In this document: in pieces, positions 1 to 64,000 of the stretch
Layout of the letters: each line of letters begins with the position of its first letter
Position numbering within the stretch: the first letter of the stretch is position 1
From: Chitinophagaceae bacterium
GTDB lineage: Bacteria; Bacteroidota; Bacteroidia; Chitinophagales; Chitinophagaceae
Reading direction: 5' to 3'
Length of the DNA stretch: 64,000 bases
Assembly: GCA_014879565.1 (NCBI GenBank)
Contig: JACSRW010000025.1
Location: 1-64,000 of the forward strand
Program-made: the position numbers and the translations under genes
Notes under the pieces: generated by a model
What the model was told of the DNA's origin: nothing
The model's database searches: none
What the model saw: only the letters and a program-made list of their open reading frames with translations

Positions 1-74
1 TGCCTGCCTGACCGGTAAAGAAATTGTAAGGGTGACAGCCCGGGCAATTTCAATTGTCCCGACCCTATGCCCGC

Positions 75-99
75 AAAAAAAACCGGGCAAGCCCGGTTT
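75..99 (-). terminator. Rho-independent terminator for the 122-613 gene
   Basis: AAACCGGGC/GCCCGGTTT inverted repeat; on the minus strand it is followed by a T-run (plus-strand aaaaaaaa at about 75-82). Confidence 0.6.
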
Positions 100-121
100 A
101 AATTTTATGAGAAAGATGGCG

Positions 122-613
122 TTAAAAAATAAGCACCCCTTCCCTGAAACCATTTGTCTTCTCTGTAATTTTCACCGTTACTTTCCGCCGGGCCTGTAAA
201 GATTGTTCCAGTTTTTCCTTGATATCACTATACACAGAAACCGGGTAATAGATGGAAAGAATCCCTTCCGGCCGGCCGGCCGCATAAGGGGAAGGATCAT
301 TGGGTGAATAAAAAACAAGCTGGCAATTACCCGCTTTGGGATCTGCCATCTGGAGGGTCATCGTAATCCGGAGAAAGTGCTTATAACTGTTGGTGCTGCC
401 GTCTGCTGTATTGGAAGCGGCAAAACTCACCCCGCTAACGGCTCTTACTTCCCAGCTTTCATTCCGGTCGCTGGCCGGGTTTTCAGTCTGAAATATCCGT
501 TTGGAAACCTTGTCCCCCGAGGATATAACATTGGGATCTTTTTCAGATGACTGTGCCTGCACCCCGATAACCAGTGCAAACAGAATTCCGGCAGAACAAA
601 TCAATTTTTTCAT
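122..613 (-). CDS. Hypothetical secreted protein (signal peptide)
   Basis: 163 aa ORF with N-terminal MKKLICSAGILFALVIGVQAQS signal; no family recognised. Confidence 0.7.
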   Translation of the reverse strand: MKKLICSAGILFALVIGVQAQSSEKDPNVISSGDKVSKRIFQTENPASDRNESWEVRAVSGVSFAASNTADGSTNSYKHFLRITMTLQMADPKAGNCQLVFYSPNDPSPYAAGRPEGILSIYYPVSVYSDIKEKLEQSLQARRKVTVKITEKTNGFREGVLIF

Positions 614-686
614 GTCTCTTTTATGCTTTTTTGATTCAGCGGATAAAGATACAGAATACAGGGGGAATGCGCGAAGGGGGAATTGG

Positions 687-1709
687 TCAGTTGTTATCCT
701 TGCGGTGTATGACCAGCCGGGTATCCATAATGGTTCGCCGGGGCAGCATATCCGTACCGGATTTCTGAATCAGCTGCATCAGAATTTCCGTGGCCTTTTC
801 TGCCTGCTGATAAGGGAACTGCTCTATAGAAGCCGCCGGCGGATTATCCAGATAACTGGTGAGCGGCAGATTGGCATAACTCACAAAAGCTATATCCTTA
901 TTCACCCGCATCCCGAAATCCCGGGCATACTTCATGGCATCCAGAGCCACATAATCATTAAAGGTGATTACCGCAGTGGGCCGGTTTCGCAAAGCCAGCA
1001 GTTTATGCATGGCATCCGCTGTTTTGGCCGGACTCAGATCGGTGGTTACCACATAAGAGGATTCGGGTTTTATGCCATGTTTTCGCAACCCCTGCTGATA
1101 ACCCGCCTGCCGTTCTTTAGACGGGAGCATGGTGTCCGGTCCTTTGATAAAGCCGATTTTACGGTGACCCTGCCCCACCAGCCAGTCTACCAGTTCCACG
1201 GAACTCTGCTGCAGATTACAGGAAACTGACCAGGCATCTGGTATATCGGGTACCCGGTCAAAAAAAACAACCGGAATATTATATTTCTCCAGCTGGGTAA
1301 AATGATCAAAATTCCGGGTTGATTTGGCCAGCGAAACCAGTAAGCCGTCCACCCGGTGCCGGCGCATGGAATCAACAATACGGATCTCCCTTTCCTGCTG
1401 ATCATGCGACTGTCCGATCAGTACCGTATAATTATTCTTATTGGCTACATCCTCTATTCCGTTAATCGCCATGGAAAAAAACTCCTCACGGAGGTGCGGC
1501 AGGATCACTCCAAGGGTCATGGTTTTACCCTGCTTAAAGGAAATGGCAGCCTGGTTGGGCTCATAATGTAATTCTGCCGCCAGTTGCTGCACCTGTGTGC
1601 GGGTACGCAAACCGATACTGGGATGATTATGCAGGGCCCTTGACACCGTGGAAACGGATACATTCAGCCGTTTAGCAATCTCCTTTATAGTAGCGGGTTT
1701 CTGTTCCAT
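687..1709 (-). CDS. LacI family transcriptional regulator
   Basis: N-terminal ATIKEIAKRLNVSVSTVSRALHNHPSIG HTH typical of LacI/GalR, plus periplasmic-binding-like sensor domain. Confidence 0.95.
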   Translation of the reverse strand: MEQKPATIKEIAKRLNVSVSTVSRALHNHPSIGLRTRTQVQQLAAELHYEPNQAAISFKQGKTMTLGVILPHLREEFFSMAINGIEDVANKNNYTVLIGQSHDQQEREIRIVDSMRRHRVDGLLVSLAKSTRNFDHFTQLEKYNIPVVFFDRVPDIPDAWSVSCNLQQSSVELVDWLVGQGHRKIGFIKGPDTMLPSKERQAGYQQGLRKHGIKPESSYVVTTDLSPAKTADAMHKLLALRNRPTAVITFNDYVALDAMKYARDFGMRVNKDIAFVSYANLPLTSYLDNPPAASIEQFPYQQAEKATEILMQLIQKSGTDMLPRRTIMDTRLVIHRKDNN

Positions 1710-1855
1710 TACAAGGCTTTACCTGTGCAATGTACCAAAGATTTACCGTACAACAACCGGTGTTGCACCACAGAAAGGCTGTTCCGGAAGCTCCGAAAAA
1801 AAGTTTTTTCCGGCTTACCGATTTTATGTAAATTTCATTCAGGAAATAATACCAT

Positions 1856-2284
1856 ATGATCAGTGTCGCCTCTGTTCTGAAAAGAAAAAATTTTCAACCT
1901 GTTACAATTGCCTGCGGGAGTTCCGTGATGGATGCCCTCCGGATCATGGCGGACCGGAATATCGGTTCCCTGGTGGTAATGGAAGGAGAAACCTACCGGG
2001 GTATTGTAACGGAAAGGGATTACTCACGTAAAGTCATTCTGAAAGGCAAACATTCTTCGGAAACAAAAGTCGAAGATATCATGTCAACGGACCTTCCGCA
2101 TATCAGCCCGGCCGACAGCATTGACCACTGTATGGAACAGATGTCATCACTCAATATCCGCTACATGCCGGTGTTTGAAAACGGACGGCTCAGCGGCATT
2201 ATCTCCATGTCGGATGTGGTGAAAGAAACGATCATGGCGCAAAAGGAGACCATTAACCAGTTGCACAACTATATTCAAAGCTGA
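1856..2284 (+). CDS. CBS domain protein
   Basis: 142 aa; tandem CBS motifs (DALRIMADRNIGSLVVMEGETYRGIVTERDYSRK; MSSLNIRYMPVFENGRLSGIISMSDVVK). Confidence 0.92.
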   Translation: MISVASVLKRKNFQPVTIACGSSVMDALRIMADRNIGSLVVMEGETYRGIVTERDYSRKVILKGKHSSETKVEDIMSTDLPHISPADSIDHCMEQMSSLNIRYMPVFENGRLSGIISMSDVVKETIMAQKETINQLHNYIQS

Positions 2285-2307
2285 CTTACCTGCTCATTAA
2301 ATATCCC

Positions 2308-2336
2308 GCGAAGCCCCGTAAGGCTTCGCTTTTTTA
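2308..2336 (+). terminator. Rho-independent terminator between convergent CBS and MutS2-like genes
   Basis: GCGAAGCC-loop-GGCTTCGC followed by TTTTTT. Confidence 0.8.
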
Positions 2337-4442
2337 TGTACCGGGGGCTGGTTTTTCCTGAACCACTACCAGAGATTCCTTATCCACCTGCATCGGCAAT
2401 AAACCGATCTTAACAACGGCCTTTTTACCCCTGAGCTCCATGACTTCGCCCACCTGGTGATTCCTTTTCAGTTTAACCTTATCTCCTACCCTGATCTCAC
2501 CGCCCACTTCCCGGAATTTATCCTCGATCTTCTTTTGCATTTTGCCGGTAACTTTCTTTTCATCTTTCCGGAACAGTAACACTTCAATCTGTTTGATCAG
2601 CCGGGCTTTATTATCTTCCTTCCTCCATTCCAGCAAAATTTGTTTCAGTTTCCGGTCCATATCCTTCATCCAGGCAATTTTCTGCTCCGACACCCGGTTT
2701 TGTTCCTTCAGTAATTCCACCTGCTGCCGGTGTTTTTCCTTTTCCATCAGCACCTGCATTTCCTTTTTCAGTTTTTCATTTTCCTTCAGCAATGCATTCA
2801 GTTGTTTTTCTTTCAGCCGGATTTCCTGTAAACCCTGTTCGGTCCGGTTCAGCAGTTTATCCAGCCGGTACTGATCTTCATCCACCAGGTCTTTGGCCCG
2901 GCCAATCAGTTTTTTATCCATACCAATCCTTTCTGCTATGGAAAACGTGTAGGAACTGCCGGGTTTACCGGTTACCAGCGTATAGAGTGGGCGGAGATTT
3001 TTTTCATCAAATGACATGGCCCCGTTAAGTACACCCGCTGTTTTACCGGCCATCACTTTCAGGTTCAGGTAGTGGGTGGTTACCACCCCGATGGCATGTT
3101 TGCGTACCAGTTCCTGCAGGATCACTTCGGCAAAAGCCCCGCCCAGTCCGGGATCGGTACCACTGCCGAGTTCATCAATAAAAAACAGGGTACGGCCGTT
3201 GGCATGCTCCATGAAGTACTTCATGTGCAGCAGATGACTGCTATAAGTACTCAGCTCGAACTCGATACTCTGTGTATCGCCGATATGAATCATTAATTGC
3301 CTGAAAATGCCAAAGCGGGATGAAGGATGTACCGGTACCAGTAATCCGCTCTGCACCATCATTTGCAGTAAACCGATTGTTTTCATGGCTACCGTCTTTC
3401 CCCCGGCATTGGGTCCGCTGATTACCAGGATACGGGAATGCTCTTCCAGTTGAATGCTGAGGGGTACTGTTTCTTTCTGCTGTCGCCGGTTATACAGATA
3501 AAGCAGGGGGTGACGGGCTTCCACCAACCAGATACCCGATTCTGCGGTCAGCTGGGGATACTCGGCATTCATCTCTTCAGCCAGCAGGGCTTTGGCGCGG
3601 ATAAAATCATATTCCCCCAGCATGCGGTGATACGCATCCAGCAGGGAGGCATATACGGACAAAGACGCAGTCAGTTCCCGGAGAATCCGGTACACTTCTT
3701 TTCGTTCCTCATTTTCCAGTTCATGCACTTCGTTATTGAGATCAATTGTTTCTTCCGGTTCCACAAAAGCGGTTTTACGGCTGTCGCTTTCCCCGTGCAG
3801 TATCCCTCTGACTGTTCTTTTCTGTTCGGCAAAAACAGCCACCACCCTTCGACCTTTCATAAAACTCTCTTCAATTTCCGCCAGGTAGCCTTGTTTATTG
3901 AGACGGGCTACAATTTTCTCAAAAACCCGGCGTAATTCATTTCGTTTCCGGTACAGTCCCTGCCGGATTTCTTTCAGTCTTTCGGAGGCTGTATCCTTCA
4001 CCTGTCCGTATTCATCCAATACCGCATTGATCATTTCAGGTATGGCCTTTTCATAATAGCTATCAGCTGCCACAAGGGCCAGACCCGGCCAGGCTTCTCT
4101 TCTTTCATTATCAAACCAGCGGAATACGGTACCGGCTGTTTCTGCCAGCCGGCGCAGTTGGCCGAAATCATCTGCCGCCAGTACGGCCCCCGGTACAGAA
4201 AGCAGTTTCAGTTCGCGGGCAAGGTTAAATACGGGATCGGCCGGGAAATAGATACGGTTAAGCATTAGTTGCCTGAACTCATGGCTCTGCCGGAGTTCCT
4301 GGTCAATATATTCCAGGCGGGTATGAATCCGGAGCTCCCGGGCTTTGGCGCGGGCATATTCCGATTGGCAGTGCCGTACCAGTAAATCCCTGATTTTATC
4401 AAATTCCAGTTGCTGTTGGGCGGATTCGGGAAATAAACGCAT
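2334..4442 (-). CDS. MutS2-family ATPase lacking a recognisable C-terminal Smr domain
   Basis: Walker A ISGPNAGGKTVAMKT, Walker B LFFIDELGSGTDPGLGGAF, MutS2-like N-terminus; ends about 40 aa after a KOW-like segment. Confidence 0.88.
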   Translation of the reverse strand: MRLFPESAQQQLEFDKIRDLLVRHCQSEYARAKARELRIHTRLEYIDQELRQSHEFRQLMLNRIYFPADPVFNLARELKLLSVPGAVLAADDFGQLRRLAETAGTVFRWFDNERREAWPGLALVAADSYYEKAIPEMINAVLDEYGQVKDTASERLKEIRQGLYRKRNELRRVFEKIVARLNKQGYLAEIEESFMKGRRVVAVFAEQKRTVRGILHGESDSRKTAFVEPEETIDLNNEVHELENEERKEVYRILRELTASLSVYASLLDAYHRMLGEYDFIRAKALLAEEMNAEYPQLTAESGIWLVEARHPLLYLYNRRQQKETVPLSIQLEEHSRILVISGPNAGGKTVAMKTIGLLQMMVQSGLLVPVHPSSRFGIFRQLMIHIGDTQSIEFELSTYSSHLLHMKYFMEHANGRTLFFIDELGSGTDPGLGGAFAEVILQELVRKHAIGVVTTHYLNLKVMAGKTAGVLNGAMSFDEKNLRPLYTLVTGKPGSSYTFSIAERIGMDKKLIGRAKDLVDEDQYRLDKLLNRTEQGLQEIRLKEKQLNALLKENEKLKKEMQVLMEKEKHRQQVELLKEQNRVSEQKIAWMKDMDRKLKQILLEWRKEDNKARLIKQIEVLLFRKDEKKVTGKMQKKIEDKFREVGGEIRVGDKVKLKRNHQVGEVMELRGKKAVVKIGLLPMQVDKESLVVVQEKPAPGT

Positions 4443-4615
4443 GAAAAATTAAGCGGTTAGGGCTGCAATTTCGGAATTTAAACCCATCTGCTGTAAACGG
4501 CTTTTCCGGTCAGCCGAATAGGACACCTATCCGGTCCTGTACCCGTTCATACAAATCCGTAACTTTCCGGCCTGTCCGATTGTTATTCTTGTCTGTAAAA
4601 TTTAAAACCCCGAAC

Positions 4616-7195
4616 ATGAAGAGAAATCTGCTTCTATTCCTTTTTACGGCCGGTATCCTGTACAATGCAGGGGCCCAGAACAAAAATGCTCCGCCCCCCG
4701 CACCGGCTCCGCCGGCTGATACCGCCAAACCCAAAAAACCAGCCGGTATTACTGATAAGGTAAAAAGCAGCCGGAAATCTGAAGGCCTTTTTACCATCTA
4801 CCAGGATACCGTAACCGGAAGTGCCCAATTGTATATCCGGAAATCGCAACTGGAAAAAGAGTTTATTTACCAGAGCTTTTCCATCAGCGGCCCTACCCAG
4901 TTTTTCCTTAACCAGAGTATGCACCGGGTGACCTTTATTTTTACCATCCGGAAATCTTACGATAAACTGGAATTCTCCCGGGTAAATACGGCCTTCTATT
5001 ACGATCCGGCCAACCCGGTAAGCAAAACAAAAAATGTTGACAAACCGGAAGCGGTTTTCCTTTCTGAGAAGTTTACAGGGGAAGACTCTGCCGGCTACCT
5101 GATTGCGGCCGATGGTTTTTTTATCAGTGAAAAAATGGATGCGGTTAAACCGGCCAGTATGCCGGGTATTTCTTTCGGACCCAGTTTTTCCCTGGGTGGA
5201 CTGAATCCGATGAAATCCAAATACAATGAAATCCGTTCTTTCCCGGGCAATACAGATGTGGTGGTAGACCTGGCTTACGATAATCCGGCTGCATTTGTGT
5301 CCGGTGGCCCGGATATTACCGACCCGAGGTATGTGCGCGTCCGCATGCAACACAGCCTGATCGCCATGCCTGAAAATAATTTCCGTCCCCGCCGCGATGA
5401 TCCGCGGGTGGGTTATTTTATGCAGCAGGTTACCGATCAGACCAGTATCAGTGCGGTACCGTTTAAAGACAGGATTAACCGCTGGCACCTGGAGAAGAAA
5501 GATCCTTCCGCCGCGCTCAGTGAGCCGGTTGAGCCGATTGTTTATTGGGTGGAAAATACAACCCCCCTCGAATACCGGCAGACTATTGTGGAAGCCGGGC
5601 TGAAATGGAATGCCGCTTTTGAAAAAGCCGGATTCAAAAATGCCGTGCATATGAAAATTATGCCGGATGATGCAGACTGGAATCCGGCCGATATCCGGTA
5701 TAATGTCATTCGCTGGGTTTCTTCCGCCCAACCCAGTTATGGCGCCATCGGACCCAGTTTTGTAAATCCCCGCACCGGCCAGATCCTGGGTGCAGACATT
5801 ACCGTAGAATGGTACAGCGGCAGCGCCACCCCGATCATGGATGAACTGTTCAGCGCCCCCGGTAACGGACAGGCAGCACAGCCTATCCATATACCGGGAA
5901 CGGATCAGCATCACCTGGCTACCTGCACTATGGCCCGGGAACTGAAAGCCCAGCTGCTTTCCGGCATGACCGCTGCCGATGCAATGGATGCAGGCCCCGA
6001 CGAAATAAAGGAAATGCACCGCCAGTTCCTGCTTTACCTGATCATGCACGAAATGGGACATACACTCGGCCTCAATCACAATATGAAATCCAGCCAGATG
6101 CTGAGTCCTGCTGAAGTGAATAATAAGGAAATCACCAGAAGCAAGGGACTGATCGGTTCCGTAATGGATTACCCGGCCATCAATATTGCCAGTGACAAGA
6201 GCAAACAGGGCGACTATTACACAACAGTAGTGGGCCCTTACGATAACTGGGCGATTGAATATGGCTATACTCCCTTCACCCCGGAAAATGAAGAAACCGG
6301 TTTGCAGAAAATTCTCCGCCGCAGTACAGAACCCCAGCTGGCTTTTGGAAATGATGGTGATGATATGCGTGCACCGGGCAAGGCAATGGATCCCCGGGTG
6401 AATGTGAACGACCTTACCAGTGATGCCATTGGTTACGGGGAAGACCGGCTGAAACTGGTGAACAGTATCATGGGCAAACTGGTGCAGAAATACAGCAAAC
6501 CTAATCAGAGTTACGCGGAGCTTCGCTCCCGGTACAATGCCCTGCTCGGCCAGCGCAGCAGTATGATCGCCGCGATCAGCCGCTATGTGGGTGGCATATA
6601 TGTAGACCGCAGTACCCCTGATCAGCAATCGGGGACCAAACCCTTTACCCCCGTGCCGCTGGCTTTGCAGAAAAGAGCCATGGACGTATTGAATAAATAT
6701 GTATTTGCGCCCAATGCATTTGACGCCGATGCGCCGGTATTCGCTTACCTGCAGCCGCAGCGCCGCGGATTTAATCAGAGCAGTTCAGGGGACGATTACC
6801 GGATTACCGGCAATGTACTGAGTCTCCAGGGTTCTGCCGTTGCGCATATCCTGCACCCGGCTACCCTGCAACGCATCACCAACAGCCGTCTTTACGGAAA
6901 TACCTACAGCGTGGCTGATGTAATGAGTGATTTACTGAAAGCCTGTTTTGATGCAGACCTTAAGGGAAATGTAAATGTATACCGCCAGTACCTGCAAACT
7001 GCGTTTGTAAAACAGGCGGCTATGATTATGGATCCGAAAGTGCCCGGTTATGATGATGTATCCCGCGCCGGCGCCCTGCATACCCTGAAGAAACTTAAAA
7101 CACAACTGGCCCTGGCCGTTTCCCCGAATGAGGAAACCCGTGCGCACAGAAACAACCTGCTTTTCCTGATTAATAACGCTATTGAACCGAAATAA
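4616..7195 (+). CDS. Secreted zinc-dependent metalloprotease (DUF5117/DUF5118-like)
   Basis: HEMGHTLGLNHN zincin motif; signal peptide from MKRNLLLFLFTAGILYNAGAQ, so ATG at 4616 is preferred over the 4580 ORF start. Confidence 0.92.
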   Translation: MKRNLLLFLFTAGILYNAGAQNKNAPPPAPAPPADTAKPKKPAGITDKVKSSRKSEGLFTIYQDTVTGSAQLYIRKSQLEKEFIYQSFSISGPTQFFLNQSMHRVTFIFTIRKSYDKLEFSRVNTAFYYDPANPVSKTKNVDKPEAVFLSEKFTGEDSAGYLIAADGFFISEKMDAVKPASMPGISFGPSFSLGGLNPMKSKYNEIRSFPGNTDVVVDLAYDNPAAFVSGGPDITDPRYVRVRMQHSLIAMPENNFRPRRDDPRVGYFMQQVTDQTSISAVPFKDRINRWHLEKKDPSAALSEPVEPIVYWVENTTPLEYRQTIVEAGLKWNAAFEKAGFKNAVHMKIMPDDADWNPADIRYNVIRWVSSAQPSYGAIGPSFVNPRTGQILGADITVEWYSGSATPIMDELFSAPGNGQAAQPIHIPGTDQHHLATCTMARELKAQLLSGMTAADAMDAGPDEIKEMHRQFLLYLIMHEMGHTLGLNHNMKSSQMLSPAEVNNKEITRSKGLIGSVMDYPAINIASDKSKQGDYYTTVVGPYDNWAIEYGYTPFTPENEETGLQKILRRSTEPQLAFGNDGDDMRAPGKAMDPRVNVNDLTSDAIGYGEDRLKLVNSIMGKLVQKYSKPNQSYAELRSRYNALLGQRSSMIAAISRYVGGIYVDRSTPDQQSGTKPFTPVPLALQKRAMDVLNKYVFAPNAFDADAPVFAYLQPQRRGFNQSSSGDDYRITGNVLSLQGSAVAHILHPATLQRITNSRLYGNTYSVADVMSDLLKACFDADLKGNVNVYRQYLQTAFVKQAAMIMDPKVPGYDDVSRAGALHTLKKLKTQLALAVSPNEETRAHRNNLLFLINNAIEPK

Positions 7196-7216
7196 AGGAA
7201 TTGCTTTCTCCGCTTT

Positions 7217-7251
7217 AAAAAGATCACCTGCCCGGGCAGGTGATCTTTTTT
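7217..7251. terminator. Bidirectional terminator (34-bp perfect palindrome)
   Basis: AAAAAGATCACCTGCCC/GGGCAGGTGATCTTTTT between convergent genes. Confidence 0.85.
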
Positions 7252-7723
7252 ATTCCAGGTCCCTTATCTGCAATTCTTCCCAGGGTGTTGTCCCGTCCTT
7301 TTCCCGGGTAAACCGGTAGCGATCGGTTGCCTGAAGGATGATTTCCGCAGTAGTATAGATTTTACATCCTTCTGCTAAATGTCCGCCGATGACCCTTCCG
7401 GTGCTGTCGCTGATACTGACATGCAGATGGGAACCATTCCGGCTGACTGTACCGGACAGACTGACTATCTCAAAATGACCACTTCCCCGGCTCAGGCCTT
7501 CCTGATTGGCAAAACGAATGGCATAGTCTGTAAGACTGCCTGCACAGGCTGCCACCCAGCCGGCCTCAATTTTGTGGTACTCAACAACCTGTTGTATCCC
7601 CGACCGGAGATCTTCGCCGGGCTTCAGCCGGAAGGCCAGCGTACTGATTCTTTCATTTTTTTTCATAGTTTCACTGCAGGCTACAAGGCCTGAAAAAAAG
7701 AAAAAAAGGAAAACAAAACGCAT
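7250..7723 (-). CDS. PPC/DUF296 domain protein with signal/lipoprotein N-terminus
   Basis: GSHLHVSISDSTGRVIGGHLAEGCKIYTTAEIIL matches PPC (DUF296) core; MRFVFLFFFFSGLVACSE lipobox-like. Confidence 0.8.
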   Translation of the reverse strand: MRFVFLFFFFSGLVACSETMKKNERISTLAFRLKPGEDLRSGIQQVVEYHKIEAGWVAACAGSLTDYAIRFANQEGLSRGSGHFEIVSLSGTVSRNGSHLHVSISDSTGRVIGGHLAEGCKIYTTAEIILQATDRYRFTREKDGTTPWEELQIRDLE

Positions 7724-7807
7724 TTTAATTGTGTTTTAAAGAACGGTCTAAGATACTTTCAATGTCCGGTCCGGAAAATTTTTAACCATTTATAAATAAA
7801 TCTGCGG

Positions 7808-8470
7808 ATGAAATGGATGCTCCCGGGAATGATTTCCCTGATTACGGGTCTGACTGCCTGCGGTCAGCATACTTCTTCAGCCCCTCAGCAAAAAGCAATT
7901 ATGGATACAGACAGTCTCCTTCAGCAACCCGGTAATGCCGTGGCTACATTTGCCAATGGCTGTTTCTGGTGTACTGAAGCCATTTTTGAAGAACTGGACG
8001 GGGTACTCAGTGCCGTTTCCGGTTACAGTGGTGGTCAAACCGAAAACCCCGACTACAAAGAAGTATGCACCGGGGAAACCGGCCATGCGGAATGCCTGCA
8101 GATTATATATGATACTTCCAAAATCAGTTTTGATGAATTACTGGAAGTTTTCTGGCAAACACATGATCCCACCACCCTGAACCGCCAGGGGGCAGATGTA
8201 GGCACTCAGTACAGGAGCGCAGTATTTTATCATACGGAAGAACAAAAACGAAAAGCAGAGGAGTACAAAGCCGCCCTGGATAAAAGCGGCGCCTTCCCGC
8301 GTCCCATTGTTACTGAAATTACCGCTTTCAGCAAATTTTACCCGGCGGAAGATTATCATCAGCAGTATTATGAACTGAACGGGAATAATAATCCGTATTG
8401 CCGGGTGGTTATCCAGCCTAAACTGGAAAAATTTAAAAAAGTCTTCGCAGAAAAGCTGCGCCGCCACTAA
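7808..8470 (+). CDS. msrA: Peptide-methionine (S)-S-oxide reductase, exported
   Basis: ATFANGCFWCTEAIFEELDGVLSAVSGYSGG and VGTQYRSAVFYH MsrA motifs; N-terminal lipobox-like LTACG. Confidence 0.95.
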   Translation: MKWMLPGMISLITGLTACGQHTSSAPQQKAIMDTDSLLQQPGNAVATFANGCFWCTEAIFEELDGVLSAVSGYSGGQTENPDYKEVCTGETGHAECLQIIYDTSKISFDELLEVFWQTHDPTTLNRQGADVGTQYRSAVFYHTEEQKRKAEEYKAALDKSGAFPRPIVTEITAFSKFYPAEDYHQQYYELNGNNNPYCRVVIQPKLEKFKKVFAEKLRRH

Positions 8471-8480
8471 AAAAAAAGAA

Positions 8481-10109
8481 TCAGTCAAATCTTGTTTTCC
8501 GGAGTTCCAGCAGGTTCAGCGGGTTGGCTTTAAAATCACGCAGGTTTGTCTGTGCCAGTCTCACGGCTCTGTCGTACCAGAGCGGCACCACCGGGGCATC
8601 ATTCATGACCAGCTGATCAGCCTGCCGGTATAATTCGTACCGTACAGAATCGTTATCTTCTGCAATCGCTTTTTCAAAAAGCCGGTCAAATGCGGGATTG
8701 TTATAACGGGTATAATTGGGGGGCGCCGGGTTCTTTGAGTAAAAAACCGAGAGATAATTTTCCGCATCGGGGTAATCGGCAATCCAGCTACCCCGGAAAA
8801 ACGGGGCTTTACTGCCCGAAGCCAGTTCAATGAGCAATGATTTTTGTACCACTTCTACCTGCACGGGGATACCTGATTCCTCCAGTTGTTTGGCAATAAA
8901 ATTGGCCATATCGGCATAGATCGCGATGGTCAGCAGCCGGATACGGGGTAACCCCTTTCCGTCCGGGAATCCGGCTTCTTTCAATAATGCTTTTGTTTTT
9001 GCCGGATCATACTGATATCCCTTCACTTTTTCTGCGCTGAAAGAGGGAAGTCCCAGAGGTATAAACCCGGATTCAGCCGGTGTACCCAGTGAATTACGGA
9101 GATAAAGGGTCATTTTCCGCCGGTCGAAACCGTAGTTGATTGCCTGTCTGATTTTTTTAATCCGCAGAGGAGATTCCTTTATACCGGCAGCCGTGCTGTC
9201 CATCAGTATACCGAGGTACTCAATATTCAGGTAAGGGCTGGTAACCAGGTTTATCTTCCCTTGCCATTCTTTGCGAAGGGTGCCTTTTTTGGTCAGCACC
9301 TCGTCTTTAAAGGAAGCGTCAATATCATTGATAAAATCAAGTTCCCGTTGCCGGAACAGGAGAAATTCAGTGGCTTTGGAGTCATAAAAACTTACCCGGA
9401 TACCATCGAGATAGGGAAGCCGGTTGCCGGAACTGTCCTGTTCAAAGTATTTTTCATTTTTTTTCAGTACCAGTAACTGCCCTTCTTCCCAGGCGGCGAA
9501 ACGGAAAGGGCCGGTTCCCACCGGATGTCTCCGGAAATCAGTCCCGTATTTCTCCACTGCCTCGCGGGGAAGTATGGAGCAATACTGCATGGATAGTATT
9601 CCCAGTACCGGGTGATAGGGACGGAGCAAACGAAGCCGGAAGGTGGAATCATTTATCGCTTCAAAAGGCTGCAGGGTATCGGCTTTTCCGTTGAAAATCC
9701 AGGCACCCGGACTGGCCACTTTTTTATCCAGCAGGCGGGAAAGGCTGTACACCACATCAGCGGCCAGCATTCTTCTTCCTTTACCCCCCGGAAAGGCCGG
9801 GTCATCATGAAACCAGACATCGGTCCGTAAATGAAAAGTATACTCCCTCCTGTCGGCTGATAAATCCCAGCGCCGGGCCAGGGAGGGTACCAGATGCAGG
9901 CTGTCATCAATCTCAACCAGGGTATTGAACAACTGGTGGGCCGGCCACATGGTCGCCTGGCTTTTGGCAAAGGCGGGATCGAGGGTAGGAATACCCGAAA
10001 ATTCATTATAGTGAAATATATTTTTCTTCCTGCCCGAGCGGTTATAACAGGCCGACAGCAGCAACAGGGGCAACAGCAGGTAAAAGATATCAGTCCTGAT
10101 CCGGTTCAT
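8481..10109 (-). CDS. ABC transporter substrate-binding protein, family 5 (peptide/nickel type), lipoprotein
   Basis: SBP_bac_5 pattern (TLDPAFAKSQATMWPAHQLFNTLVEID, PVGTGPFRF, AINYGFDRRKM); LLLLSAC lipobox. Confidence 0.9.
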   Translation of the reverse strand: MNRIRTDIFYLLLPLLLLSACYNRSGRKKNIFHYNEFSGIPTLDPAFAKSQATMWPAHQLFNTLVEIDDSLHLVPSLARRWDLSADRREYTFHLRTDVWFHDDPAFPGGKGRRMLAADVVYSLSRLLDKKVASPGAWIFNGKADTLQPFEAINDSTFRLRLLRPYHPVLGILSMQYCSILPREAVEKYGTDFRRHPVGTGPFRFAAWEEGQLLVLKKNEKYFEQDSSGNRLPYLDGIRVSFYDSKATEFLLFRQRELDFINDIDASFKDEVLTKKGTLRKEWQGKINLVTSPYLNIEYLGILMDSTAAGIKESPLRIKKIRQAINYGFDRRKMTLYLRNSLGTPAESGFIPLGLPSFSAEKVKGYQYDPAKTKALLKEAGFPDGKGLPRIRLLTIAIYADMANFIAKQLEESGIPVQVEVVQKSLLIELASGSKAPFFRGSWIADYPDAENYLSVFYSKNPAPPNYTRYNNPAFDRLFEKAIAEDNDSVRYELYRQADQLVMNDAPVVPLWYDRAVRLAQTNLRDFKANPLNLLELRKTRFD

Positions 10110-10197
10110 GAAATTACGTCAGCGCCTAAATTAACAAAGTATCCGCAATTCGGTCAAACCCGGCTGAAATGAAAAAGCGGACCATTATCTTTACCGC

Positions 10198-11706
10198 ATG
10201 AGCAATATACGCCGGCAAAGTATCATTTCCTCCCTGGTTATTTACCTGGGGTTCGGCATCGGTCTGCTCAATATTTATCTTTTTACCAAACAGGGCCTTT
10301 TTGAAGAAAGCCAGTTTGGCCTGTACAATGCGTTTATTGCGATTGCCACGCTGATGATGGCTTTTTCCGGTCTTGGCATGCCCACGTATATCTATAAATT
10401 TTTCCCTTATTACAAATCGCATCTTTCCGGCCGGAAAAACGATATGGCCGGTATTTCACTGGCAGTGGGCATTGCCGGTTTTCTTTTTATTATCCTTGCC
10501 GGTTACCTGTTAAAAGACCTTGTAGTACAGAAGTACATTACGAACGCGCCGGATATAGTACATTATTACTACTGGATCTTTCCCCTGGGATTCGGGTTGC
10601 TGATATTTACCCTGCTGGAAGCCTGGTCCTGGCAATTGCACCTTTCCGTATTGACTAATTTCCTGAAAGAAGCCGGGTGGAGACTTTTTACGACGATACT
10701 GATTTTTTTATATAGCGGAGGACTGATCAGCTTTGATCTCTTTATCAAACTTTTTTCTTTCAGTTACCCCCTGATCGCATTCCTCCTGCTGGTTTACCTG
10801 CTCTGGACCAAACAAATTCATTTCACGTTCCGGATCAGCAAAGTAACCCGGCGCTTTGCGGGCAGTATCCTGAAACTCTGCTCCTTTGTGTATGCAGGTC
10901 TCGTGATCTTTAATATTTCCCTTGTTTTTGATACCCTTCTGATCAGTTCGGTACTGGAAGAGGCCCTTACCCAACTGGCGGTTTATTCTGTGGCTCAGAA
11001 CATCGCTTCGATGATCCAGGCACCGCAACGCGGTATTATCAGCGCTTCCATGATACATCTCGCCACGGCCTGGAAGGAAAAAAACCTGGGACTGATAGCA
11101 CGGGTTTACCAGCGTTCGGCCATCAACCAGCTGTTGTTCGCGGCCGGTTTTTATTCACTCGTGGTACTGAACCTGCAGGATGCCGTGGTCACTTTTCAGT
11201 TATCAGGTACTTATCTCAGCGCTTTTTATGTAGTGGTTTTTCTGGGTCTGGCAAAAGTGGTGGATATGGGTACAGGCGTCAATTCGCAGATTATTACCAC
11301 CTCTACGTACTGGCGGTTTGAATTATTCAGCGGTATCATCCTGCTTTCTGTTATGCTGCCTCTCAGTTATATCCTTACAAAAAAATGGGGTATTGAAGGT
11401 ACTGCCCTGGCGCAGCTCGTTTCAATTGGTATTTACAATACGGTCAGGGTAGTATTTCTCTGGAAGAAGTTCCGTCTGCAGCCCTTCTCATCGGCCACCC
11501 TGACTTCCTTAGTGCTGGCCGGGTTGCTTTTTGCCGCGACCTGGTTCCTGTTTCGTGACCTGCACGGATGGACAGGATTATTTGTACGTAGTTTCTTTTT
11601 CTGCCTTACTTATTTTGCCGGTGCTGTTTACCTGAAACTATCCCCGGATATACTGCCGGTACTGCAACAAATGATGGCCAGACTGGGGATGAAGAAAAAA
11701 GACTAA
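10198..11706 (+). CDS. Polysaccharide/oligosaccharide flippase-like (MATE/MVF) membrane protein
   Basis: 502 aa, about 12-14 hydrophobic segments, Wzx-like N-terminus. Confidence 0.8.
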   Translation: MSNIRRQSIISSLVIYLGFGIGLLNIYLFTKQGLFEESQFGLYNAFIAIATLMMAFSGLGMPTYIYKFFPYYKSHLSGRKNDMAGISLAVGIAGFLFIILAGYLLKDLVVQKYITNAPDIVHYYYWIFPLGFGLLIFTLLEAWSWQLHLSVLTNFLKEAGWRLFTTILIFLYSGGLISFDLFIKLFSFSYPLIAFLLLVYLLWTKQIHFTFRISKVTRRFAGSILKLCSFVYAGLVIFNISLVFDTLLISSVLEEALTQLAVYSVAQNIASMIQAPQRGIISASMIHLATAWKEKNLGLIARVYQRSAINQLLFAAGFYSLVVLNLQDAVVTFQLSGTYLSAFYVVVFLGLAKVVDMGTGVNSQIITTSTYWRFELFSGIILLSVMLPLSYILTKKWGIEGTALAQLVSIGIYNTVRVVFLWKKFRLQPFSSATLTSLVLAGLLFAATWFLFRDLHGWTGLFVRSFFFCLTYFAGAVYLKLSPDILPVLQQMMARLGMKKKD

Positions 11707-12458
11707 TGACCGCCGGCAAGGAGTTGTTTGTCATCCATACGACCGGCCCCGATAAAACGACGGAGATAATAGTTATCAAACAGATCGCTGACCATCACCC
11801 CGCTGGATACTGATGCATGGATGAATTTATTGTTGCCGAGATATATGCCGACATGTGAAACGCCTCTGCCCCGGGTATTAAAAAACACAAGGTCGCCTTC
11901 TTTCAGTTCCGTAGTGGAAATTTTGCGGGCTTTCTGGTACTGATCCCGGGATACACGGGGCAGCATCATCCCATATACAGCGGAATAAACGGCCATGGTG
12001 AAAGCGGAACAATCCACCCCGTTTTTGGTACTGCCCCCCAGCCGGTACCGAACCCCATACCATTCATCAACAGCTTCCAGCAGGGACTTCTCAGGCAGTG
12101 ATTCCACTTCCGTATCCAGCAGGAGTGCATATTTAAACTGAACGGGGGTAGCTGTTTCCACTTCAGGCGTGCGAGCGGCAAAAACATTCACCGGTTTTGA
12201 ATGCGCGGCTGACTGTACCACCGGCTTTTCCGTCTTTTGCTGGATGACTGTTTTAACAGACTCTTTCTTCTCAGCATTTACCGGCTTACCGGCTGGTGCT
12301 GAATGACTGATAGCAATGGATTCAATGAAACGGGTTTTGGGTGCGGACTCAGGTTCAGCTGTCACCTGTTTATTGCTGGTGAAATTCAGCTGTTTCAGCG
12401 CGGTACAACTACTCAGAAGAATAACCGCTGTTATGGCTGTGAATACTTGCTTAACCAT
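11703..12458 (-). CDS. NlpC/P60 (C40) family endopeptidase, lipoprotein
   Basis: GVDCSAFTMAVYS catalytic Cys, SHVGIYLGNNKFIHAS catalytic His; ILLSSC lipobox. Confidence 0.93.
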   Translation of the reverse strand: MVKQVFTAITAVILLSSCTALKQLNFTSNKQVTAEPESAPKTRFIESIAISHSAPAGKPVNAEKKESVKTVIQQKTEKPVVQSAAHSKPVNVFAARTPEVETATPVQFKYALLLDTEVESLPEKSLLEAVDEWYGVRYRLGGSTKNGVDCSAFTMAVYSAVYGMMLPRVSRDQYQKARKISTTELKEGDLVFFNTRGRGVSHVGIYLGNNKFIHASVSSGVMVSDLFDNYYLRRFIGAGRMDDKQLLAGGH

Positions 12459-12708
12459 TGAATCTGTAACGGGTTGATTTCACAGGTGGTAAATCTGGTT
12501 TCGGTCCACGCCCCCTGAGGGCGAGCAAAAATATACGATAATGAGCTAAAAACGGGCCAAAACAGACCCGGATTGTGCCTGATTTCCTCCAAATAAAAAT
12601 TTTTTATTGACTATCATCACGATACGATATCACTAAATTAAAAATATGATTAGAATCAGGGGATGGCCAACTCCGGATATTTGATTATTATTGACCTTCT
12701 TTTTAGTT

Positions 12709-13932
12709 ATGCCAATACTTATTCCCTTCTTCACCTTACTCCTGCTGGGTACGGCCTGTAAAGAGGCTCCGGCCAAACCAGTATTCCGGCCCGATACGGC
12801 ACGGTTGGCTGAAACAGATACACTGAGCAAACCGGTTACAGACAGTACGCAGGTACCGAAACCTTATCAGTCAATCGTGCACTACAAAACAGAAAAACTG
12901 AAAGCGGCCCCGGGAACCAAATCCGTCGTTTTTAACAGCAGGGGAAATCATTTATATGCCATGAACCTGGAAGGCATGAGTGTATATGAGTTTGAACGCA
13001 AATCCCGTAAACTGGTCCGGGAATTCAGGTTCAGACCCACTAAAGGAACCGGATGGGATTATGCCAGCAGCCGGCCAATTTCTTCCTTTCAGGAAAAACC
13101 GGTGGAAGCCTGTTTCAGTCATGATGACCAGCTACTCTGGATCTCTTTGCACAATGCCGATGGCATAGTAGCCCTGCGGCTGGACAGCTTATCTGCCAAT
13201 CCCGATAAATCGTTTAAAGGGGCTAAACTGAAAACTGTATATGTAACAAGGCCCGGATCGGCCGGACGAGACAGCCTTTATATCCCGCTGATCCATACCG
13301 GTAAAACCCCGAAGGTGATAACCCGTACTGCCGACAGCCGTCATCTGCTGGTCAGCAACTGGCATTCCTACTCGGTCAGCGTACTGGAACTGGATGCCGG
13401 CAGGCCTCCCTTTGGCAAAGTAATTGCCACCCTGCCTCTGGGTGATATTCCGCGCGGTATGGCCGTTGATGAAAAAAATACAAAATCATTTATCGCCATC
13501 ATGGGTGGCTCTACGATTGTGCGGGTGGATAACAATACCTGGAAAACAGACTCCGTCATCCAGGTAAGAAACAGTCCCAGGCATATTGTAATGGACAGCA
13601 GCGGTCATCTGTTTGTATCCTATAACAGTATAGGTTATGTAGCCTGCCTGGATGCCCGTAACGGACAACAGCTTTTCAGTATAAAAACGCCGGCACAACC
13701 CCGGACAATCGCCCTGTCAAAAAACCATCGTTTCCTTTTTGTCACCTGTTACACGAGTGATCTCGTGGATGTGTACAAAATCCACCCGGACAAGTTTGAG
13801 AAAGTGGCATCTTTGCCCTGCGAAGGACACCCGGTTGGTGTGGACATCTATGAAGACGATGACACCCTGGAAGCCTGGGTCTGCAGTTATAAAAAAGGAG
13901 AAATTCAGATTTACAGTTTCCGGAAAAAGTGA
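12709..13932 (+). CDS. YncE-like beta-propeller lipoprotein
   Basis: Repeated propeller blades (SRHLLVSNWHSYSVSVLELD, PRGMAVDEKNTKSFIAIMGG, PRTIALSKNHRFLFVTCYTSDLVDVY); ATG 12709 gives lipobox LLLLGTAC. Confidence 0.85.
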   Translation: MPILIPFFTLLLLGTACKEAPAKPVFRPDTARLAETDTLSKPVTDSTQVPKPYQSIVHYKTEKLKAAPGTKSVVFNSRGNHLYAMNLEGMSVYEFERKSRKLVREFRFRPTKGTGWDYASSRPISSFQEKPVEACFSHDDQLLWISLHNADGIVALRLDSLSANPDKSFKGAKLKTVYVTRPGSAGRDSLYIPLIHTGKTPKVITRTADSRHLLVSNWHSYSVSVLELDAGRPPFGKVIATLPLGDIPRGMAVDEKNTKSFIAIMGGSTIVRVDNNTWKTDSVIQVRNSPRHIVMDSSGHLFVSYNSIGYVACLDARNGQQLFSIKTPAQPRTIALSKNHRFLFVTCYTSDLVDVYKIHPDKFEKVASLPCEGHPVGVDIYEDDDTLEAWVCSYKKGEIQIYSFRKK

Positions 13933-13945
13933 GTGAGGCAAGACC

Positions 13946-16900
13946 ATGAAATTTTCACATTTACACGTACACACGCAATACTCCCTGCTCGACGGGGCCG
14001 CTTCAATTAAAAACCTGTACAAAAAAGCCATAAACGACGGCATGCCGGCGCTGGCGATCAGCGACCACGGTAATATGTTCGGCGTTTTTGAGTTTGTGGC
14101 GGAAGCCTACAAAAACAAGGATGAAAACGGGAACGTAAAAGTAAAGCCCATTGTTGGCTGTGAATTTTACATTACCGAAAACCGGCACCAGCGGAGCTTT
14201 ACCAAAGACCAGAAGGATAAACGGATGCATCAGATCCTGCTGGCTAAAAACGAACAGGGATACCGCAACCTGGTTAAACTGACTTCCCTCGGTTTTATAG
14301 AGGGAATGTATGGCAAATACCCGCGGATTGACAAGGAACTGATCCTGCAGTATCACGAGGGACTGATTGCCACCACCTGCTGTCTCGGGGCTTCGGTACC
14401 CCAGGCCATTCTCCGGAAAGGGGAAGAAGAAGGGGAAAATGAATTCAAATGGTGGCTGAATGTATTCCAGGAAGATTTTTATGTGGAATTGCAGCGGCAT
14501 GGCATGACCGAGCAGGATAAAGTGAATGAAGTACTGGTAAAACTGGCCCGTAAATACGGGGTGAAGATCATCGCGAGCAACGACTCCCATTATGTGGAGC
14601 AGGATGATTTCAACGCACATGATATCCTGCTTTGTATCAATACCGGGGAAAAACAGGCTACTCCGGCACTCCGGGATTTTGCGGATGACGATGTGCATGT
14701 AAAAGATAAACGGTTCGCTTTTCCCAATGACCAGTTTTATTTCAAAAAGACCGGTGAAATGTCTGCCGTTTTTCATGACCTGCCCGAGGCGATTGACAAC
14801 ACCAATGAAATTGTGGATAAGGTGGAACTGCTCAGTCTTACCCGTGATATCCTGCTTCCCAATTTCCCCGTGGAAGAAAGGTTCCGGATCCATACAAATG
14901 AAGAGACCATCGGTAAATTCAAAGTTTCCGCTGAATCGCAAAACCAGTGGGAATATCTGAAACATCTGACGTATGAAGGGGCGGCGGAACGTTATCATAC
15001 CCTGACAGATGAAATCAGGGAGCGTATTGACTTTGAATTATTCACCATCAAAATGATGGGGTTCGCGGGTTATTTTCTCATTGTTAGTGATTTTATCAAA
15101 GCCGGCAGGGACAAAGGCGTCTTTATCGGTCCCGGCCGGGGTTCAGCCGCCGGTTCGGTGGTGGCTTACTGTATCGGCATTACCAATATTGACCCGATTA
15201 AGTACAACCTGCTGTTTGAGCGCTTCCTCAATCCGGACCGGAAATCCATGCCCGATATTGACACTGACTTTGATGACGAGGGCCGGCAGGTGGTGATAGA
15301 CTATGTGGTGGAAAAATACGGTAAAAACCAGGTGGCCCAGATTATTACCTATGGTACCATGGCTGCCAAAATGAGTATCAAGGATGTGGCCAGGGTGATG
15401 GACCTTCCTCTGCCGGAATCCAATGCATTGGCCAAACTGGTACCGGAAAAGCCGGGTATTGAACTCAAACGTGTACTGCATGCGCCCCTGAAAGCAAGAG
15501 ACGGAGAAAAATCGCTGGAAGAAAAAGACGGGCTGGGCAATGATGACCTGGAAAATGTAAAAAAACTGCGGGAGATTTATAACCAGAAAGATACACCCGC
15601 CGGGAAAGTGCTGCATGAAGCAGAGCGACTGGAAGGTTCGGTACGTAATACCGGCATCCATGCGGCCGGAATTATTATTGCCCCGAAAGATCTGACCGAA
15701 CTCATCCCGGTGGCTACCTCTAAGGATTCGCATTTGTGGCTTACCCAGATAGAAGGCAGTGTGATTGAGGATGCCGGTGTTATCAAGATGGACTTCCTGG
15801 GACTGAAAACACTGACAATTATTAAAAACGCCCTGGCACTGATCCGGCAAAACCACGGGGTGGATATTGATATTGATACCATACCGCTTGACGATACCAA
15901 AACCTTTGAACTTTATCAGCAAGGCGCTACGATCGGTACGTTTCAGTTTGAAAGTCCGGGGATGCAGAAGTACCTGCGGGATCTGAAACCGGATAAATTC
16001 GGCGATCTCATCGCGATGAACGCCCTTTACCGCCCGGGACCTATCGCATATATCCCCAACTTTATTGACCGGAAACACGGCAAAGAAGAAATTACCTATG
16101 ATCTCCCTGAGATGGAAGAATATCTCCAGGAGACCTACGGGATCACCGTTTACCAGGAACAGGTGATGTTGCTGGCCCAGAAACTGGCCGGCTTCAGCAA
16201 AGGAGATGCGGATGTACTGCGGAAGGCGATGGGAAAAAAGCAGAAAGCCGTACTGGACAAAATGAAAGAGCAGTTCATCACCGGGGCCGGTGCCCGGAAT
16301 CTGCCCAATGACAAACTGGAGAAGATCTGGACAGACTGGGAAGCCTTTGCCCAGTATGCGTTTAATAAATCCCACTCCACCTGTTATGCCTTTGTGGCCT
16401 ACCAGACCGCTTACCTGAAAGCGCATTATCCCGCTGAGTATATGGCGGCCGTGCTGAATAACGCGGGCAGTATTGAAAAGATCACCTTCTTTATGGAAGA
16501 GTGTAAGCGGATGGGGCTGAAAGTACTCGGACCCGATATCAATGAATCACTCAAGGGTTTTGCGGTTAATGAAAAGGGGGAAATCCGTTTCGGTCTGGGC
16601 GGATTAAAGGGCGTAGGCGAAGCGGCCGTGGAAAGTATTATTGAAGAAAGGAAAAAAGGCGGGAGGTTTAAAAATATTTTTGAATTTATCCGGCGGATCA
16701 ATCAGCGTACGGTGAATAAAAAAACCCTGGAGAGCCTGGCTTACGCCGGAGGCTTTGACTGTTTCCCCGAACATCACCGGGCGCAATATTTTACCATCCC
16801 TGACGGAGAAACCGTGAATGGGCTGGAGAAAGTCATCAAATATGGTCAGATCATGACCGCCCAGCATGCCAGCAGCAGCAATACCCTTTTCGGGGATCTG

Positions 16901-17620
16901 CCGGCCAGTATGGAAATCCCGCCCCCCCGGATTGCGGACTGCCCTCCCTGGCCACTGGTGGTGCAACTCGACCATGAGAAAGAAGTTACGGGAATCTTTC
17001 TCAGCGGGCACCCGCTGGATAATTACCGTTTTGAGATGAAACATTACGGGGTAACCACCCTGCATGATTTCAATGAATTCAAAGAGAATATTAAAATGCA
17101 GTCCAACCCGGGCCGGAATTTCCGGATTGTCGGGCTGGTAGCCGATGCCCAGCACCGGATCGCCAAAAGCGGGAATAAGTACGGCAATTTTGTCATCGAA
17201 GATTACACCGGCAAAACCGAATTTCCCCTGTTCAGCGAAGACTATATGCGGCTGAGCCCCCTGCTGCAGCCCGGCAGCACGCTGATGATTCAGGGCTTTT
17301 TTAAACCCCGCTACAATAAGGACGAATTTGAATTTAAAGTCACTTCGGTCAGCCTGGCGGAAACCATGAAAAAGCTGATGACAAAGCAGTTAACCATTGA
17401 AACACATCCCCAGACCCTGAACCCGGAGATGGTAGCCTTTTTTGAAAATAACATGAGGAGTTTTCCGGGGAAAACCAATCTCCGGATAACCCTGGCCGAG
17501 CCACGGAATAAAATGAGAATCAGCCTGGTTACCATGAATGGCGGGATTGAAATGAACGAGGAACTGGTACAGTTCCTTGAAACCAACCCGGCCCTGGAGG
17601 TACAGGTGCAGACCATCTGA
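13946..17620 (+). CDS. dnaE: DNA polymerase III subunit alpha
   Basis: 1224 aa; PHP FSHLHVHTQYSLLDGAA, polymerase GPGRGSAAGSVVAYCIGITNIDP and PDIDTDFDD motifs. Confidence 0.98.
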   Translation: MKFSHLHVHTQYSLLDGAASIKNLYKKAINDGMPALAISDHGNMFGVFEFVAEAYKNKDENGNVKVKPIVGCEFYITENRHQRSFTKDQKDKRMHQILLAKNEQGYRNLVKLTSLGFIEGMYGKYPRIDKELILQYHEGLIATTCCLGASVPQAILRKGEEEGENEFKWWLNVFQEDFYVELQRHGMTEQDKVNEVLVKLARKYGVKIIASNDSHYVEQDDFNAHDILLCINTGEKQATPALRDFADDDVHVKDKRFAFPNDQFYFKKTGEMSAVFHDLPEAIDNTNEIVDKVELLSLTRDILLPNFPVEERFRIHTNEETIGKFKVSAESQNQWEYLKHLTYEGAAERYHTLTDEIRERIDFELFTIKMMGFAGYFLIVSDFIKAGRDKGVFIGPGRGSAAGSVVAYCIGITNIDPIKYNLLFERFLNPDRKSMPDIDTDFDDEGRQVVIDYVVEKYGKNQVAQIITYGTMAAKMSIKDVARVMDLPLPESNALAKLVPEKPGIELKRVLHAPLKARDGEKSLEEKDGLGNDDLENVKKLREIYNQKDTPAGKVLHEAERLEGSVRNTGIHAAGIIIAPKDLTELIPVATSKDSHLWLTQIEGSVIEDAGVIKMDFLGLKTLTIIKNALALIRQNHGVDIDIDTIPLDDTKTFELYQQGATIGTFQFESPGMQKYLRDLKPDKFGDLIAMNALYRPGPIAYIPNFIDRKHGKEEITYDLPEMEEYLQETYGITVYQEQVMLLAQKLAGFSKGDADVLRKAMGKKQKAVLDKMKEQFITGAGARNLPNDKLEKIWTDWEAFAQYAFNKSHSTCYAFVAYQTAYLKAHYPAEYMAAVLNNAGSIEKITFFMEECKRMGLKVLGPDINESLKGFAVNEKGEIRFGLGGLKGVGEAAVESIIEERKKGGRFKNIFEFIRRINQRTVNKKTLESLAYAGGFDCFPEHHRAQYFTIPDGETVNGLEKVIKYGQIMTAQHASSSNTLFGDLPASMEIPPPRIADCPPWPLVVQLDHEKEVTGIFLSGHPLDNYRFEMKHYGVTTLHDFNEFKENIKMQSNPGRNFRIVGLVADAQHRIAKSGNKYGNFVIEDYTGKTEFPLFSEDYMRLSPLLQPGSTLMIQGFFKPRYNKDEFEFKVTSVSLAETMKKLMTKQLTIETHPQTLNPEMVAFFENNMRSFPGKTNLRITLAEPRNKMRISLVTMNGGIEMNEELVQFLETNPALEVQVQTI

Positions 17621-17735
17621 CAGACCGGCAGCGTTTTTCTTTAACAGCTGTTAACAACCGGCTGCCAGATTTGCGAGACAGACTGCAAGTTTTACACAAC
17701 TTAATGCCAGTCCCGCATGTTATGAAGCCAGGAAC

Positions 17736-17743
17736 TAAATTTG
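17736..17743 (+). promoter_or_regulatory. Candidate Bacteroidota -7 box TAAATTTG upstream of trxA
   Basis: Matches TAnnTTTG; 35 nt before ATG 17779; no clear -33 element. Confidence 0.4.
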
Positions 17744-17778
17744 CGGTCTCTGATTATTCAAAAATTAAAATACTGACA

Positions 17779-18096
17779 ATGGCTAAAGAATTTACTGATG
17801 CGAATTTTAAGACCGATGTACTCTCTTCGGATAAACTGACGGTAATTGATTTCTGGGCAGAATGGTGCGGTCCCTGCCGCGCGATCGGACCCGTAATTGA
17901 GGAACTTTCCAAAGAATACGACGGAAGGGTAAATGTGGGCAAACTGAATGTGGACAATAACCCGGAAGTATCCATGAACTATGGCATTACCTCTATCCCC
18001 GCCATCCTTTTCATTAAAAATGGTCAGGTGGTGGACAAACTGGTAGGTGCCCAGCCGAAAGCGAATTTTGTAAGAAAAATCGAATCGCATATTTAA
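17779..18096 (+). CDS. trxA: Thioredoxin
   Basis: WAEWCGPCRAIGPVIEEL active site; start at MAKEF (17779) preferred over ORF start 17671. Confidence 0.96.
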   Translation: MAKEFTDANFKTDVLSSDKLTVIDFWAEWCGPCRAIGPVIEELSKEYDGRVNVGKLNVDNNPEVSMNYGITSIPAILFIKNGQVVDKLVGAQPKANFVRKIESHI

Positions 18097-18110
18097 TTTT
18101 CATTTAAATA

Positions 18111-18150
18111 AAAAATCCCGGATGCAAGCTGTACCGCATCCGGGATTTTT
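18111..18150. terminator. Bidirectional Rho-independent terminator
   Basis: 15-bp perfect stem AAAAATCCCGGATGC/GCATCCGGGATTTTT between convergent trxA and MFS gene. Confidence 0.88.
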
Positions 18151-18168
18151 ATTCTTAAGAACGTAGAG

Positions 18169-19434
18169 TTAGTGTTTTATATCAGCTGTTTGTCCGGGCT
18201 GGTGTTTGTATTTGAATGTAACCAGGAAGAGTACAGCAATCACCAGTGAATAGGTCGCGAAGGAGAACCAGATATTCTGCCAGTCTTTAGTTCCGGCTGC
18301 ATCCGTGAAATAGTCCACAATTTTACCAGCAAATAAACCACCCAGGATTGCCCCGAGACCATTGGTCATCAGCATAAACAATCCCTGTGCACTGGCCCTG
18401 ATCTCCGGCCTAGCTTCCCGGTCAACAAACAATGAACCCGAGATATTAAAGAAGTCGAATGCCATTCCATAAACAATCATAGACAATAACAGTAAGGTCA
18501 GTCCGCTTCCGGGATTTCCGACGCCGAATAAGGCAAAGCGAAGCACCCAGGCTATCATACTGAAAAGCATCACTTGTTTGATACCGAAGCGGCGGAGGAA
18601 GAAAGGAATCGTAAGGATAAACAGGGTTTCCGAAATCTGCGATAAGGAGATCAGGATATTACTGTGCTTCACTGCAAAACTGTCAGCATACTCTGGTATT
18701 TTTCCAAAATCACCCAGGAAGGGATTCCCGAACATATTCGTAATCTGTAATGCGGCCCCGAGGAACATGGCGAACAGGAAAAATTTTGCCATCATCGGGC
18801 TTTTGAACAACTGGAAGGCATCGAGACCAAGCCGCGTGGCAAATGATTTTTTCTCAGTTGACTTGTTAGTATGGACCGGAGGCAGTGTAAAGCAATAGAG
18901 TCCGGTGAAAACACTGGCCACTGCAGCAAAATAGAACTGATTACTGTTTTGTGTCCAACCGAGCAGGTCAACGGCCCATTCGGCCACAATGAAACCAACA
19001 GTACCCCAAACCCTGATCGGGGCAAAACTCTTTTGTATATCAAAATTATTTTTACTGAGCAGGCTGTAGGACACCGAATTACTCAGGGCAATTGTCGGCA
19101 TATAGAAACAGCTGACTGCGAATATGGCCCAATACATATCAGCCGCATTGGTAACGGTGCTGGCATAATAAAGGGCGAAGCCGCCAAGGATATGACTGAT
19201 CCCCAGTACAATTTCGGCCCGGATATACTTATCGGCCAATATCCCCAGCAAAGCCGGCATAAACAATGAAGCCCAACCCATCGTGCCATAGGTATTCCCC
19301 ACTTTAAATCCCAGGTCCAGGTCTACGGGATTATTAAAACTGGTAAACATATAGCCACCCAGGGAAATCAGCCAGATACCCCATACAAAAAACTGCAAAA
19401 AGCTTAATGTCGTAAGGCGCACTTTCAGGTTCAT
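18169..19434 (-). CDS. MFS nucleoside:H+ symporter-like permease (NupG/XapB family)
   Basis: MNLKVRLTTLSFLQFFVWGIWLISLGGYMF N-terminus and 12 TM segments. Confidence 0.85.
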   Translation of the reverse strand: MNLKVRLTTLSFLQFFVWGIWLISLGGYMFTSFNNPVDLDLGFKVGNTYGTMGWASLFMPALLGILADKYIRAEIVLGISHILGGFALYYASTVTNAADMYWAIFAVSCFYMPTIALSNSVSYSLLSKNNFDIQKSFAPIRVWGTVGFIVAEWAVDLLGWTQNSNQFYFAAVASVFTGLYCFTLPPVHTNKSTEKKSFATRLGLDAFQLFKSPMMAKFFLFAMFLGAALQITNMFGNPFLGDFGKIPEYADSFAVKHSNILISLSQISETLFILTIPFFLRRFGIKQVMLFSMIAWVLRFALFGVGNPGSGLTLLLLSMIVYGMAFDFFNISGSLFVDREARPEIRASAQGLFMLMTNGLGAILGGLFAGKIVDYFTDAAGTKDWQNIWFSFATYSLVIAVLFLVTFKYKHQPGQTADIKH

Positions 19435-19528
19435 GAGAAAACTTTTTTGAAAATGGATGCTATGAAAGGGGAAGATAAGAATTTTTCCGGCCCGATAATT
19501 TTCCGGTAAAAGGCATTGCCGGTCTGCT

Positions 19529-19536
19529 TAACTTTG
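19529..19536 (+). promoter_or_regulatory. Candidate -7 box TAACTTTG upstream of mqnE
   Basis: Matches TAnnTTTG, 20 nt before ATG 19557. Confidence 0.4.
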
Positions 19537-19556
19537 CCTATTAATCTGCCTGAATT

Positions 19557-20693
19557 ATGATGACCGATACAGTACTTGCACCCGAACTACAGCCCATTGC
19601 GGCGAAAGTAATGGCCGGTGAGCGTATTACAGATGAAGAGTGTCTCCTGCTTTTTGAAAAAGGCAGCCTTGGATTTGTCGGCAGCCTGGCCAACACGATC
19701 AGGGAAAGGTTACACGGGGATAAAGTTTTTTTTAACCGGAATTTCCATATTGAGCCGACGAATGTCTGTGTATTCAGTTGTAATTTCTGTTCCTACAGCC
19801 GTATTTATGCGCATAAGGAAGACGGCTGGGAGCTGAGCATAGAACAGATGCTGGACATGGTTAAAAAGTATGACGGCCAGCCCGTCACCGAAGTGCATAT
19901 CGTGGGCGGTGTGCATCCGAAAATGGATCTCGTTTTTTTTGCGGAACTCCTGAAAAAGATCAAGGCCCACCGGCCTGACCTTCACATAAAAGCTTTTACT
20001 GCTGTGGAATATGATTATATGTTCCGCAAAGCAAAAATGTCCGTGGAAGAGGGACTGCAGTTCCTGATCAGTGCCGGGCTGGATTCCATTCCCGGAGGCG
20101 GGGCTGAGATCTTTCACCCGGAGATCCGGGAAAAAATCTGCGCCGACAAAGTGAACGGGGAGGGCTGGCTGAACATTCATGAAACCGCCCATCGCATGGG
20201 GCTCCATTCCAATGCCACCATCCTGTACGGCCATATTGAGTCTTATGCGCACCGGGTGGACCATATGCGCCGCCTGCGTGAACTGCAGGATCGCACGGGG
20301 GGCTTCAACACCTTTATTCCGCTTAAATTCCGCAATAAGGATAATGATATGAGCGCTGTTCCGGAAAGCTCTCCGGTTGAAGATATGCGGATGTATGCCA
20401 TTGCCCGTATTTACCTGGATAATTTCCCGCACCTGAAAGCCTACTGGCCCATGCTGGGTCGCCAGCAGGCCCAGTTATCCCTCTCATTTGGTGTGGATGA
20501 TATAGACGGTACTATTGACGATACCACCAAAATCTACAGCATGGCCGGTGCGGAAGAACTCAATCCCGCCATGAGTACCGCCGACCTGGTCAACCTGATC
20601 CGGCAAGTCAACCGGATACCGGTGGAAAGAGATACACTCTACAACGAATTAAAGAACTACGGAAACGAAGTGATTGCTGAATCGCTCAGCTAA
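19557..20693 (+). CDS. mqnE: Aminofutalosine synthase (radical SAM)
   Basis: CVFSCNFCSYSR radical SAM motif; PGGGAEIFHPEIR...SNATILYGHIE typical of MqnE. Confidence 0.9.
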   Translation: MMTDTVLAPELQPIAAKVMAGERITDEECLLLFEKGSLGFVGSLANTIRERLHGDKVFFNRNFHIEPTNVCVFSCNFCSYSRIYAHKEDGWELSIEQMLDMVKKYDGQPVTEVHIVGGVHPKMDLVFFAELLKKIKAHRPDLHIKAFTAVEYDYMFRKAKMSVEEGLQFLISAGLDSIPGGGAEIFHPEIREKICADKVNGEGWLNIHETAHRMGLHSNATILYGHIESYAHRVDHMRRLRELQDRTGGFNTFIPLKFRNKDNDMSAVPESSPVEDMRMYAIARIYLDNFPHLKAYWPMLGRQQAQLSLSFGVDDIDGTIDDTTKIYSMAGAEELNPAMSTADLVNLIRQVNRIPVERDTLYNELKNYGNEVIAESLS

Positions 20694-20824
20694 AGGCAGT
20701 CAGACCGGTTCGGCTTTAAAAGAAAAACGGCCTTTCCGGAATTACAACAGAGATGATATCAGGTCATCCCCTGCCGTATTCCCGGGAAAGCCGGTTTGCG
20801 GAAGAAAAAATGCAATAACAGGTT

Positions 20825-21370
20825 TCAGAAACTATTTTCTTCTTCTTCTCCCCCCTCTTCTCCGGAAAAACCATTTTCTTTCTCCTCTTCACCGGTATCT
20901 TCAAATGTCAGTACCGTTTGTGTAACCTCCACCTCCCCATCCGGTGTTAAAAAAACTTCTTTTACTTCCTCTACCATTACCGGGGCTTCCATAACCGGAG
21001 CCGCGGGAACCGGGCGGGGCTGAGGGGCTGCTTTTACTTTTTTAACAGGGGCTTTTTTAACCAGCGGTTTTTGGGGTGCCGCTTTTTTTACCGCTTTCTT
21101 TACTACCTTCTTCGCTGATTTTTTTGTCACTTTCTTTGCAGAAGGCTTCACTTTTTTCGGAGTGGTTTTCTTTTTAACCGCTTTTTTGGCGGCCTTCTTC
21201 ACCACTTTTTTCGCTGTTTTTTTTGCGGCCGGTTTAACCCGGGCTTTTGCTTTTACCGCTTTTTTCTTTTTCGGGGCAGCTTTCTTTTTTACTATCTTTT
21301 TTTTAGCCACCGGTTTTTTCCGGGGAGCAGGTTTGGCGACTTTTTTCTTTGCTTTCTTTTTAGTTGCCAT
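20825..21370 (-). CDS. Histone H1-like Lys/Ala-rich protein with acidic C-terminal tail
   Basis: Low-complexity KKAxKK/KKVxKK repeats over about 125 aa, then E-rich tail EEEKENGFSGEEGGEEEENSF. Confidence 0.75.
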   Translation of the reverse strand: MATKKKAKKKVAKPAPRKKPVAKKKIVKKKAAPKKKKAVKAKARVKPAAKKTAKKVVKKAAKKAVKKKTTPKKVKPSAKKVTKKSAKKVVKKAVKKAAPQKPLVKKAPVKKVKAAPQPRPVPAAPVMEAPVMVEEVKEVFLTPDGEVEVTQTVLTFEDTGEEEKENGFSGEEGGEEEENSF

Positions 21371-21480
21371 GATTATGTGTTTAAGAATGGATAAATGGGT
21401 GCTGATGCGCTAATAAATTTACAACATCCTTTCAGTAACCTGCAAGCCTTCCGCAAAAAATAATACGTTTTCCCCGGGTA

Positions 21481-22908
21481 TCAGCATTCGGGCAGACTCA
21501 ATGGCACATTCACGGCCAGTCCCCCATCCGCGGTTTCCTTGTACTTATGGTTCATGTCAAGGGCAGTATCCCACATGGTTTTGATAACCGCATCCAGGGA
21601 GACTTTGGCAAAATCGGGGGTACTCTGAAGGGCCAGCTGGGACGCTGTTATGGCCTTTATCGCTCCCATGGTATTGCGCTCAATACAGGGCACCTGTACC
21701 AGACCGGCAATCGGATCACAGGTCAGTCCCAGGTGGTGTTCCATGGCTATTTCGGCAGCCATCAGCACCTGCTTCTGCGAACCGCCCATACATTCTGTAA
21801 GTCCTGCGGCCGCCATTGCCGACGATACCCCGATCTCTGCCTGGCAGCCTCCCATCGCCGCAGAAAGGGTGGCCCCTTTTTTGAAAATACTGCCCGTTTC
21901 CCCGGCAGCCAGGAGAAACTGGATAATTTTTTCCTCCCGGTTCCCGTCACAAAATGTAATATAATACTGGAGTACGGCGGGTATTACCCCCGCCGCCCCG
22001 TTGGTAGGGGCGGTTACTACCCGGCCAAAAGAGGCGTTTTCCTCATTCACCGCGAGGGCAAAACAACTGACCCAGTCAAGTGTGTATTTAAAATCGCTGC
22101 CACCCGCCCGTATAGCAGCGAGCCAGCTTTCGTAATCCTGGTAAGATCGTCCGCCCGTCAGTTTCCGGCTGAGTTCGGGGCTCCGTCTTTTTACATGCAG
22201 CCCACCGGGCAACATACCCGGCGTATGACAGCCCCGGTACATACAATCCCGCATTACCTGCCAGATCCGTAATGCCGCTTTTTTGATTTCCGCATCGGAG
22301 CGCCAGGCCAGTTCGTTTTCCATCACTACTTCCGCAATACCCATCCCCGTTTTCATACACCAATGCAGGAGATCCGCCGCCGTATTTACCGGAAAAGGAA
22401 GCTGCAATTTCCGGCTGTTTTGTTTTTCTTCCCCTTCCATTATTACGAATCCCCCGCCTACCGAATACCAGGTTTGTGCAATGTCTTCCCCGTTATCCAG
22501 GCTGGCCAGAAATGTCAGGGCATTGGGATGATAGGGTAATGTTTCACTATAGAGAAATTCAATATCTTCTGCCGGACTAAAACCGGTTTCCTTTCTTCCG
22601 TTGAGCAGGATTTTCTGCATGGACCGGATGTCTGCTACCCGGCTGTCAATGCTGTTCACATCAAACAGTTCGGGATCTTCCCCGCATAAACCCAGTTGAA
22701 CGGCAATATCTGTACCATGACCTTTTCCGGTCTTGGCCAGTGAACCATACAACAATACCCTCACCTGGCTGACCCGGTCCAGAGTACCGGTTCTCTCCAG
22801 ATACTGAACAAAATGACGGGCAGCTTTCCAGGGACCCAAGGTATGTGAGCTGGAAGGCCCCACCCCTATCTTAAATATGTCAAAAACGGAAATGGCTTCG
22901 TATGGCAA
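21481..22908 (-). CDS. sdaA: L-serine ammonia-lyase (single-chain)
   Basis: [24 protein letters not shown] and [19 protein letters not shown] motifs. Confidence 0.95.
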
Positions 22909-22936
22909 GATGAAAATTTTCAGGTAAAATTAGGAC

Positions 22937-22968
22937 AAAAAAACCCCGCCGCTGCAAGCAGGGCGGGG
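22937..22968 (-). terminator. Rho-independent terminator after FKBP gene
   Basis: Minus strand CCCCGCC-CTGCTTGCAGC-GGCGGGG followed by T7. Confidence 0.8.
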
Positions 22969-22999
22969 AAGCAGAGCATAAGCAGTAAAGGCTCGGCAC

Positions 23000-23467
23000 T
23001 TATTGAACATCGACAAGTTGAACTTCAAAATAAAGTATGGAGTTGCCGGGTATCGCTCCCACTCCGTTACATCCATATGCCAGGGAAGATGGAAGAATCA
23101 GTTTGATTGTCCCCCCTTTTTGTACCAGCGGTAAACCCAGTTGCCAGCCGGGGATAACCTGGTCGAGCGGAAAAGTCGCCGGCGTACCATTCTGGGAATC
23201 AAAAACAGTCCCGTCAAGCAGTTTTCCCACATAGCGTACGGATACGGTGGAATTGAGTGTGGGTGCCGGTCCTGTACCGGGTGTTGTGACCTGGTACAAT
23301 AATCCGCTGCTGTGTTCCGTAGCAGTAATCCCGTTGCTGTTGGCATAATTCAGCATCGTGGCTTTTTCACTTTCCACTGTTTTGTTCCGGCAGCCATTAT
23401 CCTTCAGGCATCCGGAAAATAAGATAACCAGTAAAAGAGCTGCAAATCCTGTGAGAATGTTCTTCAT
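23000..23467 (-). CDS. FKBP-type peptidyl-prolyl cis-trans isomerase, lipoprotein
   Basis: VSVRYVGKLLDGTVFDSQNGTPATFPLDQVIPGWQLGLPLVQKGGTIKLILPSSLAYG; ATG 23467 gives a signal/lipobox FSGCLKDN. Confidence 0.92.
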   Translation of the reverse strand: MKNILTGFAALLLVILFSGCLKDNGCRNKTVESEKATMLNYANSNGITATEHSSGLLYQVTTPGTGPAPTLNSTVSVRYVGKLLDGTVFDSQNGTPATFPLDQVIPGWQLGLPLVQKGGTIKLILPSSLAYGCNGVGAIPGNSILYFEVQLVDVQ

Positions 23468-23538
23468 GTCCGATTTTTGGTGCATACCCGGACTAAGACC
23501 TCCCGGAGGCCCGGTCCGCTGCAATGATTAAAAAAAAA

Positions 23539-23856
23539 TTAGTCTGTTTTTTTCCGGGAAAGTAGTTCCCGGTACCGCTGTTCGTTTTGTTCCCAGCGGT
23601 GACGGGCCGAAAAGATGACAATAAATACGACAATGAGCAGGGAAGCCAGCAGCAAAATGATGATCAGGGACTTGTTTTCCCGGAAAAATACCATTTGTGC
23701 CCTCCCGTACCAGCCGGATAACAAATTGGCAAAGATGGCCACTACCAGTAACATGGCCAGCGGCAGTCCTGCATACAGCTGATAAAGTACCTTTTTCCGG
23801 CTTTCCCTGTTTTTTTCCCAGAAATCAATAAAGTCTTCTTCTTCCCTGTTCAGCAT
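23539..23856 (-). CDS. Hypothetical two-TM membrane protein
   Basis: MLNREEEDFIDFWEKNRESRKKVLYQLYAGLPLAMLLVVAIF; ATG 23856 lies 8 nt downstream of a TAnnTTTG box. Confidence 0.65.
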   Translation of the reverse strand: MLNREEEDFIDFWEKNRESRKKVLYQLYAGLPLAMLLVVAIFANLLSGWYGRAQMVFFRENKSLIIILLLASLLIVVFIVIFSARHRWEQNEQRYRELLSRKKTD

Positions 23857-23864
23857 AATTGACG

Positions 23865-23872
23865 CAAAAATA
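23865..23872 (-). promoter_or_regulatory. Candidate -7 box TATTTTTG (minus) upstream of the 23856 gene
   Basis: Plus-strand CAAAAATA; supports ATG 23856 rather than ORF start 23940. Confidence 0.4.
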
Positions 23873-23962
23873 ATCTCCCGGAGGCTGACATACTTGCGAA
23901 GCTGCCATAAAATAATTAATTTGTACCCTTTAAATACCAATACGTTGAAAATCTCCCTGCTG

Positions 23963-24889
23963 ATGGCCCAGTTCCTCTACAGTCAGAAACGACTGGATGT
24001 CCCCGGAATGGGCAGTTTTTACCTTGACCCGGATATTGTTATAGACCCGGATGCAGCAAAAAACAATAAAGAAACCCTTACGGGAGTCCGTTTTGAGTAC
24101 AACCCTGCTCTGAAAGATAACCCGGAACTGACTGAGTTTATTGCCCGGCAGACCGGTAAACTGAAAGCACTGGCCAGCGCTGACCTTGAGTCCCATCTCC
24201 TGCTGGGCCGGCAATTCCTCAATATCGGCAAACCTTTTGTCCTGGATGGTATCGGACAACTTATTAAAACACAGGCGGGACCGCTGGAGTTTGTCCCTGG
24301 CATTCTGCATCCTGAAATTCTCCGGGAAATACCGGCCAGAACCGTTATTACCGAAACCAGTCATAATGAAAAGGAAGCGGATTACCGGGATCTGCTCAGC
24401 CGCAGGCGAAATACCGGCAACTGGAAAAAGCCGCTGGCATTTGTGCTCGTACTGGCCGGTATTGCTGTCGCGATCTGGGGAGGATATACTATTTATAAAA
24501 TGACGGCAGATACGGAAGAAAACCGGCAGACCAGCGGCACCGTCCCGGCCGCAGATACTCAACCGGTAAACAATGCTTCTGTACAGGGTAATACTCCTGC
24601 TGATACGGCCCGCAAACAGGTGGCTTTACCGGCAGATACCCTGCCGGTTTTGTCACAGCCTGCCGGTCAATACCGGTTTGTTGTGGAAACGGCGACCCGT
24701 CAGCGCGCTTTTCAACGGTACCAGAAACTCAAAAGTCTGCCCTCAGATATCCGGATGGAAACAGCCGACTCACTGACTTTTAAACTTTTCTACCAACTGA
24801 ATGTGGCCGCAGCGGATACCAGCCGTATACTGGATTCGCTCCGGACCAATTATACCCCTAAATGGAGCCGGGCCTATATTGAGTTCTGA
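23963..24889 (+). CDS. CCDC81-like prokaryotic HU domain / TM / SPOR-like protein
   Basis: Conserved RLDVPGMGSFYLDPDIVIDPDAAKNNKE HU-like N-terminus; TM PLAFVLVLAGIAVAIWGGYTIY; C-terminal SPOR-like YRFVVETATRQRAFQRYQKLK. Confidence 0.8.
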   Translation: MAQFLYSQKRLDVPGMGSFYLDPDIVIDPDAAKNNKETLTGVRFEYNPALKDNPELTEFIARQTGKLKALASADLESHLLLGRQFLNIGKPFVLDGIGQLIKTQAGPLEFVPGILHPEILREIPARTVITETSHNEKEADYRDLLSRRRNTGNWKKPLAFVLVLAGIAVAIWGGYTIYKMTADTEENRQTSGTVPAADTQPVNNASVQGNTPADTARKQVALPADTLPVLSQPAGQYRFVVETATRQRAFQRYQKLKSLPSDIRMETADSLTFKLFYQLNVAAADTSRILDSLRTNYTPKWSRAYIEF

Positions 24890-24959
24890 TAAAAGTCTGT
24901 AAATAAGTAAGCCTGTCTCCTTACGATCAGCGGGAAGACAGGCTTATACTTTTTCAGGG

Positions 24960-25030
24960 AGGTTCCGACCGGATTCGAACCGGTGTAGGAGCTTTTGCAG
25001 AGCTCTGCCTAGCCACTCGGCCACAGAACC
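24960..25030 (-). tRNA. tRNA-Cys (GCA)
   Basis: GGTTCTGTGGCCGAGTGGCTAGGCAGAGCTCTGCAAAAGCTCCTACACCGGTTCGAATCCGGTCGGAACCT; anticodon GCA, GGTTCGAATCC T-arm. Confidence 0.95.
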
Positions 25031-25045
25031 ATTTTTAAACCGGTG

Positions 25046-25053
25046 CAAAAATA
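25046..25053 (-). promoter_or_regulatory. Candidate -7 box TATTTTTG for tRNA-Cys
   Basis: Plus-strand CAAAAATA 15 nt upstream of the tRNA 5' end. Confidence 0.45.
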
Positions 25054-25058
25054 ATGCA

Positions 25059-25066
25059 TAATTTTG
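25059..25066 (+). promoter_or_regulatory. Candidate -7 box TAATTTTG for nucleoside phosphorylase
   Basis: TAnnTTTG match 37 nt before ATG 25104. Confidence 0.45.
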
Positions 25067-25103
25067 AAATAGAACTAAATAGTATCTAATTCAACTGGAA
25101 CAT

Positions 25104-25982
25104 ATGAACCGTATAGCCGAATCAGAACTGATCATAAACAGCCGGGGTGCGGTTTACCACCTTGACCTTCGTCCGGAAGAACTGGGTGATACCGTGGTTA
25201 CGGTGGGCGATCCGGACCGGGTAAAGGAAGTAAGCAAGTATTTTGACCAGGTGGAAGTGAAAAGACAACACCGTGAATTTATCAGTCATACAGGCAGGGT
25301 CGGGAAAAAACGGATAACCGTTCTCTCTTCAGGTATCGGACCGGATAATATTGATATCGTATTAAACGAACTGGATGCCCTGGCCAATATTGATTTTACA
25401 AGCCGCGAGATCCGCAAAGAACTGAAAGCGCTGAATATTATCCGGCTTGGCACGTCCGGTTCTTTGCAGGAAGATATTCCGGTTGACAGTTTTGTAGCTT
25501 CCACTCACGGACTGGGTGTGGATAACCTGCTGAACTTTTACCGGCACGAACATAATGACGAGGAAAAAGAACTGCTGCATTCCTTTATCACCCATACCCA
25601 GATTCACAGCCAGACCGGCGATCCGTATATTACCCGTTGCGCCACTTCACTGATCAAACATTTTGTGGAAGGTTTTCACCAGGGCATCACAGTGACCTGT
25701 CCCGGCTTTTATGGCCCCCAGGGCAGGATACTCCGGCTGGGCATCCGTAACCCTGAACTGATCAACCGGCTTTCCGATTTCCGATTTGGCCCGCACCGGA
25801 TCAGTAATTTTGAAATGGAAACCTCCGCTATTTACGGGCTGGGAAAATTACTGGGACATCATTGCCTCGCGCTGAATGCCATTGTGGCCAACCGGGTGAA
25901 AAAAGAGTTCTCAAAAGACGGTCAGGCCGCAGTTGAAAACCTGATTAAAAAATTCATTGAAAAATTTGACGCAGCAATCTGA
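25104..25982 (+). CDS. Nucleoside phosphorylase (uridine phosphorylase-like)
   Basis: TVVTVGDPDRVKEVSKYFDQVE, GIGPDNIDIVLNELDAL, NFEMETSAIYGLGKLLGH motifs of NP-I family. Confidence 0.88.
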   Translation: MNRIAESELIINSRGAVYHLDLRPEELGDTVVTVGDPDRVKEVSKYFDQVEVKRQHREFISHTGRVGKKRITVLSSGIGPDNIDIVLNELDALANIDFTSREIRKELKALNIIRLGTSGSLQEDIPVDSFVASTHGLGVDNLLNFYRHEHNDEEKELLHSFITHTQIHSQTGDPYITRCATSLIKHFVEGFHQGITVTCPGFYGPQGRILRLGIRNPELINRLSDFRFGPHRISNFEMETSAIYGLGKLLGHHCLALNAIVANRVKKEFSKDGQAAVENLIKKFIEKFDAAI

Positions 25983-26785
25983 TGCAATTTCACTTTGTAA
26001 AATACCAGGGTACCGGTAATGATTTTATACTGGCAGATAACCGGCAAAACGAATACAGCGGACTGACGACCGCACAGATCAACGCACTTTGTAACCGGCG
26101 TTTTGGCATTGGTGCAGACGGATTAATGCTGCTCAATGAGAAAGCGGGCTATGATTTCGAAATGAAATATTACAATGCCGACGGTAAGGAAGGCAGTATG
26201 TGCGGAAACGGAGGTCGTTGTATCACCAAATTTGCCTGGCACCTGGGTATACACCGTCCTGTTTATCATTTCCTGGCAAGTGACGGGCCACATGAAGCTG
26301 AAATTGATATTGACGGCGTGGTTTCGTTAAAAATGAAAGATGTCAGGCATATCAGCCGTTTTCATAATGACTTTATCCTGGATACCGGCTCCCCGCATTA
26401 TATCAAACTGGTAAACCAGGTGATGGATCTGGATGTATATAAAAAAGGACACGATATCCGGTACAGCCGGGAATTTGCCGAAACGGGTATTAATGTAAAT
26501 TTTGTGGAACAGCAGGAAAACAGCAACCGGATCCGGGTGCGTACCTATGAGCGGGGGGTGGAAGACGAAACTTATTCCTGCGGAACCGGGGTAACGGCCG
26601 CCGCCCTTGTCAGTTACCACAATGAAAACGGTTTTAACGAAATTGAAGTAACCACCCTGGGGGGGAATCTTTCCGTGGAGTTTGAACGGGCTGAAGACGG
26701 CAGTTACCACAATATCTGGCTGTGCGGCCCGGCAGACAGAGTTTTTGAAGGCCGGATTGAACTCAAACAGGTAACCGGGATTTAA
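25982..26785 (+). CDS. dapF: Diaminopimelate epimerase
   Basis: FVKYQGTGNDFILADNR, MCGNGGRC and ETYSCGTGVTAAA catalytic Cys motifs; TGATG coupling to the upstream gene. Confidence 0.97.
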   Translation: MQFHFVKYQGTGNDFILADNRQNEYSGLTTAQINALCNRRFGIGADGLMLLNEKAGYDFEMKYYNADGKEGSMCGNGGRCITKFAWHLGIHRPVYHFLASDGPHEAEIDIDGVVSLKMKDVRHISRFHNDFILDTGSPHYIKLVNQVMDLDVYKKGHDIRYSREFAETGINVNFVEQQENSNRIRVRTYERGVEDETYSCGTGVTAAALVSYHNENGFNEIEVTTLGGNLSVEFERAEDGSYHNIWLCGPADRVFEGRIELKQVTGI

Positions 26786-26820
26786 TAATCCGCCGGGGAC
26801 AGATTCTCACCCCCTGCGCT

Positions 26821-26828
26821 TACCTTTG
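26821..26828 (+). promoter_or_regulatory. Candidate -7 box TACCTTTG upstream of CorA-like gene
   Basis: TAnnTTTG match only 7 nt before ATG 26836. Confidence 0.4.
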
Positions 26829-26835
26829 CGCCGGC

Positions 26836-27774
26836 ATGATCCAGTATTTCAAAAATATCAATCAGCAGACCGTAGAGACAGACCGGCCCGAAAAAGGCAC
26901 CTGGATCAATGTGCTCCCCCCGCTGAAGCAGGAGGAATTTTCCGGGTTATCCGAAGAACTGGAAATCCCGATTGACTTTCTGACCGACTCACTGGATATT
27001 GACGAAAGAAGCCGTTTTGAGGAAGATGACAATGTAAAACTGATTGTCATCAAAACCCCGACAGAAAATAATTCATTCAATGAAAGTGACGCGTATTATA
27101 TCACGATCCCTATTTGCATCATTCTTACCCATAACCAGATCCTGACGGTCAATTCGTTTGAGAATGCCGCCATCAAAAAATTCCTGAACACTTTTCAGAA
27201 CCGGCATCCTGATAAAAAAAATATGATGGTGCTGAAGATCTTTGAAAAGATCGTCCAGAATTTTATGGAGCACCTGAAAGAGATCAATCAGCGCCGGAAT
27301 ATCTATGAACAAAAACTCTATGATGCCAGCCGGAATGAACACCTGCTGGAACTGATGCGGATCCAGAAAAGCCTGGTGTATTTTGTCACGGCCCTCCGTT
27401 CCAATGAACTGCTGATGATGAAACTGGAACGCAGTAATTTCCTGGGACTGACAGAAGATGAAAAGGAAATACTGAATGACCTGATTGTGGACAACTCCCA
27501 GGCCCTGGAGATGGCGAATATATATACCAATATCCTCAGCAGTACACTGGATGCCTTCGCCAGTATCATTGCCAATAACCAGAACCAGGTGCTGAAAAGA
27601 CTGGCGGTAATCACCATCGTACTTACCTTTCCCGTTCTGATAGCCAGTCTGTTTGGAATGAATGTTCCCAGCGGATTTGAACGTTCCAAATATGCCTTTT
27701 ACATTGTGGCCTTTCTTTCGCTGGGAATAGCCCTGATTATCGGCTGGTATTTTTTCCGCAAAAAGATATTCTGA
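26836..27774 (+). CDS. CorA-family magnesium/divalent cation transporter
   Basis: C-terminal TM with GMN motif (LIASLFGMNVPSG) and CorA-like helical domain. Confidence 0.93.
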   Translation: MIQYFKNINQQTVETDRPEKGTWINVLPPLKQEEFSGLSEELEIPIDFLTDSLDIDERSRFEEDDNVKLIVIKTPTENNSFNESDAYYITIPICIILTHNQILTVNSFENAAIKKFLNTFQNRHPDKKNMMVLKIFEKIVQNFMEHLKEINQRRNIYEQKLYDASRNEHLLELMRIQKSLVYFVTALRSNELLMMKLERSNFLGLTEDEKEILNDLIVDNSQALEMANIYTNILSSTLDAFASIIANNQNQVLKRLAVITIVLTFPVLIASLFGMNVPSGFERSKYAFYIVAFLSLGIALIIGWYFFRKKIF

Positions 27775-27778
27775 GTTT

Positions 27779-28237
27779 ATGTTCAGCCTTCGCGTTTACG
27801 GTATTCTGATAAATGAGAATAAACAGGTTTTAGTCAGCGATGAGCTGATCCGCGGGAGTTATATAACCAAATTTCCGGGTGGCGGGCTGGAATTCGGGGA
27901 AGGCACCCGCGACTGTCTGCGCAGGGAATTCCTGGAAGAGATGAACCTGAAAGTGGATGTGGGTGATCATATTTATACCACCGATTATTTCCAAATGTCG
28001 GCTTTTCACACACATCTGCAGATTATTTCCATTTACTATTTTGCCACAGCACTGGAACCAATCCGGGTGCCCCTGAAAGAAAAACCATTTGATTTTTCCG
28101 CAGATCTCTTACAGAAATATGAAACCACAAAGGAAATTGAAACTTTCCGTTTCATTGACCGGGAGCAGTTTTCCCCTGAAACCCTTACCCTGCCTATTGA
28201 TAAGATCGTGGCCGGTATGGTACGTGATTTACTTTAA
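27779..28237 (+). CDS. NUDIX hydrolase
   Basis: GGGLEFGEGTRDCLRREFLEEMNL Nudix box. Confidence 0.92.
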   Translation: MFSLRVYGILINENKQVLVSDELIRGSYITKFPGGGLEFGEGTRDCLRREFLEEMNLKVDVGDHIYTTDYFQMSAFHTHLQIISIYYFATALEPIRVPLKEKPFDFSADLLQKYETTKEIETFRFIDREQFSPETLTLPIDKIVAGMVRDLL

Positions 28238-29034
28238 TCTTCCCCCATCGCCGCTTTTTTCATCGCCGTTGCCTTTTCCGCTCCCAGGTATTTTTCTATC
28301 CAGGCATGTACCAGGTAAATCACCGGGGTAAGCAGGAGCGCCACGAGAAATTTATAGATATAATTCAGCACCCCCACGGCCAGGAACAGGCTGAATGGCC
28401 ATACGAAATCACCGGCAGAACTACTGACCCGGGAGCCTATATAAAAAGCGATAAAAAGCACCACAAAACTGTCAATGAACTGGGAAACCAGGGTAGATCC
28501 CGTAGCCCTCAGCCAGATTTTGTTTTCGCCTGTAACTTTTTTAATCCGGTGAAAAACAAAAACGTCAATGAGCTGGCCAAGGATAAACGCTGCCAGTGAT
28601 CCTATGATGATAAATCCACCCTGCCCCAGCACCGCGTTATAGGCTTTATGCATATCCGGCACCCCGCTGCCCTGCTTGCCGGTAATAAAAAAATCGGCCG
28701 GCACCAGTTGCATGGCCCCGTAAAAAATCAAAAAAGCAAAAGCGATCAGTCCGGCTGTAAGCCATGACAGAAAACGGACACCCCTTATGCCATAATATTC
28801 ATTGATGATATCGGTCATGATAAACACTACAGGCCAGAGCAACACGCCGGCTGTCAGGTTAACCGAAAGATCATTCCCGAAAAGACGGACATGGAGCGGT
28901 TCCAGCCCCAAAGTTTTTTCAAGGGAAAAAATCTTGACCCCGATGATTTCGGCAATCAGTGCATTGGCAATAAAGATGCCCGCCAGGATTATAAAAAGCC
29001 GGATGGCTTTATCCCTGAGGATGGTTTGCAGCAT
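28234..29034 (-). CDS. Queuosine precursor transporter (YhhQ/VUT family)
   Basis: Multi-TM; VFIMTDIINEYYGIRGVRFLSWLTAG, SFVVLFIAFYIG typical of YhhQ family. Confidence 0.88.
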   Translation of the reverse strand: MLQTILRDKAIRLFIILAGIFIANALIAEIIGVKIFSLEKTLGLEPLHVRLFGNDLSVNLTAGVLLWPVVFIMTDIINEYYGIRGVRFLSWLTAGLIAFAFLIFYGAMQLVPADFFITGKQGSGVPDMHKAYNAVLGQGGFIIIGSLAAFILGQLIDVFVFHRIKKVTGENKIWLRATGSTLVSQFIDSFVVLFIAFYIGSRVSSSAGDFVWPFSLFLAVGVLNYIYKFLVALLLTPVIYLVHAWIEKYLGAEKATAMKKAAMGED

Positions 29035-29317
29035 TCAGGTAAAATATATAGTACAATAATACCAGCAAAAAAAGAAAGTTGGCCACAGACAGCCAGACCG
29101 GTACAATCTGTCTCAGTTTTTTACGGGAGAAGATGACAAAAATGTAACAAAGTACCGTTACAGGCACCACGATCATTCCCATGGCGTACCCGATTATAAT
29201 AATCGTGGAGGAAACCACTTCGGTATTCTCCCGCTGCAGCATGGCAAAACCCAGAGAGAGCAGGAAACAAACACCGCAGATAAAGGCCAGACGGGATAAA
29301 AATAAAAGCCAGCGCAT
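29009..29317 (-). CDS. Small hypothetical membrane protein
   Basis: 102 aa, three hydrophobic segments; overlaps start of the YhhQ-like gene by 26 nt (same strand). Confidence 0.6.
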   Translation of the reverse strand: MRWLLFLSRLAFICGVCFLLSLGFAMLQRENTEVVSSTIIIIGYAMGMIVVPVTVLCYIFVIFSRKKLRQIVPVWLSVANFLFLLVLLYYIFYLNAANHPQG

Positions 29318-29371
29318 CCGGAGATTTTCGTCTAAAATAGCATTATTTTGGCAGCTAAATCAAGACGGAAA

Positions 29372-31852
29372 ATGAACAATCCCCTGCTGAAAAAAACGCT
29401 CCCCCACGTTCTGGCCATCCTGCTCTTTATCGTGGCTTCTGCCCTTTTCTGCAAACCGGCCCTGGAAGGGAATGTCATGAACCAGCACGACAATATCGGC
29501 TGGAAGGGAATGGCACAGAATGCCTTTGAATACCGGGAAAAAAATGGTCATTTTCCGCTCTGGAACCCGAACCTGTTCAGCGGTATGCCCAATTACCAGG
29601 TGGCTATGGAAGGAAAATCCATTCTGCCTGATACCGTAAAAATTCTTTCCCTCGGGCTTCCCAAACCCATGAACTTTTTCTTCCTGGCGGCCCTCTGTTT
29701 TTATATTATGGCATTGGTACTGGGGGTTCACCCGGTTGCCGGTATGCTCGGAGCGCTGGCCTATTCTTTTTCCACTTATAACCCCGTTATTGTGGCGGCG
29801 GGTCACGATACCCAGATGCTGGCCACCGCTTTTATGCCGCTGCTGATGGCCGGTTTGCTGGCCATTTATCAGAAACAATACTGGCTGGGACTGGCCTTAA
29901 CCACTTTTGGCGCCTACCAGCAGGTAAGTGTCAATCACCTTCAGGTGAGTTACTATTTTTTCCTGGTGGCCTTACTGATAACCCTCGGGTACCTTGTAAA
30001 ATGGATCCGGGAAAAAGACTGGAAACATATCGGGGTGGCCGCTTCGCTCACCCTGCTGGCAGCCGTTATCGGGGTAGCCGGTAATGCGCTCGTTTTAAAA
30101 ACCACATCAGAATACAGTCAGTTCACCATGCGGGGCGGGAAAGATATCCAGATTGAAGGGGATACAGTGAAAGTGGCTAAGACAAAAGGGCTGGATACCA
30201 GTTATGCTTTTGAATACAGCCTTGGCAAAGCAGAGGCCCTCACCCTGATCATGCCGGAAGCTTTTGGTGGCTCCAGCACCCGGATAGTGGATGAAAACTC
30301 GAATGCCGTGAAAAAAATGGCGGATAAAGGTTACCCCGCAGACCAGGTACTGGCCAGCCTCCAGGGAAACCGCATACCCGTGTATTGGGGACAGCTTTAC
30401 ACCTCCGGGCCTGCCTACCTTGGCGTAATAATTTGTTTGCTCGGACTGATCGGGTTTGTACTGGTTCAGTCACCTCTCCGCTGGGGATTACTCGCTGCCA
30501 CCCTGCTGGGTATATTCATGGCCTGGGGTAAATATTTTGCCGGCTTCAATGTCTTCCTTTTTGAATATCTGCCCCTGTATAACAAATTCCGTTCACCCGC
30601 TTTCGCACAGGTCATTCCCCAGTTTGCCGCAGGCATAATGGCGTTGATTACCCTGCACCAGTTGTTCTTTGCAGCGGGCAGCCGGGAAAAGCTGAATGCC
30701 TCACTGAAAAAAATTCTGTATATCAGCGGTGGCTTGTTCGCCTTGCTGGGCATTATGTACCTGTTCCTGGATTATACCTCCCCGTATGACGGACAGATAC
30801 TCGCGGCCTATTCCGATAAAGGCGGTTCAGAAGAAATGGGGCGGCTGATCGTTTCAGGTCTGAAAGAAGACCGCAAAGAAATATTCGGCGGCCAGTTATT
30901 GAGAGCACTGGCCCTGACTCTTGTTTTCCTGGGCATTGTCTGGCTTTACGCAAAAGCAAAAATAAATGCGGTAACCGGAACGGTGGTCCTGCTGCTGGTC
31001 AGCAGTTTTGAAATTGCGGCTGTCAGCAAAAAGTATTTCAGCGACGACATCTTTGTTTCCCCCGACGAGTATGAAAATTCCAATTTCGCGGCAAGCCCGA
31101 TTGACAGGGAAATCCTCAATGACAAGGAACCTAATTTCCGGGTGTTTAATATGGCAGGAACCTCATCCGGTTCCCCTTTCAGTGAGTCGCGTACATCGTA
31201 TTATCATAAATCCGTAGGCGGCTATCATCCGGCCAAACTGCGTATTTACCAGGATATCATTGAAAAATACCTGTCCGGCCAGCCCAATCCGGGAGTGATA
31301 AACATGCTGAATACAAAATATATCATCCTGGAAGATCCCCGCACCGGGCAACCGGGTCTTTTACCGAATCCGGATGCCTTTGGACCCTGCTGGCTGGTAA
31401 AAAATGTAAAACTGGTCAACAGCCGGGTGGAAGCTATACGGGCTATCGGTCAGACCGGTCTTCGGGATACTGCCATTGTGGTGAAAGACGCGGCCCCCGG
31501 TATAGTACAGCCGCAATGGGATTCCTTATCTTCCATCCGTTTGACGAAGTTTGACAATGATTTTATCGAATACGAAGCGGACTGCAAAGGGCCCCAGTTT
31601 GCCGTATTCAGTGAAGTGTATTATCCCAAAGGCTGGAATGTGTATGTAAACGGGAAAAAAGCTGAATACGTGAATGCCAACTATATTTTGCGCGGTTTAT
31701 CCCTGCCGGCGGGTAAACACCAGGTAAAATTTGTTTTTGAACCGGAATCGGTAAAAGAAGGCCGTTCCATCATGTATATTGCCTCCTTCCTGATCATCGC
31801 CATCCTGCTCGGTGGATTGTTTATGGCCTGGAAAAACCGATCCAAAGCCTGA
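29372..31852 (+). CDS. YfhO-family large membrane protein
   Basis: Many TMs then soluble C-terminal domain; ATG 29372 preferred over the TTG at 29348. Confidence 0.85.
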   Translation: MNNPLLKKTLPHVLAILLFIVASALFCKPALEGNVMNQHDNIGWKGMAQNAFEYREKNGHFPLWNPNLFSGMPNYQVAMEGKSILPDTVKILSLGLPKPMNFFFLAALCFYIMALVLGVHPVAGMLGALAYSFSTYNPVIVAAGHDTQMLATAFMPLLMAGLLAIYQKQYWLGLALTTFGAYQQVSVNHLQVSYYFFLVALLITLGYLVKWIREKDWKHIGVAASLTLLAAVIGVAGNALVLKTTSEYSQFTMRGGKDIQIEGDTVKVAKTKGLDTSYAFEYSLGKAEALTLIMPEAFGGSSTRIVDENSNAVKKMADKGYPADQVLASLQGNRIPVYWGQLYTSGPAYLGVIICLLGLIGFVLVQSPLRWGLLAATLLGIFMAWGKYFAGFNVFLFEYLPLYNKFRSPAFAQVIPQFAAGIMALITLHQLFFAAGSREKLNASLKKILYISGGLFALLGIMYLFLDYTSPYDGQILAAYSDKGGSEEMGRLIVSGLKEDRKEIFGGQLLRALALTLVFLGIVWLYAKAKINAVTGTVVLLLVSSFEIAAVSKKYFSDDIFVSPDEYENSNFAASPIDREILNDKEPNFRVFNMAGTSSGSPFSESRTSYYHKSVGGYHPAKLRIYQDIIEKYLSGQPNPGVINMLNTKYIILEDPRTGQPGLLPNPDAFGPCWLVKNVKLVNSRVEAIRAIGQTGLRDTAIVVKDAAPGIVQPQWDSLSSIRLTKFDNDFIEYEADCKGPQFAVFSEVYYPKGWNVYVNGKKAEYVNANYILRGLSLPAGKHQVKFVFEPESVKEGRSIMYIASFLIIAILLGGLFMAWKNRSKA

Positions 31853-32967
31853 TGACTATGAAAAAGGTACTGGTGGTGGCTCCTTACCCCTATCTGCCTT
31901 TTTTTTCCGGCGGACAGAAATTTATTGCCCAGTTTCTGGCACATCTGGGCCGGGAAACAGAGCTGACAGTTATCGGTTCTGCTTCCAATACAACCGGCGG
32001 GGTTAAAAATTACCGGCACCTGCCCTGGCTGCAGGCTTCCTTTTTCCGGTATGCAGATTTCAGGCTGGCGGGAAAAATTGCCGGCGCAGTACGCAGTAAT
32101 CATGTCCAAAGCGTTATCTGGGAACACCCTTATATGGGCTGGCTGGCCTGGCTGGTCCGTCAGAAAACAGGTGTTCCCTTTCTGGTGCATACCCACAATA
32201 TCGAATACCAGCGATTCAGGTCTATGGGCAAATGGTGGTGGCCCCTCCTGAAAATATATGAACGCTGGGTCTTCAGAAAAGCGGATGGTATATTTTTTAT
32301 AACCCCGGACGACCGGGCTTTCGCCATCCATAAATGGAAAATACCGGAAGAAAAATGTATGGATCTGCCCTTTGCCGTTCCTTATTCCAGGATGCCGGAA
32401 GACCGGTTACTGTGCCGGCAAAAAATCAGGGAGATTCATGGTATTGCGGACGATGAAAAAATTCTTCTTTTCAACGGATTGCTCCGTTATCCGCCCAATC
32501 TGGAAGCACTGAAAGTATTACTTGACCAGGTTCTTCCTTTGCTGGAAAAAGCAGAAGGCTACCGGTTTAAACTGCTGGTATGCGGTAAAGATCTTCCCCC
32601 CGAAATGAATGGGTTAAACGCGTACAGGAACCGGCAGGTGATTTATGCAGGCTTTGTGGAAGACATTGATCTTTATTTCAAGGCGGCTGATCTTTTCCTC
32701 AATCCTGTACAGTCAGGAGGAGGGATAAAAACAAAAATGGTGGAAGCCATCGCCCAGGGAACTACGGTAATAGCAACAGAAACAGGCGCCCAGGGTATTT
32801 TACGGGAGGCCTGCGGAGCAAAACTGATCCTCGTTCCTGACAATAACTGGCCTGGTTTTGCCAATGCCATTCTTTCAGTAACGGAAACAAACAGTCCCAC
32901 GCCTGCAGATTATTATGCCTATTATGCCTGGGAAAATGTGGCCCGGAAAGTTGCCGCAAAACTCTGA
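31852..32967 (+). CDS. Glycosyltransferase (GT4-like)
   Basis: VLVVAPYPYLPFFSGGQKFIAQFLAHLG, VHTHNIEYQRFRSM, NPVQSGGGIKTKMVEAIAQGTTVIATETGAQGI; TGATG overlap with upstream stop; alternative start MKK at 31858. Confidence 0.9.
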   Translation: MTMKKVLVVAPYPYLPFFSGGQKFIAQFLAHLGRETELTVIGSASNTTGGVKNYRHLPWLQASFFRYADFRLAGKIAGAVRSNHVQSVIWEHPYMGWLAWLVRQKTGVPFLVHTHNIEYQRFRSMGKWWWPLLKIYERWVFRKADGIFFITPDDRAFAIHKWKIPEEKCMDLPFAVPYSRMPEDRLLCRQKIREIHGIADDEKILLFNGLLRYPPNLEALKVLLDQVLPLLEKAEGYRFKLLVCGKDLPPEMNGLNAYRNRQVIYAGFVEDIDLYFKAADLFLNPVQSGGGIKTKMVEAIAQGTTVIATETGAQGILREACGAKLILVPDNNWPGFANAILSVTETNSPTPADYYAYYAWENVARKVAAKL

Positions 32968-32971
32968 CCGG

Positions 32972-33853
32972 TCAGGGTTTCATGGCAAACCCTTCCTTTA
33001 ATCCCTCTATTAGTTTTTTTCTGCGAACAGGGTCAAAGCGCAGCCAGAATACGACCCTTGAAACCAGGGTATACGCCAGTGCAAACCAACGCCGGAAGCC
33101 CCGGAAGTTTTTGCGGATAAAATAGATTTTATTCCGGTTGGAATAGTAGACATAAAAAGGAGAATTGGTGCCCGCAGAGGATGAAACTTTATGCAGCACT
33201 ACCAGGGAGGGGTCGTACCAGATCCGGAATCCCGCACGGGTGGCGCGCAGTACAAAATCAGTATCATCATAATAAGCGAAATAACGCTCATCCATCATAC
33301 CAATTTTTTCAATAACCTCTTTTTTCACCAGCATAAAACAGGTAGGCGCATAGGTAATGTAACGCGGTACATGATAGACGGGGCGGTCTGGCTTGTTATA
33401 TCCGTAATGAACGCCCAGCGCCCGCCATTCATCCATATACCCGCCGGCCATCCAGAGTTTGTTCTCGCCGTAATAAAAGATGCGGTTGACGATCAGTGAT
33501 TCTCCTTTTACCTCTGCCGTTTCCAGTAAGCGGGTGAACATATCTTCCTGGCTGAATTCGATATCGTTATTCAGCAGCAGGATATGAGTACACTCATCTT
33601 CCAGTGCGGCCCGGATACCCGTATTGTTGCCCGCTGCCACCCCGGTATTTCCCCCTGTTTTGATATGGCGGCACAGGGTTACCGGAAAATCTTCCTGGCA
33701 CCGGCTGATCAGCGCATCCGTTGTTATATTCTCTGAGTTATCCACCAGGTAGAGAATATACTCCCGGTGGGTCTGCTGCGAAATACTCCGGAAAAAACCC
33801 GGAAGCACCTCATCCGATTTAAACAATACCGTTACCAGTCCGATACGGGCCAT
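32972..33853 (-). CDS. Glycosyltransferase family 2
   Basis: VTVLFKSDEVLPGFFRSI, GGNTGVAAGNNTGIRAALEDECTHILLLNNDIEF. Confidence 0.92.
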   Translation of the reverse strand: MARIGLVTVLFKSDEVLPGFFRSISQQTHREYILYLVDNSENITTDALISRCQEDFPVTLCRHIKTGGNTGVAAGNNTGIRAALEDECTHILLLNNDIEFSQEDMFTRLLETAEVKGESLIVNRIFYYGENKLWMAGGYMDEWRALGVHYGYNKPDRPVYHVPRYITYAPTCFMLVKKEVIEKIGMMDERYFAYYDDTDFVLRATRAGFRIWYDPSLVVLHKVSSSAGTNSPFYVYYSNRNKIYFIRKNFRGFRRWFALAYTLVSRVVFWLRFDPVRRKKLIEGLKEGFAMKP

Positions 33854-33861
33854 AGCTTTCT

Positions 33862-35001
33862 TTATTTCATCAGTCCTTTTGCTTTCATTTCCGCAAGTGA
33901 CTCTTCATACCGGCTGGCCCTGATTTCCTGTTGCAGCACCCAGTCGGTAAACTTTTTCAGTCCCTCAGCGAAAGAAACTTCCGGCCGGAAACCCAGCAAG
34001 CGCTCGGCTTTTTGCATATCCGCGTAATTATGGCGGATATCGCCCAGCCGGTAATTGCCTGTCACTTCAACCGGCACCTGAATACCGTATAAATCAATCA
34101 GTCCGCGAGCTACATCCAGAACGGTGCTGGGCACCCCTGTTCCCACATTAAAGACCTGGCCATTGGCGGTTTCCTTTTCCATACCCAGCCAGGTGGCTTT
34201 AACGATATCATCAATAAACACAAAATCCCGGCTTTCCAGACCGTCTTCGAATATATTAATGCCTTTCCCGTTCCGGATCAGGGTGGAAAAAATTGACAGA
34301 ATGCCGGTATAGGGATTACTCAGCGACTGACCGGGGCCATAAACATTCTGATAGCGGAAGGCAACCGGCTCAATACCCAGCGCCGGACAAACGGTCATGA
34401 CCAGTTGTTCCTGGTTTTGTTTGGTAATACCGTAAACGGAAGAAGGATGTATTTTGGATTCTTCATCTGTAGCCATCACTTGCAGGGGGCCGCTGCCTGG
34501 ATATTTCACGTCAAAATCCCCTCTGTCCATATCCGCAGCTGAGCGGTGACCCGGATATACAGTACCTAACTCTGCGGAATGATAGCGACCTTCCCCGTAT
34601 ATGGCCCGGGAAGAAGCCACCAGTACCTTTTTAACCCTGGTTTTTTGATTAGCCAGTATATCCAGCATCAGGGCGGTCCCCCCGGTATTCACCCGGGTAT
34701 AATGTTCAATCTGGTACATGGACTGACCCGTGCCGGTTTCCGCCGCGAAGTGAATGATTACTTCATTTTCCCCGATGGCTTTTTCCCAGTCTTGCCGGGA
34801 CGTTACGGTTCCCCTGATAAAGTTTACCTTATCCCGTACAGAAAGATAAAGGGGAGATGTTTTTTCCGGATCTTCCCCGTGTATTTGCGGGGAAAGATTA
34901 TCCAGTACGGTAACCCTGTATCCCTTTTTTATCAAAAAGAGGGCCAGGGAAGAGCCGATAAATCCGGCGCCGCCGGTGATCAATATGTCAGAATAATTCA
35001 T
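33862..35001 (-). CDS. NAD-dependent epimerase/dehydratase (nucleotide-sugar SDR)
   Basis: GGAGFIGSSLALFLIKKGYRVTVLDNL, SSVYGITKQNQEQL (YxxxK), RYQNVYGPGQSLSNPYTGI. Confidence 0.93.
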   Translation of the reverse strand: MNYSDILITGGAGFIGSSLALFLIKKGYRVTVLDNLSPQIHGEDPEKTSPLYLSVRDKVNFIRGTVTSRQDWEKAIGENEVIIHFAAETGTGQSMYQIEHYTRVNTGGTALMLDILANQKTRVKKVLVASSRAIYGEGRYHSAELGTVYPGHRSAADMDRGDFDVKYPGSGPLQVMATDEESKIHPSSVYGITKQNQEQLVMTVCPALGIEPVAFRYQNVYGPGQSLSNPYTGILSIFSTLIRNGKGINIFEDGLESRDFVFIDDIVKATWLGMEKETANGQVFNVGTGVPSTVLDVARGLIDLYGIQVPVEVTGNYRLGDIRHNYADMQKAERLLGFRPEVSFAEGLKKFTDWVLQQEIRASRYEESLAEMKAKGLMK

Positions 35002-35007
35002 TGTTTG

Positions 35008-35634
35008 TTATTCAGTGTAAGAACCATCAGGATTGGTCCGTCTCCAGGACCCCTTATCCGGGTCATATCGTTTCAGAATAATAGCCGGTGATCCGGCCGC
35101 CACACAGTAATCAGGTATATCCCGGGTGACCACGCTGTTTGCCCCGACCACACTGTTCTTTCCCACCGAAGCGCCCACCACACAGACATTTTCACCCAGC
35201 CAGGCCCCATCATGTATATGCACCGGATTTTTTTGCTGTACCGGCTGGTCTATCACGGGACTGTTTATATCCATATATCCGTGCAGGTTATCACTCAGGT
35301 ATACCTTATCAGCGATCAGTACTTTTTTCCCGATCGTAATTTCGGCGGTGGCATAGATATGGCAGAAACGGCCGATATAGGTGCCGTCACCAATGCTGAG
35401 TGAGCACTGCCGGTTCCCGGTGAGGGGTAAACAGGCCAGCCAGCCAAAGCTGTTGATATAGACCTTGTCCCCGATCCGGATACTACCCGCTCCTTCCAGG
35501 CGGGTTCGCCGCAACCTTGACCGGCGCCCGAGATGGCGCAGCCGGGCTTTCAGCAGGGGATAGGTGACTAAATAATAAAAGGCCAGGCTGACTTTCTTCA
35601 TCATTGTATTAAGCAGGCAGGCAAGGTAATACAT
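35008..35634 (-). CDS. Left-handed beta-helix acyltransferase
   Basis: Hexapeptide repeats; DGAWLGENVCVVGASVGKNSVVGANSVVTRDIPDYCVAAGSPA. Confidence 0.9.
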   Translation of the reverse strand: MYYLACLLNTMMKKVSLAFYYLVTYPLLKARLRHLGRRSRLRRTRLEGAGSIRIGDKVYINSFGWLACLPLTGNRQCSLSIGDGTYIGRFCHIYATAEITIGKKVLIADKVYLSDNLHGYMDINSPVIDQPVQQKNPVHIHDGAWLGENVCVVGASVGKNSVVGANSVVTRDIPDYCVAAGSPAIILKRYDPDKGSWRRTNPDGSYTE

Positions 35635-35682
35635 TTTGAGAAATCAGACCGTGCAGGCGGTTTCCGCAGGCCTAAAATTGGT

Positions 35683-35690
35683 TACATTTG
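35683..35690 (+). promoter_or_regulatory. Candidate -7 box TACATTTG
   Basis: TAnnTTTG match 25 nt before ATG 35716. Confidence 0.4.
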
Positions 35691-35715
35691 ACATGCCGGA
35701 TCCGGCGGATGTATT

Positions 35716-36600
35716 ATGCATATTATTGACCGATTATCCATTGCTCTCTTCAAGGAAAAAGCCCGCAGGAAGATTTTTGAAAAGGGACTCAGGCGGGTTC
35801 ATTTTCCCGAGCTAAAACCGGAACTGGAACCGGCTGCCGCTCATTTCAAGCATTTTGGCCTTATCGGGGATATTATTTATGCCATCCCGGCCATGAAGGC
35901 GCTGGCGGAAGGGCGGAAAATCCATCTGCACCTGGAGATCAACCGGAAATCACTTTACCGGAAAAGTATGCGGCATCATAATGAAGGTAAGATCCTTACG
36001 GAAAAAAGTGTGGCGATGCTGTCTCCTCTCCTGCTCAGTCAGCCGGAATTTGAAGTGGTGGATGTGCTTGAAGGCCAAAGGGTGGATTTTGATCTGGATG
36101 CATTTCGTGCATTCCCTTTTGATTACAATACCAGTCATATCTGCCGCTGGTACTTCCATCTCTATGGCATCCATGCTGACCTGGGAAAGCCCTGGCTTCA
36201 GGTACCGCGTGCAGAGGGCTTGCAGGATGAGATTCTACTGGCCCGGAGTTTTCGTTACCGGGCACCGGGTATCCGGTATGATTTTCTGAAAGAATATACT
36301 TCTATAGGCTTTGTGGGATTGCCTGCAGAATATGAAGACATGAAAAAAGCGGTTCCACATCTCCGTTACCACCCGGTCAGCAATTTCCTGGAAATGGCGC
36401 AGCTGATTGCGGGGTGCCGTTTTTTTATAGGCAACCAGTCCTCCCCTTTTGCTATTGCAGAGGCCCTGAAAGTTCCACGCATCCTGGAAGTATGTTTTGA
36501 GTGTCCCAATGTTATACCCGAAGGTCCGGAGGGAAGAGATTTTTTATACCAGCCTCAGTTTGAGAAAATAGTGAGCGATTTATTTTCCCGCAAAGTTTAA
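35716..36600 (+). CDS. Glycosyltransferase family 9-like / heptosyltransferase-like protein
   Basis: HFGLIGDIIYAIPAMKALAEG and GCRFFIGNQSSPFAIAEALKVPRILE resemble GT9 motifs. Confidence 0.6.
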   Translation: MHIIDRLSIALFKEKARRKIFEKGLRRVHFPELKPELEPAAAHFKHFGLIGDIIYAIPAMKALAEGRKIHLHLEINRKSLYRKSMRHHNEGKILTEKSVAMLSPLLLSQPEFEVVDVLEGQRVDFDLDAFRAFPFDYNTSHICRWYFHLYGIHADLGKPWLQVPRAEGLQDEILLARSFRYRAPGIRYDFLKEYTSIGFVGLPAEYEDMKKAVPHLRYHPVSNFLEMAQLIAGCRFFIGNQSSPFAIAEALKVPRILEVCFECPNVIPEGPEGRDFLYQPQFEKIVSDLFSRKV

Positions 36601-37502
36601 AGGAAAGTGCGTTCCCATTCCAGATACTTTTCCGCCAGGCTATCATCCTGTTCATGGAAAAGACAAATATCATAATAGCCAATCAGGTTTTTGGGCGAGG
36701 ACGCATACTCATGCAAATATTTTACCTCAGCAGTGTTTTTCAATGAGGTAGCCAGGATCAGTGTTCCTTTATGGTCAAAAAATACAATTCTGTTATAACC
36801 TGCATCTTTGAATGCCATAAGGGTTGAAAGGCCTTCTTCTCGGATTGAGATCATGTTTTGCCGGTTGTACTCCAAAAAAACAACCGGTTTATGCTTATGA
36901 ATAATATCCCAGGCGCCCCTTAAAACAATAGTATCAAATCCTTCCACGTCAACCTTAAGCAGTTTCAGATTCCTGTTGTTAAAGTTACCATCAGCAATTA
37001 CAGCATCCAGTGTTTTGAAACTGATCTGCTGTTCTCCTTTTTCCCCCGGAATGATGGTGGCATTCCATCCGCTTTTCTCAAAGCTCACCTTCATCTCTTC
37101 CGTTTTCTCACCCAGGAAGGTATTAACCAGCTCTATATCGCTGAACAGCTTGCGGTTCCTTTTCAGATAAGAATAGGTTACTTCATCTCCCTCCACCCCT
37201 ATTACAGGTATATCCACCTGTGTTTTCACGACGGCAATTGTATCGCCTACATTAGCTCCGACATCAATTAACGTCATATCCGGATAAAAGGAATGGACAG
37301 TTTTTGCCAAACGTCCGAATTGCGCATTCAGATCCGGATAAAGCCGGTAATTGACTGCCTGCACATTATAACCGGGCATAACAATAGAATAATTTCCCAC
37401 TTTTACCTCCACATCTTTTTTTGTCTGAGGAATAAAGGGAACACCGGTTTTAATTATATCGTACCCCAATCGCTGAAGAAAATTCCGGATAATTTTTTTC
37501 AT
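36597..37502 (-). CDS. FkbM family methyltransferase
   Basis: MTLIDVGANVGDTIAVVK, LLKVDVEGFDTIVLRGAWD, VFLEYNRQ. Confidence 0.9.
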   Translation of the reverse strand: MKKIIRNFLQRLGYDIIKTGVPFIPQTKKDVEVKVGNYSIVMPGYNVQAVNYRLYPDLNAQFGRLAKTVHSFYPDMTLIDVGANVGDTIAVVKTQVDIPVIGVEGDEVTYSYLKRNRKLFSDIELVNTFLGEKTEEMKVSFEKSGWNATIIPGEKGEQQISFKTLDAVIADGNFNNRNLKLLKVDVEGFDTIVLRGAWDIIHKHKPVVFLEYNRQNMISIREEGLSTLMAFKDAGYNRIVFFDHKGTLILATSLKNTAEVKYLHEYASSPKNLIGYYDICLFHEQDDSLAEKYLEWERTFL

Positions 37503-37547
37503 AATTTTTCAATCTGTGTGTCTGCAAATCGGAAGCTCTATGTTCAT

Positions 37548-37555
37548 TATCTTTG
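37548..37555 (+). promoter_or_regulatory. Candidate -7 box TATCTTTG
   Basis: TAnnTTTG match 20 nt before ATG 37576. Confidence 0.4.
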
Positions 37556-37575
37556 GCTCCAATTAAAAAAAATAC

Positions 37576-38316
37576 ATGGGCTTCTCAGTGACCGGTAAAC
37601 TTAAAAAACTTTTAACCCGTCTGTTTTTCCCGCATATCAGGAGAAGTTACTCCCAGAGTGGCGAAGATATAATTATTAGTGACTTATTTAACAGGTTGCA
37701 GATTAAAGAGCCCCGTTACCTGGATATTGGGGCGAATGACCCGGTCGCGCTTAGTAATACCTACCGAATATACCTGAGAGGCGGCAGCGGGGTCTGCGTG
37801 GAGCCCAACCCCGTTTTATGTAAAAAAATCCGTACTAAAAGAAACCGGGATATCTGCCTGAACGCGGGTGTTGCTTTCAGCAATGAAAAAGAAGCGGACT
37901 TTTATATATTTCCGGAGGAGTTCAACGGCCTGAATACTTTTTCCCGGGAAGAAGCGGAATTCTGGTCAAAGGAAGGGAATGCAGAAATCGGCCGCCACGA
38001 GGTTGAAAAGGTGGTTAAAATGCCTTTGCTGGATATCAATCAGCTGATGGAAGATCATTTCAATCCCCATCCTAACCTGGTCTCTATTGATGTAGAGGGA
38101 TTTGATTTTGACATTCTGAAGAGAATAGATTTCGGCCGTTTTAAACCTGAAGTTTTTTGTATTGAAACACTTGGCTTCATTGACAACAACAGGGAAATAA
38201 AAAAAACAGCTATTATACAGTTCTTCCTGGATAATGGATATTTTGTCTATGCAGACACATACATCAACACCATTTTTTGCCGGAAAGATGCCTACCCTAT
38301 ACTCGTCAGTGGCTAA
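37576..38316 (+). CDS. FkbM family methyltransferase
   Basis: SYSQSGEDIIISDLF, YLDIGANDPVALSNTYRIY, LVSIDVEGFDFDILKRID. Confidence 0.9.
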   Translation: MGFSVTGKLKKLLTRLFFPHIRRSYSQSGEDIIISDLFNRLQIKEPRYLDIGANDPVALSNTYRIYLRGGSGVCVEPNPVLCKKIRTKRNRDICLNAGVAFSNEKEADFYIFPEEFNGLNTFSREEAEFWSKEGNAEIGRHEVEKVVKMPLLDINQLMEDHFNPHPNLVSIDVEGFDFDILKRIDFGRFKPEVFCIETLGFIDNNREIKKTAIIQFFLDNGYFVYADTYINTIFCRKDAYPILVSG

Positions 38317-38319
38317 GCC

Positions 38320-39063
38320 TTAAATATTTTTTATTTCATCAAGAAACCTCTTCATCCCCTTTCTTTTTGCTTCATCCAGTTTATAACTCAGGTGCAGGTT
38401 ATAATATTTCCTGAGATCAAAAAGGGGATAGGAAATTTCCGCAGCAATTTCATCTATATGATCCAGCCCCAAGGCATTTGCCTTGTTGAATATGTCTATG
38501 AATGAAGCAGGCAAGGGACGGGTACTGACCCATGCGGCAAAAACAAAGGGCAGTCCGGTGATTTTTTTCCATTCAGATCCCAGGTCGAAAATAAAAGTGG
38601 ATATTTTTCTTTGCTCCAGGGCCCGGTCGCCAATAACCAGCCCGGCCGTAGTACCCCGGATTTCTTTCCGGAAATCCTCCCCTCCGGCCGGTATAATCTC
38701 CGGATTGATTCCCCAGTATTCTTTCATCAGGAAACGTAGCAGCATAACGGACGTACGGCTCTGGTAATCCAGGTACACACGGGTAATTTCGTCCATTGGC
38801 ACTTCGCTGAACAGGGCGACTGAAGCAATTTCGCCCTCTGTCCCGATACAATAATCCCCCACAATATGGTATTCCGGGAGGGAGGGGATCACCGCCACCG
38901 GAATCAGGCCCAGGTCCAGTTTACCCTCCTGCAACTGCCGGGCCACATTGGCCGGATAATCCCCGGTCAGCTCAATCAGTCCGGCCGCCGGGGGACGCTC
39001 CAAACCATATAACATGGGCCGTGTATTCAGGTAGTTTACAATGCCAACACGAATCTTCTCCAA
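38320..39063 (-). CDS. mqnA: Chorismate dehydratase (futalosine pathway)
   Basis: IRVGIVNYLNTRPMLYGLE, VIGDRALEQR. TTG at 39063 proposed as start; the ORF track extends to ATG 39114. Confidence 0.88.
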   Translation of the reverse strand: MEKIRVGIVNYLNTRPMLYGLERPPAAGLIELTGDYPANVARQLQEGKLDLGLIPVAVIPSLPEYHIVGDYCIGTEGEIASVALFSEVPMDEITRVYLDYQSRTSVMLLRFLMKEYWGINPEIIPAGGEDFRKEIRGTTAGLVIGDRALEQRKISTFIFDLGSEWKKITGLPFVFAAWVSTRPLPASFIDIFNKANALGLDHIDEIAAEISYPLFDLRKYYNLHLSYKLDEAKRKGMKRFLDEIKNI

Positions 39064-39069
39064 TTGGGT

Positions 39070-39077
39070 TATTTTTG
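39070..39077 (+). promoter_or_regulatory. Candidate -7 box TATTTTTG for purB
   Basis: TAnnTTTG match 42 nt before ATG 39120. Confidence 0.45.
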
Positions 39078-39082
39078 CCGGG

Positions 39083-39090
39083 CAAAGGTA
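39083..39090 (-). promoter_or_regulatory. Candidate -7 box TACCTTTG for mqnA
   Basis: Plus-strand CAAAGGTA, face-to-face with the purB box. Confidence 0.45.
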
Positions 39091-39119
39091 ATGTTTCAAC
39101 CCCTTCTGACACAAATCAC

Positions 39120-40466
39120 ATGGAACTGACCGCCCTCACCGCTATTTCCGCCATTGATGGCCGCTATCGTAAACAGGTACACCACCTGGATGAGTATTTT
39201 TCGGAATACGGACTGATGAAATACCGGGTGCTGGTAGAAGCAGAATACCTGCTGTTCCTGGATAAAAAGAAAATCATCAAACTGCCGGCAAAAGCCGGTA
39301 AACAGCTCCGCAAAATGGCGGATGAATTCGGTCCCGAAGACGCATTTGCCATCAAACAGATTGAACAAACGACGAATCACGATGTCAAGGCCGTGGAATA
39401 TTTTATCAAAAACGAACTGGAGAAATACGGAGCCGGGGAAATCCGGGAATGGGTGCATTTTGGTCTCACTTCCCAGGACATCAACAATACGGCCATCCCT
39501 CTTTCCTGGAAACACGCGGTAGAATATGAGTACCTGCCGGCCCTGCTGAACCTGAATACGGAAATCCGGTTGCTGGTTGACGCCTGGAAAGATATTCCCC
39601 TGCTCGCCCATACCCACGGACAGCCGGCCAGTCCTACCCGGCTGGGAAAAGAATTCATGGTTTTTGCGGAACGTATCCAGAACCAGGTGGAGCAGTTTAT
39701 CGCCATTCCCTTTACCGGAAAATTTGGCGGCGCCACCGGCAATTTTAACGCGCACCATGTAGCATTTCCCAAAACCGACTGGACCCGTTTTGGTAATGAA
39801 TTCCTGGCAAACCTGGGGCTGCACCGGCAGCAGTTCACCACACAGATAGAACATTACGACAGCCTTGCAGCCCATTTTGACTGTATGAAAAGGATTAATA
39901 CGATCCTGATTGACCTCTGCCGGGATATCTGGACCTATGTATCCATGGAATATTTCCGCCAGAAAACCAAAAAAGGGGAAGTGGGCTCATCCGCTATGCC
40001 GCATAAAGTGAATCCGATTGATTTCGAAAATGCAGAGGGGAACCTGGGGCTGGCCAATGCTGTGCTGGAACATCTTTCCGCAAAATTACCTGTATCGCGG
40101 CTGCAACGGGATCTGACGGACTCCACCGTGCTTCGCAATATCGGCGTACCCTTTGCGCATACCATCATTGCTTTCAAATCCATAGAAAAGGGATTATCCA
40201 AGCTGGTGGTAAATGATGCAAAAATTTATGAGGACCTGGACAATAACTGGGCCGTAGTGGCTGAAGCGATACAGACCATTCTGCGCCGTGAAAATTACCC
40301 CAATCCCTATGAGGCCCTGAAAGAGCTGACAAGGGGAAATAACAAAATTGATCAGAAAGCCATCCAGGGTTTTATTGAAGGCCTGAAAGTGAAAGAATCA
40401 TTGAAAAAAGAACTCAAAAAAATCACCCCTCATAACTATACAGGTATAAATAACCTGAGCAAATAA
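39120..40466 (+). CDS. purB: Adenylosuccinate lyase
   Basis: MELTALTAISAIDGRYRKQV; GSSAMPHKVNPIDFENAEGN signature; ATG 39120 preferred over 39021. Confidence 0.97.
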   Translation: MELTALTAISAIDGRYRKQVHHLDEYFSEYGLMKYRVLVEAEYLLFLDKKKIIKLPAKAGKQLRKMADEFGPEDAFAIKQIEQTTNHDVKAVEYFIKNELEKYGAGEIREWVHFGLTSQDINNTAIPLSWKHAVEYEYLPALLNLNTEIRLLVDAWKDIPLLAHTHGQPASPTRLGKEFMVFAERIQNQVEQFIAIPFTGKFGGATGNFNAHHVAFPKTDWTRFGNEFLANLGLHRQQFTTQIEHYDSLAAHFDCMKRINTILIDLCRDIWTYVSMEYFRQKTKKGEVGSSAMPHKVNPIDFENAEGNLGLANAVLEHLSAKLPVSRLQRDLTDSTVLRNIGVPFAHTIIAFKSIEKGLSKLVVNDAKIYEDLDNNWAVVAEAIQTILRRENYPNPYEALKELTRGNNKIDQKAIQGFIEGLKVKESLKKELKKITPHNYTGINNLSK

Positions 40467-40542
40467 ATTTCAACCGCTTTTATAAGCAGCGGGGATATTT
40501 TCCGGGAAAGAAGTTTTTCTCTGATACGCTAAGCCCCCGGTT

Positions 40543-41040
40543 TTACCACTTATAACAATAAACCAGCAGGGGTTTGCCTTCATGCTCTCTTCGCAGGAGC
40601 AAATGAAATCCGGCTTTTTGCAGCACCCGCTGCGATGCGATATTGGGAATTTCCGTAATGGCGTAAATTTCTTTCAGCGAAGTATGTTTTTGGCAATATT
40701 CCAGACCAGCGATTGTCAGTTCAGTGGCAAAACCTCTGCCCCAGGCTGAGGGAATGAATGCATAGCCCAGTTGCATTTTCTCCGGATCATAAGGCAGGGG
40801 AATAACGGCAAATGTGCCGGCAAATTTATTCCCTTCTTTTTCTTCCACCATCCAGCGTCCGCCGGTATCAGGTTCGGGAGACCGGAGCATTTCTTCCAGT
40901 ACCGCGTCACTTTCCTCCCTGGTTTTAACCGGCCGGATAAAGCGCATCACTTCCGGATCTCCCTGCAACCGGAAAAAATTTTCATGGTCATCCGCCCGAA
41001 GAGACCGTACCTGCAGCCTTTCTGTCTCAAATATGATCAT
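40543..41040 (-). CDS. GNAT family N-acetyltransferase
   Basis: MIIFETERLQVRSLRADDHENFFRLQGDPEVMRFI; QLGYAFIPSAWGRGFATE; ATG 41040 preferred. Confidence 0.92.
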   Translation of the reverse strand: MIIFETERLQVRSLRADDHENFFRLQGDPEVMRFIRPVKTREESDAVLEEMLRSPEPDTGGRWMVEEKEGNKFAGTFAVIPLPYDPEKMQLGYAFIPSAWGRGFATELTIAGLEYCQKHTSLKEIYAITEIPNIASQRVLQKAGFHLLLRREHEGKPLLVYCYKW

Positions 41041-41052
41041 GTGCGTTTTTGT

Positions 41053-41073
41053 ATTGCCTATTGCCCATTGCCT
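41053..41073. repeat. 7-bp tandem repeat, 3 units (ATTGCCT ATTGCCC ATTGCCT)
   Basis: Read directly; lies between prfC stop and the GNAT start. Confidence 0.8.
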
Positions 41074-42655
41074 ACTTATGTATTTCACTGGTATAATGAA
41101 ACTCAATTTCCGGATTATTCGTCTTTTCCGTATTCAGGAACCACTCGCTTTGCGCCAGGTATACCGGGTGACCATCCTTGTCTTCCGCTGAATTGGCCTG
41201 TTTGAAACGGAGAAAATCTTCCAGCTTTTTGGTATCCTTGCTGGTCAGCCAGCAGGCTTTATAAAAAGGCAGGGCGTTAAACACCACCGATGCGCCGTAT
41301 TCGTGCAGCAGGCGGTACTGGATCACTTCAAACTGAAGTTCACCCACACAGCCGATAATCTTTTTGTTCCCGCCAAACTGGGTGAACAGCTGCGCCACGC
41401 CTTCATCGGTAAGTTGCAACAGTCCTTTCTCCAGTTGTTTTGTTTTCATGGGATCTTTATTCACCACCTCCTTAAAAATCTCCGGCGAAAAGGAAGGAAT
41501 ACCGGTAAAGAAGAAGTTCTCCCCCTCGGTCAGGGTATCCCCGATCTTAAAGTTTCCCGTATCAAACAACCCCACCACATCACCGGCATAAGCATCTTCA
41601 ATGATACTCTTGTCTCTTGCCATAAAAGAATACGGATTACTGAACCGGACATCCTTATCCAGCCGTACATGATGGAAATATTTATTTCGCTCAAAGCGAC
41701 CGGAGCAAACCCGGAAGAAGGCAATCCGGTCCCGGTGTTTGGGATCCAGGTTGGCGTGAATCTTAAACACAAAGCCGCTCATCTTCTCTTCTTCCACATT
41801 GACTTCCCGCAGGGTGGTAAACCGGCTCCGGGGGGGCGGGGCTATCCGGATAAACGTATCCAGCATTTCTTTTACCCCGAAATTATTGATTGCGCTTCCA
41901 AAGAATACCGGGGCAACTTTCCCGGCCAGGTAATCGGCTGTATTCAATCGTCCATGTACCCCTTCCACCAGTTCCACATCCTCACGCAGCTGGGCGGCAT
42001 CGGTTTCCCCGAGTTTTTCCTCCAGCACCGGGTCACTGAGATCTGAAATGGCGATACTGTCTTCATCCGCTTTGGTATTGGCGGAAAAAAGCAGCAGGCT
42101 GTGCTGGTCCAGGTTATAAACCCCTTTAAATTCCTTCCCGCTGTTAATCGGCCAGGTCATGGGGTGTAGCGCGATACTGAGTTCCTTTTCAATTTCCTCC
42201 AGCAGGTCGAAGCGGTTTTTCCCATCCCGGTCCATTTTGTTGACAAAAACAATCACGGGGGTATCACGCATCCGGCAGACCTCCATCAGGCGGCGGGTCT
42301 GGTCTTCCACCCCGTTTACACTGTCCACCACCAGGATCACACTGTCCACAGCAGTCAGGGTACGGTAGGTGTCTTCCGCAAAGTCTTTGTGACCGGGTGT
42401 ATCCAGCAGGTTGATCAGTATCCCGTTGTATTCAAAACTCATCACGGAAGTGGCTACCGAGATACCCCTCTGCCTTTCGATCTCCATAAAGTCACTGGTG
42501 GCGAATTTTTTAATCTTATTGCTTTTTACAGCCCCCGCCACCTGGATGGCGCCACCGAAGAGAAGGAATTTTTCCGTCAGGGTGGTTTTACCGGCATCCG
42601 GGTGAGAGATGATGGCAAAGGTCCGGCGGCGTTGTATTTCGTTATGGTATTTCAT
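41072..42655 (-). CDS. prfC: Peptide chain release factor 3
   Basis: [55 protein letters not shown] 42655 preferred. Confidence 0.96.
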
Positions 42656-42698
42656 GCATTTATTATGCGCCCGGACCTGGGTGTATTCCGGGGCGGCG

Positions 42699-42706
42699 CA
42701 AAGGTA
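42699..42706 (-). promoter_or_regulatory. Candidate -7 box TACCTTTG for prfC
   Basis: Plus-strand CAAAGGTA upstream of ATG 42655; argues against ORF start 42715. Confidence 0.45.
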
Positions 42707-42815
42707 ACGACTCACAGATAAAAGGGAGCAGATCCGGATTTCTGCCGGGAAACGGCCCCCTGCCCAGCCCTTTTACCATCCAAATAATTTTTATGCCGGC
42801 AAGGATCAGTTATGG

Positions 42816-42823
42816 TAAATTTG
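42816..42823 (+). promoter_or_regulatory. Candidate -7 box TAAATTTG abutting ABC permease start
   Basis: Only 4 nt between box and ATG 42828. Confidence 0.45.
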
Positions 42824-42827
42824 TGGC

Positions 42828-44084
42828 ATGTTCCGCCGTTCCATAGAAATAGTCGCCAGCAGTATAAAAATGACGCTGCAGGAATTATGGAAAAATAAAC
42901 TTCGCACCTTTCTTTCCCTTCTGGGCGTCACTTTTGGGATATTCTGCATCATCAGTGTACTGGCCGTGGTCAATAGCCTGGAGCAAAATATTCAGAATGA
43001 AATAAAAGCCCTCGGCACCAATACCATTTACCTGGACAAATGGGATTACAGCGCCGGAGGCGGTCCTGATTTCCCCTGGTGGAAGTATGTAAACCGGCCC
43101 TCCCCCAAATATGACGAACTGAAGCAGATCCGGGAACGCACGCCCAGTGCCCGGTATGTTGCTTTTAAAATTGATATCAACGACAATATTTATTACGAAA
43201 ACAACCAGCTCAGCGCTGTCAATGTATACGGGATCAGCGAAGATTTTAACCAGATCCAGCCGGTGGATATTTCATATGGCCGCTATGTTTCAGATGCTGA
43301 ATTCAGCCAGGGAAGCCCGGTGGCTGTTATTGGCAATGAAATTGCAGAAAAACTTTTCCTGGAGCCGGAAAGGGCCGTAGGAAAAATGATCACCATAAGG
43401 GGCAAAAAAGTAATTATTACCGGCGTCATTAAAAAGCAGGGTAAAACCATGATCGGGGGCTGGCAGTTTGATCAGAGTACAATTGTACCTTACCGCTTCG
43501 CCCGGAATTTTATGGACGAGCGCCGTTCTGATCCGCTGATCATGATCCAGGGGCAGGAAAACGTGACCAGCAAAGCCCTGAAAGATAACCTGACAGGTAC
43601 CATGCGGGCAATCCGGAAACTCCGGCCAACTAAGGAGGAGAATTTCACCCTGAATGACATCAACGATTTCAGCGATGCGATCAGTGAAGCTTTTGTCAGT
43701 CTCAATATTGGCGGTTGGGCTATTGCCACCCTCTCCCTGATTGTTGGGATGTTTGGCGTCGCCAATATCATGTTTGTATCCGTCCGGGAAAGGACCAGCC
43801 AGATCGGACTTAAAAAAGCCATCGGCGCCAAAAAAAGAATCATCCTTACCGAATTTCTGCTGGAATCCGCATTTCTCTGTATAATTGGTGGCCTCACCGG
43901 TCTCTTTTTTGTGTACCTGCTGACCAAGATATTGAGCGGCCCTATTGGATTCCCTGTTTATATTTCCACCTACAATCTGGTACTGGCCATCGGTATCTGT
44001 GTACTCGTTGGTGTGATTGCCGGCTTTATTCCTGCCCGTCAGGCCGCAAGAATGGATCCGGTGGAAGCAATAAGAAGCAAATAG
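42828..44084 (+). CDS. ABC transporter permease (MacB/FtsX-like)
   Basis: LRTFLSLLGVTFGIFCIISVLAVVNSLEQNI; C-terminal GFIPARQAARMDPVEAIRSK. Confidence 0.93.
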   Translation: MFRRSIEIVASSIKMTLQELWKNKLRTFLSLLGVTFGIFCIISVLAVVNSLEQNIQNEIKALGTNTIYLDKWDYSAGGGPDFPWWKYVNRPSPKYDELKQIRERTPSARYVAFKIDINDNIYYENNQLSAVNVYGISEDFNQIQPVDISYGRYVSDAEFSQGSPVAVIGNEIAEKLFLEPERAVGKMITIRGKKVIITGVIKKQGKTMIGGWQFDQSTIVPYRFARNFMDERRSDPLIMIQGQENVTSKALKDNLTGTMRAIRKLRPTKEENFTLNDINDFSDAISEAFVSLNIGGWAIATLSLIVGMFGVANIMFVSVRERTSQIGLKKAIGAKKRIILTEFLLESAFLCIIGGLTGLFFVYLLTKILSGPIGFPVYISTYNLVLAIGICVLVGVIAGFIPARQAARMDPVEAIRSK

Positions 44085-44087
44085 ATA

Positions 44088-44119
44088 ATTTGCAGATTTG
44101 CTAATTAACTAATTTTGCC
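44088..44119. repeat. Degenerate 8-bp tandem repeat, 4 units
   Basis: ATTTGCAG ATTTGCTA ATTAACTA ATTTTGCC read in register between ABC permease stop and tsaD start. Confidence 0.7.
44110..44117 (+). promoter_or_regulatory. Candidate -7 box TAATTTTG for tsaD
   Basis: TAnnTTTG match 4 nt before GTG 44122, inside the octamer repeat. Confidence 0.45.
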
Positions 44120-44121
44120 CC

Positions 44122-45162
44122 GTGCCTACCATTCTCGCTATTGAATCCAGTTGTGATGAAACCTCGGCCGCGGTATGCCGGGACGGAAAAGTATTGTCCA
44201 ATTTTATTGCCAACCAGACCGTGCATGAACAATACGGAGGGGTGGTACCGGAACTGGCTTCGCGGGCCCATATCCAGCACATTGTACCGGTTGCAGACCA
44301 GGCGCTGAAAAAAGCGGGGATCAGCCTGGATGAAACCGATGCGATCGCATTCACGCAGTCGCCCGGACTTATTGGCTCCCTGCTCGTGGGAGGTCAATTT
44401 GCCAAATCCCTCGCCCTTTCCCTGAATAAACCCCTGATCGCTGTGCATCATATGCAGGCCCATGTACTGGCCAATCTGATTGATGATCCCAAACCTGCCT
44501 TCCCTTTTCTTTGCCTGACCGTGAGCGGCGGACATACCCAGATCGTGTTATGTGAAAGCCCCACCCGGATGCGGGTAATCGGTGAAACGATAGATGATGC
44601 CGCCGGGGAAGCCTTTGACAAGTCGGCCAAACTGCTTGGTCTTCCCTACCCGGGAGGCCCCCTGATTGACAAATACGCCAAAGAAGGAAATCCGGACCGA
44701 TTTCATTTTCCGGAGCCAAAGATTCCCGGGCTTGATTTCAGTTTCAGCGGACTGAAAACATCCATTTTATACTTTTTGCAAAATGCCGGCAAAAGTCTCG
44801 CTTACAAAGAAGAGGTGCTGGCAACCCCGGAAGAGCGAGACTTATTTGTGAAAGAAAACCTGGCCGATATCTGTGCCTCCATCCAGGCCCGGATCATTTC
44901 CATCCTGCTCAATAAACTGAAACAGGCCGCCGCAGAAACCGGTATCCGGGATCTCTGCCTTGCAGGCGGCGTGTCTGCCAACAGCGGCTTACGGCAGGCT
45001 TTCACCGAAACCGGCGCCAGGCTAGGCTGGAACACCTTTATACCGGCTTTCCAGTATTGTACCGACAATGCCGGTATGATTGCGATTACCGCCTATTACA
45101 AATACCTGGAAGGACAAACCGTTCCGCTAACAGTCAGTTCAAGCGCGAGAGCTGAATGGTAA
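44122..45162 (+). CDS. tsaD: tRNA N6-adenosine threonylcarbamoyltransferase
   Basis: ILAIESSCDETSAAV, VVPELASRAHIQHI, VSGGHTQIV; GTG start. Confidence 0.97.
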   Translation: MPTILAIESSCDETSAAVCRDGKVLSNFIANQTVHEQYGGVVPELASRAHIQHIVPVADQALKKAGISLDETDAIAFTQSPGLIGSLLVGGQFAKSLALSLNKPLIAVHHMQAHVLANLIDDPKPAFPFLCLTVSGGHTQIVLCESPTRMRVIGETIDDAAGEAFDKSAKLLGLPYPGGPLIDKYAKEGNPDRFHFPEPKIPGLDFSFSGLKTSILYFLQNAGKSLAYKEEVLATPEERDLFVKENLADICASIQARIISILLNKLKQAAAETGIRDLCLAGGVSANSGLRQAFTETGARLGWNTFIPAFQYCTDNAGMIAITAYYKYLEGQTVPLTVSSSARAEW

Positions 45163-45171
45163 CAACTGCTT

Positions 45172-45900
45172 ATGGCCAATTCCTATTTCCGGTTCAAACA
45201 ATTTACCATCCACCAGGATCAATGTGCCATGAAGGTTACGACGGATGCCTGTCTGTTTGGTGCCTGGACCGCCCTGCAGATTCGGGACAGCAGTGTGGCT
45301 GGGCCCTCTATACTGGATATCGGAACCGGTACCGGTTTATTGAGCCTGATGACAGAACAAATGGTGCCTGATTGCCGGATTGAAGCGATTGAAATTGAAG
45401 AAGCCGCGGCCGGGCAGGCAAAAAAGAATATTCAGGAAGCCGGGAAAGAGAAAAGCATCCGGGTTATCCGGGAAGATATCCGGGAATACAGTCAACCGGA
45501 AAAATTTGATTTTATAATCAGCAACCCGCCTTTTTATGAAAAAGAACTGAAAGGCGGGAACGCGCTGAAAAACCTGGCACATCACAACGAAGGACTTCTG
45601 CTGGAAGAATTACTGACCCTGGCCCCTGGTCAGCTCCGGCCCGGGGGGAAACTATTCCTGCTACTGCCGGCAAAGCGCGAAAAAGAATTCATGAATCTTT
45701 TACAGGACAAAAAATTATACCTGGTTCATTTATGCAGGGTCAGGCCTTCCGAAAAAGCTGACTGGTTCCGTTTATTATGCACCATCAGTAAAGAGCCGGG
45801 AAATAGTATCCGGCATGAAGAGCTGACCATCCTGGAAAATGAAACAACCTATACGCCTGCATTCATACAGTTGTTACAGCCCTATTATCTTTATTTGTAA
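45172..45900 (+). CDS. tRNA1(Val) (adenine-N6)-methyltransferase-like (TrmN6/YfiC)
   Basis: FRFKQFTIHQDQCAMKVTTDACLFGAW, ILDIGTGTGLLSLM, FDFIISNPPFYEKEL. Confidence 0.9.
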   Translation: MANSYFRFKQFTIHQDQCAMKVTTDACLFGAWTALQIRDSSVAGPSILDIGTGTGLLSLMTEQMVPDCRIEAIEIEEAAAGQAKKNIQEAGKEKSIRVIREDIREYSQPEKFDFIISNPPFYEKELKGGNALKNLAHHNEGLLLEELLTLAPGQLRPGGKLFLLLPAKREKEFMNLLQDKKLYLVHLCRVRPSEKADWFRLLCTISKEPGNSIRHEELTILENETTYTPAFIQLLQPYYLYL

Positions 45901-45906
45901 GAATGT

Positions 45907-47109
45907 TCACCTGCCCTCCGCATAATCCCGCAGGTATTCAAACGGCTCCGTTAACTTCCCATTTCGGGTTATCGTGGCCCGCCGGATGATATCCGATCCG
46001 TCTTTCAGAAGATCTTCCAGGATAAATTTAATCAGCTGTTCACCAAAGTACCGGCTGGCATCACGGGGCAGTTCGTTTGGAAGATTACCCACAGCCATTA
46101 TATCTATTGAGCCAGGCAGGTAAGGGGCCGTTTTCTCCAGGGTTTGTTTATCCACACCGTACACAGGATCTTCGATTGTCTGATCGCCCAGGTTGATCGG
46201 TACGGAACCATTGGCATCATCAGTAATATCTGCGATCGTCCGGATGATAAACTCATCAGCCCGTACATCTTCTTTCTCAAAAAGCCGCGGAGCCGCTTTA
46301 TCCCAATAGACACCATTCATAAGAATATCCGTTTGTTCCGTATACGGCCTGAAAATACAATTGTACTGATCCGGATGGGAGTGATAATCTTCCCGGTTAT
46401 AGGTTCCCGTTATCTTATGCCGGTAAAGTTCCCCGCCTTTTAGCTGGGTATACACCGGGTAAGCGAAACGGCGGCGCAGGTATTCATCGTTTTCCACTTC
46501 ATGAATACCCATCAGGTTCATGATTTCCAGGATACCATGGGCTACCCGGCCTGAACCGGTTACCGCAATTTTTACATTTGGAAGGCGGAGTCCAAAATAG
46601 GTATGAATAAGTTCCCGGAAACTCCTTTGTTTGTACACCCGGTCAAGATCATATAATCCGCTTCGTTTGCCATAGGCCATTATCCCGTTGTGTGCTCCAA
46701 CCACTCCGGCAAAAAAACCAAAGCCGATGATCCGCTGCCCGTCTTCGTGCTCAAGACATTCGTAGTCAATCAGGGTAATCCCTTTATCCAAAACCGCCCG
46801 GAGAAGGGGCTGGTTATAGGCCTGTTTTTTCTTGGTATGGGAGAAAAAAAGGTAGGTTTTGCCCGGAATCAGCTGTGCCACGGGCACTTCCTTAATCCCA
46901 AAAAGGATATCACAGTCACTCAGATCTTCTCTTATCTCCACCCCGGCCAGCTGATATTCCCGGTCGCTGAAACAGCGGCCCGGAGAATTTTGCACAACAA
47001 TCTGAATATCAGTGCTATTCTTAAGAATCCATTTGCACTGGGCGGGTGTCAGTGCCACCCGGTTATCTGCCGGTATTTTTCCTTCCCGGATAAGTCCTAT
47101 CTTTTTCAT
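45907..47109 (-). CDS. Saccharopine dehydrogenase-like / AlaDH-PNT N-terminal domain oxidoreductase
   Basis: KKIGLIREGKIPADNRVALTPAQCKWI; IAVTGSGRVAHGILEIM. Confidence 0.85.
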   Translation of the reverse strand: MKKIGLIREGKIPADNRVALTPAQCKWILKNSTDIQIVVQNSPGRCFSDREYQLAGVEIREDLSDCDILFGIKEVPVAQLIPGKTYLFFSHTKKKQAYNQPLLRAVLDKGITLIDYECLEHEDGQRIIGFGFFAGVVGAHNGIMAYGKRSGLYDLDRVYKQRSFRELIHTYFGLRLPNVKIAVTGSGRVAHGILEIMNLMGIHEVENDEYLRRRFAYPVYTQLKGGELYRHKITGTYNREDYHSHPDQYNCIFRPYTEQTDILMNGVYWDKAAPRLFEKEDVRADEFIIRTIADITDDANGSVPINLGDQTIEDPVYGVDKQTLEKTAPYLPGSIDIMAVGNLPNELPRDASRYFGEQLIKFILEDLLKDGSDIIRRATITRNGKLTEPFEYLRDYAEGR

Positions 47110-47198
47110 ACAGCCTGCGTTATAAAGTTCCGCAAAGGTGCCGTTTTACCGGCTATAGAACAAAATGATTTCAGGCAAGTTTTTGGCATAATAAATGT

Positions 47199-47204
47199 TG
47201 TAAC
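47199..47204 (+). promoter_or_regulatory. TGTAAC motif upstream of lipoprotein gene (candidate ECF -35)
   Basis: Same hexamer appears on the minus strand upstream of the 51847 lipoprotein. Confidence 0.25.
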
Positions 47205-47267
47205 TTTAATTGAATCCGCCTGCTGGTTACATTGAACACGCCGGTACTGACTAAACCAAAAGACCCG

Positions 47268-48080
47268 ATGCTGAACCGATACCTTTTTTTTCCGCTCCTC
47301 CTGCTGCTGGCAGCCGGCTGGCAGTCCTGCAGTAAGACCCCGGATTCCGGAGATACAGCAGAACCTTATGTTTTGAGTTACGGGGATTCTATTTTGTATA
47401 TGAAGCCTGTCGCCGGTGACTATATTGTGCATCCCCTGCATACCCGTCCGGGCACCTATAACGGGTTTCCTGACGGCATTGAAATTGACGAAACCACAGG
47501 AGCTATCAATGTGACAAAAAGCGAGACCGGACTGAGGTACAGGATTTCACATATTTCCTTAAGTGGTGATACCACTGAAACGCTTGTAGTGTTGTCAGGC
47601 ATCACATTCCGCGACCGGTTTTATAATTTGTCGGCCGGTGATTCTGTCGCCAGGCCTGTGTATAACGCCAGCGAACTCAGACAGGTACCTCTGCCGGGTT
47701 CCCTTTTTGATGAAGGAAACATTGCTAACACCGAAGGTTGTACTGTAAACCCGGAAGATGGCAGCATCAATCTTTCCGCGTCTCTCCGTCAAGGCATCTT
47801 CGGCCCTTCTCCCCGTAACGACGATCAGAAAACCGTGGAGATTCAGTACCGGATCAATGATGCCAGCGGAAAATCAAAAAACAAACTGAAAGTTCTTTTA
47901 TACTGGTATAACAGTATGGCTGATGTACCGGATTACCTTTGGGAAATACTAAATGACAGGACCACCCAGGGTGTTTTTCTCCGGGGCAGTAACCAAAACG
48001 GAAGCCATACGGCTACGGATGCCCGGACGGCCAAAGTAGCCAAACCAAGGCCCCCCTGCGTGGTGATAGTGGATCATTAA
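47268..48080 (+). CDS. Hypothetical lipoprotein with cadherin-like/Ig-like features
   Basis: MLNRYLFFPLLLLLAAGWQSCSK lipobox-like; IEIDETTGAINVTKSETGLRY; 69 bp upstream of CHAT gene on same strand. Confidence 0.65.
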   Translation: MLNRYLFFPLLLLLAAGWQSCSKTPDSGDTAEPYVLSYGDSILYMKPVAGDYIVHPLHTRPGTYNGFPDGIEIDETTGAINVTKSETGLRYRISHISLSGDTTETLVVLSGITFRDRFYNLSAGDSVARPVYNASELRQVPLPGSLFDEGNIANTEGCTVNPEDGSINLSASLRQGIFGPSPRNDDQKTVEIQYRINDASGKSKNKLKVLLYWYNSMADVPDYLWEILNDRTTQGVFLRGSNQNGSHTATDARTAKVAKPRPPCVVIVDH

Positions 48081-48124
48081 TCCGCCAATTCTGATGCCGG
48101 AGACCAACGGATGGAATAGCGGCG

Positions 48125-48132
48125 TATTTTTG
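48125..48132 (+). promoter_or_regulatory. Candidate -7 box TATTTTTG upstream of CHAT gene
   Basis: TAnnTTTG match 17 nt before ATG 48150; no -33 element seen. Confidence 0.35.
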
Positions 48133-48149
48133 ACTATTCTTTCCGACTC

Positions 48150-50975
48150 ATGCGTTTCATCCTTTTTAGTTTACTGACACTTTTATTACTGGGTTACGGT
48201 CTTTCCCAAAAGCAGCCGGTTCAGGTTAATCCTGCAGCTGATTATGAGAAGGCTGCTGCCCTTTTCAGACAGGCCAGGGAACTGGGTGCAACGAAGGAGT
48301 ATACAGAGGAGAAGGAAGCTGCTTTATATGCCGGCAGCCTTGATCTATTCAGAAAACTTACTACACTGTGTGCGTCACAGCAGGAAGACAGTCTTTTAGT
48401 ACTCTCCCATTTATATACGGGCCTTTCGGCCCATTATTTTGACAGCACCCGGCTGGCAATGTATCATTACCAGTCAGCTATCCGGTTATCAGGCCAAATA
48501 AAAAATCTGCCGGACTCTTCCTTATTCCGCGCCTGGCTTTTTGCCGGCAGTATTCATTACGATAAACAGGCTTTTGATTCCGCATTTTTTTATTATCAGC
48601 AGGCAGAAAAAATCTGCGACAGGTATACAATTGCGCTTACGGATGATCAGCGGTTGTACAACAGGCTGGGGGTCATGCAATATGAAACCGGTAATTTCAG
48701 ACAGGCATGGAATTATTTTGAAAAAGCGCTCAGCCGTTTATCTGCCCGTGATCCGGCTTATGAAGATTATCGCTTTAATTACCTGAATAATATTGGAACC
48801 GCCTTATTGAAGCTGGAAAAGTATGAAGAAGCAAGGGCTATATTCCGCCAATTACTTCCGGCAGCAGGTTACCGGAATGAAGTCATGCAGAACCTGGGAA
48901 GTATGGCGCTTAATGAACAACAACCGGCAGAAGCGTTGCGCTGGTTCAGGCAGGTTGATTTAACAAAAGCAAACCTGCTTCTCCTGTATGCCAAAACAGG
49001 CAAAGCGTTCCTGGAACTGGAGCAATATGATTCAGCCGCTTTTTACCTGGATAGTGCACGGCTCCTTTTCCAAAACCGCCAGACCTTCCAGCGCAATATC
49101 GGTTACGGACTGGCTCTTGACTACAGCGGTCAGCTGGCTCTCCGGCTTCGCCAACCTGAAAAAGCGATACGTTTTTACCAGCAGGCTCTTTATCATTTTC
49201 ACAATAACTTTTCCGATACTACGCTGGGCAGTAATCCGGAAAACTTCAGTGGCAGTTTCTCCTATATCCAGTTGTTTCAGGCGCTCAGCGGTAAAGCAGA
49301 ATCTCTTGCTGCCTGTTATCTCCTTGACCAGGACAGGAATTGGCTCCTGCTGGCACTTGAGACTTATCGCTCTGCATTCCGGCTTGCTTCCTATGTTGAA
49401 CGAACCTATGAATCAGATGAAGCACGGATTTTTCTGGGCCGGATCAAACACAGTGCACACAGCCGGCCAATTGATATCAGCCTGCGCTTATTTGAACTGA
49501 ACGGGGATATCCGTTACCTGGAGGATGCCTACTTCTTTGATCAGCTGAACAAAGCTTCAATCCTTTCCCTCAATATCCAGGAGAATGAATGGGCAAGAAA
49601 AGAAAGTGTACGAACAGTTCTGCCGGAACAGGAAAAGCAACTCAGGGGTAGTATCACCCGGCTTACGCTAGCCACCGGAAGAGAAAAAGACAGCAGCCGG
49701 TTAGCTGAAATGTATACCGAAATCAGGGAAAAGGAGATTGCCCTCGGCCGGTTACAGCAGGAAATTGCGGCCGACCCTTACTGGAAAATCAGGGAATCAG
49801 GTTCCCATATTCCCACTGTCAGCCAGTTACAAAAGCGACTGGATAATAACTCAGCACTCCTCTCCTTTCATCTGTCTGAACAGGAATTACTGATACTGGT
49901 TATTACGAACCGGAAATTTGAATATTACCGGACAGAAACAGACAGAGTATTTTATGAACGACTCCGTTTTTTCAGGGAAAGTCTCCGGTCCGTAGCCAAT
50001 GAGGAAAGATACAAAGGCAAACAGGCAGCCACTTCTCTTTACCAGGTACTGATCGGACATATAAGTCCTGCCCTGAAACAAATCACCAGGCTTGTCATTA
50101 TTCCAGATGATGAACTGCATGGCCTTCCCTTTGAGGCACTGCAGGAACCTTCCGGTAAATTTCTGGTGGAACAGTTCTCGGTACAATACCAGTTCAGTAC
50201 CGCCTTTTTTGGCGACAATCCGTCTTCTCCCACGCTGGCAACCGGACTTGCTTTCGCGCCTTTTGCCTCCGGGCAGTTCTCCGAAAATGAAAGCGGGGCT
50301 GCCTGGGAGCTGTTGCCGGCTTCAGGAACAGAGGTGGAAAACATGAAGGGAAAAATTCTGAAAGACTCAGCCGCTACCCGTCATAATTTCTTTGAGCAGG
50401 CTAACCAGTATCCGCTCCTGCACCTTGCCACCCATGCCAGTGTGAATAACGATACTCCTTCTCATTCGTACATAGCCTTTTACCCGGATAATAAAGAATA
50501 CCGTGTGTATGCAGGGGAAATTGCAGAAATGCGGCTGGACTCTGTTCGTCTTGTGATTCTCAGTGCCTGCGAAACAGGCAGCGGGCAACTGGTAAAAGGG
50601 GAAGGGCTGATGAGCTTAACCAGGGCGTTTGCCTATGCCGGCTGCCCGGATATTATTACTTCTCTCTGGATGGCTGAAGACCAGAGCACTGCATTTATTA
50701 CCGGGAGACTTCATTATTATCTTGCCCGGCAATACAGTAAAGACAAAGCTCTTCAACTGGCAAAACTGGATTTTCTTCATAATAATGAAACTGATCCGCG
50801 TTTCCGGTCACCGGGCTATTGGTCACACCTGGTGCTGATTGGCAACTACGAGGAAAACCGCAGTTCACGCAACTGGTGGCGGATTGCGATTTTGATTATC
50901 GGGGGAGCATTGCTTTATTTAATCGCCGGGCGCATCAGAAAAACAGCCGTCCGGAAGGACTTACCGGACGGCTGA
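48150..50975 (+). CDS. Exported TPR-CHAT (caspase HetF-associated with TPRs) protease-like protein with C-terminal TM
   Basis: Signal peptide MRFILFSLLTLLLLGYGLS; TPR region; LLHLATHASVNND (His762) and VILSACETGSGQLVKGEGLMSLTRAFAYAG (Cys807); C-terminal TM WRIAILIIGGALLYLIAG. Confidence 0.92.
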   Translation: MRFILFSLLTLLLLGYGLSQKQPVQVNPAADYEKAAALFRQARELGATKEYTEEKEAALYAGSLDLFRKLTTLCASQQEDSLLVLSHLYTGLSAHYFDSTRLAMYHYQSAIRLSGQIKNLPDSSLFRAWLFAGSIHYDKQAFDSAFFYYQQAEKICDRYTIALTDDQRLYNRLGVMQYETGNFRQAWNYFEKALSRLSARDPAYEDYRFNYLNNIGTALLKLEKYEEARAIFRQLLPAAGYRNEVMQNLGSMALNEQQPAEALRWFRQVDLTKANLLLLYAKTGKAFLELEQYDSAAFYLDSARLLFQNRQTFQRNIGYGLALDYSGQLALRLRQPEKAIRFYQQALYHFHNNFSDTTLGSNPENFSGSFSYIQLFQALSGKAESLAACYLLDQDRNWLLLALETYRSAFRLASYVERTYESDEARIFLGRIKHSAHSRPIDISLRLFELNGDIRYLEDAYFFDQLNKASILSLNIQENEWARKESVRTVLPEQEKQLRGSITRLTLATGREKDSSRLAEMYTEIREKEIALGRLQQEIAADPYWKIRESGSHIPTVSQLQKRLDNNSALLSFHLSEQELLILVITNRKFEYYRTETDRVFYERLRFFRESLRSVANEERYKGKQAATSLYQVLIGHISPALKQITRLVIIPDDELHGLPFEALQEPSGKFLVEQFSVQYQFSTAFFGDNPSSPTLATGLAFAPFASGQFSENESGAAWELLPASGTEVENMKGKILKDSAATRHNFFEQANQYPLLHLATHASVNNDTPSHSYIAFYPDNKEYRVYAGEIAEMRLDSVRLVILSACETGSGQLVKGEGLMSLTRAFAYAGCPDIITSLWMAEDQSTAFITGRLHYYLARQYSKDKALQLAKLDFLHNNETDPRFRSPGYWSHLVLIGNYEENRSSRNWWRIAILIIGGALLYLIAGRIRKTAVRKDLPDG
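50939..50974 (-). terminator. Rho-independent terminator for the DUF4382 gene, embedded in CHAT 3' end
   Basis: 11-bp perfect stem CAGCCGTCCGG/CCGGACGGCTG (50944-50954/50964-50974), followed by TTTTT on the minus strand. Confidence 0.75.
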
Positions 50976-51019
50976 AGGATCAATGATTCTGTACAAGCTG
51001 GTTTTTCATTATTTGTGTA

Positions 51020-51847
51020 TTATTGCTGTAACCTGATCAGCGGCAGATGGGTATCTTCCCGGTTCCGCACTACTACATTCGTAATAGTAGTATCCCGGTA
51101 TCCGTTTTGTCCGTCAATGATGACCGTATAGGTACCCGCATTCAGCCCGACTATCTTGAATTCACCATCATCATCATCCGGAATGGCCGTAGCAGTATCT
51201 GAGCCTATGACCGCTTTGATGATCGGGTCTGCCTCACGGGGAAGCACTTTACCTTCAATGGCCCCCGACCGGCTGCGTGTGAAAATTTTTATATGTGATT
51301 TCAGCCGGTACCCGTTATGGTTGCCGGATCCGCTGTTGTCAACCCGGATAGAATTACCAGCGTCAAAATCAATCCAGAAAAGTACCTGGCTGTTATTGAT
51401 TTCAAAATTGCTGTTATCCAGGTTTGCAATGACTTCCCGGTCCTCATCTTTCACCCGCAAAGGAAAGGATTGTCCGTCTTTCATCACGCTGTTCCGGTCG
51501 CCGGTAATGAGTTTTACTTTTTTCACTCGCGCATTCGGGAGACTGCCGGTTCCGAACAAGGTATCAATACCGTTCCGGAAACGCAAAATATTATAAACAC
51601 CCGGGCGGATAGCAAGGCTGACCCAACCGTCATTCGGCAGGGTATCATCCTCCAGTTTTACTTCCAGTGCCCGTATATCCACAAATACACTGTCAAATAC
51701 AGGTGTCTGGTGATCCGTCAGGTAAATCCGGATGGAATGTGGTTTTGACGGATCAGTATTATTAACGGACACATCTTTCTGACAGGCATACAAAAAAAGG
51801 GACAAAATTGACACCAGGGCTGGTACAAGGAGAATTTTGTTTTTCAT
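51020..51847 (-). CDS. DUF4382-like lipoprotein
   Basis: LSLFLYACQKD lipobox; IRIYLTDHQTPVFDSVFVDIRALEVK typical of DUF4382; C-terminal carboxypeptidase-regulatory-like segment. Confidence 0.8.
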   Translation of the reverse strand: MKNKILLVPALVSILSLFLYACQKDVSVNNTDPSKPHSIRIYLTDHQTPVFDSVFVDIRALEVKLEDDTLPNDGWVSLAIRPGVYNILRFRNGIDTLFGTGSLPNARVKKVKLITGDRNSVMKDGQSFPLRVKDEDREVIANLDNSNFEINNSQVLFWIDFDAGNSIRVDNSGSGNHNGYRLKSHIKIFTRSRSGAIEGKVLPREADPIIKAVIGSDTATAIPDDDDGEFKIVGLNAGTYTVIIDGQNGYRDTTITNVVVRNREDTHLPLIRLQQ

Positions 51848-51876
51848 GGTTGTGTTTTTTAGTGATAAAAAAATCG

Positions 51877-51882
51877 GTTACA
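51877..51882 (-). promoter_or_regulatory. TGTAAC motif (minus) upstream of DUF4382 lipoprotein
   Basis: TTATTGTAACCGATTTTTTTATCAC upstream of ATG 51847. Confidence 0.25.
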
Positions 51883-51950
51883 ATAAGCGTACTGATAATA
51901 AGTAAACGAATAAGCTGTTAATGTAACCCTGTATTGGATTTTAATTAATT

Positions 51951-51972
51951 AAAAGGCCGCCTGAAGGCGGCC
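51951..51972 (-). terminator. Rho-independent terminator of the sigma/anti-sigma operon
   Basis: Minus strand GGCCGCC-TTCA-GGCGGCC-TTTTAATT. Confidence 0.75.
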
Positions 51973-51988
51973 CTGTTGCAGTAAATAC

Positions 51989-52738
51989 TCAATGAATTCT
52001 TTTCCGGACCTGCCTGATCCACGAAACATCTGCCCGGTCATGATAAAGGTGGTTTTCATCCTGCCGGATTTTCTCCAGTAAAGCAAGCGCCCCTGAATAA
52101 TCACCGAGGGCCTGCAGAGCCAGGGCCAGGTAGAATTCTGCCTCATCCTGGAAACCCCGGGTTGCTTCATTTTCGTTTCGGGTCAAAACCGTACGGAATT
52201 GCTGAACCGCTTTCCGGTAATCTTTTAGTTCCATTGCGGCAGCGCCCGCCAGAAATTGCATTCGTATGGTTGCAGCAGAATCTGTTTCCAGTATCCGGAT
52301 TACCTCCGGCCAGGCCCCTGCCCGGTATGCTTTTTCCTGGGCCGGTTCATTAATACCCCTGAAAGATGAAAGTTTATAGTGAACGTAATGCGCGGCAAAC
52401 ATATCTTCTGTCTGCGGGTTGACATAACGGTACAGGAAAAATGCTGACAACAGCAGTATTACAGTTGCTGCAGCAGAAATTACTAATCGGAAATGTCGGC
52501 CCAAGGAGCGCACAGGTCTAACCTGTTCCTGCAACATTGCAGTCCGGCTGTTTTTAACCAGCTGTTGAACGCCGTACAGTTGTACCGCCCTGCGGGCAGT
52601 TTTCAGCCATTCCCATTCTTCCCGGAGTTCCGCATCGGTTTCCAACCGTTTTTCCAGGGCTGTTTTTTCTTCAGGAGGCAAAACCCCGTCAAGCAGATCT
52701 GCCAGTTTTTCACGTAGATCGTTTGTAGAATTATCCAT
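51989..52738 (-). CDS. Anti-sigma-factor-like single-TM protein with TPR-like extracytoplasmic domain
   Basis: Cytoplasmic LADLLDGVLPPEEKTALEKRLETDAELREEWEWLKTAR; TM LVISAAATVILLLSAFFLYRYV; C-terminal TPR-like FQDEAEFYLALALQALGDYSGALALLEKI; 8-nt overlap with sigma gene. Confidence 0.75.
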   Translation of the reverse strand: MDNSTNDLREKLADLLDGVLPPEEKTALEKRLETDAELREEWEWLKTARRAVQLYGVQQLVKNSRTAMLQEQVRPVRSLGRHFRLVISAAATVILLLSAFFLYRYVNPQTEDMFAAHYVHYKLSSFRGINEPAQEKAYRAGAWPEVIRILETDSAATIRMQFLAGAAAMELKDYRKAVQQFRTVLTRNENEATRGFQDEAEFYLALALQALGDYSGALALLEKIRQDENHLYHDRADVSWIRQVRKRIH

Positions 52739-53336
52739 GCAAAAGGTTTTTCAGATTATCTCTTATGGCCGGTTCAGACCGTATCATTTGTTCCAGCTGC
52801 TTCAGACACTTATATTTTTTATTCCTTACCACCTGTTCGGTTTCATAATCAGTCTGGTCAAGAATTTCCCGCATAGACAGGTTTTCATAATAAAACAGGA
52901 GCAGAATTTTACGGCAGGTATCCCCGAGTTTTCCCACCAGCTTTAACAATTCATTCCGGCTTTCCCGGCCAGCAATAAAATCGCTGGTGTCGGGCATTTC
53001 TGTATCCCTGGCATTTTCAAACTTTTCCTCCCGGACTTTTTGCCTTCCCCTTCGTTTGAGTTCATTCAGCCAGGTATAGCGATTCAGAGAGAAAAGGAAT
53101 GTTTTGACAGAGGATTCACCCCTGAACTTACCATTCCGGACCATTTCAATAAAACTGACCAGCACTTCCTGAAAAATATCTTCTGCATCTTCCGGGCTGC
53201 CATTATTGTGTTGAATATACCAGCTCAGGCTCTCAAAACAATGCCTGTAGAGTGCTTTTACCGTCTCCGCCATGTTATTGTCCGTTCGCAGATTCGCCAG
53301 TATTTCCGAATCCGGGAAGTTTCTGATCAGCTCCAT
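52731..53336 (-). CDS. ECF-type RNA polymerase sigma factor
   Basis: EDAEDIFQEVLVSFIEMV region 2, TFLFSLNRYTWLNELKRRGRQ, region 4 ILLLFYYENLSMREILDQTDYETEQVVRNKKYKCLKQLE. Confidence 0.9.
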   Translation of the reverse strand: MELIRNFPDSEILANLRTDNNMAETVKALYRHCFESLSWYIQHNNGSPEDAEDIFQEVLVSFIEMVRNGKFRGESSVKTFLFSLNRYTWLNELKRRGRQKVREEKFENARDTEMPDTSDFIAGRESRNELLKLVGKLGDTCRKILLLFYYENLSMREILDQTDYETEQVVRNKKYKCLKQLEQMIRSEPAIRDNLKNLLHG

Positions 53337-53346
53337 GTGTATTACA

Positions 53347-53354
53347 TAAATTTG
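53347..53354 (+). promoter_or_regulatory. Candidate -7 box TAAATTTG upstream of hscB
   Basis: TAnnTTTG match; 74 nt before ATG 53429. Confidence 0.3.
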
Positions 53355-53428
53355 TGTACCCGGGCAGCCTGTTTGTAACCCGGCTATCCCTTATTTTGCA
53401 GAAATAGTACAAAAACCAATAACCGGCA

Positions 53429-53935
53429 ATGACTTATTTCGAACTTTTTGGCATTCCTGTTCAGCTGCGTGTAGACACCAGATCCCTTTCGTCCCGTTTT
53501 TTTGCCCTGAGCCGGGAGTTTCACCCCGATTTTCATGCGCAGGCGGATGAGGAAAAAAGAAATGAGGTACTGGAAAAATCCGCTTTACTTAACCGCGCCT
53601 GGAAAACTTTTCAGCAGCCGGACGAAACGATCAAATATGTTTTACAGCTTAAAGGGCTGCTGGAAGAAGAAGAAAAACATGCCCTGCCGCCAGATTTCCT
53701 GATGGAAGTCATGGAAATCAATGAAGCGTTGATGGAACCGGAAGAAGATACCCGGGAAAAGCTGGAAAAAAGAATGACGGAACTGAATATGGAAATCTAT
53801 GAACCTGTTAAGGATATTGTGGAAAATTACCAGGAAGCTACTACGCCACCGGAAGCGTTGCTGCAGGTAAAAGACTGGTATTACAAAAAAAAATACCTGG
53901 AGCGCATCCGCCGGCAATTGGCCGGAATGAGTTAA
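53429..53935 (+). CDS. hscB: Fe-S cluster co-chaperone HscB-like J-domain protein
   Basis: MTYFELFGIPVQLRVDTRSLSSRFFALSREFHPDFHAQ (HPD motif), LNRAWKTFQQPDETIKYVLQLKG. Confidence 0.88.
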   Translation: MTYFELFGIPVQLRVDTRSLSSRFFALSREFHPDFHAQADEEKRNEVLEKSALLNRAWKTFQQPDETIKYVLQLKGLLEEEEKHALPPDFLMEVMEINEALMEPEEDTREKLEKRMTELNMEIYEPVKDIVENYQEATTPPEALLQVKDWYYKKKYLERIRRQLAGMS

Positions 53936-53940
53936 TTTTG
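53933..53940 (+). promoter_or_regulatory. Candidate -7 box TAATTTTG for tRNA-Leu
   Basis: Overlaps hscB TAA stop; ends 8 nt before tRNA 5' end. Confidence 0.5.
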
Positions 53941-53948
53941 CTCCCCTT

Positions 53949-54032
53949 GCCCGGGTGGCGAAATTGGTAGACGCAGCAGACTCAAAATCTGCCGCCTTCA
54001 CGGGTGTATCGGTTCGATTCCGATCCCGGGCA
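53949..54032 (+). tRNA. tRNA-Leu (CAA)
   Basis: GCCCGGGTGGCGAAATTGGTAGACGCAGCAGACTCAAAATCTGCCGCC...GGTTCGATTCCGATCCCGGGCA; anticodon CAA, long variable arm. Confidence 0.95.
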
Positions 54033-54036
54033 CTGA

Positions 54037-54068
54037 AAACCGCCGTAAAGGCGGTTTTTTAGTTTTTT
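54037..54068 (+). terminator. Rho-independent terminator after tRNA-Leu
   Basis: AAAACCGCCGTAAAGGCGGTTTTTTAGTTTTTTT. Confidence 0.8.
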
Positions 54069-54220
54069 TCAAACAGCCATTACCGCATCAGTATACCCTG
54101 TGTATAAAAGTGGAAACAGCCGGTAGAAACCGGCCGGATCCTGTCCATATCCATAAAAAGTTGGAGCAGCAAAGTTGACATAAAATCACATCCGGGGCAA
54201 TCCCTAAAATTGGTGGTATC

Positions 54221-54853
54221 CTAGACCAGCCGGTTGCGAATTGCAAGAGACACCGCCTCCCCCATTGAGTTCACACAAAGCTTTTCATAAATGCGCTTTA
54301 TATGCGAGTTGACCGTATTATAACTGACGCCCAGCCGGGATGAAACCATTTTATAACTGAGACCTTCTGTCAGCAGGCGAAGGACTTCTTTTTCACGGGG
54401 GGTAAGCATGCCGTTGTCACCACCCGGCTGCTCAGTTCCGGAAAAAAAACGGGTTACTTTCAGCGCGATGGATGGGGTAATAACCGCTCCCCCGCTATAC
54501 ACATCTACAATGCTTTGGATTATTTTCTCTCCCGGTGTGCTTTTGAGTATATACCCTTCCGCTCCCGCCCTGAGACTGGAGAAAATATTTTCATCATCAT
54601 CATATACCGTTTGCATAATGATTCGTATACCGGGAAAACGCTCTTTGATCAGCCTGGTGGCCGTAATTCCATCCAAACCCGGCATCCGGATATCCATGAG
54701 CACTACATCCGGGCACAAAGCGGATAATTGCTCCTGTAACTGGGAGCAGCCGCTGAAGGAACCTACACAACTGATATTATCCGGGAGTGAAAAAAGTTCC
54801 TCCAGGCTTTCCCTTCTCTCATCACTGTCATCGAAAATAACCACTCTGATCAT
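54221..54853 (-). CDS. NarL/LuxR-type response regulator
   Basis: DVVLMDIRMPGLDGITATRLI receiver; LTPREKEVLRLLTEGLSYKMVSSRLGVSYNTVNSHIKRIYEKL HTH. Confidence 0.95.
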   Translation of the reverse strand: MIRVVIFDDSDERRESLEELFSLPDNISCVGSFSGCSQLQEQLSALCPDVVLMDIRMPGLDGITATRLIKERFPGIRIIMQTVYDDDENIFSSLRAGAEGYILKSTPGEKIIQSIVDVYSGGAVITPSIALKVTRFFSGTEQPGGDNGMLTPREKEVLRLLTEGLSYKMVSSRLGVSYNTVNSHIKRIYEKLCVNSMGEAVSLAIRNRLV

Positions 54854-54862
54854 CCGGCAAAT

Positions 54863-56197
54863 TTATTGTGAGATTACGGTGACTTCCTCACTAATACTAG
54901 TGAAGGGTACGCGGCATTCCACCAGCGTACCGCCGCCGGGTGCTGAACTGATTTGAATACTCCCATTCAGCTTGGAAGCCCGGGCCTTCAGGTTATCCAG
55001 TCCGAATCCTTTTCCGGAATGTTTTTCAGGCATACCATTGCCATTATCAAAAACCGAAAGCAAGAGCCAATCCCCCTCCCTTTTCAATACGATTCGCAGC
55101 AAACTGGCGCCACTGTGTTTAAGACTGTTATTCACAGCCTCTTTGGTAATCAGTAAAAGATACTTTCGGGCTATAATGCGGGTCAGGCCGCTTTCCGTTT
55201 CCGGATCAATCTCATAATGACATTCAATATTGCGGGCATCAAACACCTCCCAGAAAAAATCTTTTAACCGGGAACTAAAAAGTTTGGATTCCCTTTTTTC
55301 ATCATTTACCGCCCAGATAACATCATTCATATTTGCCATCACCAGGCGTATACCGGAAGAAATCCGACTGATATATTCTTTGGTCCGAACCGGTTCTTTT
55401 TCCAGGGAGGTCGCAGCAAGATCCGCGTATACCTGCAAACTGCTGAGAGTGCCGCCCACATCATCATGCAGGTCATTGCTGATTTCCACTCTTTGTCTGT
55501 GCAGTTCCCGCTGTGTTTCCAGCAACAATCTGACTTTTTCTTTTTCTGCGAGCCAGGATTTATACGTCATGGTAAAACTCAGAAAAATAAAGTCGGCCAC
55601 AAGCCCAAGCAAAACAAGGTCAAGGTGACTGGTTACCCTGGATTCCTCCGACAGGTTTATCACCCTGGGTAAAATAGCCGTTTTAATCATGATGGTCATC
55701 ACCACACTTCCGGCAATCACTATGATATTCAGGCGTTTGCCGGTGCGGAGAAGGAAGTAAATCAGATAAGCCTGTACCAGAAAATTAGCGGTGTAAATAG
55801 TTATCCCTGTAATTTCTACAACGCGGTTAACACCCACGATTATAATACACAGCAGCAGAAAAAGGGATGTAATCAGCGCTACTCCCCCCGCCATACGGAG
55901 CACATTATTGAAGAAAGGATATACCACCGGCGCTTCAGTAAAATGCCGGAGGAAATTGTAGTAAAAGAAGATATTTCCGAGCAGCATACAATAGGCAGCC
56001 GGTATCACATTACCCTCCCCGAAAATCCGGATCAGTACCTCATTAGAAGGATTCAGCCGGACATAAAAAAAACCGGCGATCCCCAGTGTAAAAAGGGTAT
56101 AATACAGGAATTCCTTTCGCCGGTGAAGAATGAAATAATTGATCAGGTAAATCACCTGCATGGCAAGCAGGCCCAGGTAGAATCCGCCAAATGTCAT
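54863..56197 (-). CDS. Membrane sensor histidine kinase (HisKA_3/NarX type)
   Basis: About seven TMs, RVEISNDLHDDVGGTLSSLQVYADLA H-box, NGNGMPEKHSGKGFGLDNLKARA ATPase. Confidence 0.93.
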   Translation of the reverse strand: MTFGGFYLGLLAMQVIYLINYFILHRRKEFLYYTLFTLGIAGFFYVRLNPSNEVLIRIFGEGNVIPAAYCMLLGNIFFYYNFLRHFTEAPVVYPFFNNVLRMAGGVALITSLFLLLCIIIVGVNRVVEITGITIYTANFLVQAYLIYFLLRTGKRLNIIVIAGSVVMTIMIKTAILPRVINLSEESRVTSHLDLVLLGLVADFIFLSFTMTYKSWLAEKEKVRLLLETQRELHRQRVEISNDLHDDVGGTLSSLQVYADLAATSLEKEPVRTKEYISRISSGIRLVMANMNDVIWAVNDEKRESKLFSSRLKDFFWEVFDARNIECHYEIDPETESGLTRIIARKYLLLITKEAVNNSLKHSGASLLRIVLKREGDWLLLSVFDNGNGMPEKHSGKGFGLDNLKARASKLNGSIQISSAPGGGTLVECRVPFTSISEEVTVISQ

Positions 56198-56381
56198 AAT
56201 AACAATAAGTATCTTAATAATTTGTTTACAGCCAGTTTGTAAAATTGAGAACTCTGCCCCGGGCTCCCATATCTTTATCAGGGAAATAAGAGAAGAAACG
56301 TACTTGCAATTAAGTATATAAACAGGTAATCATACAATTCATGGACAGAAATTCCTACATTCGGCTGGCAAAACAGAAGAT

Positions 56382-56975
56382 TTGAACAACGACCAGTTCA
56401 AATACGAGGAATTCAAACTGCTGTCCTTACTGGCGGAAGACAGCGAGTATGCTTTTCAGTTGCTCTATGACAGACACCGGAACCGAATCTATCAGACAGC
56501 GGTCCGTTTTCTCAAATCTCCCTCATTGGCACAGGAAGTGGTCCAGGATGTTTTTATGAAGCTTTGGTATGAACGCCGCAATCTGAAACCAGGACACCCG
56601 CTGGAGGCCTGGCTTTATACCGTGGCTAAAAACAATATTCTAAACCGACTTAAGAAAATTGCCTCTGAATGGAAAGCACTGGACAACCTGGGCCAGCGGC
56701 CTATACTCACCGATCCCGGAAGCACCCGGCTGGAAGATACCGAATACCAAAACCTGTTGAAACAAGCAGTGGCCAGTCTGCCACCCCAGCAACAAAAAGT
56801 ATTTGAGCTGATCCGGATGGAAAAATTCAGTTATCTGCAGGTGGCCGAAGCATTGAAAATCTCCCCGCTGACCGTAAAAACACATATGTCCCGTTCCCTA
56901 CGCCAGATCAGGCAGTACCTCAAAGAACAGGGGGTGGATTTACCCCTTATACTTCTTTTTTTCAGTTTTTTTTAA
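56382..56975 (+). CDS. FecI-like ECF sigma factor
   Basis: AFQLLYDRHRNRIYQTAVRFLKSPSLAQEVVQDVFMKLW; region 4 SYLQVAEALKISPLTVKTHMSRSLRQIRQYL; TTG start in ORF track. Confidence 0.92.
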   Translation: MNNDQFKYEEFKLLSLLAEDSEYAFQLLYDRHRNRIYQTAVRFLKSPSLAQEVVQDVFMKLWYERRNLKPGHPLEAWLYTVAKNNILNRLKKIASEWKALDNLGQRPILTDPGSTRLEDTEYQNLLKQAVASLPPQQQKVFELIRMEKFSYLQVAEALKISPLTVKTHMSRSLRQIRQYLKEQGVDLPLILLFFSFF

Positions 56976-57041
56976 TCTCCTGTACTCCTTCCGCTGTTTT
57001 CGGTTGTGTTAATCAGGTAACCCCGCTGGGTTAACTGAATT

Positions 57042-58115
57042 ATGCATAACAAAGAACAGATATATTATCTTTTAAACCAATACGAAACTGGCCGGTCAAG
57101 TATTCCTGAGCAGGATGAGCTATTTGCGTTACTGGCCACGGGTGAATACGACCATATAATTGGTGAATACCTGGCAGAGACACTGGAGAAACCCGCATCG
57201 GATAAAGAGGCAGATCTCCCCCCGCATATCGCACAGGATATAATGCGTACGATTATTCATGCAGAAAAACTTACCGGCAAAGTAATCCCTGTTCAACGGA
57301 AAACAAACCGGTGGTACTGGGCGGCTGCAACCATCTTATTACTAATATCTGTCAGTTTTTTCTGGTACCTGGAAAACCCGGAGAAAAAAGAAATAGCCAG
57401 AAATATTCCCATTGAAAATAAACCCGTTACCAACAACACTGACAAAGCCAGTATTATTCTTCTTTCCGATGGCAGCCGGATAACCCTGGAACCGGGCGGA
57501 AAACTGTTTTACCCCGAAAAATTCGCCGGAAAAAACAGAGAGGTTTATCTGGAGGGCATGGCCTTTTTTGATATCAGTCCGGACCCGAATCACCCCTTCC
57601 TCGTATTTGGTAAACATACTGTTACCAAAGTGTTGGGAACCAGTTTTTGGGTACAAACCGGTCTCGCAAGTGAAAAAGAAGTAATCTCCGTTCGAACCGG
57701 AAAAGTGCAGGTATCTGAAATTAAAGAAGAAAGCGGGAATCCTGAACAACAATCATCCGTAATCATTACCCCGAACCAAAAGGCGGTTTATGCCCCGGAC
57801 AAAAGACTCTTTGAAACAACCCTGGTGGACAATCCCCAGCCTGTTCAGAGTACCATAAAGGAAAAAACAGCTCCCGCCATTGTTTGGGTATTTAATTATG
57901 AACAGGAAACCCTGGAAAAAGTGTTCAGGGAACTGGAAAAAGCCTACAGCATAGAAATCATACCGGAAAACCCGGCGGTAAGCCGTTGTTTGTTTACCGG
58001 TGATGTATCGGGAGTAGACCTTTTTACCAAACTGAGAATTATTTGCCTGTCCACCGGGACATCCTACGAAATAAATGGCACCCGTATTCTGATTAAAGGG
58101 AACGGATGTCAGTAA
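57042..58115 (+). CDS. FecR family anti-sigma factor
   Basis: Single TM; IILLSDGSRITLEPGGKLFYPEKF...REVYLEGMAFFDI FecR core; C-terminal DUF4974-like region. Confidence 0.95.
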   Translation: MHNKEQIYYLLNQYETGRSSIPEQDELFALLATGEYDHIIGEYLAETLEKPASDKEADLPPHIAQDIMRTIIHAEKLTGKVIPVQRKTNRWYWAAATILLLISVSFFWYLENPEKKEIARNIPIENKPVTNNTDKASIILLSDGSRITLEPGGKLFYPEKFAGKNREVYLEGMAFFDISPDPNHPFLVFGKHTVTKVLGTSFWVQTGLASEKEVISVRTGKVQVSEIKEESGNPEQQSSVIITPNQKAVYAPDKRLFETTLVDNPQPVQSTIKEKTAPAIVWVFNYEQETLEKVFRELEKAYSIEIIPENPAVSRCLFTGDVSGVDLFTKLRIICLSTGTSYEINGTRILIKGNGCQ

Positions 58116-58273
58116 CTGAACTGCTAACTAAAACGATTGCTTATGAAAAAAAGAAACCCCACCTGAAAAGAAAAAAAGAACCGGCAGTGTTGGCGCACAA
58201 ACCGGTTCCATAAAAGCTATTACAGCTTTCTGTTTTGTTAAACCTACTTGTTAAACAAAAACATAATAAATAT

Positions 58274-61200
58274 ATGAAAAATAAGCAACGCCTTGTTGCT
58301 TCCATACGCATTGCCATGAGAATAACACTTGTACAGTTAGCCCTTACAGTTGTTTTTGCCGGCACTACTTATGCCCATGAAGCAAATGGCCAGGAAGTAC
58401 TACAGAAAACCTTTACCATAAAGGCAGATAATCAACCGCTTAAGAAAGTCATTGCGGAAATTCAGAAACAAACCGGTGCCCGTTTCTCCTATAGCGTCAC
58501 CGCGATAAATGCCCAGGACCGCAGGTACAGTTTTGCGGCGCAGAATACACGTATTCTGGATTTCCTGATGGGTATCCTGAAACCGGACAATATCGGGTAT
58601 GAAGTGATCGAGGAAAAAATTGTGCTGTTCCCGATGCCCGACAAAAAGTTAGTTCTGACAGAAAACAGCATTATCGAATCGCCGCAAAAAATTGTGAAGG
58701 GGAAGATAGTGGATGAAAAAGGTTCCCCGGTTGGAGGTGTTACGATTACAGAAAAGGGGAAAAGAAATGCGGTAATTGCTGATGTCAGCGGGCAGTTTAC
58801 AATCCAGGTGGAAGATGATAACGCCATCCTCATATTGAGCAGTGTGGGATATGAAGCCCTTGAAATTCCGGTTTCACGGATTGGCAATAATGCCATCGTG
58901 ATGAAAGAAGAGGTAAAAGGCATGCAGGATGTGGTAGTAACTGCTTTGGGTATCCGCCGCCAGGAAAGATCACTGGGCTACTCCACCCAATCGGTGAAGG
59001 GGAATACCCTGCAAACGGTGAAAGGCGTGGATGTAACCACATCCCTGACCGGCAAAGTAGCCGGTATGATTGTACGGAACAGCAGTGAGTTTGTTGCCGA
59101 ACCCCAGATCTCTCTGCGGGGAGAAACACCCCTTATTGTTATTGACGGAGTTCCTTACGGCAATATGACGCTGCGGGATATTCCGTCTGATGATATTGAA
59201 ACCATCAACGTACTGAAAGGAGCCACGGCCTCCGCGCTCTATGGAGAAAGAGGCGGCAGTGGCGCCATTATGGTCACCACCCGCAAGGGGGCTGCCGGTA
59301 AAGGACTCAGCCTTTCGTTTAACAGCAGTTCCATGTTTGAGGCCGGTTACCTGGCCATACCGGAAATGCAGGGAAAATACGGACGGGTCATAAACGCAGC
59401 CACCAACACGTATGTACGTTCCGGTGATGGTTCCTGGGGTGCTCCGTTGGAAGGACAGGATGTTATCCAGTGGGACCCTGTAAGCAAAACCATGAAATCC
59501 ATGCCCCTCCTGCCCCGTGGCGCGAACAATTTTGCCAACTTCCTTGAGCAGGGCTATATTCTGAACAATAACCTGAGTATTGCCCAGACCGGAGAAATGG
59601 GAGGCTTCCGCGCCTCTGCTACCTGGGTGCAAAACAAAGGCACTTATCCGAATTCAAAATTTGACAAGCTTACCTATAGCGTGGGTGGTGATATCCGGGT
59701 GAAAAAATTCTCCCTGACCACTTCCCTCTCTTATAACAAACACAGTTCACCCAATGTGGGCTTCAGCGGTTATACCGGTTATGATCCCATGTACAGCCTG
59801 CTTATCTGGTCTTCTCCCGATTGGGATATCCGGGACTATAAAGATTATTGGGTTGTACCGAATGAAGTACAGAACAGCAGTTATACCGCCGGGAACAACA
59901 ACCCCTATTTTGATCGTTATGAGAGAATCAAGAAATATAACAAGGATATCTTCAGCGGACAACTGACCATGAACTATGATATCCTCAGCTGGTTAAAAGC
60001 CACCGTACGTACCGGGTACGATACTTACAGCAATACCCAGGATATCCAGGTCTCCAAGGGCTCCTTCCAGGGGGCAGGAAGTGCCACGGTACTTTCCATG
60101 AGTGGTGCCACTGAAGTCTGGGGTGAATCACAGAAAGGTTCTTTCAATAAAGGTATCGGCCGCGGCTACAGCAGCAGCAACGAGGCCATGATCCTGGCCA
60201 ACCAGAAGTTCAGTGATTTCACCGTTGATGGCTTTGTGGGCGGATCAATTTATTACAAACAGGATGAAGGTATTGAGGCCCGTACCCGCGGTGGACTTTC
60301 CATCCCCGGGTATTATTCCCTGAAAGCCTCCATTGATCCGGTTAATATCCTTTCACTCGTTTACAAGAAACAAACCAATTCTGTATTTGGTAAAGTAGGG
60401 GTGAACTGGAAAAATACGGCTTTCCTTGAGGGCACGTTCCGGAATGACTGGACGTCCACCCTCTCCCGGGAAACACGCTCTTATTTCTATCCCTCTGTGG
60501 CAGGAAGCCTGGTACTCTCTGACCTGATCCCGAAAAAAGAATGGCTTTCACACTGGAAAGTGCGTGGCTCCTGGACGGTTTATAAAACAACCCCTGGTAT
60601 CTATGCCATTAACGATGTGTTTACCATTGCCACCAATCAATGGGGCACACTCGGCAGTGCCGGTTACCCGACTACTATCAGACCCGATAACATCTTCGCG
60701 GAAAGTTATAACACCGCTGAGATCGGCACACTGGCCAGTTTCCTGAAAAACAGGATTACCCTGGATCTGACCTACTATGCCAAAAAGGGATATGACTATA
60801 TCCGTACAGCCAGTATCAGTCCGGCCTCCGGCTTTACCGGCGTATACCTGAATACAGATGAAGAGCGGACCCGCCGCGGAGTGGAAATTACCCTTTCCGC
60901 CGTTCCGGTCAGAACGAATGATCTCCGCTGGGAAGTGGCTTTTAACTGGGCCAAATCGGCGCAATACTATACAAAGCTTGACAGCCTCTACACTGCGGGC
61001 GTGGGCCGCGACTGGGTACAGGTGGGCAAACGCACTGATTTCTATGTGATCAACGAATACCAGACAGATAATGCGGGTAATATCGTGTTCAACAACGGGG
61101 TTCCCACTTACAAACCGGTACTTTCACTGGCCGGCTATTCCGATCCCGACTGGATGTGGGGTTTCAGCAGCACGCTGAATTATAAGCGTTTTGCCCTGAA

Positions 61201-61735
61201 TATTTCCTTTGACGGACGGGTTGGCGGTCTGGCACAATCCATTACAGAAATGTATATGTGGCGTTCCGGTAATCACCCCAACTCCCTTACGGAGGAAAGA
61301 TACCTGGATGCCAAAACACCAGGCAGCAAAAACTACCTCGGTCAGGGTGTGAAAGTGGTATCCGGCTCTATTGTATATGATGCCAATCAGAAGATGGTGA
61401 CCGACACCCGGGTATTTGCCCCCAACGATGTCTACACCACCTACAAATCATATATAGAAGCCCTGCACAAAGGCACTGCCTGGGGTGGTTCCCCCTCCCC
61501 GGTTGACCTGTATTCCACCTCCTTCTTTAAATTACGGGAACTCTCTGTCAGTTATCGTCTCCCGGATAATTTACTGAAGCGGGTCGGATCCAAAGGCATC
61601 TCCGTTTCGGCTGTTGGCCAGAACCTGATTTACTGGGCCAAACAATTCAAGTATTCAGACATTGACGGCGGTTCTGAAAACTTCATTGATCCGTCCATGC
61701 GTTATATCGGGTTTAATGTGAAAGTTGATTTCTAA
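58274..61735 (+). CDS. SusC/RagA family TonB-linked outer membrane protein with N-terminal STN domain
   Basis: STN (FTIKADNQPLKKVIAEIQKQTGARFSYS), CarboxypepD_reg-like, plug VVVTALGIRRQERSLGYSTQSVKG, INVLKGATASALYGERGGSGAIMVTTRKG. Confidence 0.96.
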   Translation: MKNKQRLVASIRIAMRITLVQLALTVVFAGTTYAHEANGQEVLQKTFTIKADNQPLKKVIAEIQKQTGARFSYSVTAINAQDRRYSFAAQNTRILDFLMGILKPDNIGYEVIEEKIVLFPMPDKKLVLTENSIIESPQKIVKGKIVDEKGSPVGGVTITEKGKRNAVIADVSGQFTIQVEDDNAILILSSVGYEALEIPVSRIGNNAIVMKEEVKGMQDVVVTALGIRRQERSLGYSTQSVKGNTLQTVKGVDVTTSLTGKVAGMIVRNSSEFVAEPQISLRGETPLIVIDGVPYGNMTLRDIPSDDIETINVLKGATASALYGERGGSGAIMVTTRKGAAGKGLSLSFNSSSMFEAGYLAIPEMQGKYGRVINAATNTYVRSGDGSWGAPLEGQDVIQWDPVSKTMKSMPLLPRGANNFANFLEQGYILNNNLSIAQTGEMGGFRASATWVQNKGTYPNSKFDKLTYSVGGDIRVKKFSLTTSLSYNKHSSPNVGFSGYTGYDPMYSLLIWSSPDWDIRDYKDYWVVPNEVQNSSYTAGNNNPYFDRYERIKKYNKDIFSGQLTMNYDILSWLKATVRTGYDTYSNTQDIQVSKGSFQGAGSATVLSMSGATEVWGESQKGSFNKGIGRGYSSSNEAMILANQKFSDFTVDGFVGGSIYYKQDEGIEARTRGGLSIPGYYSLKASIDPVNILSLVYKKQTNSVFGKVGVNWKNTAFLEGTFRNDWTSTLSRETRSYFYPSVAGSLVLSDLIPKKEWLSHWKVRGSWTVYKTTPGIYAINDVFTIATNQWGTLGSAGYPTTIRPDNIFAESYNTAEIGTLASFLKNRITLDLTYYAKKGYDYIRTASISPASGFTGVYLNTDEERTRRGVEITLSAVPVRTNDLRWEVAFNWAKSAQYYTKLDSLYTAGVGRDWVQVGKRTDFYVINEYQTDNAGNIVFNNGVPTYKPVLSLAGYSDPDWMWGFSSTLNYKRFALNISFDGRVGGLAQSITEMYMWRSGNHPNSLTEERYLDAKTPGSKNYLGQGVKVVSGSIVYDANQKMVTDTRVFAPNDVYTTYKSYIEALHKGTAWGGSPSPVDLYSTSFFKLRELSVSYRLPDNLLKRVGSKGISVSAVGQNLIYWAKQFKYSDIDGGSENFIDPSMRYIGFNVKVDF

Positions 61736-61752
61736 CCCTAAAAACCGAAACA

Positions 61753-63279
61753 ATGAAAAAAATTATCATATACGCAGCTACCGGGATTCTTTTGATGGGT
61801 TCGGGCACCGGCTGCACCAAATTTGACGATATAAACAGCAATCCCGATGCAACTGTTACAGTGAACTCGGCCATGCTTGCCACCAATATCATTCTAAAAA
61901 ATCTGAAATTCAACGGCCGGGATGCGATGGCTTACCTGTCTGATAACGGGGTGGCCAAGTATGTGGCATTTGCCAATCAAAGCATCATGCCCACACAGTA
62001 CTATCACATGTATTCCACGGATTTCGGTATTATGACCATGTTACCGAACATTGAAAGCATGCTGAAATATGCGGAAGGAAGTGTCATGGAAAATTCCTAT
62101 AAAGGACTCGCGAAATTCATGCGGGCTTATATGTTCTACTACCTGACTATGCAGGTGGGAGATATTCCCTACAGCGGTACCGGAAAAGGCAAATCCGGTG
62201 AAATTAAAGTGAAGTACGACACCCAGGAAGAAGTCCTGAAAGGTGTGCTGGATGAACTCAAAGAAGCCGATCAGTTCTTTGCCAACGGTGTGAAATTTGA
62301 CGGGGATCCGACTCCTTTCGCCGGTGATCCTGCCAAATGGAGAAGGGCAGCCAATTCTTTTGCATTGCGTGTGCTCATGTCACTGAGCAAAAAGGCAGAT
62401 GCCTCCACCCTTAATATCAAAGCCCGATTTGCGGAAATCGTGAACGCCGGGTTTATCCTGGAAAGCAATACCGGTCACCTGGGACTGAACTATTCTTCCA
62501 CGAACGTACATCCTATGTCAGGAACCAATGACCTGTTTACCAGCCGTACCATTGTAAGTTCCCTGCTTATTGACAACCTGAAACTGTATAACGACCGGAG
62601 GTTGTTTTATTTCGCAGAGCCGGCAGGTGCCCGGATCGCCGGCGGACTGACACAGTCCGATCCTGCCGCTTATGTTGGTGCCAACGTTTCCGATGACTAT
62701 GACGATATCACCGTGGCCCATAGTTCAAATACCTATTCATTGCTGAACCTGCGTTACCTACGGGAAAGCGCCAGTGAACCCCGGCGCCTTGTAACCTATG
62801 CCGAACAGCAATTGATCCTCGCGGAAGCCCGTATTCTTGGCTGGATCACCACCGGAACCGCACAGGCCTATTATGAAAGTGGCGTTAAGTCGGCTTTGGC
62901 CAATACTATGGCCGCTACAGCGAGTTATGCCCACGGCATGGCAATCAACCAGGCTTATATTGACGGCTATTTCACCGGGGAAGCTGCTTTTAAGAGCACA
63001 GCTGCAGACCAGCTGAAACAAATCTGGATGCAGCGTTATTTCCTGAACTTCATGATGGACCCCACACCGGTCTTCTTTGAATACAGACGTAACGGCTACC
63101 CTGTATTTCCGGTTAATCCGGCTACTTCACTGAACCTGAATAATCCCAGTGCCGTTCCGATGCGATGGTACTATCCCAGTTCAGAAGGCAATTATAACCG
63201 TGATAACCTGAATGAAGCCCTCCAGCGCCAATATGACGGCGTGGATGATGTTAACAAACTAATGTGGATTCTCAGATAA
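61753..63279 (+). CDS. SusD/RagB family lipoprotein (SusD-like_2 type)
   Basis: MGSGTGCTKFDDINSNPDATVTVNSAM; follows SusC by 17 bp. Confidence 0.92.
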   Translation: MKKIIIYAATGILLMGSGTGCTKFDDINSNPDATVTVNSAMLATNIILKNLKFNGRDAMAYLSDNGVAKYVAFANQSIMPTQYYHMYSTDFGIMTMLPNIESMLKYAEGSVMENSYKGLAKFMRAYMFYYLTMQVGDIPYSGTGKGKSGEIKVKYDTQEEVLKGVLDELKEADQFFANGVKFDGDPTPFAGDPAKWRRAANSFALRVLMSLSKKADASTLNIKARFAEIVNAGFILESNTGHLGLNYSSTNVHPMSGTNDLFTSRTIVSSLLIDNLKLYNDRRLFYFAEPAGARIAGGLTQSDPAAYVGANVSDDYDDITVAHSSNTYSLLNLRYLRESASEPRRLVTYAEQQLILAEARILGWITTGTAQAYYESGVKSALANTMAATASYAHGMAINQAYIDGYFTGEAAFKSTAADQLKQIWMQRYFLNFMMDPTPVFFEYRRNGYPVFPVNPATSLNLNNPSAVPMRWYYPSSEGNYNRDNLNEALQRQYDGVDDVNKLMWILR

Positions 63280-63368
63280 GCAGCAGCAATCGTTCCTTCC
63301 CGGTCCGCCGGGGAGGAACTTTTTTTTTGCCCGGGAACCGCTGATCAGTTAACTCCAGATTCAAACAC

Positions 63369-64000
63369 ATGAAAAAAAAATCTCTCGCCGTTTTACTCTT
63401 TCTTTTCAGTATGCTTACCACCGGAGCACAGGAATGGAAACTGACCTGGTCGGATGAGTTTGACAAACCCGGACTCCCCGACAGCAGCAAATGGAGTTTT
63501 GACACACGCGGCAATGCCTGGGGCTGGGGCAACAATGAACTGCAATACTATACTGACCGTGATAGCAGTAATGCCTTTGTTCAGAACGGAGTGCTCCGGA
63601 TAACGGCCCTCTCAAAAGAAATGGGAGGAAAACAATATACTTCAGCCCGTCTTATCAGTGCCGGGAAAGCAGCATTCCGTTATGGCCGGATGGCCATCCG
63701 TGCCCGGCTGCCCGGCGGCAGGGGTACCTGGCCCGCTATCTGGATGCTGGGTAGTAATATCCGCGAAACCGGTTGGCCTGCCTGCGGAGAAATTGACATC
63801 ATGGAATATGTTGGCTATGAACCCGACAGTGTATTTGGTACCGTGCATACAACAGCCTATAACCATGTAAAAGGAACCCAGCGCACAAAAGGCCTTTTCG
63901 TCCCCAACCTCACCACTGATTTTCATGAGTATGCAATTGAATGGAGCCCGGAAGCCATCAATTTTTTTGTTGACGGAAAACTGTACAATCATTTTCCGAA
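63369..64000 (+). CDS. Glycoside hydrolase family 16 (laminarinase-like), truncated by window edge
   Basis: My translation: MKKKSLAVLLFLFSMLTTGAQEWKLTWSDEFDKPGLPDSSKWSF...WGNNELQYYTDR...WPAIWMLG...CGEIDIMEYVG (ExDxxE). Not in ORF track because no stop in window. Confidence 0.92.
   Translation, partial: MKKKSLAVLLFLFSMLTTGAQEWKLTWSDEFDKPGLPDSSKWSFDTRGNAWGWGNNELQYYTDRDSSNAFVQNGVLRITALSKEMGGKQYTSARLISAGKAAFRYGRMAIRARLPGGRGTWPAIWMLGSNIRETGWPACGEIDIMEYVGYEPDSVFGTVHTTAYNHVKGTQRTKGLFVPNLTTDFHEYAIEWSPEAINFFVDGKLYNHFP

Follow-up and report, generated by a model that had tools for sequence, protein, structure and literature searches.

We analysed a window of 64,000 nucleotides, by which we mean the whole stretch of DNA studied, from a 3.43-Mb draft genome; among named records, the closest relatives of the locus described here (L077-L080) are mostly labelled Chitinophagaceae. 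A check of open reading frames recovered all five genes where the initial annotation had placed them and bore out the 8-nt overlap that it had described between the sigma factor gene and its neighbor (Table 1). The lipoprotein and TPR-CHAT genes are co-directional, and the DUF4382 gene and the sigma/anti-sigma pair occupy the opposite strand. The mechanical reading frame for the first lipoprotein begins at a TTG at 47232 rather than at the annotated ATG at 47268; we retained the ATG because it fits a promoter-like motif at 47225-47252. Among the neighboring genes examined (flanks with tsaD, hscB and lipoproteins) we found neither a Cas7-11/gRAMP effector nor CRISPR neighbors. An antiphage role was considered and is not supported, given that no PADLOC match rose above noise and that the flanking genes are housekeeping genes. 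The same window also carries a separate FecI/FecR/TonB-receptor signaling cassette at 56382-61729, which is unrelated to the CHAT module.

Table 1. Genes, predicted functional residues and promoter-like motifs of the CHAT locus (window coordinates)
Feature	Coordinates	Strand	Basis or remark
Promoter-like motif GGTTACA-N17-GACT, upstream of lipoprotein-CHAT operon	47225..47252	+	also before genus orthologues
Lipoprotein, c5 family, tail ...AKPRPPCVVIVDH	47268..48080	+	homologue comparison
Putative TPR-CHAT protease: signal sequence, TPR solenoid, CHAT 625-899, C-terminal TM about 911-930	48150..50975	+	
Glu728 codon of CHAT, predicted contributor to P1 Arg pocket	50331..50333	+	covaries with anti-sigma Arg127
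His762 codon of CHAT, predicted catalytic dyad	50433..50435	+	invariant
Cys807 codon of CHAT, predicted catalytic dyad	50568..50570	+	invariant
Asp844 codon of CHAT (SLWxxxD loop), predicted contributor to P1 Arg pocket	50679..50681	+	covaries with Arg127
DUF4382 + CarboxypepD_reg-like lipoprotein, convergent with CHAT	51020..51847	-	DUF4382 E=1.5e-15
Promoter-like motif GGTTACA-N17-TACT, upstream of DUF4382 gene	51901..51928	-	
Single-TM anti-sigma-like protein (249 aa)	51989..52738	-	predicted cytoplasmic helices 4-70, TM 81-106, periplasmic TPR 110-248
Arg127 codon of anti-sigma-like protein, predicted P1 of CHAT cut site, juxtamembrane periplasmic loop	52358..52360	-	covariation
ECF sigma factor, 8-nt overlap with anti-sigma gene	52731..53336	-	TIGR02937 E=2.5e-19, above cut-off
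Promoter-like motif GGTTACA-N17-CACA, upstream of sigma gene, autoregulation predicted	53353..53380	-	

The CHAT domain was recovered with high significance (PF12770, E=7.6e-56, 190 bits against a curated Pfam cut-off of 24), and TPRs lie at about residues 150-350 of the same protein. Its structural model (pLDDT 87) shows a TPR solenoid, the CHAT domain and, at the C-terminus, a helix compatible with a transmembrane segment. Each member of the His762/Cys807 dyad is present in 78 of 79 aligned linked CHATs, the remaining row being a gap in the alignment, and CHAT is a putative cysteine protease that would use these two residues. The window's CHAT carries a predicted N-terminal signal sequence together with a C-terminal TM segment at about residue 911, in keeping with the envelope localization proposed at the outset; across the family, 30 of 39 proteins have a C-terminal TM segment, which Lys or Arg usually follows, and a hydrophobic signal is present at the N-terminus of most.

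The 249-aa protein was modeled with high confidence (pLDDT 92) as three cytoplasmic helices, a TM helix spanning residues 81-106, a loop at 118-132 and then TPR helices. It contains no curated anti-sigma domain above cut-off and gave no match to a FecR domain in profile searches; we predict that it is a putative ECF anti-sigma factor based on a below-cut-off match to NF010501 (residues 6-118, E=5e-7, 29.5 bits against a cut-off of 225), a weak zf-HC2 match, its topology and its gene order, and its pairing with the sigma factor is conserved across loci. A single TM segment is present in 39 of 42 such anti-sigmas, nearly all of which have more Lys and Arg before the segment than after it, as expected for an N-in protein with its ectodomain outside. 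Given this orientation, and the signal sequence and C-terminal TM segment of CHAT, the functional parts of both proteins are predicted to reside in the periplasm. The initial annotation had further suggested that matching TPR modules mediate docking between the two, an idea that gained no specific support. Fold searches with the anti-sigma model returned generic TPR matches alone, none at E <= 0.001.

Absence of conserved co-occurrence beyond this genome had been named as grounds for abandoning a functional link; our neighborhood analysis instead found that the linkage of CHAT, sigma and anti-sigma recurs across Bacteroidota. We gathered 80 named CHAT loci by CHAT sequence alone, 75 of them from outside the genus. 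Within these 75, a TPR anti-sigma gene lies within 300 bp in 22 cases, 19 of which are convergent, tail to tail, and within 8 kb in 39 cases. In a reciprocal set built from anti-sigmas of the order, 28 of the 35 with sufficient flank to be counted have a CHAT gene within 6 kb. Hosts of the module include Runella, Roseivirga, Fulvivirga, Splendidivirga, Aquimarina, Saprospiraceae and Bacteroidales MAGs and one Chlorobiota MAG. Gene orders vary between convergent, divergent and operonic: the window's own family is mostly convergent, other families are often divergent with a secreted-protein gene between, and a class with Met in place of anti-sigma Arg127 (below) lies mostly on one strand. About half of CHAT loci have no anti-sigma within 8 kb, some of which is explained by contig ends. 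At three loci from three species (L033, L034 and L037) a group of cytochrome c, OB-fold, YceI and DUF5777 genes stands between CHAT and the anti-sigma; the DUF4382 gene was not found in two of the three, and in L033 a GGTTACA-type motif precedes the inserted group.

We did not accept linkage within the genus as evidence for function, and it proves little, because the entire block from an ABC permease gene and tsaD to hscB is syntenic there. One genome of the genus (G031) has lost CHAT, DUF4382, anti-sigma and sigma together and kept the flanks (tsaD at 80% identity), between which only lipoprotein residues 52-206 persist as a truncated remnant (L293, contig C3, 9615-10079). In family f20 (L197, L204, L208 and L042) a sigma/anti-sigma pair with Arg127 occurs with no CHAT nearby; a DEAD-box helicase gene adjoins the pair in the first three of these.

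Closer inspection of intergenic regions revealed a shared promoter-like motif. Within the genus, GGTTACA-N17-(T/G/C)AC stands about 44 bp ahead of most sigma genes, and the GGTTACA-N17 motif recurs at a similar distance from the lipoprotein-CHAT operon; most DUF4382 genes also have it upstream. It was not found directly before CHAT itself, the anti-sigma gene or hscB at these loci. Outside the genus, sequences upstream of sigma genes are enriched for GGTTAC (P 4e-10) and GGTAAC (P 7e-8), and those upstream of CHAT operons for GGTAAC (P 5e-4), while TTACCTT is enriched ahead of sigma genes but not ahead of CHAT operons. A genome-wide regulon was rejected, as a whole-genome scan found the pattern no more often than its reversed control, and we thus claim the predicted regulon for the locus only.

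Covariation between the two proteins provides evidence for a protease-substrate relationship. Arg127 of the anti-sigma is the fifth most conserved column among 101 anti-sigmas (92%, at an overall identity of about 20%). Of the 79 linked CHATs in the initial set, 74 have an Arg anti-sigma as partner and keep both E728 and D844 (73 residues and one gap at each position), whereas all five paired with a Met or Lys anti-sigma had lost E728 in the alignment. A second set, retrieved through anti-sigma similarity only and with two Met types among the queries, behaved in the same way: eight of eight new Met-class pairs are without E728 and D844, whereas Arg-class pairs retain both. After deduplication, which removed the duplicate contigs L090/L203 ahead of the final count, both acidic residues are present in 90 of 90 Arg-class pairs, and in the Met class E728 is absent from 12 of 12 and D844 from 11 of 12 (Fisher 7e-16, a test that ignores ancestry), the Met-class replacement for D844 usually being Glu, a conservative change that is still acidic. 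In three pairs (L264, L281 and L285) the Arg is hidden by an alignment shift of one or two residues and was read by eye as Arg; the K-class pairs L095 and L275 are ambiguous and were left out of the support. The Met-class modules (L250-L258, L271, L276, L040 and L224) carry an anti-sigma loop of the form DPGLPxxM(S/G) or similar and have a distinct gene order, with CHAT usually directly behind the anti-sigma gene on the same strand.

As a control for clade effects, we ranked the conserved columns by how far each falls between the two classes. Within the 34 columns that Arg-class CHATs conserve, the largest falls are those of E728 (100% to 0%) and D844 (100% to 8%), and among 17 anti-sigma columns Arg127 falls most (97% to 0%). 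When the CHAT tree was computed with the two columns left out, five changes of residue class and four changes at E728 were counted along it; one clade holds ten pairs, and the R-to-M switch recurs outside this main clade in L103 and L225. Since there are about three clear independent R-to-M switches, a tree-aware test is low in power. Arg127 is also retained in 13 of 16 anti-sigmas without CHAT in the examined flank, which, together with the f20 pairs, means that the Arg could serve another role or that CHAT could act from elsewhere. With these points weighed, the matched changes in protease and anti-sigma probably mark the spot where CHAT cuts, with E728 and D844 predicted to line a pocket for the P1 Arg. 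D844 lies near the separase Asp in the same loop; we did not accept its identity with separase D2151, as the sequence alignment puts Csx29 K670 four residues further on.

Collectively, the topology, the promoter-like motif, the loss of the block in a relative and the R127/E728/D844 covariation all speak for an action of CHAT on the ectodomain of the anti-sigma. Our preferred reading, held with moderate confidence, is a switch split between a site-1 protease and an anti-sigma, with positive feedback. The cytoplasmic N-terminal helices of the 249-aa protein would hold the ECF sigma factor at the inner membrane. On an envelope signal, the periplasmic CHAT, anchored at its C-terminus, would remove the TPR ectodomain of the anti-sigma by a cut behind Arg127, which lies about 21 residues beyond the membrane. 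By analogy with DegS/RseP/RseA, the remaining stump may then pass to an RseP-type site-2 protease and cytoplasmic proteases, freeing sigma; an M50 site-2 protease is encoded in the genome (PF02163, E 1e-51), weak support given that the family is nearly universal. Freed sigma is predicted, from the shared motif, to drive transcription of the sigma/anti-sigma pair itself, of the operon that holds the lipoprotein and CHAT genes, and of the DUF4382 gene.

We also considered the lipoprotein encoded with CHAT. Arg-Pro-Pro is unchanged in all 23 members of its family, each of which lies beside CHAT, and a hydrophobic strand follows it in the C-terminal tail. An Arg-Pro bond typically resists cleavage, which makes a pseudosubstrate role for the tail possible. 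An extended version of this idea, a periplasmic "separase with its securin", would have the uncleavable tail keep a CHAT with specificity for Arg inactive until displaced in response to an envelope signal, with matched P1/pocket pairs (Arg with E728 and D844, Met without E728) insulating the several parallel copies present in some genomes; we regard this as speculative and unlikely. The upstream partner differs by clade and can be a thiol-cytolysin-family lipoprotein, a PKD/DUF7619 protein, a subtilase or a T9SS cargo protein. In L207, L210, L215 and L216, the gene ahead of CHAT is co-directional with it and encodes a lipoprotein of ~600 aa; that of L210 has a thiol-activated-cytolysin domain (PF01289, E 8e-38), and the other three are similar to it or share its C-terminus.

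The variety of these partners feeds the main rival explanation, that CHAT is an effector within the sigma regulon whose task in the envelope is to process its operon partner (the lipoprotein or some other secreted product), and that another protease inactivates the anti-sigma. The co-directional gene immediately upstream of CHAT is signal-bearing, hence usually secreted, in 52 of 70 loci against a background of 502 of 1127; this upstream gene varies by clade and in one form encodes a lipoprotein with a thiol-cytolysin-family domain; the CHAT operon carries a sigma-type promoter-like motif; and a TPR-CHAT is reported to activate gasdermin (PMC9729208). We nonetheless judge this reading to have a low probability, as it leaves unexplained both why anti-sigma Arg127 tracks with E728 and D844 of CHAT and why CHAT in the Met class is mostly directly behind the anti-sigma gene on the same strand.

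Invariance of the dyad in linked CHATs weighs against a second rival, in which CHAT is a non-proteolytic sensor subunit whose TPR solenoid docks on the anti-sigma TPR and signals by conformational change, since docking alone would not need a dyad; the covarying CHAT residues, moreover, are acidic positions inside the protease domain. The TPRs of both proteins are predicted on the same side of the membrane, TPR-CHAT belongs to the anti-sigma itself in Myxococcus DdvA, and the DdvA active site was reportedly described in 2024 as incomplete, all of which would suit a sensor; we consider it improbable even so. Inherited synteny without function, with the R/M pattern reflecting clade history, accords with the syntenic in-genus block that includes tsaD and hscB and with one clade holding most Met-class pairs, but is very improbable, given that the linkage recurs across the phylum in unrelated surroundings and opposite orientations, that the most class-discriminating conserved columns are the juxtamembrane Arg and two CHAT acids, and that the switch recurs outside the main clade.

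The favored reading, a split protease/anti-sigma switch, has features in common with several known systems and differs from each of them. In the RseA/DegS/RseP pathway, a single-TM anti-sigma with a periplasmic domain receives a site-1 cut outside the membrane and then a cut by a site-2 protease; the anti-sigma described here has the same layout and its genome encodes a site-2 protease, but the predicted site-1 enzyme is a cysteine protease of the caspase/separase fold, whereas theirs is a PDZ serine protease. FecI/FecR/TonB-receptor systems likewise pair a Bacteroidota ECF sigma with a membrane anti-sigma, but the CHAT locus has neither a FecR domain nor a TonB receptor. Earlier surveys had recorded ECF sigmas with CHAT or caspase genes nearby (PMC8999054, PMC3501461, PMC8195603); these are neighborhood reports only and describe neither the TPR anti-sigma/CHAT pair nor any coupling of residues. 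The ECF54 group of Actinobacteria, moreover, is described as being without an anti-sigma (PMC8999054), whereas this locus encodes an anti-sigma-like protein.

The CRISPR-independent analogy with Craspase, proposed in the initial annotation, holds. In Craspase, the TPR-CHAT protease Csx29 cuts Csx30, an inhibitor of an ECF sigma (PMC10028731), and the present locus similarly combines a TPR-CHAT protein with a putative ECF sigma inhibitor, with cleavage being a prediction from sequence. The best fold match of the CHAT model is a Craspase chain (8eey_B, TM 0.43/0.53). Craspase differs in being RNA-activated with Cas7-11 and cytoplasmic, and Csx30 is not a single-TM TPR anti-sigma. The predicted specificity pocket also differs: when Csx29 was aligned by profile, a gap fell opposite E728 and a Ser opposite D844, with no acidic residue at either position. 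Separase relies on an Asp for its cut after Arg; Csx29 has a different residue there and is reported to cleave behind Leu (PMC9729208) or, in the case of another species, at residues 427-429 with a requirement for M427 (PMC10028731).

A closer precedent, which the initial annotation did not name, is DdvS/DdvA of Myxococcus xanthus (PDB 8rot, 8rw5), which likewise consists of an ECF sigma, a transmembrane anti-sigma and a TPR-CHAT structure. Foldseek matched the CHAT model to the DdvA structures (E 2.3e-15 and 9.7e-15) with TM-scores of only 0.27-0.29, which place the similarity at domain level, and H762 and C807 align to the LATHG/LAACEGG motifs of DdvA. DdvA holds DdvS inactive, the triggering signal not being known (PMC4374960), and DdvS drives a CBASS/CRISPR island (PMC12288465), whereas the predicted targets here are the envelope genes of the locus itself. 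In DdvA the anti-sigma and TPR-CHAT are fused, whereas here they are two proteins with separate membrane anchors. The locus is therefore not a member of Craspase, having no CRISPR and a predicted periplasmic site of action, and lacks the fused architecture of DdvA; a literature search of incomplete coverage found no description of the two-protein Bacteroidota system or of the Arg127/E728/D844 coupling. It would nonetheless operate in the manner of both, and we class it among the ECF sigma systems under proteolytic control, as a variant that is split, independent of CRISPR and spread across the phylum. Bacteroidota have many CHAT proteins, mostly without a known substrate, and for a large set of them the analysis now predicts a substrate, the residue at which it is cut and the pocket that confers specificity. 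Craspase and DdvA can likewise be placed in a broader pattern of ECF sigma control by TPR-CHAT proteases. Should the R/M pairing hold, these loci would provide a natural set of insulated protease/anti-sigma pairs.
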